A stretch of 64,000 bases of DNA from Cunninghamella blakesleeana (Eukaryota; Mucoromycota; Mucoromycetes; Mucorales; Cunninghamellaceae): assembly GCA_017871115.1 (NCBI GenBank), contig JAFCIZ010000006.1, forward strand, positions 4,092,001 to 4,156,000, in the 5' to 3' direction. Position numbers and translations under genes: made by a program. Positions 1 through 64,000 of the stretch are shown one piece after another; the first letter of the stretch is position 1, and each line of letters opens with the position of its first letter. Below the pieces are notes generated by a model. That model saw nothing but the letters and a program-made list of their open reading frames with translations, did not search any database and had not been told where the DNA came from.

Positions 1-419
1 ATTCTTTGGTATTGCTTTTGGCTTTTCCGTTTATGCTTTTATCTTTTATAGATGGCGTGCTAATCGTATTAAAAACTTCCCTACTCAACGTTATGACGAT
101 TTGTATGGGCCTGTGGCTTTATGTCTTTTATTGGTTGGCGCCCTTATTGTAAGTGACCATAATCATAATCATTTATATTATAAAAATAAAAATAAAAATA
201 AAAAAAATGGATCCGACTCTCACTCACATTTTCTTTTTTCTTTTTATTTTATCCACTGCATAGTTGAATTTTGTTTTAACTTATCAACGCCCAATTACTT
301 CTGGTGGCTACCTTGGCCAAAACAATACTAATTATGATAGTATTAATAATTCCACCGCAATTACTAATACTACTGCTACAAATATTACTGACGCTACTGG
401 CGCTATTCAAGAAGCTTAA
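1..419 (+). CDS. VTC complex subunit, 3' end (partial)
   Basis: This is the C-terminal part of a vacuolar transporter chaperone (VTC) protein, a member of the membrane complex that makes and translocates polyphosphate. The exons are 2-148 and 264-419, with a phase-0 intron (149-263, gtaagt...tag). The visible 100 residues hold two hydrophobic segments flanking WRANRIKNFPTQRYDDLYGP, which matches the conserved 'WRA..IR....PYDDR.GP' signature of the DUF202 membrane domain found in Vtc1 and at the C-terminus of Vtc2-4. A polar Asn/Thr-rich tail of about 38 residues follows the last membrane segment. The start lies outside the window, so I cannot tell a short Vtc1-type protein from a long Vtc2/4-type one. 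The family call is secure and the paralogue is not. Confidence 0.8.
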
Positions 420-1781
420 TATCATTTTTTTCTTTTAATTTATAACACTATTTTTTTTTTTAATTTTATTATATTATATTTTTTCATTCAATTTATATAT
501 TTATATATATTACACTCTTTTTCTGTTTTTAAATATATAACACACATTTTTTTTTTTTGCCCTTTTTTTAAATTGCTATTGATTTTTCTTTTATTTTATT
601 AATATCTAAATAAATATATTATGCATTGATTTTTTTATGTATATATTTATTTTATGTATATATACATGAATTTCTTTATTTTAAGGTTTTACTGTACACA
701 CAAGATGGAATTTTTGAAACACATAATTGGACATTAACTACACTGAAATTTTTTTGTATGTAACTAGTATCCTACATAAAACTATAAAACTATTATAAAA
801 AGATGAAAATTTTGACAGGTCAAAAATAAAAATAAAAAACTTAATACTGGTTAACCTTTTATAACAACTCTAATTTGATTTTTTTCTTACCCGTTCCTTT
901 CCTTTCCTTTTTTTTTGTAAAACTATAACTTTTTCGTGTTTAAAATGTTTATTTTTTGCTCAAAATTGCAATGTTTTTATTATTATTATTAAGTGTTTTT
1001 TTTTTTTTTTTTTTTTTTCATGCAAGCTATTAAACTTTTTTGTTCCAGTTATTTTTTTTCTTAATCAAGTGGCTCTTATTCTTTGTTCAATAATTATTCT
1101 CTTTCTCCACAATAGATATGTCGCTCAACCCTTGAGCCAATTACTTTCCTATAGTCAATCATTTTTTTATAGCTGGTATTAATCAAAAGCAATGGGCTAA
1201 ATGGTGATATCCGATCATGCAAGTAATTATTGCTATACTTTATTTTATTTTATCCCTACCGACAATACTTTAATGACGGCTTAATAAAGTATGGTGAGAT
1301 TACAGTAGCAATTTGTTTCTATTATTAAATATATACATAGTTGTTTATATTTTATTACTATAAAGTACTGTTAAATGTAATGACTAAAAAAAATTATAAA
1401 AAAAAAGAAAAGATAAAAATAATAACTTTATATATAGTTGTATTTAAAACTATAATGAAAGAAAATAAATAATAAAACATGCCTAAATTGTACACAGTGG
1501 CATAATTTGATTACTTTCAACATTTGACTTATTCTCACTTTTCTTTATATAAATTCCCATATTCTTGCTAATTTTTTTAATGTCAATAATTTCTTAAACA
1601 CAAAATGCTTTTAAAAAAAGAATTTTTTAAATAACAAAATTGAAAAATCGTAATATCATACATAGAGCCCTTTCATATTTATTTTTTATATTCTTCCTTC
1701 TTTTACTTTTTTTTTACTAGGTATATAAATTTCCTTTTATGGGGTCTAATAAAATCTTTATAATGAATCCCAAGTAATACG

Positions 1782-1815
<34 letters not shown>

Positions 1816-2354
1816 TATATGCACCTATTTTTATTATTATTATTGTAATTATTATTATTATTGTGGTTAATTTATAATAATAATTACAATAAAAATTTAT
1901 AACTATTTATTTAAATTTATATTTGTTTTTTATTTTTTTACTATAATCAAATACTTGGAATCATAACCTCTTGATCACCTACTATTAGGCGAAGTGTTCG
2001 TATTATACACAGTCACTGGCCTAGGGGGTTATTTTTTTTTTTTTGGTAAGCGCTGGCTAAAATAAATTTTAAATATCTTTTTTTTTTTTAAAAAAAAAAC
2101 GCTTCTTTCTTCTTTCTTTTTTCTTTTTTACCCCTCTCTCTCTTTTTCTTTTTATTACTTTTGGTGTTTTAAAACCAATATATTTCTTTTGAATATAGTT
2201 GTATAAATTTATTTTTATAAACTTAATCGAAGAGGATTCCATTATTACTCAAATTCAAAAAGAAAATAAAAGAAAGTAAATTATATAAATATGAAATTAC
2301 TATAAAAAAATAAAAATAATATATACCAGTAAATGATAGAAAGATTTATTGGAA

Positions 2355-2389
<35 letters not shown>

Positions 2390-2429
2390 TTATTTTCATT
2401 TCTAATACTCATATTTATAGTAGATTAAT
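420..2429. other. Intergenic, AT-rich; no gene recognised
   Basis: About 2 kb between the VTC gene and Mic60. It is mostly homopolymer T/A runs, with a (TA)n tract at 1783-1812 and an (ATT)n tract at 2356-2386 just before the Mic60 start. Two less AT-rich islands (about 1110-1270 and 1960-2060) stand out, but they contain no open frame and no RNA fold I can recognise. The second island is probably part of the Mic60 promoter. Confidence 0.6.
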
Positions 2430-4535
2430 ATGTTAAGAGCTTCTGCATTATGTAAAACAACAGTTAGAACTGTTAATCAACAACGTATTGGATCTCTTAT
2501 GGCCAAAGTAATAAATTGAAAATAACAGCAATAAATAAATAACAATAGCAAGTAAACTATATATTCAGTATTATATATGTATATATATTCATATTCATAT
2601 ATATTTTTATCTTTATTTTTATCATTCTTTAAACATATATTTATAAATAGCGTTTGGAAACAACAACTTCAACTACAGCTACTACCAAAAAATCAGGATC
2701 CTTATTTAAAAAAATTGCTGGATTAACAATTGTTGGTGGAGCAGCTTATGGAGGTGCAGTATACTATGCTTTAAACGATGATGATTTCCATGATATATTC
2801 ACCACCTATGTCCCTGGCGGATCAGAAACCTTGAAATATGTTGAATTGATAAAAAAGGAACATGATATAGAAGAATATAAGAATCAAGCTGAACAATATA
2901 AAAAGCAAGCCGATAGTTATTTGAGTTTAGCTAAAGAATATGGATCCAAAGCAAAGTTAGCTGCTAACGATGCTTATGACTATGCTAGTTCAACTTATAA
3001 TAAATTAACCAACAATGAATCAGCTACTGTAACAGCCACCATTAACAATAACTTGGATTCCTCCCAAAAAAGTGTAATTTCTACTACACTTCCCAATCAA
3101 CACCCATCTACAACTAACGCTTCAGCTGCCGTTGTAACATCAAAAGAAGATAAATCCGCACCTGTTATTACTGCTGTCATTGAATCCCCTCCACCTATCG
3201 TTGTTCAACGTGTAATTACCAAACACGCTACAGTACGTGAATTATCTCGTGTGGTGACAGAATTAGCTGCTATATTAAATGAAAACGGGTTAGCTAATGC
3301 TGGACGTGATTTATTAATTCAATCAGAACAACATATTAAAGCCTTAGATGAACGTTTTAAAAGCATTGAAAAGGAGCATGATCAAGTATTACAACAATTA
3401 AATAAATTAAAAGAAAGAGGAGAACTTATCGATCAAGAATGCCATAATTTACAAGTCAATGCTAAAAAATCCATTCAATCCATTCAAGCTTCCACTTTTG
3501 ATAAGGTCCAAGCTAAAGAAAAACAAATTACAGAAGAATTTGATGATGCACGCGAAAAAATGAAACAATCCTTTAAAGAAATCATGGCTGCTGAATTAAA
3601 TGCTCAAAAGCAAGAATTAGAACATGAACGTACACAAGCTCTTTACAATCAAGCTGAATCCTTAAAAGCCATGTTTATTCGTGATGCAAAATTCTTGATT
3701 GAACAAGAACGTTCCAAGCGTATTTCCACTTTAACTACGATTCATCAACGATTCCAAGCCATTGAACAATCTTCTTTAGAAAATGCTGTAGCTTTAGATC
3801 GATCTCGTCAAATCCATCAATTATATGTCGCTCTTTCCACCATTCAAGATGTATTGGCCAATCACCAACACGAAAAATTCCCCTTCAAAGAAGAATGGCA
3901 AGCTTTACAACATGGTGTACAAAAAAATGAACATCTTCAAAAGGTTCTTAGTTCCGTTTCCCCCACTACAACAGAAGAAGGAATTTTCTCTATGGGTGAT
4001 TTAACTAATCGATTTGATGTAGTTGCTAATGAAGTCCGTCGCGTGGCTCTTGTTCCTGAAGAAGGAGGATTTGGTGCTCATATTCTTAGTTTCATCATGT
4101 CTCATTTATTATTTAAGAAATATGGATTAGTAGAAGGTAATGATGTGGAAGCCATCTTAGCTCGTTCTCAATATTATTTACAAAAGAAGGATTTGGAAAG
4201 TGCTGCCCGTGAATTAAATCAATTATCTGGTTGGCCTAAACGATTAGCTGTTGATTGGATTCAAGCCGCTAGAGAACATTTAGAAGTGAAACAAGCTTTA
4301 GAGGTAAATAAAAAAATAAATAAATGAATAATAATAAAAGGAAATAAAAGATATGAAAAATAAATTGAAAGAGATGATAATAAACGAAAAGAGAATGCAA
4401 GTGATAACAATAAAATTAAAAGAAAATGGGAAAGATAAATAAATGAATAATAATAACTAAATCAACTTTTTTTCTTTTTTAAATCTATAGATTGTTGAAA
4501 CTCATGTTATTCTTTCTAATTTAATTGATGCTTAA
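2430..4535 (+). CDS. MIC60: MICOS subunit Mic60 / mitofilin
   Basis: This is a core subunit of the mitochondrial contact site and cristae organising system, anchored in the inner membrane. The exons are 2430-2507, 2651-4303 and 4491-4535, giving 591 aa. The first exon, MLRASALCKTTVRTVNQQRI, is a basic amphipathic presequence. A glycine-rich membrane segment (about residues 46-62, IAGLTIVGGAAYGGAVYYAL) follows, then a long Gln/Glu/Lys-rich coiled coil (about 210-350) and the C-terminal mitofilin signature region. That region includes FSMGDLTNRFDVVANEVRR, a GGFGAHILSFIMS stretch and LSGWPKRLAVDWIQAAREHL. The last 14 codons need the third exon: without it the frame reads into intron and ends after NKKINK. 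Length and domain order match fungal Mic60. Confidence 0.93.
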
Positions 4536-4944
4536 TTATTATTTTTGTTTTTTTATTTTTTTTTCTCATATAAAATTTTATATATCACTCATTAAACATT
4601 TTTTTCTTTCTCTTCCTTTTATTACTATGGTGCTTGCTCTCTCTGTTTTTTATTATTATTTATAGAATTTTGATTTCTCTTCTTTTTCTTTATGAACAAT
4701 TTATTTATTTATATTCTTTCACTACTTTTTTTTTTTTTATTTGATTATAAATAAATAATAATAAAAAAGGTCTAGAGAAAATGAAAATTATGCTGAGAAA
4801 ATAAAGTTTGCGGCAACTTCAAATATAAAATAATTTTGAAAAAAAAAATCTTTTTTTTCGTTTCTTCCGCTTTTTCATTTTTTTTTAAAAAAAATAACCT
4901 ATTAATTTTAATAATAATAATAATACCAGTAGTAGTAACAAAAA
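4536..4944. other. Intergenic between Mic60 and RNase P subunit
   Basis: A 409-bp spacer between two same-strand genes. It is T-rich on the left (3' UTR of Mic60), has a short higher-GC patch around 4805-4820 (TTTGCGGCAACTTC), then T/A tracts and a TAA triplet run directly upstream of the next start codon. No gene is seen. Confidence 0.6.
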
Positions 4945-5720
4945 ATGGTTAAACAAAAGAAAGGTCCTTCTTTACACAATCTTCAAGTTTATCAACGTAT
5001 GAATTTTCTTAATCAAGCTGCTACATTAATGTCCACTTTATCACAACCTATACCATCACCAATTAATACACAACTACAAAATCAACGAGTTAAAAAAGAA
5101 AAGAATGATAATAATAAGGCTGATATAAAATGGCAAGGTGATTTTGATTTACACCCCTTAAGTCGATATTATAACTCTACTATGAAAAAAATAGGAAGAC
5201 GTTTGGTCATTAGAGTGTAAAGAATATATATAGATAGAAAACAGGAGTATTTTTTAAAAAAAAAGTAAAGGGTCAACTCATATGTTTATTCTTTTTTTTT
5301 TTTTTTAATAGAGATCCTCAAGTAAAACGTAGCATTTGTAAGCGATGTGATGCTTCCTTAATACCTGGTTTAACTAGTAGTATACGTGTTAGCTGTAAGA
5401 TAAAATAGATGGATACATATAAACAAAAAAACTAGTTATATATAAATTGAAATCATTTATCTCATGTTTTCCCTCTCTTTTCTTTTTATACTCTAGCACG
5501 ACATCAATCCACTTTAAATACCAGATGTCATACATGTGGTAGCGAAAGGAAAATAATATCTAAACGAGATTATGTACTATTTAATCAACGACCAGAGGTT
5601 CAATATAATAAAGTAGAAAACAGCGATGATGAAGTGGATGACAGAGAAAAGAAGGCGACAGCAGCGTTAAATCAAAATAAAATAGTATTAGAAAATCAAA
5701 AAATGGATGTGTCTTTGTAA
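4945..5720 (+). CDS. RPR2: RNase P protein subunit Rpr2/Rpp21
   Basis: This is a zinc-binding subunit of nuclear RNase P, which removes 5' leaders from pre-tRNA. The exons are 4945-5216, 5312-5394 and 5497-5720, giving 192 aa. The first intron's donor is the gtaaag at 5217, because only this choice keeps the frame into DPQVKRSICKRCDASLIPG. The conserved family core is present: N-terminal helices (NLQVYQRMNFLNQAATL), LSRYY..TMKKIGRRLVIR, and two CxxC pairs, CKRC (exon 2) and CHTC (exon 3), that form the zinc ribbon. The acidic, Lys-rich tail is not conserved. The start is the first ATG of the frame after an in-frame triplet run. Confidence 0.88.
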
Positions 5721-6611
5721 ATAGCCAATGCAGCATTTATATGTATTTTTATTACTTAATATCATAATAATTAAAAACAATAGACAATGCATTCGCATAT
5801 ATCAAATAGAGAATGGCAATTAAAATAAATAAATAAACATATACACCACCATAAAAAATATATAACTCTTGTATATCTGGAATAAAAAAAAAATGCATAG
5901 AATTCATTTGGCCTAAAAATGTTTTATACTTCTTTTATATACAAAACAAGAGACTATTCCATTATTCAAAAGCAATATAATAATTTCATTATAAAGCACC
6001 TTTGTAAACGAAGCTTTTCCATTTTCTCTTTCAATCATTTTCTATTATATAATATATACAAGAAATAGAGTTATTCATTTTTTCACCAACAATAACCAGT
6101 AATGATATTAGAATAAGGGACTTTATAATGAATATATAGAAGAAATAAAATACAATAAATAAAATGTAGAATTTGTCTTTTTTCTTTTTTTTTTGGTTTT
6201 TTTTTTTTGAAATTATCCTATTTTTTTCATATGTATATTGAGATATACACACTACTACACCATATATAGATTTGATTATAAAACGTTTTTAAAACTTTTA
6301 AAGTAAAATAAAAGCATTACCAATAATAACTATATTCTTGCATGTATTTCAATCTTTTTATACCAAGCTATACCCTTTATATTTCTCCCATCTCGTTTAC
6401 ATATTAACTCCTTTTTCTTTTCTTTTCTTTTACTTCAAATCCTTATATCTTTTTATTTTTTATTTCATTTCCATATTATAAAATATTTATAAACAAAGTT
6501 GCTTATTTATTTGTTTTTTAAAAAAAGAATGAATTATTTTTTTTTAACAAAATAAATATAGTTTTTAACTATACACCAATTTTTTTTTAACAAGATATTA
6601 TTTTTCTTTTT
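5721..6611. other. Convergent intergenic region
   Basis: The 3' ends of the RNase P subunit (+) and the aldehyde dehydrogenase (-) face each other across 0.9 kb of AT-rich sequence. It holds only low-complexity open frames. No terminator-like structure or RNA gene is recognised. Confidence 0.6.
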
Positions 6612-9237
6612 TTACAATTTACTGTTCTCATGTTTTTTATCAGAAGACCAAAAGATACTAATAGAAGAACCGACGAATTGTCTAATAGTAGATATTTTAT
6701 CACCAAAACCAGAAGGAAGGCCATTGATAAGAATAGAGAAAATGTTATATTTATCATCATTATAAGGGGGGTATCTAGCTTCCATCATACTTTCTAATCG
6801 AGTAGATTTAATCATAGTACTACGTTCATGAGTAAAGGTATCAAAAGATCGATCACCGTGATAATTGCCCATACCCTATATAAGTAATACATACATAAAT
6901 TAATATATAAAAGCATATCTCTATAATTATATCATGGTTATTTTTATTATTTTCAATATATCACATACCGATGGACCAATACCTCCGAAAGGAATAGAGG
7001 ATTCAACTACATGCATTAATGTATCGTTGACAAGGACACCACCAGAAATAGTTTGATCGAGAACTATTTTTTTTTTTTTTTTTTTTTTTTTTCAAAAAAA
7101 AAAAAAGAAATGAATTGACATTATCACCATGAAATTAATATTGTAAATATATGACTTACTTTTTTGAACTTCTGCTTTATCATTGCTAAAGATATAAACA
7201 ACCAATGGATGAGATCTATTTTTTTTTTTAATAAAATAAAATAAAAATAAAATAGTATAAATATATCATCTATCATTGTCATCAATATTATTACCTTCTC
7301 TCTTTTTTTTTCCTCTTTTTATTTATTTATTTTCATATTATGTTACTCACTTTGAATTAATAATATCAAGGGCATCATCAACACTATCAATAGGCACAAT
7401 AGGAATAATAGGGCCAAAGATTTCATTATCCATAAGTAAATTACCAGAAACAGGAGCAGGGTAAACGACAGTAGGGGCAATGAAAAGGTCATCACGATTA
7501 GTTTCACCACCAATGACAATAGATTTAGGATCCACAGCATCTAACCATGACTTTAAACGATCAAATTGACGTTGATTGACAATACGACCATAAGAGTCAC
7601 TCTTTTCAGGATGTTCAGAATAAAATTGGCGAATACTTTTGCGTAAATAGCTAATTAATTCTTCAGCATTATCCCGTTGTACAAGCACATAATCTGGTGC
7701 TACACATGTCTATATATGATATTAATATTATATTAAAAGATAGAAAATATATAGTTTTTAAGTAAAAATCTAGTTCTTATTATTTATTTATAATACTTGT
7801 TTATATTTTACGTACCTGACCATTATTGTAAAATTTACCCCAAGCAATACGATTAGCAGTTAATTGATTGACAGCATCAGGACCAACATAAGTAGGTGAT
7901 TTGCCTCCCAATTCTAAAGTAACGGGAGTTAAATGTCTAGCAGCCTTTTCCATTACAATAGATCCAACAGTACCACCACCAGTATAAAAGATATGATCCA
8001 ATTGGTTTTCTAAAAATAATAATAATAATAATAAAAGTAAATAATTAAAACTAATGAATTATAAATATATTTTTTATTTTTATTTCATTGCGTACCTAAA
8101 ATTTTAGTTGTTTCTTCAGCAGCACCATTAATGGTTTGATAAAATCGTTGATCCAAATACTTTGGTAAGAGCTTAGTAATTACATTAGCAGTGTTAGCAG
8201 AGACTTCAGAAGGCTAAGAATAAAGAAAAGTAAAGAAAAAAAAAGAAAAAAAATAAGAATCATGATTAAGATTCCCTTATTTAGATATGTCACTTTTTTT
8301 TAACCTTATATATATAATATTGATCACCATCCTTTTTTTTATCCTTAAATAATTATATTATTATTATTAATCATTCTTGTCCTTTTTATAATTTTACCTT
8401 AAGGATAACAGCATTTCCTGCAGCAATGGCACCAATAACAGGCATAAGTAAAAGATGGACCTAAGTTTTTTTTAAAAAAAATAAATAGGTTAGTAAATTA
8501 AAAAAAATACAAAAGAAACTGTAAAGATCATGCATTATTTTTACAACATACAGGATAATTCCAAGCACCTATTGGATAAAAATAGAATGTAAACAAAGTA
8601 AATAAAAAAAGCTTATCAGAATACTTGTTTATTTCTTCACACACATTTATATATAGAGAGAAGTAGAGAAACGCGTAATTACAATTGTGATTATTATTAT
8701 TATCATTTTATTACCAATAACTAAAACAACACCTTTAGGTTCTTTACGAATATAAGTAATATCACTTGCATTCATCATATAATGCTTCTTTGGAGAAACG
8801 GGTGTAGCTAAACGATCAATATTCTAATATAATAACAAAGTATAAGAAATTTTATCTTTTTATCTTTTTACTTTTTTTATTTATTATTATTAATACCTCA
8901 ATTAAATATTTACAATCGTTAACGACAGGTGCAATTTCGGCAAGAACTTCCATACGATGCTTTTTCAGATCAAGCCATACAGCTTTTTCAATTTCAGGTT
9001 TATTTTCTTCTAAAAGCTGAATCATTTTATTTAATTGTCCTTTACGAAAGGCAACATCCTTAGTCACTCCTAAAGAAGATAAAAGATATACATTATTGTT
9101 ACTATTATTATTATATATGGTTAAATATAATATCGTAATCTTTATATTATTTACATACCAGTTCTATAGTTTTTTCGAACTTCATTAATAATAGGTGTGA
9201 TTTGTTCAATAGGTGTATATTCAAGAATATTAGTCAT
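6612..9237 (-). CDS. Class-3 (fatty) aldehyde dehydrogenase with peroxisomal SKL tail
   Basis: An NAD(P)+-dependent aldehyde dehydrogenase of the ALDH3/fatty-aldehyde group. There are eleven exons on the minus strand: 9237-9159, 9069-8897, 8823-8715, 8568-8552, 8460-8398, 8213-8096, 8009-7816, 7709-7351, 7215-7160, 7063-6969 and 6875-6612, giving 508 aa with phase kept at every junction. Recognisable motifs are [15 protein letters not shown] with the catalytic Glu, [10 protein letters not shown] with the catalytic Cys, [17 protein letters not shown] and the IPFGGIG.SGMG.YHG type segment (here [15 protein letters not shown]). Exon 4 is only 17 nt (GAWNYP). The protein ends in ENSKL, a canonical PTS1 signal, whereas many class-3 enzymes carry a C-terminal membrane anchor. 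It therefore probably acts on fatty aldehydes in the peroxisome. Confidence 0.93.
7066..7106 (-). repeat. T13-G-A26 tract ending at a 3' splice site
   Basis: On the minus strand the intron before ALDH exon 10 ends with thirteen T, one G, twenty-six A and then TAG. The tract can fold into an A/T hairpin, and it replaces the usual pyrimidine tract next to the acceptor (exon starts at 7063). The length is likely to vary between strains. Confidence 0.7.
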
Positions 9238-10514
9238 GTTAATTTTAAAAAGTTGGTTTTTTTTGGAGAAAAAAGAAGAAAAGAAAAGAAAAAAAATAGG
9301 GAAATTAATTTTTTTTAAGCAAAAAAAAAGGGTATACTCACCAAATTGTGTAACGTTCAGTTATTTTTTAAAGGTTCATATATATATATATATATTTCCT
9401 TTGTTATGTTAAAATAGAATAAATAGAAAAAAAAATCCTGTTATACAATGTCAACATAGGAGTAATTTGATCATTATAAAAACTTTATTTTTATTTTTTA
9501 TTTTATAAAATTCTTGTCGATTCAAAAAAGTGATATTTTATATAATTGATTAATATATTAATATATAAAATAATATATAAATGAATTATACAATTCCGCT
9601 TATATTTGAGTTTTAGATTACATAAAAATAACTGTCTTTTTTTTTTTTTTTTGTTAATGAAAACCGCTTGTTCCGCGAAGAGATCATTATTTGATAGAAC
9701 GCTAATTACCTTTTAGCGAGGGATTCATTAGCCATTAAATGATTTTTTCGATTTATTACGCGTTATATTTATATGTCAATAAAAAATCAATTATTACTAT
9801 TAACATTAAATATCCTTTCTTTTTTCTCTATGGAAAGATTAGTTTTTGCTAAAGGTCTGGCTTTACTTTTTCATTCCATCTTGGTTTGATATTTTATTAT
9901 TAAATAAAAATATAGCTTATATCACAATGTATTATCTTTCTTTTTTTTTTTATGTCTACACATGTATATTTCTTTTTCTTTTTTCTTTCAGCTTTGATTT
10001 TACTCGAATACGTTGTTCTTTTAAGAGCCAAAATCTATTCGTTTAGAAATAGAAGGGCTGTTTCATTAAGAACAAAAGCAAGATTCACCGATATTTAAAG
10101 CCATAATAATTTCTTTTAAAAATTGTTTTCATGGATGTAATAATGTTATATATATTACTATGTTGTTATTTTTTTTTAAATTGTGCATGAAAATAAACGA
10201 ATAAAAAAAATTTTTGTTTAAAAATAATAATACAAATTTACTATTGTTAATTCTAAAATTCTAAATCTTATATTTTTATCATTATGTATTCAAGTATTTG
10301 AATCAGACGAATATTCCATACTTTATAATAATATTTCAATATTTTATATTCTTAAATCTTAATTTGGCAAAAAAAAAAAAAAAGTACAAAATCATCAGTA
10401 GCGGGATTTAAATTTCTTTTAAAAAAATTATTCAATTTTTTTTTTTATTCACTCTCTCTCTCTTCCGCATTCTCTTTTATTTTATTTTAATACACATATA
10501 AATTAACATCATTC
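9238..10514. promoter_or_regulatory. Divergent promoter region, ALDH (-) / Med8 (+)
   Basis: A 1.3-kb divergent intergenic region. A relatively GC-rich island at 9661-9740 carries two CCGC boxes (AACCGCTTGTTCCGCG) and a perfect inverted repeat, CGCTAA-N7-TTAGCG, at 9700-9718. That is a plausible dimeric transcription-factor site. Near Med8 a copy of the recurrent TTTAAAT-CCCGC motif lies in reverse orientation at 10401-10416. A CT-rich leader (10450-10470) precedes the Med8 start. Function is inferred from position and composition only. Confidence 0.4.
10401..10416 (-). promoter_or_regulatory. TTTAAATCCCGC motif upstream of Med8
   Basis: Reverse-strand reading GAAATTTAAATCCCGC, about 100 bp upstream of the Med8 start. 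It is one member of the motif family described in the findings. Confidence 0.35.
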
Positions 10515-11294
10515 ATGAACCTAACAACAAGCAACACACCATCTACATTTTATTTAGATCCACATACAGTAAATGAATTAGAAGCACTAAAAGGAAAATT
10601 AGCTTCTTTACAAGAAACATTATCCAGTCATATCGCGTATTTAAAGGAGCCCAAATACCATTTCACTTGGCCAGATTTATTAAATAAGTTTAATATGTTT
10701 ACGGCCAAATTTACCTCTTTATCAGAAGATTTCTATCAATACACACAAACAGGAAGTACAGCTACATTAAATAAACTCATGTTACATCCTTGGAATCCTC
10801 CAGCTACAGAACAAGATACTAATATAGTCAGTGTTTTACTAAGAACCAAATTGATTCCAACTATTGAAGCACTTGAAAGAGATACAACAAGAATGATTCA
10901 ACAAGAAATCAAACCAGTAGATTCATCAAGAAAGGATCAAGATCAATTAACAAAAGAACAATTAGAACAATGGAAGGCTTTACGCGATAGACATGATCAA
11001 TTGGCTACCAATGCTACAGCATTTATTCAACAAGTTATTAGCGAGCACCGGGAAAGCTTTTTTTTAAGAATCGAAGAGGATGGAGAAGAAGAAGAGGACG
11101 ATGATGATGAGGATATTGACTTGGAAGGGGACAGCCATATGGATGACAAAAAGAAAACAAAAGAAGAACCTGAATGGAAACAAAAGGGGTTCCCTTCTGA
11201 AGAAAATTGGAAAAAATATAAATTGGAATGTATGATGACTTTTTATAGTATGGGAAGAAGTGAATTAGCGGGTAGTGATTTAAAACCTAAATGA
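10515..11294 (+). CDS. MED8: Mediator complex subunit 8
   Basis: A head-module subunit of the RNA polymerase II Mediator. It is a single exon of 259 aa. The N-terminal half has the Med8 pattern: a leucine-heptad helix (ELEALKGKLASLQETLSSHI), a WPDLLNKFNMFTAKFTSLS segment with the conserved aromatic-aliphatic spacing, then LMLHPWNPP and a second helical block beginning LLRTKLIPTIEALE. A strongly acidic stretch (about residues 191-212, Glu/Asp runs) precedes a short conserved C-terminal helix (EENWKKYKLECMMTFYSMG). It is divergently arranged with the aldehyde dehydrogenase and convergent with the next gene. Confidence 0.82.
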   Translation: MNLTTSNTPSTFYLDPHTVNELEALKGKLASLQETLSSHIAYLKEPKYHFTWPDLLNKFNMFTAKFTSLSEDFYQYTQTGSTATLNKLMLHPWNPPATEQDTNIVSVLLRTKLIPTIEALERDTTRMIQQEIKPVDSSRKDQDQLTKEQLEQWKALRDRHDQLATNATAFIQQVISEHRESFFLRIEEDGEEEEDDDDEDIDLEGDSHMDDKKKTKEEPEWKQKGFPSEENWKKYKLECMMTFYSMGRSELAGSDLKPK

Positions 11295-11619
11295 TGATTG
11301 ATTTTATTTTATACTGTACATAATGTTTTTTATAATTCTTATTCTACATTATAAAATAAAATAACAATAAATGAAGAGACTGCTTCTATATACCATTCTC
11401 TATTTAAATAGCAATGACTTTAATTTTATTTATTATAATAAATTAACAAGATAATCGCCTATATACCGTTCTCTATCTAAATGACTCTAATTACTTTTTG
11501 TCTGTACATACTATTTTTATTCTATTTTAAACTAAAATAATAACAATAGTATAAAAGATTCCTTGTATATAGATATAGATATAAATATATCATGTATCTA
11601 TTTATGTATTTTATTTATA
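11295..11619. other. Convergent intergenic region
   Basis: 325 bp between the Med8 stop and the Snu23 stop. It holds two imperfect copies of a segment containing 'tatacc(a/g)ttctctat(t/c)taaat' (near 11389-11408 and 11461-11481), so it includes a small local duplication. No gene is seen. Confidence 0.5.
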
Positions 11620-12603
11620 TTATGATTTTGAAGAACCAAAACCACCAAAGCCCATTATTTTTGCCATGTCATCATCTTCATTCTGTTCTACTTTATCGTT
11701 TTTTCGTTTTTCTTCCTTTTTCCTTCGTTTCAATTCTTTTCGTCGTTCTTTTTCATCATGCTCTTGCTGCTTCAATTCGTCCACTCGTGCTTTTAAATCT
11801 AAAATAAAGTAAATAAGAAAAAGCGAATGGTGAGCATATTTTATTGCTACTATGATTATCTCTATTTTTATAATTTACCATATTCTTGATTTTCTTTTGG
11901 ATCATTCTTTTTTCTTTTTAGTTGCTCTAATCTTTCAAGTACTGAAGTTACCGGAGCTCTTTCCACTTTCATTGATACACCCAATTTTGCTTGATCTAAA
12001 TCAAATAAATACATGAAATAAAAATAATATAGACGATAATCAATATATATATATATATATATATGTTCTCTTTCTTGGAAATCGTAGAATTAATGTTATT
12101 TATTGACTTACGTTTTTTCCCATTTAAATGATCCAAATAACCTTTACTATCTTTAAATACTGAATCACATAATTCACAATAATACCCAGGCTGATTTCTG
12201 TTCTCTGATCCTCCACTAACAATTTGTATTTTCCCAAGATTTGCATCCAATTTGACCTTTTCTTCACGATGTTTTAATGTTATTTTAGGAGGTTTGTTTT
12301 TATCTTCTTCTTCTTGTTGCTTATCTTTTAAAGGAGGTAGGCCTTTTTTTTTACGTTCAGCATTTATGGCATCTAATCGTTCTTTGGCTTCTCTTTTTGC
12401 TGCTTTTTCGGCATATTCTTTTTTATCCCAAGTTCTTCTAAAATCAGTATCTTTCTATATATATAAAATGTTGAATAGAACAATAATAATAATAATAATA
12501 ATAGGGATTGGTTAGTTTAAGCAAATATATATAAGATAGAGTTTATTCATTTTTATTTTAAATAAGGGTAACTTACAGCTCTAGCATTGCCATAAGCAGA
12601 CAT
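11620..12603 (-). CDS. SNU23: U4/U6.U5 tri-snRNP component Snu23 / ZMAT2
   Basis: A matrin-type zinc-finger protein of the spliceosomal tri-snRNP and B complex. The exons are 12603-12577, 12454-12112, 11995-11879 and 11798-11620, giving 221 aa. The N-terminal part reads MSAYGNARAKDTDFRRTWDK then a Lys/Glu-rich helix. The zinc finger is YYCELCDSVFKDSKGYLDHL followed by NGKKH, with C-x2-C and H-x5-H spacing; the second His is completed across the exon 2/3 junction. It continues with the family's KLGVSMKVERAPVTSVLERL region and a basic C-terminal helix. The first exon is only nine codons. Family length and order match well. Confidence 0.92.
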
Positions 12604-12658
12604 ATTGAATAAAAAAAAAATGAAAGAAAGAGAATTTAAAAAAAAAAATTAGATGATT

Positions 12659-12673
12659 GTTTTAAAATTCCGC
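12659..12673 (+). promoter_or_regulatory. GTTTTAAAATTCCGC motif near Snu23
   Basis: A 15-base motif 56 bp upstream of the Snu23 start. It is identical to the copy at 17721-17735 upstream of the second SUMO gene. Confidence 0.45.
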
Positions 12674-13043
12674 AGTTTTTTGATATCCTTCCAGCCTAAA
12701 CTATTCCCATAACCAAGCCAAGCCAACTTTTCTTTTTTCAAAGTTACACATACCACTGGATTTCATAGACATTCGTCTAACCATAGATCTATCTTTTTCG
12801 GAAAGAGGCTTCCATTTTGTTTGTTTTTATATTTATTTTTGTTTATATATGTTTTTATAAAAGCAGCTAGTTTCAATTATTTTTAAGAGTAAAAACATCA
12901 ATGAGCTTGTATTTTTTAAACAAGGTAGATTTTTTTTAACAAGGTCGTTTTCTTCTTCTTTGATATAAGAACCATAATAACCATACAATCCTCGCCTATA
13001 ACGTCAAGTATTATAAATGAAAGGAATTGAAAATAGGAAAAAC

Positions 13044-13068
13044 CACGTGCAGTTTTGTGGCGCGCGAA
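13044..13068. promoter_or_regulatory. CACGTG plus GGCGCGCGAA site cluster
   Basis: An E-box palindrome and an MCB/E2F-like box lie 10 bp apart in an otherwise AT-only leader. This suggests bHLH and cell-cycle-type factor binding. It is supported by sequence match only. Confidence 0.35.
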
Positions 13069-13329
13069 TAGTTTTTTTTTTTTTAAAAAGAAAAAAAGGT
13101 TTAAATTATTTTATTCCCCCTAATTCTTTTTTTCTTTTTTCTCTCTTTCTCTTTTCTCTCATTTTTTTTAATATATTTAAACTATATATCATATACTTAT
13201 ATATATATCATATATATATAGTATATATATATATACCATTACTGCTATCCTTTATTACTATACTCATCGCTCATTATAATATTAATAGATTCATATATAA
13301 ATACAATACCTTATTTTTTTCATGTTCCT

Positions 13330-15245
13330 ATGAATTCAACAAGACAATATAATGATAAAGAAAATAAAGCACGTCGTTGGTCAAACTGTTTTGGACTTTC
13401 AAAAAAAATGAAACGTATAAAAAATAGATTATCATTTTGCCATAACAATGATATTCAAAAAAATAATATTAATAATACTACAACAAAAGATAATGGTAAA
13501 TAGTTATAAAAGAATAAAAGCTCGTCATTTATTTGGTATTAACTTCTATATTTATATATATTTATTTATTTATATTTATATTACAACATTATTATTTAGT
13601 GTTACATTCCACTACTACTTTACCATTAAAAACTCCAACATCAACTATTCACCATGTATCCATTTATAGTTATTATAAAGATGAACCTTTTGAGGAACAA
13701 GAGGAAGATGAGCATGAAAAAGACCATGAGAAGGATAAACATGAAAAGGACACAACCAACCCTCATCAACCAATTGAACAAATAAATCATTCAAAACAAC
13801 CGCATAGAAATACAAATGAAGAAGAAGAAGATGAAGATGATCAAGATGTAATAAAAAGTTATTTTGAAAGATTATCATTACAAGACAAAGTTCAGCGTAG
13901 CAGTTCAGCCCTTTCACCGCCTCCTCGTCATAACATCAAACCAAATAGGGGTAGAGCATTTAGTGATACAACACCGTTGAATGATAATAGCATGTATGAT
14001 TGGCGTCAGTTTACAAACGACTATAAAAAAATGACTCTAAGGCTATCCATTGATACAGCCGGTTTTAAAAACCTACCTTGCGTTATTAAATCTTCATCGC
14101 CACCTTCGTCCATACTAACGCCAATACATACTGCTACAAATGATAAAAATAAAAATACTTACAAGAATGATAGCCCAATAGAAATAGCTCCCGTACGCGA
14201 TTCCATGCTTATTTATCAACAAGATCCTTCTTCCTTTTTATTGCATCATCCTAATACAAGCAACATCTCTCAAAATAGTTCAATGATACCCCAACCTCCT
14301 CTTCCTCCTCCTCCTCCCTTTCGCACCGGCACTTTGGGTCAACCTAAACCTACCATTTCATCTTCTCTATCTACTACCTCTACAATATCCACTTCATTAT
14401 TAACCGTCCCTGTTGCTCCTGCCCCTTCCCCTTCTACAACAATTACTACGTCACAACCACCACCCACCTCAAACATTGCTTTTCAATTAAAAAAAAAGAA
14501 AAACAAGCTAACTATAGATGAAGAGCAAGAAGATATAGAGCAGGATGATACTTTATCAAGATGCTCCTCCTCATCAGATATACCATTAAAAGAACGAAGA
14601 AGAAGAAGAAGTCCCTTAATGTTTACTCATAACGATAAATTGGTTTTACCTCTTCCAAAAAATGATATTTATTCATCATCATCATCATCATCACCACCAC
14701 CTCCTTTATCCTCTTCAGCATTAAATAGAGAAAAAACAATGCAACAATTAGAAGGAAATAAGGAAAGGAAGACTATCATCATACCAAGAATTGCGTCCAC
14801 TAAATCTTTAGATAAACAAATGGCTTTAAACGATCACATGTTAAATCATTCTCCCTCTTCTCCAAAGTATAATAGTAACCAAAATAATCAAAATGATACA
14901 ACATTGATGAACAAGGCTCATTATGATGCTGTGGTGTCGCGTACTTCTTTAAACCGCCGCCCATCTTCTACTTTGTCATCCATTTCGCCTTCTTCACCTT
15001 TTCCTCCTCCTTCCACTTCAACAACTATACCTTTATTAACACCTAATACCGGTAAAACGTTAAATAGCCTTCATTTATTATCCTCCTCTTCTACAACTAC
15101 TTCCCCTCCACCCCCTCCTCCTTTATCTTCTTCTTATAATACAACCACAAGCTCAAAGTATCTTTTACCTACACCTACTACTCAACAATACCAATCTTCA
15201 TTATATTTCCCTACAACACCTAATTCAATGGATTTATCATATTGA
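13330..15245 (+). CDS. Unrecognised Ser/Pro-rich acidic protein
   Basis: No family recognised. Two exons, 13330-13495 and 13600-15245, give 603 aa. The intron is required because the first exon's frame runs into a stop at its donor (gtaaatag). The N-terminus is basic (ENKARRWSNCFGLSKKMKR) and could be a membrane-association or nuclear signal. It is followed by an acidic Glu/Asp/Lys stretch, a short better-ordered segment near residues 180-210 (YDWRQFTNDYKKMTLRLS), poly-Pro tracts (PPLPPPPPF; SSPPPPPPLSSS), a basic KERRRRRS patch and several Ser/Thr-Pro sites. The composition suggests a scaffold or signalling adaptor with SH3-binding Pro motifs, but that is inference. The second exon is a clean long frame in a stop-rich genome, so the gene itself is credible. 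Confidence 0.65.
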
Positions 15246-16701
15246 TTTTAAATATATTTATATATGTGATAGGTACGGCTGGATCCCAATCTTTTATCAC
15301 ATATACTTATATTTATATATATACTTATATTTATACTATTATTATCATTTTTTCGTGTTGTCGTCGTTACATAGTTGTTTTTATTTTTATTTTTGTTTTT
15401 ATTTTTATTTTTTTTAATATATACATAAATAAATCATTTCTCTCTTAAAAAAAACTTTTCTTATCGATATCATTTCGGCACCTCAAAATTTTGACAATAT
15501 TAACCAAAATGGTGTTTTTTTTTTTAATATTAAAAAAAAAAAACGTAATTCATTATTAATTTGTTTTGCATATTCATTAAATAGAGTGTAGTAAACTTTG
15601 ATCTTATCATTCATTTAATCGTTCTCTTTTATAATTAAATTTGTAATAATCAAATATACCTCTATTTTTTTATATTTATGGTTATTTTTTATTTTTATTT
15701 CAACTCCTTTAATATATAATCTTATAATTTTTAATAAAAAATGACATTTTTTTACAATCATATAGTAGTATAGTTTGATTTATATAAAGTAATGATCTAC
15801 AATGATTATTAAATATTTAAAATTCAGCTTTCTTTTCCATATGTGGGTAGGTGGTGAAATATTATATAATATACGGAAATGAATTAAAAAAATATAGCAA
15901 TATTCCTTTAGTAACAATCACAATTGTTCCATTGTTTAACCTTTTTGTTACTACTGAAAAAAAAAAAAGTGATGATTTAATACAATAGAAATGAGAATAT
16001 TCTTTTTTGGAAAATTCTGATAAATAAATCGCTTTGGTATATCATCTATTTTATTTTGATTACCCATATAAAAAATGCGTAGGTACTATTACTTTTTATT
16101 TATTTTTTTATTTTTTAAAAAAAAACTCCCTAACGATTTTTACAGCCGATAATAGAAATGAACACGTACTATATATATAAACTCTGGTTTTTTAATTTTT
16201 AATACACAAATGTAATCATTTTCATATGTATTATGAATACAAGTTAATAACAATAAAAAATCAATTCAATTGTCATATTCGTATCACAATAAAACATTAG
16301 CGATTTTTTTTTAAAAAAAAAGTTTTGAAGAATCACAATAATAGTTGTACATGTACTTGCCAATTTTTTTTTTCCTATATACTTTAAATTTATATGTACA
16401 TACGTACATATATTTATTAATAAACTGAACCAATATTTAGTTTGAATATGTATATGTATATATTATTCTCTTTTCATTTTTATTTTGTATCGAATGCCTC
16501 AACTAGTTCTGCTGGATACTTGGTTAAAATAATAACGTGTACAAGAATTTCCTTTTATGTTAACGTTGTAACTCGTAATTAAAGCTCAGAGGTGTTTTTT
16601 ATAAAATCAATTTTTTTCGTTTTTCGTTTTTCGTTTTTCGTTTTTCGTTTTTCCTCTTTCTCTTCCTTTTTTTTATATATTTATTTTTTAGAGAAAATAT
16701 A
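15246..16701. other. Intergenic, promoter side of SUMO gene 1
   Basis: 1.46 kb, AT-rich, with several T(n)A(n) tracts (15511-15543, 16110-16128, 16304-16321) and a heptanucleotide repeat near the SUMO start. An uninterrupted but low-complexity frame at 15242-15448 is T-run noise. No gene is recognised. Confidence 0.55.
16613..16652 (+). repeat. (TTTTTCG)n microsatellite upstream of SUMO 1
   Basis: Five CG dinucleotides are spaced exactly 7 bp apart (16618, 16625, 16632, 16639, 16646) in a T background, ending about 50 bp before the start codon. It is absent from the tandem copy's promoter. Confidence 0.85.
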
Positions 16702-17271
16702 ATGAGCGATACACCTGATAATATTGATAAAAAAGAAAACGCTGCATCTGAACATATTAATCTTAAAGTTGTTGGCAATGTAAGAATATATATATATATA
16801 TAAACATAAACTGAGACTTTAAAATGAATGCCACTTCCTTTATTCTCTCACTTTATACTTATTATCCTTTTTCTTTATCTTTTATATATATTATTAGGAT
16901 AGCAATGAAGTATTTTTCAAGATCAAACGTTCTACCCCTCTTCGTAAATTAATGGATGCTTATTGTGATAGACAAGGCAAAAGCTCTGGATCTGTAAGAT
17001 TTTTATATGATGGTGGTCGTTTATTGCCAACTAACACCCCAGAAGAAGTAAGTATATTTTATCCATTCTTTTTATTAATAAATATATATGTATATCTGTA
17101 TGTGTGTGTATTTGTGTATGTATACATACGTTTGTATGTTTATATTTGAATATGTTTAATAATTTATCTTTTTTTTTTATTAATTTTATTATTATTTTTT
17201 AGTTGGATATGGAAGATGGTGATAGTATTGATGTTATGATTGAACAAATTGGTGGAAGTTTATACAAATGA
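16702..17271 (+). CDS. SMT3: SUMO precursor, copy 1
   Basis: A ubiquitin-like modifier. The exons are 16702-16779, 16898-17047 and 17203-17271, giving 98 aa. SUMO hallmarks are HINLKVVGNDSNEVFFKIKR, the TPLRKLM..YC.RQG segment, SVRFLYDGGRL, TPEELDMEDGDSIDVMIEQIGG and the terminal Gly-Gly. A four-residue tail (SLYK) after Gly-Gly must be removed by an Ulp/SENP protease. The N-terminal extension is short and Asp/Lys-rich. The gene is followed 563 bp later by a second copy on the same strand; exon 2 of the two copies differs at only three bases. Confidence 0.95.
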
Positions 17272-17834
17272 ACAAAGGAAGTTGTATATTATACTGAAAA
17301 GAGCAGGAAGATAATATTATTTTTAAAATACGACATATATATGTGCTTATCTATTTATAAAGATAATTAGCTTCATTTATATATATATATTAAAAAGGAA
17401 AAATAATAATAAAGATTAAATATTCTGTATAAACGTAATGTGTGTACGATTTATAAAAAAACAGATATAGGTTACTTATAAGCAAAATATCACCATTTAA
17501 TTAATTTACCACCAATACGAAGAGTATAAAAATCAAGTGGTCAAAATAGCTGTAATAAAAAAAGAAAAAAAATTAATATCAAAGAAATTATAAAAAACAG
17601 ATCATTTGGGTGATTTATAAAATAATATTGTGTAGTGTAGTCATTGTATATATATAAATATATCATTATCCTTGACGCCAATGTTTTATAAAAATTTGCA
17701 TATTTATAAAAATTAGGGTTGTTTTAAAATTCCGCTTTTTTAAATTTCAAAAGCTTTCAAAATTCCCATTATTTTTTCTTTTCTTTTTTTTTTTTTTAAC
17801 TTGGAGCGTTTTATAAAAACTATATATAATTACT
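17272..17834. other. Spacer between the tandem SUMO genes
   Basis: 563 bp holding the 3' end of copy 1 and the promoter of copy 2. The only strong landmark is GTTTTAAAATTCCGC at 17721-17735, about 100 bp before the copy-2 start, followed by a T-rich tract. Confidence 0.55.
17721..17735 (+). promoter_or_regulatory. GTTTTAAAATTCCGC motif before SUMO copy 2
   Basis: Exact 15-base match to the site at 12659-12673. It is followed by T6 and AAATTTC. Confidence 0.45.
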
Positions 17835-18416
17835 ATGAGTGATACACCTGATAAAATTGACAAAAAGGAAAGCTCTGTATCTGAACATATTAACCTTAAA
17901 GTGGTTGGTAATGTAAGTATAAAGGCATAAAAGTATTTATAACAAAATATAAAAAGTGGTAGTTTAAAATACAAAATAAAAATTTTATTTAATCTTTATC
18001 AATCATATTATTAATATTACTATTACAATTATTGTCGTTACTATTATTATTATTATTATTACTAGGATAGTAATGAAGTATTTTTCAAGATCAAACGTTC
18101 TACCCCTCTTCGTAAATTGATGGATGCTTATTGTGATAGACAAGGCAAAAGTTCTGGATCTGTAAGATTTTTATATGATGGTGGTCGTTTATTGCCAACT
18201 AACACCCCAGAAGAAGTAAGTATATTTTATCCATTCTTTTTATTAATATATATAATTGGATGTTTATATGTACTTATATGTACTCATATATATATATATA
18301 TATATTGGTTTCTTTTTTGCCTTATCGTGTATTTTTATGTTTTTTTATTTTAGTTGGATATGGAAGACGGCGACAGTATTGATGTTATGATTGAACAAAT
18401 TGGTGGCTATTTATAA
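17835..18416 (+). CDS. SMT3: SUMO precursor, copy 2
   Basis: The second SUMO gene has the same three-exon structure: 17835-17912, 18066-18215 and 18354-18416, giving 96 aa. The conjugatable part differs from copy 1 only in the flexible N-terminus (DKIDKKESSVSEH versus DNIDKKENAASEH). The tail after Gly-Gly is YL instead of SLYK. Exon 1 differs from copy 1 at 10 of 78 bases, exon 2 at 3 of 150 and exon 3 at 4 of 54 up to Gly-Gly. The first 33 bases of intron 2 are identical, while intron 1 is unrelated. This pattern fits duplication plus later gene conversion around exon 2. Confidence 0.95.
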
Positions 18417-18841
18417 AATAATAAAAAGGAACAATAATTTATATTAAAAAATAAAAAATAAAAAAGAGATTTATATATAAGATGAGCTTATTCATTTATA
18501 AAGAAATAATCGCGATCATCAGCTATTTTTATTTTTAAAAAATAAATGTAATAATAAGCTGAAAAGAGAAAAATATAATATAGATATGACGTGTATATAT
18601 ATACATAGATTATATATATATATATATATATATATATAACCTATATATAAAAATAAATAACATTATTACTTATTTTACATATATAATAAATAAAAAAAAA
18701 AGTAAAGATGATGCATTATAAATAATGGTAAAGGAATATAAAAATATATAGTATCAATTTTATTTTCGCGTTGATTAAATTTTTTTGTTTTTTTAATTTT
18801 AACCCTTTTTTCTTTCCATTTTGTCTTCACAATATAAAAAA
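18417..18841. other. Intergenic, SUMO 2 to Nudix gene
   Basis: 425 bp of AT-rich sequence with a (TA)n tract at 18611-18638 flanked by an imperfect inverted repeat (TATATACATAGATTATATA and its approximate complement ATATATAACCTATATATA). This could form a cruciform. A CT-rich leader precedes the next start. Confidence 0.5.
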
Positions 18842-19911
18842 ATGACAGTTATTGAATCTAAAAAAATTTTAACACTTGTATTTGCTTTAAAACCAGAACA
18901 AAAAAAAGTAAGAAATAGCATGCTTTATTTTATTATTATTATTACCACAAGTTAAAAACTTATTTAATGGTCCCTATGTATGTTTTATTAAATAGATCTT
19001 GCTTGGAATGAAAAAAAGAGGATTTGGCAAAGATAAGTTTAATGGTAAAATAGAATTAGCAATAAAAATAATAAAAAGACTTGAAATATATTAAAGAATA
19101 GGATATAAATACTTTATCTAACAACACCAATAATTATATATATATATGTATATACTAGGTTTTGGTGGTAAAGTTGAACCTGGAGAAACTATTCTAGCCG
19201 CAGCTCACCGTGAACTTGAGGTAATTTATATATATATAAGAAGCAAAAATGTATTCATGTTACCTTGAAAAAAAAAAAAAAAAAAAAGTAAAAAATAAAA
19301 AAGCTTGTATCACATTATAAAATTTATTTGTATTTCTCTTCTCTTTTTTTTTTTAACAAAAATTACTATTATTAGGAAGAAGCCATGATCAAAGCTGAAG
19401 ATATGGAAAAAATGGGTGTCAATTTATTTACTTTTGAAGAAGACCCAATTGGTTTAGAAGTTCATGTTTATCGATTTTTTAATTTTTCTGGGCAACCTAC
19501 AGAGTAAGTATATATATATATATATATAGAAGAGAATAATAATAATAAACAAATTAATGTTTATAAATAAATAATCACACATAAAATTTCTACTAATTTT
19601 TTTTTTGTAGAACCGAGGAAATGCGACCTGAATGGTTTGATTATAAAGATATTCCATATGAACAAATGTGGACTGATGATAAATATTGGCTTCAATATTT
19701 ATTGAATGATCAATTCTTTTTGGGCGAATATCATTTTGCAAAGGTAAATTTGATAGATAGATAGATAAGATATATATATATACTAGTGTTATTTATAATG
19801 GGAGAATTAATTATATTTTATTAGGATCAAAAAACAATATTATATGAAAAATTATTAGTTACTCAAGAAGCACCTATAGAATTCGATCTTACTAAACGGA
19901 CCGCAAAATAA
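18842..19911 (+). CDS. MTH1/NUDT1-like Nudix hydrolase
   Basis: A probable oxidised-purine nucleoside triphosphatase that cleans the dNTP pool. The exons are 18842-18907, 18996-19044, 19159-19220, 19376-19503, 19611-19743 and 19825-19911, giving 174 aa. Alignment from memory with MTH1 is clear along the whole chain: ILLGMKKRGFGKDKFNGFGG, EEMRPEWFDYKDIP, QMWTDDKYWLQYLL and EYHFAKDQKTIL, with the MTH1 purine-binding residues WxxDxxxW. The Nudix box runs GKVEPGETILAAAHREL then EEEAMI. It keeps the G-x5-E and RE-x2-EE metal ligands, but the near-invariant Gly of EExGU is Met. A C-terminal basic tail of about 12 residues is extra. Six exons in 1 kb is dense for this window. Confidence 0.9.
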
Positions 19912-20417
19912 TAATAAATATAATAATAAAGTTATAGATGAAAATAAATAATAAAAATATAAAGAAAAAGTGCAAACAATTCACCTTGAATGTTACATCA
20001 ACATACCATAAATAAAATATCTTTTGCTGGCCCGATGACTATTATCCCAAAAAAAATGATATTTTAAGTCCCGCTTTTTTTAAGAAAACTATAATTTTTT
20101 TTTCCTATATTTTTTTATTTTTCCTTTCTCTTTTCAGTTTTTTAAAAAAAAGTTTTTGGTATTAATATAAAAAATATATATATTCTATTTTTATATATAC
20201 ATCCTTTTTTATACTCATATACATTTATAAATGGCTTTCGTCTGTTTATATTAAATATTATTATTTTTTAAATTACTCCAACTATATATTATTATATATA
20301 TTCATTTTTTCACTCATTCTCACTCACTCATTTTTTTATCATATACATACATATAAACTCTCTACCTTAGTATATAAACAGCACTTTTGAAATATAATAT
20401 ATGCTTTTTTATTTGTT
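19912..20417. other. Intergenic, promoter side of the Ssk1-type gene
   Basis: 506 bp. It contains ATTTTAAGTCCCGC at 20061-20074 followed by T7, and a T6A8 tract at about 20140-20153. A long pyrimidine and ACTC-rich leader runs up to the start codon. Confidence 0.5.
20061..20074 (+). promoter_or_regulatory. TTTTAAGTCCCGC motif before Ssk1-type gene
   Basis: A member of the TTTTAAA-n-TCCCGC motif family, in the same orientation and with the same trailing T-run as at 17721. Confidence 0.35.
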
Positions 20418-23400
20418 ATGTCGTTAAATCAACAACAAACTTATGGAATAAGCGAAGATATAAAAATGAAAAAAAATAATAACAATTCGAATTCATCAAC
20501 ACGAACATCTATAGATCAAGCACATAATCGACCATCTGTTATGAATCAATCCCACTTGTCACTTAAAAGTTTATTGGATTTAAGATCAATAACTAATAAA
20601 CAAGATATTAATCATAATAGCAACTTTGATAAAGATGGTACTAGATATAGCATTGCAGATCAACCACTTACAAAGTTATCTCTAACATTACCATCTTTAA
20701 CCAATGAACAGCAGCAACAGCAGCAAAATATCTATTTTTCTGATATGAAATATATCCTTTTATTAGCAAGTTTTGTTTGTACCATTCTTCAATTTTATAA
20801 TAGTAATAGTTATTCTTGGTGGTGGTATATTTCTTTAAGTTGGTGGGGTTTATTTAGTTTATTCACAGTACGCTTCTTTTCCATTCATCACGCGCCTTTT
20901 TTTTGCCGCTTGGGACAATGCAGTGTGATTTTTTTTTGTGCAAGCATGATAACAAAAATAAATTTTCAAGAAATCTATTTATCGATTATGCATTTATTCA
21001 ACAACCTATTTATGACTTTGAATCATCATTATCATCATCATAACAGCAATAACAATATTAATAAGGGTGTTTTATTTTATTTTCAACAAATCATTTCCTC
21101 TTTATCTTCTTTATCTTCTTCTTCTTCTTCCTCCTCCTCCTCCTCCTCTACTTTAGTTTTATTTAATAACGAATGGTCGGATTATGGAATTATATTATTA
21201 TGGATGGGCTCCTATGGGATGTTTCACATGGTCCAACGTTTGTGCAACCATTATCAGACAAGACAACAACTATTTAATGCTTTGCAACATCAATCTCAGC
21301 AAAAAGTGGATAATTATTTAAACGATGAAATGAATGTAAGGCAGCAATTTATTGATACTTTAACAAGGGAAATGCAAGAAGCAGCTTTAATGGTATTATC
21401 TACTTTGGAACAATTTTCCCCTCTTACAGTTCTTCAACACACTCATGAATTATTAAGTCCTTGTAGTTTACCTGTTCCTGTGGTAAATATATCGGCTATT
21501 CATACTGTTGTATTTGAAATGGGACAAATGGGTTCTCATTTACGTTTAATAGCTAGTTTATTAAGACGACAAAAGCAACAAATAAATAAATTGGATGAGA
21601 AGGACGATATGACGGATGTTAATAATACTTTGATAACGACAACAACTACCATTCAACGTGAATTCGATATTGGAGAATTAATTCAAACGGTTGGGGATGC
21701 TTTAGCCGCTATGGCTTCTAAATTAGGGATATCTTTTATTTTATACCATATGGATAATGGATTACATTGTGTAAACGTATTGGGTGATGAAAGTGCAATT
21801 AAATATGGTTTAATGATTGTAAGTAATAAAGTAGCTTTCATTTTATTTTATGTTAAATATATATATTGATTTTTTTTCTTCTGTTTTCTTAGTTGCTTAG
21901 AAATATCATGGAAGGATGCACACCTGGGGCTAGTATTGAGGTTGGTCTTAATATTGAATCACATGGGCAACATCGAATTCAAGTTACTTTTGATATTTTA
22001 CAATCAAGATCTTTAGCCATTCCCCAAAGTATTGCAACATCAGAATTAAAATTAAATGTTTTTACAACAGAAAGCATTCGTTATTCTCATGGTACGCTAT
22101 CTATCGGAAAAGTCAATGATATTAGTACAAGATATTTGGTGCTTTATAATTTACCTTCTGGTTCTGATAATACTCAAAAAAGATTAACCATGGAAAGATC
22201 GTTGCTTGATTTACGTAACAAGGTACAATATGCAAGTGAACCAACTCTAAAGGAATTGATTGATTTCATTGAAAAGCTGAAAGGAAAACGAATGATTTTA
22301 TATGCTACGGAAAGAAGTATCTTTGCTAAGCATGTCACCAGTTGTCTTGCCAGTTGGAATGTGGATATTAGCCATATCCCTACAAGTACCATTACCTCCA
22401 TTATGACATCCCACCCTTCATCGTCATCAACAACTACATCTAATTTATCACCTTCCTTGACAGCCATGTCCACTGGGTCAACAACGACTTCCATATCCTC
22501 AACTTCCTCTTCTTTACCTGGCGCTCCACCCTCTATGAAAACACCAACACCTGCAACAGAAGAAGAACATATTCATTCTATTCCACCTACCTTTTTATTA
22601 ATAGATGATGATATTAATACTCTAGATAAATTACTTCAAGATTATAGAAATCAACATTTACAACAGCAACAGCAGCAACAACAACAACAGCATCATCATC
22701 AACAACATATGGCAACTACCACACCTATCACACCATCATCATCTATATCGTTAACTTCTATTCAACAAGAGTTAGCTAATAATATCTCCTCCTCTTCATC
22801 TTCAACAAGAAAAAGTCGACGACAACAAAAAACCATGGCTATAATTTATTTTTCATATCTTAAAGATTATCGACGTGTTCGTGAAGTAATTATGCAATCT
22901 GTATCTGTAGGCATTCAACCACCAAGAGTGATTATTATACCAAAACCAGCGGGTCCTAGACGATTTTTAACAGCATTGCATATGGGATGGTACGATTCGA
23001 TCATTGATCCTCAATTTGCTCCTATGGCAACATCTCCTTTAAATTGTCCTCCTCATCAATACTATGCAGTAGCACAAGCCATGACGAGTCCAGCATCCTT
23101 TTTATATTCTACAGGGTCAACTGCATTAACACCCCCAACACCTAATGAATCTATTAAGCGTTCATCTTCACCTGGTGGTTCTTCTGTATCTCGCCATGAA
23201 GAAAGCCATATAAATTATTTTTCACCAAGACCTACATCTACTACTACCACCACCACTAATACTAATACTACCACTAATACTAATACTACTACTACTACTT
23301 CAAATGATACTAATAATAATGGTAATTTAGGCAAACATTCTTTTGGTGGTAGTGGTGGTACAGCTACTAATAGATCACCACCTCATCATCTTTCAACCAC

Positions 23401-25673
23401 TACAACGACAACAGCATCTACTACAGCAACTACAATAACCAATCCATTAATATCATCATCGCCATCAGCAGGTTTAACAGGAGCTGCATCAGCATCATCA
23501 TCTTCATCTTCATTACCAGCACTTGTATCATCCGCTAATGCTAATTCTAGAAGACGATTACGATCAAAATCCAGTACTTTCCATCCACCTAATCGACGTA
23601 TGGTAGATTTAACCTTTCCATCTAGTCCTTTAGCTATTGATTCAAAACTTCAACAAGATTCCCATTATTATCAGCACCATCATCCAAATGGGTTCACCCC
23701 ATTAAATAGTATAGACCTTGAGGCGTTAACAACTACAGCAGCAAAGCAACGTACATCCTTATCATCAGATATCGATAATAATAACATCGGCCATCCACAA
23801 GCCAACCTTGGCATTGGTATAGATATTCCTATTCATGATCAACTAATCGACTCACTTAATTTGGAAGGCCATCTTCATGATAATAACAATAGTACTGATA
23901 TTAATGATATGACAAGTCCATTAAGGATATCAATCAACTCTTCCATGAATGATCAGCAACAACTACCATCGGCTACTGCTGCCACTACTACAACTTCATC
24001 TTCTTTATTGATACATCATAATGATAATGAAAACCATCAATATTATCAACAACAACAACAGCAACAACAACAACAAGAGCGTCACCATGATCTTACTTTA
24101 TCTTCATCAATGGCTGGTCCATTAATATCTAAAGATATGACGACTCCTCATTCTGATCATAATAATAGCAATATTAATAACACTAATGAAATACATGACA
24201 CCAGTGAACTTTCTAATAATACTGCATCAACAAATCAAATAGCTTCGCCAAAACAACCTAATTTGAAATTTAAAATTAGTAATCGAAAGAAAAAAGATAA
24301 GAATAAGCATACTCCCTGGTGGAGCCCTCCTATTAATGTCCTTATTGTAGAAGGTAAGTGTTAAATGATAATATATTATGAATAGGATAGGAAAAAAAAA
24401 AAAAAAAAAAAAAAAAGAATGGATATACTAACATGAATTTATACTATTACTATTTTATTCTATTTTTAAATAAAATAATATAAAATAAAATAGATAATAT
24501 GATTAATCAAGCTATTTTATCAACATGGATGAAAAAACATAAAATTAAATATGAAGTTGCAAGTGATGGGAAACAAGCTGTAGAAAAATGGAAAAAAGGT
24601 GGATTTCATCTTATTTTGGTAAGTTTTTATTATTATTATTATTATTATCAAATTTTAATTTACTTCATTTATTTATTTAACCAACAAAATATATTTATTT
24701 ATATATTTGTTATTATTAGATGGATATCCAATTGCCAGTGATGAGTGGTATTGATGCAACTAAAACAATAAGGGAAATAGAAAAAGATAAAAAAATTGGT
24801 GTGCTACCAAGTAAATGGGACCATGTTGATAATGGAATACCAAAACAAGGAGATGCACTTACTAATGATAACACAACGACAACTATTCATGTTACTCAAG
24901 AAAATAAGGGTCATAATGATATGGCTACTAGTACTACTACTGCTACTACGACTACAATAAATACAACCAACCCGACTTCATCCTCTAATAATAAGGAAGA
25001 AGTAGAAGAATCAGTATTAACAGCGACAGCTACAGCAGCTGCTTTCCAATCACCAGTTATTATTGTAGCACTGACAGCCTCATCACATGAATCAGATCGA
25101 CAAGCAGCCTTATCAGCAGGATGTAATGATTTTTTGACTAAGCCCGTTAGTTTAGAATGGTTAGAAAAGAAAATCATGGAATGGGGTTGCATGCAAGCGT
25201 TAATTGACGTTGAAGGTTGGAGACAATGGAAAAGAATTACCCAACATTCACCCTCTTCTTCTATTACTCAAAAAACACCCATGGCTACTGCTACGACGAA
25301 TTTGCCATCAATCACTCCCTCTTCCGCATTATCCACAGTAACACTACCATCATCACCTACTGATACTACTACTACTACTATTACAACAGCACCTCCTAAT
25401 AATGCATTAGATAGGACATCTTCTCATTCAAATAATAGTAATAATAATCAATCGATTCCTCTTTCTCACACACATCACCATCACAACCAACATCATCATC
25501 ATCATCATAAAAGAAAAGAAGAATTAGAATCGGTCCCTCCTACCCTAATTAGCAATAATAATGATATTAATAGTAATCATGGTCATGGTATTATTTTACA
25601 AGGTGCTTCTACATTAATGAATAAGCGAGTGTCTATGAAAACAAGAATGGTTTTACGTGGAGTAGACTCATAA
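20418..25673 (+). CDS. SSK1: Ssk1/Mcs4-type response regulator with membrane pseudo-kinase half
   Basis: The terminal phosphorelay regulator that controls the MAPKKK of the HOG/SAPK osmostress pathway. The exons are 20418-21818, 21893-24353, 24494-24618 and 24720-25673, giving 1646 aa. The C-terminal receiver (about 1280-1490) is typical of the family: PINVLIVEDN, the phospho-acceptor Asp in MDIQLPVMSG (residue 1331), ALTASS, CNDFLTKPV and the hallmark WGCMQALIDVEGW. A Thr-rich insert of about 85 residues separates helix 3 from strand 4. The N-terminal part has a cluster of hydrophobic segments (about 110-290) and a DHp-like helix pair with HELLSPCSLPVP but no H-box. An ATPase-like block (GDESAIKYGLMI plus LLRNIMEGCTPG) lacks nucleotide-binding glycines. 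Long Ser/Thr/Gln/Asn-rich linkers fill the middle. Confidence 0.88.
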
Positions 25674-26691
25674 AAATTAAAATGTATGGTGTATATATAT
25701 TTGAGGAGGTACTAAAAGGAAGAAAAAAAGGGGAAGATAAAAACAATATATTACAACTCTCACACACACAAACATATATATATACAATACAATGACAATT
25801 TATTCTATTAAAAAAAAAAAAAAAAAAACTTGGCTTATTGTGTACACATGGTAAAATGGAATTATTTTATTTATTTGTATTTAATAAAATTATGGTAATG
25901 ATAATAACTCTGTTATATTTATATTAATTTACTTTTTTATATTATAATTATTTTTCCTTATTTTAGTGAATTTTTATCATTTTTTATTAAATGGATTTAC
26001 TTGTGATATGATCACACGCATATACAGTAAATTATGGATTGGGAACTCTTTTTATAGTATTAGTATTATTATTATTATTATTATTCAAAAATGCATGTAA
26101 CTATTATTTTATTTTTTGGTAAACTTTTATTTATTAAAATTAAAAATATGTATATATAAAAAGTGACAGATAAGAAAAAAAAACTTTAAATTTAATATTT
26201 TATATTGACTGATTAATGCAAAAAAAAAAAAAAAAAAAAAAAAAGGAAGAGAGAGAGAGATGGTTATATATAAAAGGATTAAGTTAATAAAAAAAAAAAA
26301 TGGATGAACAAGTTAATAAAGAAATAAATAGTCGATACACACTTTTTAAAAAAAAGGGGGGGGGGAAGATAAAATAAAGAAAATGGGAGAAAAGTTTAAA
26401 AAAATAAGAGAAAAAGAAAAACATTAAGGAGGAAAAAAAAAAAAAAAAGAGAACAATAAACTTTAAGCGAAAATGAAAAAAGATGATATTTTACTTTTTT
26501 TATTCTTTCTTCCTTTTTCCTTTCCTTTCCTTTTTCTTTTCCTTTACTTTACTTTTTTTTTTTTTTACAAACTAAAATCACCCTTTCCTTTCCTTATTAT
26601 CCTTTAAATTTTATTTTATTTAAAATCAATCATTTTTTATTATTCTTTCCTTTTTATTTCCCATTCCTTCATTTTTATATTATTTTATTTT
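25674..26691. other. Intergenic, homopolymer-rich
   Basis: 1.0 kb of A-runs (A24 at 26220-26243; A18 near 25811), a GA-repeat, a rare G9 run at 26355-26363, and a C/T-rich leader (26510-26690) before the next start. No gene is seen. Confidence 0.55.
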
Positions 26692-28008
26692 ATGATGACA
26701 CCAAAAACTTATACACAACAAAGAGCAGTATTAAGACCTAATCGAAACGTAGCCTTTTTTGATGATGATGATTTTATTGAAGATGATATGCAATCCAATC
26801 ATGATAATGCAGATATTTATTCTCTAACTGAAGATGATGGTAGTTCTATGCATTCCATCCTTACAAATACTGATACTTTAGTCTTGGCTCAATTTTTAGC
26901 AAATACTGGTCCTGAAGAATTTATGAAACCAACTAAACAGCAACAACAAAATCCTCAATTTCATCGTGCTTCACGCCTTTTTAATAAATTACGTAAAAAA
27001 GGTGGTAATGTCTTTTCAAATTTACAACAGCAACAACAACAGCAACAAACGAACAATAATAGTAAGAGATATACAAATAGTAATAGTATTCGTTCAATGA
27101 AATCACAACAATCTAACCAAGAAAAAAAGAATTATATTCCTTTACCTGTTTATCAACCACCCTTATCATCACCACAACCTACTGCTACAACTAAAACAAA
27201 TAATCAACAGCACGAACCTATTACTATCAAACCATCAGTCTCTACATCCTCTTCTACATCTACATCTTATCACCGCCGTCAAAAAAGAAATTTATCCATT
27301 TCATCCTCATCTTCATCTCATCATATAGCTTTAAGAGATTCTGGTATATATAGTGAAACTTCAGAAAAAGGGGATGATTTACCACCCCCATTACCATCTC
27401 CGCCTATGATTCCATCTAAATCTTATTATCGCCTTCAACAACAACAACAACAAAATCATCAACAACCAAAAAGACCAGCACCTTTACCACCAGCTATTGC
27501 TTCAGCTGCCATCGCTTCAGCTACTACTAATACATCTGTCGATCAATATACTTCTATGGATCACTCCTCTATTTTAAATCAAAGAAGAAAATCAATCGGA
27601 AAACACCCTATTCCTTCGGCTGCATTAAAAAGAAAATCTATTACAAGAATAAGACATATTCAAGTACAAACGGATAATAACAGTTATAGTAAAGACGATG
27701 GTAATAATAACGGTAATAAAAGTAATAACAGTAATGTATGTCAGCATTGTCACCAAGCTTTCCTTCATAAGAATGACAATGATGAGTATAATGGAAAAAG
27801 AAGAACAAGCTGTCCATCTATTTTACCTACTGGGCAATTATTATCAACAAATAATAATAATAATAATAATAAACAATTGGATGCTAAAGATGCTATGCAA
27901 TTATTATCTATGATTGAACAATTAAAATTACAATTGGCTGAAGAACAAAAATCAAGATTATTATTAGAACAAACCATTCAAAGACAACTTAATGGGAATA
28001 AATTGTAG
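26692..28008 (+). CDS. Unrecognised low-complexity protein with C-terminal coiled coil
   Basis: Single exon, 438 aa; I do not recognise a named family. The N-terminal third has an acidic start (FFDDDDFIEDDM) and a short conserved-looking motif, LVLAQFLANTGPEEFM. That motif resembles the 'LA.FL..T.P' element seen in several fungal scaffold-type proteins, and it precedes a basic patch (RASRLFNKLRKKGG). The middle is Gln/Ser/Pro-rich with PPLPSPPMIP and RPAPLPPA, which are possible SH3 ligands. Near the end are a CQHCHQAF pair and a heptad-rich coiled coil (LLSMIEQLKLQLAEEQKSRL). An adaptor role is plausible but unproven. The uninterrupted 1.3-kb frame supports a real gene. Confidence 0.65.
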   Translation: MMTPKTYTQQRAVLRPNRNVAFFDDDDFIEDDMQSNHDNADIYSLTEDDGSSMHSILTNTDTLVLAQFLANTGPEEFMKPTKQQQQNPQFHRASRLFNKLRKKGGNVFSNLQQQQQQQQTNNNSKRYTNSNSIRSMKSQQSNQEKKNYIPLPVYQPPLSSPQPTATTKTNNQQHEPITIKPSVSTSSSTSTSYHRRQKRNLSISSSSSSHHIALRDSGIYSETSEKGDDLPPPLPSPPMIPSKSYYRLQQQQQQNHQQPKRPAPLPPAIASAAIASATTNTSVDQYTSMDHSSILNQRRKSIGKHPIPSAALKRKSITRIRHIQVQTDNNSYSKDDGNNNGNKSNNSNVCQHCHQAFLHKNDNDEYNGKRRTSCPSILPTGQLLSTNNNNNNNKQLDAKDAMQLLSMIEQLKLQLAEEQKSRLLLEQTIQRQLNGNKL

Positions 28009-28015
28009 ATTTCTC

Positions 28016-28047
<32 letters not shown>

Positions 28048-29651
28048 ATTACTATTATTATTACTACTATTATTATTACTTTATTACTATTATTATTATA
28101 TTATTATTATTATTATTATTATTATTACTTAGTATGACTATTATTACTTTATTATATATATATATATCTTATTCTTATTACCATTAGTTAGTATTATTAT
28201 TATTTATAAAATATATATATATATTTTTATATAGTATGGTCTTATTCAACTTTGATGTATATTTTTTTTATTTGATAACTCCTTACTCTAATCTTCACTC
28301 CCATTCATTCTTAAAACACGCCCGCTCACTCACACACACACTTACCACTTTTTTATATATAAAAATTTGATTGATTTGATTTATTTATTTATTTATTATA
28401 TATCAACTCCTTATTATCATATATTATTTTTTTTCACCTTTACAACCCTCGATGTTCCCGATTCACTTCCTTCTTTCTTCCCCCCTTTTTTTTCTCTTAA
28501 TCTATTTTATTATATAAATAAATAACCGAAAGTTATAATTTAAACTCTTTTTTTAAGTTTGATTAGTTATTCTTATTCCATATTAATATATTATTTTTAT
28601 TTTTGATAATACCATAAAATTATTAAAATAGAAATTGATGTACATATTCATAAATAAAATATATTAAAATTGATTGTATTTATATATACTATAGTCGATG
28701 AGGGTACGTGCGGTATATACATTACAAGTTATAGATAGAAAGACTTAAAAAAATAAAACGAATTGAGTGAAAAGAACCCTTTTTGATCTTTTGATCTCAA
28801 TCTCTCTTCTATTTTTTTTTTTTTTTTACTCCTGATCTACTTTCTTTCATTCTTGACATCTGTGTTTAAACCTTTCTATCTTGACATTTATCAACAGAAA
28901 ATGGAAATGAAGGTCCATCTTTTTCTTTCTATTTCTTTCTCTCTCTCTCCTATATATTTATATAGTAATAACGAACACATGTTTAAATTATATTGAATTT
29001 AACAAATGCATTCATCTTTTTATAATAATATATATTTTTTTTTGGCTTTATTATGTAAATAATGTCTGCCAATATTTTTTTCCCAGACCACGGGAAAAAA
29101 ACAAAATGCGTATTTAATATATATTTATATTACTTTCTTGATACAAATTGTGGGATAATTTTATAGATTCCTGTTTTTACAACTGTTTTCATAAAAAAAA
29201 AAATAGAAAGGATTTCTTTTATTTTTTAAAGTAATGTAAAGGGTAAAATGAAGCTTTTTATATTATAAATTTACTATCCTAACATAATAAAAAGTATAGA
29301 TTAAGAATAAAAAAGAAAAGTGATGATAAGGATAGGGTAATATTAAATATTACATGTGTATAAATGTGTATATATTATATAAAAAAGAAACTTAAAAAAA
29401 TATGCCTTGAATAATATATATTTTTAAATCAAATCAACTTTAATAAAGCTTTATTAAAACAAGGTTTATAATATTAAAAAGATGTACGTACAAGATCAAA
29501 TAAACTCTTTTTAAAAAAAAATCAATATATATGAAAATTACTAGATATCGTATAAAAGTAATAATACTAAAAAAATAATTAAAATAAAAAGGCAAATAAA
29601 ATTAAAAAACTACGTAGTAAAAAAAAGGGGGTTTGGGAATAATTATATTTT
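28009..29651. other. Convergent intergenic, triplet repeats
   Basis: 1.64 kb between the coiled-coil gene (+) and the Ppz gene (-). The first 120 bp are (TTA)n and the remainder is AT-rich with pyrimidine-rich segments (28280-28480). No RNA gene or open frame is convincing. Confidence 0.55.
28016..28130 (+). repeat. Interrupted (TTA)n microsatellite
   Basis: Over 30 imperfect TTA/CTA units directly after the stop codon of the upstream gene. It probably lies within its 3' UTR. Confidence 0.85.
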
Positions 29652-31182
29652 TTAATCTTGTATGGATGATGATAAAGATGCCATTGGAGGACTATTAGAT
29701 AAACCATTACATAAAAAAAAATAAAAAAAATAAAAGATACAAAAAATCACTTAATATATATTCATTCTTCATCCATTAATTTTATTTTTTATTCTTTTTT
29801 TATCATTCTTTTTATTAAAATTCAATATATACATATATATATATATATATATATGTATTACCTTGAATGCCTTCCTTGGTTTGGTACAGGAATAGGAGAT
29901 TCTTTTGCTGTATTCATGGGAGCCAATTTTGTATGAGTGGAAACCATTTGATCAGCTGGTGTTAATAGTTCAAAGCTACAAAGTAAATCTTCATTGACAC
30001 TCATAATGGCACCAAAATTATCAAATTCACCACAATAGTTAGGAGCAGAAAACACTGTTACCAATGTACGGTCATTAAAAAATTCATACCCGTCTTCTAC
30101 AACCATATGAGCCCGACAGACCAAGTCCAAATCATGAGTAGCTAAGAATTCATTGACAATCTTTTTACCAAAACAATATGAGACACCACGTTCATTTTCT
30201 TCCCATTCATGTGCTGTTTCCAAAGGGTCTGACCATAGTAAATCATTCAATAATCCATATTCTGGTACATCAGTAGGACGCATGATATTACGTACATCAT
30301 CCATTGTTTGTAACGAAGGTGATAGTCCACCATGAACACAAAATATTTTTCCTGCTACCAATGCTGCAATAGGTAAAGTATTAAATACATCGATAAAAGT
30401 TTTCCATATTTTAACATTTGTTCTTCTTTTACATTCATCATAAAATCCATAAACTAGAAATAGAAATCATAGAGGGAAAAAAAAAGAATATTGATTGTTA
30501 ATTACTTTTTTCTTAAAAATCAAATAAAATAAATTGATAATATATATGGTATAATTCTTATTTTACCTCTAGTAACAGATCCTAGTATATTCATATATAA
30601 TAAAAAAATATATAAAAAATTGAATTTTTTTTAAAAAGAATATATAAAATACATTTTTATATTATTATTATTATAGTTATATATATTACCACTTTCATGA
30701 TTTCCTCTTAGTAAAAAAAAAGTTTCAGGGAATTTGATCTTGTAACAAAATAATAATAGAATTGTCTCTAAACTTTGTTTTCCACGATCTACATAATCTC
30801 CCAAAAACAAATAATTTGCATCGGGTGGGAATCCGCCCTATATTAAAATAAAATTAAAAAAAAAGGATGGCATAAATAAATGAACTATTCTATACTATAT
30901 ATATAAAAGCATCATTACCATTTCAAATAAACGGATTAAATCATGATATTGACCATGGATATCTCCCAAGATTTTTACAGGTGGATTTAATTCTAATAAG
31001 CTCTAAGAAAAATAAAAATAGAAATAATAAAGAGGAATTGAGATAATAGTCAGTTGCACTTGGTTCATGTATATATATTTATATATATGCACATGTTAAT
31101 CTATGTATATAACCTATCTACTCTTTTATTTTATACCGCATTAATTCTTTAATAATAATAATAATATTATTATTATCTTCCT

Positions 31183-31226
<44 letters not shown>

Positions 31227-31877
31227 ATGTGTCTTCTTTTCATCACCTCCTCCTCTTCCTCAATCTCCTTCCTATCCTTATTATTTTATTTTACAATTTC
31301 CTTTTCCAAATATATAATATGTATACTTTACAGGTTGACTTAAGAAGATATCTTGAACGGCACGACAAATAGCCACGATTTCCGAATTTTTAAAGCAAAT
31401 TGATTTTGATACTTTCCCACTTTTCCCCACTTCTATTAAACGATCAATACATTCATCGATATCTAAATTTCTTCCTACAGACCGCATTGAAGTTGCTGTT
31501 AACTGATTTTGTGAAGTAAAAGTAAGCTGATTTAAATCTTGATCTTCTACACTTGTTGCTAACTGTTGCTGTTGTGGCCACATATCACCACTATCTCTTT
31601 TTTTTCTTTGTGAAGCTTCATTATTTTTAATATTGTTGTCATTAGTAGTAGTGGTAGTAGTATTATTATTAGTATTATTGGTTTGCGTTGGTATTTGATT
31701 AGGAAAAGTAGATTGAGTGTTATTATCGCTAAGATTGGCTGATTGGCGTTGGAGACTTGAATTTACCAGTATAGAATTAATAGAAGTAGCTGTATTCACA
31801 GAATATTCATTATCTCCAGTATTTGATCTTATAATACTTGGTCTATTCTTTTTCTTTTTTGATGAAGTGTTTCCCAT
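29652..31877 (-). CDS. PPZ1: Ppz-type serine/threonine protein phosphatase
   Basis: A PP1-like phosphatase of the fungus-specific Ppz group, which controls monovalent-cation homeostasis and cell integrity. The exons are 31877-31332, 31002-30919, 30837-30690, 30581-30567, 30453-29862 and 29691-29652, giving 474 aa. It begins [10 protein letters not shown], a myristoylation signal plus basic patch, followed by a Ser/Asn/Thr-rich tail of about 125 residues typical of Ppz. The catalytic domain carries [52 protein letters not shown] and [11 protein letters not shown], so all metal and phosphate ligands are present. Exon 4 is just 15 nt. Reading through the last intron would end the protein three residues later (HSR), while splicing adds [13 protein letters not shown]. 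Confidence 0.93.
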
Positions 31878-33618
31878 TCTTATTAGTTGGATTAAAAAAT
31901 AAAAAATAAAATTTCACAAGAAATATATATATGTATATGGCGATTGAATTATATTTACACAAGAAAAAAAAAATATTATGCTAAATATAATATAATAATG
32001 GATTGTACTTAATAAGAAAAAATATATATTTTTTCAAGTAAAAGTAAAAAAATATTGGTATATGATATTTATATGTGAGAATAAAAGAGAATGTGAACAA
32101 AAAAAAGAAAAATACGTAAAGGAAGGGAGTAAAGTGAAAGAAAGAGAAAAAAAAGATTTTAACTCGTTTTGCTTTAAAATTATTATATCACGTGGTTGAC
32201 TTTGAATTATATTTATATGAGAATATTTTTTATTTATTTACATATTGTGTTATTAAAACTTTACTGGGTCAAAAGTTTGTTCTTTTTTTTTTTTTTTTGC
32301 CATCATATTAATATTACTATAGTTATTATAATCATTATTATTCAATTGAGTATACCTTTTATGTATCATGAATGGATGGGGTTTTTTCTTTTTTTTTAGA
32401 TCCGTACTACTAAAAAAGACTCCTCAAATTCCGAATTTTTTTTGAACCCTCGGTAAACATACTTCTTGAATAATATTAAGAATAAAATGAGAGGAAGATG
32501 TCATTATATAAGTATTAGTGCGCTTCTATTAGTATAACTAATATAATAATATTAAATAATTAGTATTTAAAAAAAAAAATTGGCATAAATAGATCAACTT
32601 AAATTTTAAATCAAGTAACACAAAAAAACATTTCAGAAGTGAAACTTATAAAGACATAATATATGTACATACATTTAAAAAAATGAAAGATCACTATATA
32701 TGGATATGACCTGACATTATCATCTCTGCATCAATTAAAAAAATTAAATTAAATCAAATTAAACTATGAACATAGAAAAGAGATATGTTAAGAAAATAAA
32801 CAGGGTTTTTCTATGTGTATGTACTGACAAAATGTAATAGCAAATTTATAATGGATTTATAAAATGAATATATATGCGGATTTCTTCAAGGTTTTTTTTT
32901 ATATAAAATAAAATTATGACGCATTTACTTAAAAGTCTAAAAAAAAGTGGATCAAAAAATGTATTAATTGAAATCCCGCTTTTTTTTTAAAAAAAAATTA
33001 AAATTTCGCGAAATTATTTTCTCCTCTCTCCCTTTCTTTTTTTTTTAATATAAAAAATAAATCTAAGATTTCATAAATTAAATATTAAGTTTTAAACAAG
33101 TAAACAAACGAAATTTAATAACTAACTAAGATGAAAAGATAAGATTTATTAGCCAAATAAGGATAAAAAGAAAAAAAGAGGATACGTAGGAAAACAGGTC
33201 TTTGTGGGTACTCTTTGTCTCAAAAAGTTATTGCTTTTATAATAATAAAAGTAATTGGTAAATGAATTTTTTATTTAACAACTGCATCCAAATGCATCAT
33301 AAAACATTATTTAACAAATAAATACCATACACCAATTTTTTTAGTAATTTTTTTTTCATTATTATTGCGCTTATAAAAATAATTCATTATTTATGCAACG
33401 CAGAACAAATATATATACATATATATTTTTATGCATGATAAAATTAAGTAGATTTTCAGGCAAACGAAAAAAACCATTTCTAGTCTACTATTATAATTCT
33501 ATATTAAAAAAAATATATGGCGAACACAATGTTTAGTAAATCATTATTCGTATTTTCTCTCTTGGTTCGAATAATGATAGCAATCCTGAATCTGGAGAAT
33601 ATCCTACTTCATATTTAC

Positions 33619-33656
<38 letters not shown>

Positions 33657-35218
33657 TTAACTTACTTTTCTTAATCAAACTATTAATTTCATTTTTTGTG
33701 ATTGATGTCATTCTAGGTTTGACAACTCGTAAATCATTTAATACTAAAAATTAAAACTTTTACTCAATCATCATACCAACTCTACATATTTTTATTAACT
33801 AGCCCAAGTTTTTAGCTATAACTCAAACAATATTTCCAACTTGTAACTTTTCAATTGAATAGTGGCCGCTTACTTTGAAATGCTAGGTAACAAATTGCGA
33901 ACTAAGAATTTTGGAGACGTGACTCGGTAATAGATATAGATCTAGGGATACGCCGAAAAAAAAAAATAGCAACTTTATGATATGCCATCTCTTAATGGAA
34001 AACAAACACTATCAAAGATGTATATATTCAGCAATGATAATAAATGTAAAATAACAGAATTTGGGTATATACAATTAACAATAAAACGAAAATATTATGA
34101 AAATTACTACAGAATCCATTAAGAACTTTACTAATAAACCTAATATATTCCTTTACTTGTATTATATTACCATATTCTTTAAAATTCTCGGTAAGCATAC
34201 TAAACATTAATAAAAAAAAGAATTTCAACTCCATTTCAACCATTTTTTGAATGAAAATGAGATAGCGTTGCTGCAATCAATTTTTAGTCAAAATTTCCTC
34301 TATAAAATAATAATAATAATAATAATGATTTTATGCAACTACTCTTTATAAAAAATCCCTCACAATATATATTTACCGTTGTACATAATAAACTTTGATA
34401 TAAAAATTAATAAATAAATGAAAAATAATAAATATATAAATGTCAAAGTATTAATAACTACCGTTTACCCTTACATAAATCAGAATTAAGTTTGCTATTT
34501 TAATAAATTAAAACTTACACTTTTTTTATTTGATGATAATAATAAAGGTCAGAAATGAGGGGCAGAATAAATATATTAGTGATAAGCTTACATAAAAAAT
34601 GTTTGCATTTATTTTTTCTTATGGATAAAAACAAATTTTACTAAAAACGTACTTAGTTTTATACAGAAAATCGTAACATAAATATATTTTATAATATATC
34701 CTTGAAAAATAATAATAATAGTAATAATATAAAATAAGGAAATATCTCATGCGTTAATAATAGTAATCATCAAAATTAATTAAGGGATTAAATATGATCA
34801 GTTAAATTATGTATGTATAAAAAGATGTCAAAGTAGAAGATAGAAAAAAAAATTAGGTAATACAACATTGTACAACAACAATATGTTTTTTAAACTTTTT
34901 TTATAAATCATACCCTTTGGCTTCATCACTGGGTTGGTTACTTTGGGGAAAACTTAAGCTTTTAAAGTATAAATATGTACCTTTGATTATACAGATATTT
35001 TTTATATTTTATTTGTTGTTTTTTTTTAAAAAAAATAGCGTTGCTAAATGATTATTTTCATTATTATTATAATTGAACACGCATAAAATATTAAATAAAC
35101 TATACTTCATTCAAAGGACCTCTTTTAAAACAAAAATTAGCTATACCCAAAAAGGAACTTCAACTCCGAAGGTTCGACTCTTTTTTTTAAAAAAAGTACA
35201 GAAAAATAATAAAATAGA

Positions 35219-35250
<32 letters not shown>

Positions 35251-36255
35251 CATTAAAAATATATATCTGCTTATTTTTTATTTTATTTTTTTAATGATTC
35301 ATATTTTCCATTATAATTATACTACTATAGGCAAATAAAATATAAATATGATATAATAAGAAGTAGTATAATACATAGGATATTGATAAGGTATTGCCTC
35401 ATTTGAAAAGTTTATATCGATTGCGTGTGTAGTACGTACGTATATTGAATCTTTTATAAACAAATTTTATGTAATACAAAAAACATGTATTTTTGGAAAA
35501 AAAAAAAAAAAGAAACAATTTTCAATTTGAACGAAACATAAAATTTAGATACAAGTTCGCAATTATATGCTCACGACAATATATATATTTAAGAAACTTA
35601 TTAAATAGTTGTATTGTAATTTTTTTATTGAGCATATGTAATATAATATGTAAACTATACTCAATTTAGTTTAATTCATAAAAAGAACTTCTTTGAGAAG
35701 AACTTTTATTATAAAAAAACCCATTTCCAGTTCTACATATTTATTTATAGAAAAAAAATCATTTTTCTAGTCATTTTTTTGTTTCTCGTTTTATAAATGA
35801 ATCTGCATTATATATATATATATATATATATATATACTATATAGATAACTACTCGATATTTTTCGTACACATTCAATTTTTTTTTAAAAAAACACAAGTG
35901 TAAATATAAGAATTGATGAATTTTTTAAAAAAATTTGATTAAAATTTTTAACTATATTTTCTATAAATAATACACAAGTATTAGAATTATTTACACCGCT
36001 CATATTAAAAAAAAAAAGTATTAAGATTTCTTTAATGCTTGTGTAATATTGATAGCACTCTATAGCATTCGCATTAGAATTAAAAAAAATTCTTGATCAC
36101 AAAACATTTAACTTTTTTTATATGTAAAGATTTTTTTTTTTGAAATTAATCGTAATTTGTTTATCCGAGTTCACCTATATAAATAGTTGGAAAAATCAAA
36201 TGATAATAATAATAAAAACACCTTTTCATTTCAGAAAAATACATAAAACAAAATC
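31878..36255. other. Gene-poor AT-rich region
   Basis: 4.4 kb without a convincing gene. It holds a CACGTG E-box at 32189-32194 (about 310 bp upstream of Ppz), (TA)n at 33623-33654, 35222-35243 and 35811-35836, and T(n)A(n) tracts at 32980-32998, 35021-35037, 35181-35197 and 35879-35891. There is an AATCCCGC motif copy at about 32970. A less AT-biased island at about 33840-33960 is followed by an 82-codon minus-strand frame (34028-34276) of uncertain meaning. It ends with the TATA-type promoter of the secreted-protein gene. Confidence 0.55.
36176..36186 (+). promoter_or_regulatory. TATA box of the secreted-protein gene
   Basis: TATATAAATAG lies 70-80 bp upstream of the start codon, with a GC-bearing flank (CCGAGTTCACC). 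It is a consensus TATA element, uncommon among the other promoters here, and suggests inducible, high-level transcription. Confidence 0.6.
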
Positions 36256-36660
36256 ATGGTTAAATTAATAACAATTTTAGGGTTAACTGCCTACGTTGCA
36301 TCCACATTTGCTACCATGATCACTGTCAATAATGGATGTATCTATGTTGAAAGTGACCGTGGAGGTGGTAAAGGTATCTGCGCTAACCAAAGTATTTTCT
36401 CAAACTGTCAATCTAAATTTTCTGCAGATAGCAAGGCTACCTTCTATGCTTGCTTTGATGGAAACAACAAAAATTCTAAATCTAATGCTAAATGTGTATT
36501 ACATGCTTCATGGCCATCAAATTATGGTGATGTTTATTTCGGTGCTGATAACTGTTTATATGATTCTAATGGCAATAAAATTAGAAACCAATGTGCTAAG
36601 AAAACTAACAAATCTGTATATAACCCATACCAAAGATGTAAAGGTCCTTTTGGAAAATAA
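36256..36660 (+). CDS. Small secreted cysteine-rich protein, unknown function
   Basis: Single exon, 134 aa. An N-terminal signal peptide is clear: MVKLITILGLTAYVASTFA, with cleavage probably just after ATFA or nearby. The mature part of about 114 residues is basic, rich in Asn, Lys and Gly, and has eight cysteines, consistent with four disulfides (NNGC, GIC, SNC, YAC, AKC, DNC, NQC, QRC). No membrane segment or GPI signal follows. I recognise no family. Size, Cys content and a strong TATA box fit a secreted effector-like, antimicrobial or wall-associated protein, but none of these is shown. It is the least AT-rich gene within about 5 kb and stands isolated between a gene-poor region and a convergent kinase. 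Confidence 0.75.
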   Translation: MVKLITILGLTAYVASTFATMITVNNGCIYVESDRGGGKGICANQSIFSNCQSKFSADSKATFYACFDGNNKNSKSNAKCVLHASWPSNYGDVYFGADNCLYDSNGNKIRNQCAKKTNKSVYNPYQRCKGPFGK

Positions 36661-37186
36661 ATTTAGAAATCTGTAATTTATAACATTATAATAAAATATC
36701 AAAACCTTTCTAGTATATTCTTTTTTTTTTAAAAAAAAAAAAAAAATATCAACTATTTAATATTTTATTATTGTAAACATAAATTTATTTATTTTTATTG
36801 TCAATTGTATTTTTTAAGTTTATACATGGATTGTGTTTTGTATAGAAAATTCCAACGTATCACTCAAACATTAATTTCTTTATATATATAAATATGTATT
36901 ATTTTTTTATTTATTAAAGTGATTTTTCTGAATAAAAAAAATATAATTTTTATTTTTTAATAATTAAAATTTTCAAAATAAAACGAAAAAAAAAAAAAAA
37001 TAATAACAATAATGGGTTAATCAAAATATGAATTAAATTAAAATATAGCATATAAAATTAAGCAAAGGGTAAATGTTATAACAGTAATGCTTTTTCTTCA
37101 ATTTATATATATTTATATGTTCGTTTTATTAATGTAAATATGTGTTAAAGGATAAAAAAAAAAAGAGAAAAAGAAATATTACATAT
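36661..37186. other. Convergent intergenic region
   Basis: 526 bp with a T11A16 tract (36721-36746), A15 (36988-37001) and otherwise plain AT-rich sequence. The 3' UTRs of both flanking genes lie here. Confidence 0.55.
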
Positions 37187-37401
37187 TTATATCATTTCTT
37201 TAGAATGAAAATGAATACTTTCTAATTCTTTTCTTAAAGTTTCATTTTCTTTTCTTAACATCATATTTTCTTTTCCAAGCTGATCTAGTTGCTTTTCGAG
37301 TGATTCCTTTTTTAAAAAGTATAAATAGATAAAAATAAAAAGCAGTTTGTTTAATGTAAAAGTAAAATAATATGTTTCATACATACGTACACACACACAC
37401 C

Positions 37402-37432
<31 letters not shown>

Positions 37433-37593
37433 TTATATTTAATAAGCTTACAATGAGTAAAAGGTGATTTGGATGATCTTCATTGGATAAAGCTGATTTG
37501 GTAGATGAAGCTGATATATTTTGAAGGGTATGTGATCGATGTCTATATAAAGAAAGAGAATCATCCAGTATATTTATGTAAATATAATTTATC

Positions 37594-37624
<31 letters not shown>

Positions 37625-40600
37625 CTCTATCTTTTTAATTCACATTACTGTTATATATATATTACCGATTATGAGGATGATCTTTAATTGTCATATGAAG
37701 AGAAGAGCATATATCATGGATTATGTTTTTTTGAGCTTCCATATTAGTTACCAAATCCTCCATATAAGATTTTAATATAGAATTTGTAAACATATCAGAA
37801 TTTGAATACATGGTAGTAAATTTAGATGGCGATAACACTCCCCCTCCCCCTCCTCCAGAAACTGAAGTAGGCGGTGAAGAAGAAGCAACAGACAATGTAG
37901 AGTAATGAGAATCTGATACCTGTTGGTGAGGATGTAAAGAAAGGTATTGGTGATATTGTTGACGATGATGACTATTATTATGACTTGATCCTAACGAAAA
38001 GGTGGTGGATTGGTGTAAAGATGAAGAAGCATGATCAAAACTATTTCTAGCTGAAGAGGAGGCTGTATCAGGCCATTCATGGCCCAATTCTGGCGTTGCC
38101 GTCGTTAATTCGAATCTACCTACTTTTCGTTTCGATTCTGCTAATTCTTTTTCATTATTATTAGTATGCTGTTGTTGGGAATAAAGAGAGTTAGATAAGG
38201 AAGTAGATGATTTAGAAGTGGACCGATGCGGTTGTTGCTGAGAATGAGTATTATTTATACCATTAAAATGATTTATTCCTTCACGTGTTGAGTTGGATGA
38301 CATAACAGATATAATGGATCGATGATGATTATTATTGGAATGTGTAGGTGTATTAGTACCACTGGTGGATGTAGAAGAACTGGATTGGCCATGTTGAATT
38401 TCAAATCTTGATTTTTTTTCACCTTTTTTTAATATATATAATTTAATTTGTTATATTATTCCATTTCCAAGTTTTTTTTAAAATAAAATATCCCCATATT
38501 TATTTATTTACTTTACCTGTACTATCATTACTATACGTTTTGGTAAGTGGATGATTCAGATACATATCTTCATTTGATGGAATAGAAAGTGTTAATTCAG
38601 ATATATCCTTATTAATTTTATTATTCATCACTCCATCATCTTCCTATATTTGCATATGAAAAAATAAAATTAATACATATATGATATCGGTACGTAATAA
38701 CCCCTTTATATTTTTTACACATATATATTATTTAACATATTTAATACTTACTAAACTGCTACTATTATTTAATTTTATACCAGAAAGTGACGGTGATAAA
38801 TTTAATAAATCTGATTTCTTAACGTCTAAAGTAGATAAAGAAGCTGTTGCTCTATGATGATTATGTTGAGGAGGGTGCATTTTATTACTACTATTATGAT
38901 CATTTGTAGGGGATAATTCTGTTGGATAAGGAGGGTTACGTACTACAACATTACCAAATGAAATATGTCGTTTATGTTTTGGTGGAAAAGATATATGCTC
39001 TTTAGTATTATTTGTTGCTGTTGTTGTATTTTCTTCATCTTGCTGTTGTAAATGATTATTTGTAGTTTCTATATGAAGACAAGTAATACCATTACTATTA
39101 TTCTTTTCATCTGGACTTTTTTTAATTTCCTTTTTTGTATCGACACTTTTTATATCATCTACTTCATTATCTTTTTCATCATCATCATCATCATCATCAT
39201 TAAAATCCCATTCATCAATTGTTGTAAAAGATAATTGTTTTTTTTGAATTGTTTTTCTAGGCCGTATTTCCAAATCCGGTAAACCATGCAAGATTGTTTT
39301 GACTAAATAATCTTTTTTTTTTGCCTGTCTAAAAAATGGGTGTAACAATAGCTTTTCAGCTGATGGCCTTATATTAAACAAAATAAAAGAAAAAAAAATC
39401 AGCTTATAAAAATAATTAAGGTTTATTATATACATGCTATTTTTATTTTATATTTTCTGACTTACCTGCATGTTGGATCTTTATTTAAAGTTAAGTCAAT
39501 CATATCCTTAAAGGTTTTCGAATATTTATGTTTTGTATTTTCACGGTTTAATGTTGGGGGATCGTGAGATAATGTCATCAATAGTACCTAAAAAATAAAT
39601 AAACAAAGCATCGTCATCAATTTTTTTATAAAAAATTAATATGGATATATTTATATTTATCTATTTTTATCTTTTTTTTTATTATCTTTTATTATTATTA
39701 CTTTTAAAGGAGGAAGTTTAGCAAAAGGTGCTTGTCCAGTAGCTAATTCAATGGCTGTGATTCCAAAACTCCATATATCCGCTTTATAATCATACCCTGC
39801 TTGTTCCATTACTTCTGGTGCCATCCAACAGGGCTACAACATAAATATGTATATTGAGTATAGGGGTGATTTTTCAATTATTTTTTCATATTTCATTTTT
39901 CCTTTTTTCCATTTCCTTTTTTATTATTATTATCATTATTACAGTGCCAACAAAGGTTTTTCGAACGCCTCTTCCACCAGTATCCATAAGAGAACTTGAA
40001 ACACCAAAATCACCAAGTAATACAGTCCCGTCATCATCCATTAATAAATTACCAGCTTTAACATCTCGATGAATGTGTCCATTTTTATGTAAATAAGCTA
40101 ATCCATCCAGTGCTTGTTTTAGTATAGTGGCAATACTAAGTTCATCTAACCCATCGGGAAATGCTGTTTTCATAATATCTAAACATGATCCACCAGCCAA
40201 GAAAGGCGTAACAATAGCTAATTTTGAACCAGAAACAAATGAACTATATACAGGTAAAATATTTTCATGTTTTGATAATGCCATTAATGCTGTTTCACGC
40301 TAAGTAAAATAAAATAAAAAAGTATTGAAGGAAAGATAAAACCTTTATCTTTTTTTTTGTATTGTTTTGTTTTTTGAGATATATCGACTTGAATTTATTT
40401 ATTTACCCTTAATTCATCTATTTGATTTCTTTCAAACATATCTAAATCAATCATTTTTAATGCTACCTTTAATTGTTGTGGTATGTAGATAGCACTATAC
40501 ACTATAGCAGAAGAACCATAACCTAGGAAAATTACAATATATATATATAATATATATTATAGTCAGTTTTTTTTAATATAAATATATCACTTAATTTATT

Positions 40601-40815
40601 TTATTTTTACCTATCGTTCCTTTAATATCAAAACTATCCATAGATAAATTATTTTTATGTTCATTTTCTGTAAAAGTTTCTTTGTCTATGTGGGTATTAT
40701 ATGAGTTTATAGATGGCTTGACTATATCATTATTAGAATATGATTTACTATCCTCTAATAGATTAGGTATTTGATTAGTATTATCCACAAGTACTAAATC
40801 TTGGTCTTTTGTCAT
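37187..40815 (-). CDS. FRAY/OSR1-SPAK-like Ste20 family protein kinase
   Basis: A germinal-centre/FRAY-type Ser/Thr kinase. Ten exons (40815-40611, 40522-40407, 40299-39943, 39833-39702, 39587-39466, 39367-38752, 38643-38517, 38422-37666, 37542-37452, 37306-37187) give 880 aa. The kinase domain (about 62-325) has [37 protein letters not shown], the T-loop [16 protein letters not shown] and [16 protein letters not shown]. After it come an acidic Asp-run, a Ser/His/Asn-rich region, and two RFx(V/I/L)-type motifs, KKSRFEI (564-567) and [11 protein letters not shown] (661-664). The C-terminus is a leucine-zipper coiled coil ([19 protein letters not shown]). FRAY kinases in animals act with WNK kinases in osmotic and ion-transport control. 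I see no clear CCT domain. It shares a 591-bp divergent promoter with adenylate cyclase. Confidence 0.88.
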
Positions 40816-41406
40816 AGTTGTTATATATATTTATAAATGTATATATATGAATGCGTGTGTGAGTGTATTAAATATTATTAATTTAAATATAGTGTATGAA
40901 ATATATATATATATATGTAAATGGTAAGAATAAAAAAAAAAAAAAAAAAAAGTAAAAGAAAAGGAACGAAAAAGTAAAAATATGCAGTGTGGAAATTAAA
41001 TATTCAATATAAAAAGAAAATTGGAACTCGTGATCAATTCCTTTGCATTGTAAAAAAAAAAAATTAGTACCATATTTAATTTTTTAACTCCGCCTATTTT
41101 TTTTTCACTTCATATTTTGTAATTTCCATTTTTTTTTCTTTGTTTCTCTTTTCAATATTTCTCACTTATTTATTTTTTTTAAAACAATTATAAATACAAA
41201 AGACATATATTTATATATATATATATATTAACGTATTTATATATATATATAACTATATATATTTATATAGATAAATAAATAAACATACGTACTTACATGT
41301 GTATATACTGTATTTTATAAAACTATATAAATTGACTTTCTCCTACTCCCCCCAAAAAAAACTTATCTATATATATTTATAATATTAATATAAATCCTTA
41401 CTTGAA
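40816..41406. promoter_or_regulatory. Divergent promoter, FRAY kinase / adenylate cyclase
   Basis: 591 bp between two start codons. It contains TTTTTTAACTCCGCC (41080-41094), a variant of the recurrent TTTTAAA-TCCGC motif, placed near the centre and followed by T9. (TA)n tracts lie on both sides. Shared regulation of the two signalling genes is possible. Confidence 0.4.
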
Positions 41407-44400
41407 ATGCAAAGACCCCGTAGGAGGTCTTTTGAACAAAACGATCCTTCGAAAGAACGTCCAATTAGTCCAATAAATAATAGCAAGAGTATTGATTTAC
41501 CTGCTCATTTTTACGGTTTATCATCAACTAATCTAGCCTATTCATCACAACCTAATATGAATCAATTACATCCAACCCAAACTGAAAATGCTGAAAATGG
41601 TAATAAACATAGTAATAAATAATAACTATAACAATAGCAATGACAATATGTAATATATTATTTTTTGACAATTTTTGTTTTTATTTTTTTTCCGTATTAC
41701 GTCGTGCAAAAAAAAATAAAAATAACAATAATCAATAATCTAATCTAAATTTTATTTTTATCTTATTGTTATAGATTCTAATATTTCTTTTTCACAAACA
41801 CGTTCAATTCCTCCTCCTAAAGATAAAAAACGGCATATATTTAGTCGATTTAAAAAAAAAAGTAATATATTTTAAAAAATAATGTCAATCTTTATTAATA
41901 ATCCATGAACCATGCACTCATCGTCGTTCATATTTTATATATATTTATTAATACTAAATATAGATCGATTAGACACGCCTGAAATATCTGGGACAACTAC
42001 GCCTATTTCACAAACTTCATCATCACAACCAAGAAAAAGATCTAGGGAACAAGAGCATCTATTATCTACATATCCCTCAACTCATTCTTTCGATTCTCAT
42101 GCAACTGATGATTCTTTCGGTTTAAAAAATGCATATAATTATTACAGTGAACGGCATGGATCTGCACCTGGTATAGATAGACGTAAACTTATGTATCAAC
42201 AAAAAGGAAGGCGGCAACAATCTGAAGATGTCAACTCTATGGATATGAAGGTAATATATAAATAAAATGGGATTGTATTTATGATCACGGTTATTATTAC
42301 AATGGATTACTAATAATTGACATGATTTTTTTTCTTTTTTGGTCTGATTTTCTGGATTTTTTTAGGATATTGAATGTATGTGAAACCAAGAAAAATAAAT
42401 ATATCAAAGGCATGGCAAAGTTTTTTTTTTTTAAAAAAAAAGCTAATTGAACCCTTTTTTTTTTTTTTTTGATTTGGCTTTATTTTTAGTGGACCAGGAT
42501 TTTGGTACAATGGATGAAATTATAAATACAAACTATATAGATACCTCAAATAGAAATAAAGTACCTGGGGCTGTAAGTGTTTTTTTTAAAAAAAAAAGTA
42601 GGATTATTGTATTAAATATATTTTAATTATTAATAACATATATACGTACATATTGTATTTTATATTTTAATAGGGAAAAGTGGCTGAAGCATGGTCTCCT
42701 CCTGATAGCTGGGCAGTTGATCATGCAAATATAGCCTCTCCTTCATTTCTACCAACTACAACAGTTACTGAAGAAGAACAGTTAATATATGACGATTATG
42801 ATGAACCTACGAATTGGAATATAAAACAGCGCAATGTATGTAATATATATATATAATCTATTAATAAAAATGAAGTGATAATATAATAGTATTTAACTTA
42901 CATGTTATAAAAATTATTTTGTTTAAATTATATTTTTAGTTTTGTATTCGCATATTTCGACCTGATAATACTTTTGGCACAATACAAGTTCCTTTAAATA
43001 CAACAACAAAAGAAATAGTTAGAAGGTTGACTGGAAAATTCTTTTTATCTGATCAAAACAATTTTAGTTTATTACTTAGCCGCCATAATCTTGGTAATAC
43101 AAACAATATAAAGTTATATGTAGATTTGTTATAGCTTTCATAAATTATTTTTTAATATTTTTATTAATATTTTCTTTTTTCTTTTTTTTTTTTCATTCAG
43201 ATCGTGTATTATTACCTAATGAAAGACCATTACAAATACAAAAGCAATTTTTAGAACAGATGGGATACACAGAAGATGATAAAATTGAAGATGTAGGACG
43301 AGAAGATAATTCATATTTATTTAGATTTACATTTGGACCACGTAAAATGTCAAATATTAATGAATCAGATTTTGTCAGTTTTCAACATGTTGGATTACAA
43401 GGAAGAAATTTATCAACAATTCCTATATTCTTATATCAGCATGTGACAGAAATTATATCATTAGATTTAACTAAAAATTTATGGGTGGAAATTCCTTTGG
43501 ATTTTATGCAAGCATGTACACAATTAAAAGAACTTTGGCTGGTGGATAATGAGTATTCATCTTTACCTTCATCTATACGACATGCTACACAATTAGAACA
43601 TCTTAATATCACTGGGAATCGTTTACGTGACCTTTCAGCTGCTCATCTAGAAGATATACCACAATTAAAGTCATTACGTGCATGCAATAACAAATTGGAA
43701 ACCTTGCCTGAAAATTTTGGTCAATTGAAACAACTCAACCATTTAAATATATCCAATAATTGTTTAACAACGTTCCCCATGATACTATGTGACATGGTGC
43801 AGCTAACCTACCTTGATATCAGTTTTAATAAGATCACTCATCTACCAGAGGAAATTGGTAGTTTAAAAAAATTAACACATTTTTTCGCTATTGGAATTCG
43901 ATTATCAGGTAGATTACCAGTTGCTTTTATAGAATTAGAAAATTTACAACAAGTAGATCTTCGTCAGAATTACATTACTGATTTAGACGAATTATGCCAT
44001 TTACCAAAATTGGATACGCTGTTTATGGATTATAACGCGGTTAGTGTTGTCAATGGTGATATCAGATATATACGTCAACTCCAACTTTTAAAGAACCATC
44101 TTACACAATTCAGCATGAGCGTTTGTTATCCACATGGTGATACCAATTACAAACCTCAACTTGGAAAAGATCTATCTCCTTTAACATTGGATTCCAATTT
44201 AACCATTTTAAATCTAAGCCATTGTAAACTATCTTCATTACCAGATGAAATTTTTTATTCGATGGGTACTTTAGAACAATTAACTTTGGATAGTAATATT
44301 TTAACCTCCATCCCTACTTCTATTGGCGTTCTTAAAAAGCTTCATAAATTATCTGTCCAAGATAACAAATTAAATGGACTTCCTGAAGAAATTTCAAAAT

Positions 44401-47400
44401 TATCAGAATTGAAAATTTTATTGGCTCAAAAAAATAATTTGCAATGTCTACCTAGAAAAATTTGGTTATGCTCCTCTTTACAAACTTTAAATTGCTCTTC
44501 TAATTTGCTGGATTCATTTCCTGAACCTTTTAACGAAGCAGGTGGCTCCATGCAGTATCTACTTAATAATAACGCAGAAAATGACAACACCAACGATAAT
44601 AAAAATAGTACAATAGTTACATCTCCTTCTTCTTATGCTAGACAAGGTAGAGTGCCATCTTTATCATCTTCATCGTCACAGCTATCGAGTAGTAGAGATA
44701 CAAGAAATTTTAGTAATGATTCTACAGGGACAGGAAGATCGAGCATTAGTAATGATTCTTTACAACAACAACAAAAACCCTCATCACTACTACCACCTAA
44801 TTCGTCCTCTTCTATAAGCCATACCACACCTATTTTTAATCCTCCTTCCTTTTTTACAAGCCCAAGGAACCATCCACCTCCTTTATCTTTATCATTGCAG
44901 CATTTATTTTTAGGCGATAATCGACTAACAGATGATGTATGGTCGCCTTTATCCTTATTTTTAGAATTACGTACTTTAAATTTATCATTCAATGAACTTT
45001 ATGAAATACCACCTGAAGGTTTATGCCATCAACATTTGTATGAATTATATCTTTCCGGAAATACACTCACCTCATTACCAGCGGATGATATTGAAAAATT
45101 ATGCTACTTGAGAGTATTGGCTGTGAATGATAATAAATTACAAACGTTACCTGCCGAAATTGGAAAACTTCGTAAATTATTGGTATTGGATGTTGGAAAT
45201 AATGTTCTTAAATATAATATATCTAATTGGCCTTATGATTGGAATTGGTATATACATAGATATTTACTTTTTAAAAAAATGAAAAGATAGAAGGAAGAAA
45301 AGAAAAAAAGTATCATTCATCAATTACCTATTGTATTCATTTTATTTTATTTTATTTTTATTTTTTAAAAAAAAAGGAATTGGAACTTGGGACTAAAATA
45401 TCTCAATTTATCTGGAAACAAACGATTAGAAATTAAACAATTACCACCTGAACATTGGAGTAACAAAGAAAAAAACTTGGCAGATTTTAGTGCATTACAA
45501 AAGTTAAGAATGCTTGGGTTAATGGATCTCACTATTTTAGTCACTACACCAGAAGAATATCATGATCGACGTGTGCGTACCTCACCTACGGAAGTCAATG
45601 GGATGGGATATGGGATAGCAGATTGGTTAGGACCTAATGATCATTTATCAACATGGGATTTAGTAATACCAAAGTTTCGTAATAAGGATGATGAATGCTT
45701 GTTTGCCTTATTTGATGGTCATCGTGGAAGTAAAACCGGATGTAAAATTACGAAATATTTAAATGATTCATTAACATACTACCTCACCAACGAATTGACG
45801 AAAAACAACGAAGATGATACAGTCGTATCTGCTATTCGGCGTACTTTTTTGGGATTAGAAAAAGATCTTGGAATAAAAACAACAGCAAACATACATGATA
45901 TAGAAAATAACATTATTAATCATCCCCCCCTCCAAAATAGCGATAGTAGCAACAATATTAGCAGTAATACTAACAATATGGCTGGCAATATTAACTCTCT
46001 TCAAAATGCACATCAACATCCCAGTATGGGCTCTATTCATGATATTATTTCAACGGTAGATTCAAACAAGCGCCAAGTCTCATCAGGTGCCTCCGCTGCG
46101 GTATGTTATTTCTCTGGTAAAAAGTTATACGTTGCAAATGTTGGGGATGTCTTGGTCATTCTTTCCAAAAATAATGGACAAGCGTATGAAATCACACAAA
46201 AACACATTCCGTTAAATCCAGGTGAATCCGCTCGCATTCGTGCCGCTGGGGGTTTTGTATCCAATTCAGGATTATTGAATGATGAACTAACTTTATCGCG
46301 TAGTTTTGGTTATTTCCATTTGGTTCCTGTTATCAATGCCAATCCTTATATATCTGTCATGGATATTACAGAAAATGATGAATTTTTAATCATGGCTTCA
46401 CAAGGTTTATGGGAATGTATGTCTTACCAAACAGCGGTAGATATTGCCCGTACGGAAAAGGACGATTCCATGTTGGCAGCTCAAAAATTAAGGGATTTCG
46501 CTATTAGTTATGGTGCTGATGATAATATCATGGTCATGGTGATCTGTATTGGGGATTTATATTATCAAAAAAATAATAATTTACGCAATTATCGTGGTGC
46601 TGGAATTGGTGGCGCATTAGGGAGTCGTTCTAAAGGTGGTCCGGATTTACATATTGATGATACTGGTTTATTGATGAAGGGTAAACGAAGAGTTAAAGAA
46701 ATGACAGTTGATTCGGTAAGTTATAACTTTTTTTTATATATAAATATTATAGATATTTTTAAAGATAATAAGAATATATATATATTAATTAATTAAGGTA
46801 CGTAATATTTATTTATCTATTTATTTATTTTACTTTTTCTTTTTTTTAAAAAATATATATATAAAATAAGACATTGGCAAGATTAGGACGTGAAGTTCCA
46901 CCACCAATTAATCAAGTGGCTCTTGTTTTTACTGATATTAAAAGCTCAACTTTATTATGGGAAACATTACAAGAAGATATGCGATCATCTATCAAAATAC
47001 ATGATTCAGTAATGAGAAGAACCTTAAGAAATGTGGGCGGTTATGAAGTTAAAACAGAAGGAGATGCATTCATGGTGTGTTTTCAAAACATTACTGGAGC
47101 ATTGTTATGGTGTTTTACAGTTCAGTTACAATTATTAGAAGCCGATTGGCCAGCCGCTATTCTTGAAACAGAGGAAGGGCGTGAAATTGAAGATAAAAAT
47201 GGAAATTGTATCTATCGTGGATTATCTGTACGTATGGGAATTCATTGGGGTTCACCTGTGTTTGAACGTAATCCTATTACAAATCGAATGGATTATTTTG
47301 GCCCTGTTGTTAACAAAGCAAGTCGTATATGTAATGCTGCCGATGGTGGACAAATATGTGTTTCCTCAGATGTTATTAGAGCACTGAAAGGAATCCCTGG

Positions 47401-48565
47401 TATACTAGAATCATCTGGTGAACAAGAAAGGATCATGGAAGCTGGAGAGAATGGTAACGATCGTCTTCCACAGACGTCTGCATCTTCCGATCAAATAAAT
47501 CAACAACAACAAGAACAAAAAGATGGGTTAGGTTATTTAGTACGTGATATTCAACAGTTAAAAAGTTTAGGCTTTCAAGTTATGGAGTTAGGTGAAAGAC
47601 GATTAAAAGGATTAGAAACACCGGAAATGCTTAGTTTTGTATACCCTAAACAATTAGCAGGACGAATGGAAACAGATAAAACAGATTATATAGCTTCTCC
47701 TTCTCCCCCTCCTTCAGCAACTCCTAATGCAAATGATAATGAAGCTTTAACTGCAGAGGCAACACCTATTATAAACCATCCAACTGCATCTATACCACCT
47801 AATGACATCACCTTACGTCATCCTTCATCTTCTTCTCTCTCTATACCATCACCATTACTATCATCACCTTCATCAGCAGCAACAACATCATTTAGACGAT
47901 CACCATTATTATCAGCATCTAAAATTTATCAACCATATAGTAATAATAGTCCATCTGATTTAGTATTATCTTCACCTACTAAAACACTACATCGCTTTCC
48001 ACATCATGATATTTCTTCAAGAAGATTATCTATTATGATGACAACAGAATCAAATAATAAAAGATATTCTAGAAGTATTGATCCATTATTTGTATGTGCT
48101 TTATTTCATTTAGCTATTCGATTAGAACGACTTACGGTTGGTAATGCATCATCATCATCATCTACTATTCCAAATCATCATCATTCACAACAGCATCATA
48201 AAATAAAAAATGGCTTAAATGACCCTTCTTCACCTTCAACATCAAATGTATCATCACCTTCATCACCATTAGCATCGGCATCATCATTATCATTAAAAAG
48301 AAAAACAGGGACCACCTATTTAGATATATTAGAACGCCATATCATGGAAACGGCTACGGACGATGAATTAATTCATTTAATGGATAATTTTGTTACTAGA
48401 GTAGAAAATGCAGTATCAAGTTTATATTTACAAAAATTAGGTCGATTTACTCCTGTGTTAGAGCAATTGGGTAAAGCTTTGGAATTAGACCCTAATCATA
48501 TTTTGCAAGCGTTACAAATGTACACGGATTATTCAGGTTTATCTCAATTCCCTCGCCAATTATAA
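41407..48565 (+). CDS. CYR1: Adenylate cyclase, fungal Cyr1 type
   Basis: Makes cAMP for the PKA pathway at the plasma membrane. Ten exons (41407-41599, 41775-41861, 41964-42250, 42366-42375, 42490-42572, 42674-42835, 42940-43093, 43201-45247, 45377-46715, 46871-48565) give 2018 aa. After a Ser-rich N-terminus and PDSWAV element come a Ras-association domain (275-370), leucine-rich repeats (about 385-1030, interrupted by an Asn/Ser-rich insert) and the family signature NWPYDWNWNWNL. A PP2C-like domain follows (about 1075-1400), then the cyclase domain from residue 1455, with FTDIKSST and VKTEGDAFMV supplying the metal Asp and substrate Lys. A low-complexity linker and a conserved C-terminal helical region follow. 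Exon 4 is only 10 nt (D-I-E plus one base) but is needed to keep frame. The PP2C unit lacks catalytic acids (ASQGLWE; SRSFGYFH). Confidence 0.95.
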
Positions 48566-49413
48566 ACACGTATATCTTAAATAAAAATAACCCTTTAAAA
48601 AAAAGGGAAGAAGATGAAAAAAAATAGAAGGTTCATCTTTTTATATGACTATTGATAATCAAAATACTTTGTTTTTTTATTTTATTTTATTAATTCACCA
48701 TCTATTACTATTTTTATTATGTACCCATATATATATATATCTAATTTTTATTTTATTATTATTATAACTGTTATTTATATAAAATCATCATATTTCTATT
48801 TCTCATCAACCACGTAATTAAATAAAAAGTATTCACATTTCATAGAAAAATATGTCAATACATATTTATACCAAACTTAAGCAATTATGGATGGATAAAG
48901 TAAAATGCCACAATTAAACATATATACAATTTTAATTAGTTTTTTTTTTATCTATATACTTAGGCATGTTTATTATTATTATTATTATTACTATTAGGAT
49001 TATTATTAAAAAATGGATAAAGTTATGTTATAATGATATATTCTTGTTATATAAAAGCCATAAGGAAAAAATTACAAGTGGTATAAGATCGAGCGGTTGC
49101 TAAATTTGGAATTTTTTGTAGATTTTACTTCACATACACTATGATGTACTTTTATAGATCTTTCACTACTTCACTGATAATTTGAATAAAACTGTAAGGT
49201 ATATCAAGAATAAAATAAATCAAATATATAAAAAAAAGATTATATTTTTTCATATTACTTGATCTCTTTCTTAATCTATTTGATTTCGTGGTATTAATTA
49301 TTATTGTAATGAATATTATTACCAAGTCCAACCAAAAAGATAATATGGTGACAACTAGCTTGCCTACCTTTATGGTTTATAAGTAAAAATAAAGATTGAT
49401 ATAGAATGGCACA

Positions 49414-49444
<31 letters not shown>

Positions 49445-49619
49445 TTCACTTGGATGTTCATTAATACTTTTGTATTAATTTACAAAAATAACAATAGATG
49501 ATCATCGCTATCAACCTAAATCATTCATTCAAATTGAAAAGCGTTCGCATACACAAAAGCAAAAATAGTTTCATTTATTATCTCACTCTAGAAAGTAATG
49601 GCATAGAAGCTATTAACAA

Positions 49620-49657
<38 letters not shown>

Positions 49658-49738
49658 TATTACAGTAAAATGTTCATATTGAGATTCATGCATTTGAAAC
49701 AATTATTGATTGAGTTTATAAGTTATTACTCAGCGCAC

Positions 49739-49770
<32 letters not shown>

Positions 49771-50183
49771 GAAATTCTTGGGATTAGACGAAGGAAATAT
49801 AGAACTCTTTCATCAATCATGTCTAGTATTAGTAATTTATTGTTCTTCTAAGAATATACTAGATCAAGATAACATCAATATGAAACCATCAATAAATATA
49901 CAATTTTGTTTACCCATAAAATTACTAACTTGAAAAAAAAGAAACGTTTTAAAAATATATTATATTTAAAATGATTGTTATAATGCTATTAAAAAAAAAA
50001 AAAGTTCAGATGAATTACAACTTACCGTTTAGGTGAAATTAAATTGCCAATATTTAGATAATTTGAAGTTACTAACCATTAATTTGATAAACTCATACCT
50101 TTCAAAAAAATAAAAATAAAAAATATAGCAATTGTATTTACATTAAATACATAGATTATTTTATTATACTTGTTAAAGGACTA

Positions 50184-50219
<36 letters not shown>

Positions 50220-51570
50220 TCTATATATGTTTGTTATTAAATAAAAAGTACGTTGAATTTCTGGATTGGATATGTTATAAAAAAAAAAATGTACCCTGCA
50301 TTCTGTTTAACCCCACAACTGTTCTTTTAAAAATAAATAAATAAAACTGCAGATGATCATTATTATTCAATTAGCATGAAAAATGATTATAGGAATGATT
50401 TATGACACTCTCCCTTTTTTATAGGAGTGAAAAAATACAAAGAAATAAGGGAGTTGAAAAAAGATAAAATAAAGAGGGTGGAGAAGAGAGGGTGAAGATG
50501 ATCTGTGTGTTTATGTTAGTATATATGTAAGTATATAAGTAGTATATAAAGTTTACTTTTTTGTGATCTACCAACCTTTCCATCTATCTAAAAATAATTA
50601 ACTTTTTTTTATCTTTATATATAGTTTTTTCTTATAAGATAGGTATTTAAGAAAGATCATACACATCTATTTTTCTCATGATAGAAGAAAATATAATCCC
50701 GCTCTTCCCCTTTTGGAAGGATATTTTTTTTTTTTTTTTTTTTTTAAAAACGTGTCCATTTAAATTTTTTTTTTTATTAATCTGAATTGACAACAAATAT
50801 GATCTATTCATTATATATACTTATAATGTTTGTATATAATATTTTTTTTGGTATTATTCATTTTTTTTTATTTTTTTTATTTTTCGTTATAAAACTACAA
50901 AAATGATATATTAATATATAACTTTAAGTATATGCTCGAGTGCGTACATATATAGATGGATTATACATTCATCTCCGCAGCATAATCCAGCAGCACCACT
51001 TAGAATTTTTTTTTTTACAACTCCTTCTTTATATCTACCCGATTTTTTTTTTATATATATATTTATACATTTCAAAATATTTATGATCACACTTTTTTTA
51101 CCGTATTATTTTTAACAATAAAACCAATGCCAAGAACATTAAAACTATTATAGATCATTGTTATTTATATATAAATATATAAATATATATATATATATAT
51201 ATAATTTAAAAATAAAACAATGATATCATTTTTTTTACGTTGTTTATAATGATTTTCTCTTTTTTAAGCCAATATTTATTTTATGGTTAAAATAAACTAA
51301 ACTAGTTTTCAAACTCGTTTTTTTTTTTTTTCCCAATGGTTACACTCATTTAGTTTATGTACATTTTATACTTTTAAGTTTGGTCATACAATACTTTTGA
51401 GTTAAAATTTCTTGATGAATTTATTCTTCAATTAATTTTTAAAAAAATAAATAAATAATAAAAAAAAAAAAATAGATAGATTATATATATATATATATAT
51501 ATCATAAAAAAAATATTAAAGTAGTAATAGTAATTATAAATGAATATAAATAATGTCAAAAGTTTACATA

Positions 51571-51602
<32 letters not shown>

Positions 51603-51724
51603 GGGTTTTCCTCTTTTACAATGATACACGTGTATAGGATATAAAATAAAATAAAAAGTATAAATGCATTATTAAACTATATGATGATTGATGATGATGA
51701 TAATTAAAAAGAGAAGGAAAGAAA
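48566..51724. other. Long convergent AT-rich spacer
   Basis: 3.2 kb between the adenylate cyclase and Anp1-family stops. It holds (TA)n tracts at 49418-49444, 49622-49655, 50188-50216 and 51178-51203, T30 at 49741-49770 and T21A5 near 50726-50750. There is also an AATCCCGC motif (about 50695-50702) and a less AT-biased patch at about 50935-51005. No open frame or RNA gene is convincing. The motif and patch hint at an undetected short transcript. Confidence 0.5.
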
Positions 51725-52915
<1,191 letters not shown>

Positions 52916-52973
52916 GTTGTATATTCTATTATAAAGGTGAGTGAGTGAGTGTATGTACTATCTATTTATATAT

Positions 52974-53125
52974 ATATAGATACAGATATACAGATATACA
53001 GATATAGATATATAGATATATATATTTATGTATGTATGTATGTATGTATTAGTATATAAGTAAGAATACGAAAAAGAGAAAGAAAGAAAGAAAGAAAAGA
53101 AAAGAAAAGAAAAGAAAAGAAAAAA
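52974..53125. repeat. Compound microsatellite
   Basis: Successive blocks of ATAGATACAGATA-type units, (TATG)5 at about 53028-53047, then (GAAA)n and (GAAAA)n up to 53125. This lies 60-210 bp upstream of the Anp1-family start. Confidence 0.85.
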
Positions 53126-54035
53126 AAGAGTAAAGAAAAAGAAAAAGAAAGAGCTTTTTTTTTTTTTTGCAAGAAAAAGGGAGAAAGATAGGAAAAAGGG
53201 GAATGACAAAAATAGAATTAGCGGAGTATTAAAAAAGAAGTTAATTTTTAATTGGATGTAATTTGATATCACCTTTACAGAATATAATATAAACTATATT
53301 ATATTTTGTGTATCATTAATAATATAATATAATCACTTTCAATATGTAATAATAATGTATTTATATGACTTTTTATTATTATTACTATTTATCATTTATA
53401 TAGTACATATATATAGTTGTTACATAGAAATATGAAGATTTAATTAAAAATATAAATAAATATATAAAATATGTTGAATTATTTTTTATTTTTAAAAAAA
53501 AAAAATGGCTTTGCTAATAAAATGGACTTATTTGACTGGGTACATCTAATTAGTACGAGGAATATTTTTAAATACCCGCAGAAAAAGAATTTGATTTGAT
53601 AATAAAAAAAAAAAAATTTAAAATTAGAAAAGCCCGTTTTCTTTTCTTTTTTTAGTAAGGAACCAAATTGATCTTGTATAAATATATATAAAAAAGATCG
53701 ACGAACTCTCGCCCTCTCTATAATTTTTAATTGATTTTCGGTAACACTTTGGGATGAAGAGAGGGAAAGAGAGGTGTCTACCAACTATCATTCATGAAAA
53801 AAAAAAAAAAAGTCGATCCTATTTTTAACAAATCATGTTTCTAGATTTTTATTGAAAAAAAAAAAAAAAAATTAAAAAAATGATCTTTCATTCCCTTTTG
53901 ATAATTAAAAAAAAAGACAATTCTTTTTTTTTTTTTTTTTAAAAAAAAAAAGAAATTATATACTAATAAGCCTATTCATTAACAAGTTAATGATTTATTT
54001 ATTAATTAGTTAATATAAAAATGATTAGTACGTAT

Positions 54036-54182
54036 TATTACTATTACTATTACTATTATTATTATTATTATATTATTATTATTATTATTATTATTGCTAT
54101 AATATATACATACATACATACATACACACATATATAAATATATATATAAATATATAAATATATATATAAATATATATATATA
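54036..54182. repeat. Compound (ATT)n, (TACA)n, (TA)n microsatellite
   Basis: Interrupted ATT/ACT triplets to about 54094, then ATACATACATACATAC and alternating TATATAAA blocks. It lies in the 3' flank of the SWIRM gene. Confidence 0.8.
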
Positions 54183-54332
54183 TTTGTATACATATGAGAA
54201 AATATCAATGAGAAAGGCTTTTTGTATAGTATCATCATTTTAATATTATTTATTGTAAGAGGTTTTATTTAAATAAATAAGGAAATGGCTGTTATTTATT
54301 TATTTATTATTTATTTTATTTATTTATTTATT

Positions 54333-55026
54333 TTAGTTTATTTGAGGTTGAAACCAACCTAAACGATTAAACGCATTCCATAAACAACTTGTTTTATTTA
54401 CATCGATCCTACATACTTTTTGAGCATCTGATTTCCTAAAAGGTAAACCGTGTTGATAAAAGACTTGAGCAGATAAGATGAGTGCTCTTTTACATTTCAA
54501 GTATTGCTCAGGTGATAATCTTAAAGTTGAGGCTATAGAGCATTCATTGGGATGTAATTCATGATAATATGGTAATTGGTGTATTGATAATGGTGATCCT
54601 ATAATACGTATATAATTCATATATAATAAGAAATAGGTTATTATTTATTTATTTTTTCTGGTTCTCAGTTAATACCTTTTTTTTTTTTCACTCTTTCCTT
54701 TTTATTTTTATTTTTTTCTTTTAATAAATAAATAAACATAAATAAATAAAAATAAATAAAACACAAATAAAAACTTGTATACCTTTCCAAACAACACGTA
54801 TATTAGGTCGTTGATCAAAAGCTTTCCATGAAGGTATCCATAATGGATCATAGATTTGATTATCATCAATAGATAAATTAATATGATCATAAAAAGTGGT
54901 ATCTGCCTTTGGTTTATCCATCGTTGTATTAGAATTATATTGTTTTGTTGTCGTTGGAGGTGAAGAAGGAGGCGATGATATAAAAGAATGATTAGATGAT
55001 GATATTTCCGGAGATGTTGATGTTAT

Positions 55027-55060
<34 letters not shown>

Positions 55061-55701
55061 GTTGAAGGGAATACTGCATGGGATGAGGATGAATGAATAT
55101 TATTTATAGATGTCGATAATGATGATAAGGATGGTGGTAAAAAAGTGGATAATAGTAAATTATCATGATGGTGATGATTGCTATTATTATTTTCATGATG
55201 TTGGAGTAAAGAAGAAGATGCTGGACGATTGTATACATCCATTTTGAAAATCATACGATTATAAGGTGAACGTGGTGGTGATTTATAAGGTAGTGATTTT
55301 CTACGATGCAATGGTTTATGGTTTTCTTTTTCCTTCTGGCTATTGTTGTTATTTAAATAAGAGGATGAAGACGATGTTAAGGGTTGAATCATATTTGAAA
55401 AGTGAAATCGTTTTCCATAAACATCTTGTTCATCTTGATTAACTACTTTTATACTGTGTATAGATGATCCTATTTTTTCTTTTCTTTTTCTTTTACATTG
55501 ATGATCTGATGATGCTAGTAAAGTAGCATTGTTATCTTCATCTTCGAAATATGGATCAGTAGTGATGGTTTTAATGGTCGTAGATGTAGTAGGGGTATTA
55601 GTGTTGGTGGAGGAAGATGTAGGATGATTCATTAATTTAGGTGTAATAGGTGGAGACATGAGTTCATTTTGAAAATTCTTTAATTCACTTGATGAGATCA
55701 T
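54333..55701 (-). CDS. SWIRM-domain protein (Fun19/Laf1-like)
   Basis: A probable chromatin-associated protein. The exons are 55701-54783 and 54598-54333, giving 394 aa. The C-terminal 90 residues form a SWIRM domain: LHPNECSIASTLRLSPEQYL, KCKRALILSAQVFYQHGLPF, RKSDAQKVCRIDVNKTSCLW and NAFNRLGWF. This short variant with 'R.SPEQYL..KR.I' and 'KTS.LW..F...GW' is the kind found in yeast Fun19/YOR338W and fission yeast Laf1, which associate with histone deacetylase complexes. The rest is disordered, with MSPPITPKLM at the N-terminus, KRKRKEKIG (NLS-like), KSPPRSPYNRMIFKMD (CDK-type sites) and poly-Ser. The intron splits the domain just before SPLSIHQL. A CRE-like TGACGTAA lies 350 bp upstream. 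Confidence 0.85.
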
Positions 55702-56593
55702 TTGACTTTATATAGTATAGAATATGTAGATCAATGATATGTTATTAAAACGATAAAACTTGCAAAAAAAGATTATTTTTTTTTAAAATAATAATAATAA
55801 ATATGATAAGATGATTATTATTAATTCAATTGGATGGGATCTTTTTATACAAATATAATATTAATAATGATAATAATAATAATTAAAAAAATTGAAAAGA
55901 TGAATTCTTTATAATATAAAATGATTAATGTACATAACAAAAAAAAAAAAAAAAAGAAAGAAAAAAGAAAGAAAAAGGAAAGAAAGAGAAAGGGATAGAA
56001 TCATTTTTTTTTTTAAGTTATAAAAAATAATAATCGGTTTTAAAACTCAGATGACGTAATGGTAATATTTGTGTTGAACCAACTTCAATAAAAAAAAAAA
56101 AGATTGGGGGGAAGAAAAAGAAAAAAAGGAAATAGGATGTATGATATAATTCATCATCAACAACAGTCAAATAAAACTTTAATCGTAATGATGGCGATTA
56201 TAAAAATCTATTCATTATTACAACTTATTTTAATTATTATTACTATTATCATTATTTTTAAGAAAGGAAAAAAAAAATATTGTCATTAAAAAGTGTAAAG
56301 ATGATGGATTAAAAAAGATAAGGGGGAAAAAAAGTGTGTGTAGGTGTGGGTGTGTGTGTATGTGTCTTTTGAGTATTATTGGTGTAGATCCTTTTTTACC
56401 AGTCCCGATCATTTTCATATACAAAAATGGATATGTTTTATTCTTCTACTACCTTTTTTTTTCTTTTTTTTTTTTAGTGTTAATTAAAATAAATAAATAA
56501 ATAAATAAATATAGAAACAATAATGATCATTACCAATCCTTTTTTTTTTTTTTTTTTTTTTTAAAATAATAATAATAATAATATATATTTATT
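55702..56593. other. Intergenic, promoter of the SWIRM gene
   Basis: 892 bp. It has a TGACGTAA CRE/ATF-type site at 56052-56059 next to CGGTTTTAAAACT, and homopolymer runs (A16 at 55940-55955, T22 near 56541-56562). A short GT-rich stretch (56332-56363) also lies here. No gene is seen. Confidence 0.5.
56052..56059 (+). promoter_or_regulatory. CRE/ATF-like TGACGTAA
   Basis: An eight-base match to the bZIP CRE half-site family, 350 bp upstream of the SWIRM gene. Supported by motif only. Confidence 0.35.
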
Positions 56594-58450
56594 CTAATCG
56601 GCGTGGTTAAATAAGTAACTAACACTTTCACCATTGTGCTAATATAACAATAAAATATAAAATAATAATAAAGTTAATATAAAATGTTTTTAGGTTAATC
56701 GGGTTTTTTATTTTATATTTATAAAACTTTATTACCGTTCTTCGAATAGCTTCAGCGATAGTTTGGGAAATATCAATAACAGTCAATTTTTCACATTGAT
56801 CTAATTTAGTTGAGGGAATAGGGAATGTATTTGTGACAACAAGCTAAAAGAATAAAATACATTATAAAAATCAATAAATGCCCTTTCTCTCCTAATTTTC
56901 TTTATTTTATTTTATATTGTTGTTGATGTATGACGACGATGATTAAATTTTACCTTGTGAACACTATCACATGCTTGAATTTTTTGTACCGAATCTGCAC
57001 TAAGTACACCATGAGTAGAGATAATATATACCTTGGCAGCACCGCATTTATGTACTAAATGGTCAGCAGCATCAAGGAAAGTTTGACATCCATCAATAAT
57101 ATCATCCTATTATTACATAAAGTAGTATGTTACTAATTAGGAACATAAGAGCTATACTATAAAACTTATAACTTACGGTTAAAAACACAATTTTATTCTT
57201 CACATCACCAACCAAAGTGATGGTACTTTCTTCCCCATCGTTGTCAGCAACAATAGAAACGGCTGCATTCATAATATCACCATGGTTACCGCCAAGGTCA
57301 TTTAATGAGGAAATAGATGCGGTTAAATCTTCTATTTTTTGATTCATATCATCTTGATCTTCATCATCTTGATCCTCGTCTTCATTCCCTTCGTCCTTTT
57401 CATCAATTTGTTGTTGTACAAATGGAGCGTTGTTATTTCCTTTTGGCATACCGCTATAAGGTCGATTATGTCCTTGAGGGCCGGATCGAGAACGATCTTT
57501 ATGAATTAATGCAAAATCAACTCGAAGAGCATCAGCTAATGAAGTCACTCTATAAAAATATAACCGTAAAAATAAAGTGTTTGGTGTGGTTATAAATCAA
57601 TAGTATTCTTTATTTTTATTTTTATTTCTATTTTTAATAATGTACATATTATTTACCTTTTAGCACCACCAGCATTTTTACTAACCACTACAGCATTTTC
57701 CCAGCCAGGAACATTTTGAGTAATCCATTTAGCAATAACAGGTTCAGCATATAAGTTGTCAACAGGTCGTTGGAAAAACCCTTGCATTTGACTTGCATGA
57801 AGATCCATTGTAATAATATGATCCACACCAGCTACAGCCAACATATTAGCAACCACTGATAAAAAGTTATTGTAATAAAATAGAGTTAATGAATAGTTGT
57901 ATTTAAAATTCTTTCTCTCCTTCTTTTACTTTGTCTTGTATATATTTAACTTTATTTCAATGATTGTTTAACTTTCTTCCTCTACCATTTATATATATAT
58001 ATATATATATATATATCATTTATCTTTATTCTCTTTCCTTCCTCCTCCCCTTTTTTTTTGTTATTATCATTATTGTTTTCTATTTAAATATACTTTATTT
58101 TACTTTTTTATATACAACTTACATTTAGCAGTGATACAAGTTCTACCTTTACGTTTACTTTGTTTACAATAAGGGAAATAAGGTAAAACCGCTGTGATAC
58201 GTTTAGCTGAGCCAATACGAGCTGCTTGAATCATGATACATAATTCAATAATATTATCATTCATTTCATTAGATCCTGATTGAATAATAAAGACATCTTG
58301 TTCTCGAACTGATTGTTCAATAGTGACAGATGTTTCCTTGTTACTAAACTTGGCTAATTTGGTTTGACCTGCTTTAATACCAAGACGACGGCAGACAGCA
58401 TTCATCAAGTCTTGATGAGAAGAACCTCCTAATACAACAATATTACGCAT
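56594..58450 (-). CDS. PRS1: Ribose-phosphate pyrophosphokinase (PRPP synthetase) with acidic insert
   Basis: Makes 5-phosphoribosyl 1-pyrophosphate from ribose 5-phosphate and ATP. The exons are 58450-58123, 57855-57657, 57549-57177, 57106-56954, 56843-56736 and 56638-56594, giving 401 aa. Conserved parts are [90 protein letters not shown], the PRPP-loop VLVDD position (here [19 protein letters not shown]) and STHGVLS. Between FALIHKDR and the [12 protein letters not shown] strand sits an insert of about 85 residues (roughly 195-280) with a Glu/Asp run. This is comparable to the non-homologous region of yeast Prs1-type subunits. It probably works in a hetero-oligomer. Confidence 0.93.
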
Positions 58451-58875
58451 ATTTTTTTTATTTTTATTTTTTTCAAAAAAAAAAAAGAAGGGAAGGAAAA
58501 AGATAAGTTTTAAGAAGAAAAAAAAAATAAGTAAAGAAAAGCGAGAAAAAAAAAAGTTAGGTGACTTTTGTTTATTATAAAAAAAACATAACTCAACTCC
58601 GATTTTTTTCTCCACAAACCCTAATCTTCTTTTATATATGGAGAAATTATCGTTTGCTTTATAATACAACTTTAATAATAGTAAATTAAATAATTATAAT
58701 AATAAATTGAACGATTTTCATTTTTTTTTATTCACTATTATTATTACTACTATTTTTTGATATTAATATATATATATATTTATTATGCACATAATAAATG
58801 TAACACAAAATGTTTTAGATATCTATTTATTTATTTATTAATGAGAATGATGAATATATATATATATATATATAT
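58451..58875. other. Intergenic, PRS promoter and SLY1 3' flank
   Basis: 425 bp. A poly-A/G-rich (minus-strand C/T-rich) leader lies next to the PRS start, then AACTCCGATTTTTTT (58596-58610), a weak relative of the promoter motif. (TA)n lies at 58855-58875. No gene is seen. Confidence 0.5.
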
Positions 58876-60359
58876 TTATGGAGTATCAGTACTACCCAAA
58901 GTACCCAATTGCTGAAGGAACTGATGAGGTGATAAAATTTCAGTTGAACCATAAGTAATCTTTTTCTTTTGTCCACCTTGATAACCACCGCTACCACCAC
59001 CTATGCCACCAGAAGAAGATGAAGATGAGGATGAAGATGCTAATTCCTGTAAATTTTGATATTCTACATAATTCCCTCCTCCTACTACAAACACAATGGC
59101 TTCTTGGAAGGCTACTTTATTTTGTCTAGGAGATCGGCTGTTTTTACCAAGTTTAGGATCAAAATATAAATAATCATCGGCTTTTGAAGATTCATTCATT
59201 GGAGGTGACATGATATCTGATACAATTTTACTAATAACTAATTCTTTTTTGGTTGGTAATAAATTTTTAACTCCTGATAATAAATTTTCAAAACCTCCAC
59301 CTAATCCACCTTCTTTTAATCGATCAGTTAACTATATATATAATGAAAGAGCAAAACATATTTATTGATTAATTTATACCCAATTTAAATATAAATTATT
59401 ATTAAAATAGTTTATTTTATTTTTACCTTATTTCCAATGCTACTAAATCCACGGAAAAGATCATTTTGTGAAAATCCACCAGAAGAAGCATTTGGATTGG
59501 GTGAAGCCATCATGGAAGTCATACGCATTAATGCTCTTACTTTTTCAATATATTTCAATGGTTTCATGTCACATCCAGCCGATTCCAAAGCTTTTTTATA
59601 AGTATCCATATCATCAGTTGGTATATCATCTACTGTAGAAAGATAATAAATTAAGAACAATCTCATTTTATCTTCTGGGTTCTTCTTTTCAGGATCATTA
59701 ATAGCTTCTAATAATAAAGACTTGTTCTATAATATATGTATATAGATATATGCACTTTAGTATTAATACAAGATAATCTATGCATATATTTTGATTTTAT
59801 TTTATTTTACCTGTCTAGTAATATTTTCTTCAATTTGAAAGAAGGTATCCAATTGTCTATCTTTAATATGGTTTAATAATGATGTAGCTACATTCATATG
59901 CATATCTAAAGTAGCTTTTCTTGCAGTTAATTCAGGTAATGCGCCAATAGCTGATTTCAAAATTTTTGCATTAGATGACATGTCGCTATAATAAAATAAA
60001 GTATAAAAAAAGGTGAATCTTTTTTTTTATAATTTCTTGAACCCATTATGAATGTTATTACTTACATTTGTCCAACATCTTCCAAAGAACTAACACCACT
60101 TATACGAGTAATTTCGGCGGCATCTTTCTTATAGTTGTTTAATTCAATATCAATATCCTCTATAAATATAAATAAATGTATAAATATATAACATTTATAT
60201 TTATATACCTTTTTTTTATAAGCATTTTTATTATTTTATTTTATATAAATTACCAGCTACTTGAGGAAATGGACTTGATGCATTTTTATTCCAAAAGAAG
60301 TCTTTACTATCCACATCATAACTTTTTCTTTCTTTATCAGTCTATTATTATTATTAAAC

Positions 60360-60392
<33 letters not shown>

Positions 60393-62000
60393 CTTGCCAA
60401 TTGATATATTTAAAAGAGAAAACCTTATTTTTTCAGAGTATATAACTTACATCAATAGTTATGCGGTTAAGTTTTAAAGAAAGAACATCATGTATAAGTG
60501 CTTGATAAGTCCATGAGTGACTAAGCATTGGTGTAATATCCATACTTCGATCCAATAAAATAAGTACTGTATGTTACGATAAAAAAAAAAGGGAGGATTG
60601 GTAAACATACTTTTTTTTCTTTTTTCTAAATAATAATAATATATATATATCAGTTTTTATTGTTACCAGGACGTTGTAAATTAACAGAAGTATTTGTGTT
60701 TTCAGAAAAGAGGTTTGTACGTGAATTCATCAAATGATCTCGAAGTTTACTATCCAATTTATTTGCTATCATTTCTGCTGCATTTCCACGAGGACATCTA
60801 ATGATGGGTATAACACCTACATATGATTAAGAAATAAAAAATAAAAAATTAAAATTATGACCATAAATGATTGAGCATATTTCTATTTCTATTTATGTAT
60901 ATTATCATTTTACCTAATGTAACAATAACTGAAAATAATGAGTTGACAGTACGATCAATAGTTTCATCTATTAAAGTTTCAGGAGCACTTGGGTTATTTA
61001 AATTGATAAATACATCAGGTTGATTAAGTGAGAATACATCAGGATTGGTACATATAAAATTAAGATATTGATCATAAACCTATCATATATCAAATAAACA
61101 AATAAAAGGAAGGCCCATTGTTAATTTATACATATATATAATTTTTATTATATATCTATGTCTTTAAGGATTTCATTCTTTTTTACTTACTTGATTGACA
61201 GAATCAGCGGTATTATTTGTAATGGTTGTTGTTGCAAATTCTTCCAAAATTGGACGAGGAATTGTAGAGGAGAAATTGATATAATAAGAATCATATAAAT
61301 TGCGATTTAAATCCTATATATAATACATTTATTTAAGCATAAAGTTTCCATTTCTATTTTCGTTTTCATTTTTATTCCTATTATATATTAATTGCCAAAT
61401 ATATAAAATTCTAGGTATCTTTTACCTCACAAACTTTTCTAACATTTTCCGAAGTTGGTTCAATAAAATAAATAGCAGGAACATCAGGTAATGGGGATCG
61501 ATCTTGATTTAAAAGCCTAAAATATATGAATAAACATACATACCATAAAATAAGTATATGTATATATATCATGTTACTTTATATCCCCTATTATATAATT
61601 TTTTTTTATTTTTTATTTTTATTTTTTACATATGAACTGTAATGCCGTTTTCTCGAAGATCATTGACACGCATAATAGATGAAATAATATCTTGTCCAAA
61701 TTTATCAAAAATAAGTACTTTCCAAACAGAGCCTTCTTTAGAAGTATCGTTATATACATCAACTTCGTTTTCATTGTTGGTTTTATTATTGAGATTTAAC
61801 ATGGACGCGACAGCAGCTAATGTAGATATTTAAAAAAGGTAAAAGAAGAAAGATAGAAAGAAAAAAGATGAGATGGTTTATACATACACATATATTAATA
61901 ATATTAACATATAAATAAAATAAAATAAAATTGGAGTTTGTTGTATTATACCATATTGCGCTGATCTTAATGAAACAGTATCTGTTGAAGTTGTTGCCAT
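58876..62000 (-). CDS. SLY1: Sec1/Munc18-family protein Sly1
   Basis: An SM protein that binds Sed5/syntaxin-5 and drives SNARE assembly in ER-Golgi transport. Twelve exons (62000-61952, 61816-61630, 61516-61426, 61313-61191, 61079-60914, 60816-60667, 60566-60451, 60341-60254, 60159-60066, 59985-59811, 59726-59427, 59331-58876) give 664 aa, the usual Sly1 length. Signature segments are [124 protein letters not shown] and [18 protein letters not shown] Ser/Gly-rich patch precedes the last strand ([20 protein letters not shown]), as in other Sly1 proteins. It is transcribed away from HAC1. Confidence 0.96.
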
Positions 62001-62451
62001 AATGTATTAAACTACTTTCGTATTAAAAATAAAAGAATAAATATAATTTTTTTAATAAAAAAGAGAAAAAAAAAGAGGAATGGTATTTTTTTTTAAAAAT
62101 CATTATCAAAAAATTGAAAGGGGTTTAAAGCCCGCCGGATTTTTTTTGGTGATCATTGATTTTTTTATATTATTTAAAGAATCTATACTCTACCATAAAT
62201 ATAATGATATTATACCAATATATCATCATCACTATCTGATAATACTAATGTTACAAATAGCGTATATTAGTATTTTATTTATAAATTTAAGATAGTATGT
62301 ATAAATAATATATTAAATATTACTAGATTTTTTTTTCATTCAATGTAATTAATATTTATACTTTGTATAATTTTTTTAATTTTACTTTATTTTTTTCAAG
62401 TGGATGAAATATAAATAGATTTTTTTCACAGTCATTTTTTGTCATTATAGA

Positions 62452-62496
<45 letters not shown>

Positions 62497-62912
62497 GTTT
62501 ATAAAATAATTTTCCTCCTTCTTTAAACTAGGAATATATTGGTATCTTTTAATAGGACAACACTGTGCCACTTAATCTTTGGAATTTTATTATCAAACCA
62601 AAAATATTTGTTCGAAAATGATTGGATATGGAGTTTAAAATAAATTAAGTCTTTTGGTTTTTCGTTTAAAAAAGAAATTTTTTTTTTCCACCTTTTTTTT
62701 TTTTTCTTTTCTTTTCTTTAGACTTCTTTTTTTTTAACAAAAAAAAACTTACTTTTTTTTATTAATTGATCTATATTATTTTCCATTGGGTGGTGGTTTA
62801 TATAGATCTGTTTTATTATTATTCTTATTACTTAATTGAAAAAACAACAGCTTTCTCTCTCTCTCTCTTTTTTTTTTTTTTGACTCTTGTTATAAACTTT
62901 ATTAATATTATC
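62001..62912. promoter_or_regulatory. Divergent region SLY1 / HAC1, including HAC1 leader
   Basis: 912 bp. Near SLY1 there is a TTTAAAGCCCGCCGG box (62125-62139), a GC-rich variant of the recurrent motif. A (TA)n tract lies at 62456-62490 and CAACACTGTGCC at 62560-62571. T-rich stretches follow. No ATG occurs between 62781 and the HAC1 start at 62913, consistent with a leader of at least 132 nt. A CT-repeat (62853-62868) precedes T15. Confidence 0.45.
62781..62796 (+). promoter_or_regulatory. HAC1 leader arm complementary to its intron
   Basis: TTCCATTGGGTGGTGG in the presumed 5' UTR, 117-132 nt before the start codon. It is the exact reverse complement of 63705-63720. In yeast HAC1 the same kind of leader-intron pairing stalls translation. 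GC content is far above the surroundings. Confidence 0.8.
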
Positions 62913-64000
62913 ATGGCCAATACTGTTAGTTCTACTACTACTTCAAGTGATAATACTTTAACTGATTTGTTATCATTCCCTATGGATTTTTCTATTGATC
63001 CTTTGATGACTTTTCAAAATACCTCTTCATGTTCTCCTTCTCCTCTTTCACATAATGAAGCCTTGTTTCCTTTAACTTCTGAATTAATGTGCTCTTCTTC
63101 TCCTTCGGATGGTTCAACTGTTTCTTCGGATAGCAGTTCTACTATTGGTTCTCCAAATATGATGACGATGCCTACCATTACTAAGAAAAAAGGAATGAAA
63201 ACTGGAACAACCAAAAAAGCAAGACTTTCATTGGAAGATAAAGATCAAAAAACCAAAGAAAGAATATTAAGAAATCGTGCAGCTGCTCAAGAATCTCGTG
63301 ATCGAAAACGTAAATATGTTGCTGATTTAGAAACTACTAATAAAAGATTAACAACAGAAAATGAATCAATGAATAAACGTATGAAATTATTAGAATTGGA
63401 AAATCAATCTTTACAACAACAATTGGCTCTTTTTGCTCAACAATTGGCCCAAGTTCAAGCTTCTCAGCAACAACAACAACAAAAAGTGAATAATACCTCT
63501 TCATCATCATTATTATCGTCATCTTCCTCTTTATTTACTCATGGCTTTTGCGATTCAGCACGGATCGTAATAAAAGGTTTATCTTGTTTATTATGAAAAA
63601 AATCAATCTATCGTAACTGTGTACCAAAATTGAAGTGAAATATCAAGTATATAGATCAACTCTTTTAAAAAACTGTAATGAAGTTCTCAACCAAAAAATG
63701 AATCCCACCACCCAATGGAATTTTTATTTTGATATTTGTTATTTAAACTACTACTATACTCTACTTCAACAATGGACCCTTTTGATTGATTGATACTTTA
63801 TATTTTTTTATATACATACGATAACCTTTTCTCCCTGCAGCGGAGGTTGTGAAGCAAATGAAGGTTGAAAATGGTGATAATAACGATGATGATGAACAAC
63901 ATGACTATATGCCCTCTCCTATGTTATCTCCTCCTATCTCTTCCTCTTCTGAATGTGAAACGGATGATGAACCTATTTCTCCTCCTCAACATATTGAATT
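62913..64000 (+). CDS. HAC1: HAC1-type bZIP transcription factor with IRE1-type intron (partial)
   Basis: The unfolded-protein-response activator; it runs off the window end. The first ATG gives MANTVSSTTTSSDNTLTDLL, an acidic/Ser-rich region, then the bZIP: KERILRNRAAAQESRDRKRK, YVADLETTNKRLTTENESMN and leucine heptads to about residue 180. The basic region with RNRAAAQESR.RK is that of Hac1/XBP1. Unspliced, the frame ends HGFCDSARIVIKGLSCLL (stop at 63594-63596). Removing 63559-63837 joins GATTCAG to CAGCGGAGG. The reading then continues D-S-A-A-E-V-V-K-Q-M into an acidic, Pro/Ser-rich activation-type tail (DDDEQHDYMPSPMLSPPI) to the window end. A spliceosomal alternative (GT at 63578 to AG at 63840) would also keep frame, but its donor GTTTAT is unlike every other donor here. 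Confidence 0.88.
63548..63570 (+). promoter_or_regulatory. Candidate IRE1 5' cleavage stem-loop in HAC1
   Basis: Stem 63548-63555 pairs with 63563-63570 (eight pairs, two of them G-U) and leaves a seven-base loop CAGCACG. The predicted cut is after G63558 (CAG|CACG). It matches the CNG|C part of the consensus, but +3 is C rather than the usual G. Confidence 0.65.
63705..63720 (+). promoter_or_regulatory. HAC1 intron arm complementary to the leader
   Basis: CCACCACCCAATGGAA lies 147 bases into the predicted 279-nt intron. It is a perfect 16-base complement of 62781-62796. Confidence 0.8.
63830..63846 (+). promoter_or_regulatory. Candidate IRE1 3' cleavage stem-loop in HAC1
   Basis: Stem TCTCC/GGAGG (63830-63834 with 63842-63846, one G-U) closes the seven-base loop CTGCAGC. 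The predicted cut is CTG|CAGC after G63837. The loop fits the CNG|CNGN consensus of HAC1/XBP1 completely. Confidence 0.75.

Follow-up and report, generated by a model that had tools for sequence, protein, structure and literature searches.

The analysed window, a 64,000-nucleotide stretch of Cunninghamella blakesleeana DNA, sits on contig C6 of the assembly and carries a HAC1 gene at its right-hand end. The unspliced HAC1 open reading frame (62913-63596) encodes a 227-aa bZIP protein with a PF00170 domain (E 5.5e-10) that is 99% identical to P0001 and 87% identical to its counterpart in Cunninghamella echinulata. The search with Hac1u returned 52 homologs, and the named ones all belonged to Mucoromycota. 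An earlier note on this DNA had identified the gene as HAC1 of what looked like an early-diverging fungus. Both identifications were borne out: the first by the bZIP character of the protein, a predicted stem-loop at either splice site of a 279-nt intron, a junction shared with two spliced homologs and the presence of an IRE1 locus, and the second by the protein relatives and the lineage (Mucoromycota, Mucorales, Cunninghamella). The IRE1 kinase/RNase is encoded at one locus, on contig C11, where PF06479 was found in two exons (E 7.9e-23 and 2.2e-12). No second HAC1-like gene was detected in the organism's own genome, the next match being 29% identical over the bZIP part (E 3e-5). Relatives of the C. 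echinulata protein were, as expected there, absent from the bacterial/archaeal (66 pattern stretches) and viral (9) contigs. Rfam gave only two matches over 62000-64000, with E values of up to 5 and scores far under the gathering scores. The features of the locus are as follows (a slash marks a cut or junction throughout).

62768-62808, forward strand: predicted leader hairpin with a 9-bp stem (62768-62776 / 62800-62808) and the left arm in its loop
62781-62796, forward strand: left arm of the complementarity, TTCCATTGGGTGGTGG, at -132 to -117 relative to the HAC1 start codon, in the putative leader (exact match and genome-wide listing)
62913-63558, forward strand: coding part of HAC1 exon 1 (bZIP)
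63498-63551, forward strand: exon 1 strand of a predicted exon 1-exon 2 helix (49 pairs, -48.7 kcal/mol)
63548-63570, forward strand: 5' IRE1-type stem-loop, cut CAG/CACG after 63558 (z -2.62, weaker in a 56-nt window)
63559-63837, forward strand: IRE1-type intron of 279 nt with an in-frame stop at 63594-63596 (spliced homologs P0013 and P0030)
63705-63720, forward strand: right arm of the complementarity, CCACCACCCAATGGAA, with a predicted apical loop at 63708-63715 inside it (exact match and regional fold)
63831-63845, forward strand: 3' IRE1-type stem-loop, loop CUGCAGC at 63835-63841, cut CUG/CAGC before 63838 (pair probabilities 0.74-0.79 in a 491-nt context)
63838-64000, forward strand: coding part of HAC1 exon 2, continuing past the window to 64040
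63840-63895, forward strand: partner strand, in exon 2, of the predicted helix between the two exons

Removal of the IRE1-type intron converts the 227-aa frame into a 282-aa frame with a new C-terminus (...DLFDWDGQQTF) and a stop at 64040. The resulting DSA/AEV junction is the one annotated in Hesseltinella vesiculosa P0013 and Mucor lusitanicus P0030. CDSA was present in 44 of the 56 proteins from two homolog searches and missing from the other 12; 42 of the 56 read CDSARI into the intron, three of them (P0031, P0033, and P0036) reaching an exon 2-like tail through another annotated junction. The 3' loop, CUG/CAGC, agrees with the consensus CxG/CxGx as given in an excerpt of PMC8881652. The 5' loop, CAG/CACG, departs from that excerpted consensus at the sixth base, and its predicted fold closes the loop to 5 nt. 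Taken alone, the 3' stem-loop was no better than shuffled sequences (95 of 200 as good) and was absent in 56-nt windows. A spliceosomal GT-AG intron, with GTAATA as donor at 63567 and its acceptor AG at 63840, was also considered and rejected; its joined frame stops at 221 aa (...DSARIRRL) without the acidic exon 2.

Several further observations were made within the intron. The read-through tail that it encodes, RIVIKGLSCLL (63562-63593), is identical to that of C. echinulata at 10 of 11 positions; it might serve as a degron like the 10-aa tail in yeast, or might be held by an RNA hairpin. Among the 42 homologs that read through, 10 have tails ending in C, CV, or CI (P0018, P0020, P0023, P0024, P0025, P0026, P0028, P0029, P0034, and P0047), hinting at an intron element common to the homologs. 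CTGTGTA occurs in the HAC1 intron at 63617-63623. A 31-codon ATG-led frame (63698-63793), which begins just ahead of the right arm and spans it, is probably due to chance.

The earlier note had drawn attention to 16 bases upstream of HAC1 that are the exact reverse complement of a segment within the predicted intron. This was correct in each particular: 62781-62796 matches 63705-63720 perfectly, 9 of the 16 bases in each arm are G or C in a region of 16-34% G+C, and the two arms are separated by 908 nt. Since the IRE1-type intron was placed at 63559-63837, the right arm is intronic. A pattern search of the assembly (31.9 Mb, 12 contigs) listed these two sites as the only exact copies of the 16-mer, together with one site bearing one mismatch and 16 bearing two. 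The 16-mer matched 10 forward and 9 reverse sites against 9 and 8 for the same pattern read backwards; because these counts are about equal, a recurrent DNA motif was rejected for the whole assembly.

The complementarity was compared with several chance controls. When a 150-nt leader (62763-62912, limits chosen by us) was dinucleotide-shuffled and matched to the intron, none of 4000 shuffles reached at least 16 complementary bases; the longest match was 15, in three shuffles, with 0-2 G/C. Perfect inverted repeats of at least 12 nt with a spacing of 300-2000 nt were then surveyed in 264 kb, comprising 20 segments of 10 kb from contig C1 and the window. Of 3433 repeats, 722 were at least 16 nt long and 218 were exactly 16 nt, indicating that length alone is not rare in this DNA. 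The G/C count, however, was 0-6 in 3432 of them, and the HAC1 pair, with 9, was the sole repeat with at least 7. Sliding the same geometry across the 264 kb yielded 3240 pairs, 58 of which reached at least 16 bases, the HAC1 match being counted twice among them; apart from HAC1, the listed pairs were A/T-rich or simple. The predicted energy of the arm duplex, -31.8 kcal/mol, lay well below those of 150 shuffles (mean -12.8, minimum -18.3) and below the minimum of 300 genomic pairs (-24.2). The judgement that a chance match is very unlikely was thus upheld by the shuffles and by a G/C content unmatched in the survey. A second complementarity, 62766-62776 with 63649-63659 (11 nt, A/T-rich), was set aside because at least 11 nt arose in 247 of 4000 shuffles and because it would cross the main helix; its leader half doubles as a strand of the leader hairpin.

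We then considered how the two arms are predicted to behave in the RNA. The best partner of the left arm in the mRNA was the intron, where overlapping windows at 63693-63711 scored -16 to -31.8, compared with -15.1 for the next site. Folding of 63470-63960 gave -95.1 kcal/mol (z -3.49, with none of 100 shuffles as good); in this fold, the splice-site stem-loops stand side by side, the two exons form a long helix, and the intron forms a hairpin whose apical loop, CCACCCAA, lies within the right arm. When a 108-nt segment of the intron containing the right arm was folded by itself, it was no better than shuffles (164 of 200 as good, z 0.85). The leader hairpin that holds the left arm in its loop had a z of -2.77, with three of 200 shuffles as good. 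Of 5000 shuffles, 15 contained a 9-bp stem like that of this hairpin, as did 202 of 28400 genomic windows. The left arm had an unpaired probability of about 2e-5 in local folding, which placed it in the lowest 3-6% of mRNA 16-mers (about 97% were higher, 150-nt windows).

The predicted exon 1-exon 2 helix is an extra feature, absent from the earlier note. It comprises 49 pairs over about 55 nt (13 G-C and 10 G-U), 42 of which were kept in the regional fold, and it was equalled by none of 2000 codon-order shuffles and none of 1940 genomic pairs. These statistics are optimistic because the exon pieces were picked after the fold had been seen; in 30-nt windows the helix was weaker, and two of 100 dinucleotide shuffles and three of 100 codon shuffles were as good. 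As predicted, the helix would clamp the splice sites and bring the IRE1 stem-loops at the two ends of the intron next to each other. The XBP1 mRNA is reported (Peschek, 2015) to contain a conformational RNA zipper, in which RNA pairing around the IRE1 intron is said to favour exon joining. In contrast to that zipper, the predicted helix in Cunninghamella is much longer (49 pairs) and surrounds a 279-nt intron.

Whether the arms pair in a predicted fold depended on how much of the mRNA was included. When the mRNA was folded only up to the intron end (62770-63837), all 16 arm pairs formed, with a mean probability of 0.80. In contrast, none of the 16 formed in nested folds that included exon 2, where 199 pairs link the two sides, and imposing the arm helix cost 33 kcal/mol in a 1471-nt nested model. 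The arm helix is missing from the nested whole-mRNA fold because the exon 1-exon 2 helix crosses the arm pairs. An additive estimate that leaves out loop penalties favours the arm duplex, since the 31.8 kcal/mol that it yields outweighs the 9-12 kcal/mol needed to open the two arms, and it is therefore plausible that the arm helix and the exon helix coexist as a pseudoknot. Folding, which the earlier note had proposed as a check, thus recovered the arm helix up to the intron end and lost it in the nested folds that extended into exon 2.

The pairing could only act on the mRNA if the left arm belongs to the leader. The sequence TTTATATAG lies directly 3' of the left arm (62797-62805) and could be a TATA box; the chief alternative is therefore that transcription begins beyond the arm, on its downstream side. 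The left arm would then be promoter DNA, with transcription starting at about 62830-62880, and the intron match would be a small inverted duplication without an RNA function. Consistent with such a promoter are ATTGG, the reverse of CCAAT, at 62785 within the arm, the adjoining TTTATATAG, and, closer to the start codon, a tract rich in C and T (about 62850-62880). A longer leader draws no support from the ATG-free stretch upstream of HAC1, since its 282 nt is expected in 23% of shuffles (P about 0.2, not significant), nor from a profile of 47 ORFs, four of which have a stretch as long (the profile is noisy, with too few ORFs and an admixture of internal exons). On the other hand, TATA-like words are frequent in this A/T-rich DNA, the 16-mer is not recurrent in the genome, and a promoter leaves unexplained both the G/C-rich 16-base match and its intron arm being predicted in an apical loop. 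We regard this explanation as unlikely, although it deserves to be taken seriously. A leader intron that would remove the left arm was not apparent: 62501-62912 contains no GTNNGT donor, and one weak GTATCT lies at 62542.

We therefore return to the reading of the earlier note, in which the complementarity holds unspliced HAC1 mRNA untranslated, as in yeast. In Saccharomyces cerevisiae, the HAC1 leader pairs with the intron over 15 bp (-25.15 kcal/mol) at -38 to -20, and 11 bp are enough, according to an excerpt of PMC8881652. The yeast pairing blocks initiation, and 24 additional bases between the cap and the duplex relieve the block, as described in the excerpts of PMC8881652 and PMC5114014. 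The 16 bp of Cunninghamella would exceed the yeast minimum, provided that the left arm is leader. To the extent that the excerpted yeast work allows comparison, the two genes share a long IRE1 intron in a bZIP gene, a leader (in Cunninghamella a putative one) complementary to mid-intron, and a read-through frame that stops early in the intron. Unlike the yeast pairing of about 15 bp, the match in Cunninghamella is a perfect 16 bp, and its candidate leader arm lies at -132 to -117 instead of -38 to -20. A leader hairpin and a long exon-exon helix, both predicted, further distinguish Cunninghamella from yeast as described in those excerpts.

A yeast-type HAC1 attenuator in a Mucorales fungus is, in our view, the best explanation of these results and a reasonably probable one; it is well motivated but unproven. 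In unstressed cells, the unspliced mRNA would pair its leader (62781-62796) with the tip of the hairpin formed by the 279-nt intron (63705-63720), and the resulting 16-bp helix would impede ribosome recruitment or scanning. Upon ER stress, activated IRE1 would cut both stem-loops, kept adjacent by the exon helix. The exons would then be ligated, the intron would depart carrying its arm, and the mRNA would be translated into the 282-aa form with its new C-terminus. The complementarity, the intron with its frames, the IRE1 locus and the predicted folds come from sequence or computation; we infer that the left arm is transcribed, that the helix forms in cells, and that it blocks translation until released. 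The proposal of yeast-like repression was supported in part, by the HAC1 identity, the long intron, the non-chance match, the strong predicted duplex, and the location of both arms in predicted loops. The greater distance of the arm from the start codon, the poor accessibility of the left arm, and the missing helix in the nested fold speak against it.

The helix might instead form and serve another role, as a tether between the 5' end and the intron for IRE1 targeting, as protection of the mRNA, or through an excised intron that acts on the spliced leader. The predicted helix is stronger than that of yeast (-31.8 vs -25.15), and the intron might therefore remain bound after splicing; the excerpt of PMC5114014 discusses the marginal stability of the yeast duplex as required for release. 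Nothing in this analysis lends such a role positive support, and in the excerpts of PMC5114014 and PMC8881652 the leader-intron pairing of yeast blocks initiation, so that we consider it distinctly improbable. A chance or transient mutational inverted repeat, picked by eye from 64 kb, is very improbable indeed: repeats of this length are common in the survey, but the G/C content and the shuffles argue against it, and the match joins exactly the two places expected from the yeast model.

Kluyveromyces lactis and Hansenula polymorpha are members of the Saccharomycetales, unlike Cunninghamella. Their HAC1 introns (297 nt and 177 nt, respectively) are thought to pair with the 5'UTR, and in K. lactis the leader at -52 to -28 pairs with the intron (excerpts of PMC6116095 and, for the introns, PMC10608004). 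The predicted pairing of a long intron with the 5'UTR in Cunninghamella resembles what these excerpts describe. HXL1 of Cryptococcus neoformans seemingly has no leader-intron complementarity, according to the excerpt of PMC6116095, and the excerpt of PMC6222058 reports long HAC1 introns in Candida parapsilosis and its relatives with no mention of leader pairing. In Aspergillus niger hacA, an 18-bp inverted repeat lies wholly in the leader and is relieved by a shorter transcript from alternative starts, and the intron is 20 nt long (excerpt of PMC6627864). In hacA so described, a leader structure is held to keep this HAC1 homolog untranslated until stress sets in, and the Cunninghamella pairing would act to similar effect; unlike in hacA, with its repeat all in the leader and its 20-nt intron, the Cunninghamella arms span the leader and a 279-nt intron. 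No published Mucorales HAC1 attenuator was found among the matches listed in the open-licence PMC literature (e.g., the best 20 of 103). PMC7711463 names Cunninghamella with HAC1 and IRE1, and in its excerpt cites yeast work only.

Because the device is reported, in the excerpts consulted, only in some Saccharomycetales and not in Cryptococcus HXL1, a Mucorales attenuator probably arose independently of that of budding yeasts rather than anciently. More tentatively, and with greater doubt than for the attenuator itself, we suggest a complete Mucorales HAC1 RNA switch, independent of budding yeasts, in which the exon helix clamps the IRE1 stem-loops and the intron forms one long hairpin; the apical loop of this hairpin would kiss the one in the leader and so lock the mRNA before splicing. 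The lock and the clamp would then constitute one pseudoknotted device dismantled by a single IRE1 reaction. On paper, the Mucorales case would work like the yeast attenuator, and the sequence feature expected of one is present. If true, a working attenuator in Mucorales would lie outside Dikarya, and a single ancient origin versus repeated invention could become testable across Mucorales HAC1 loci. Research into the silencing of mRNAs by a leader helix before IRE1 acts would also gain a second natural switch, of a different design.
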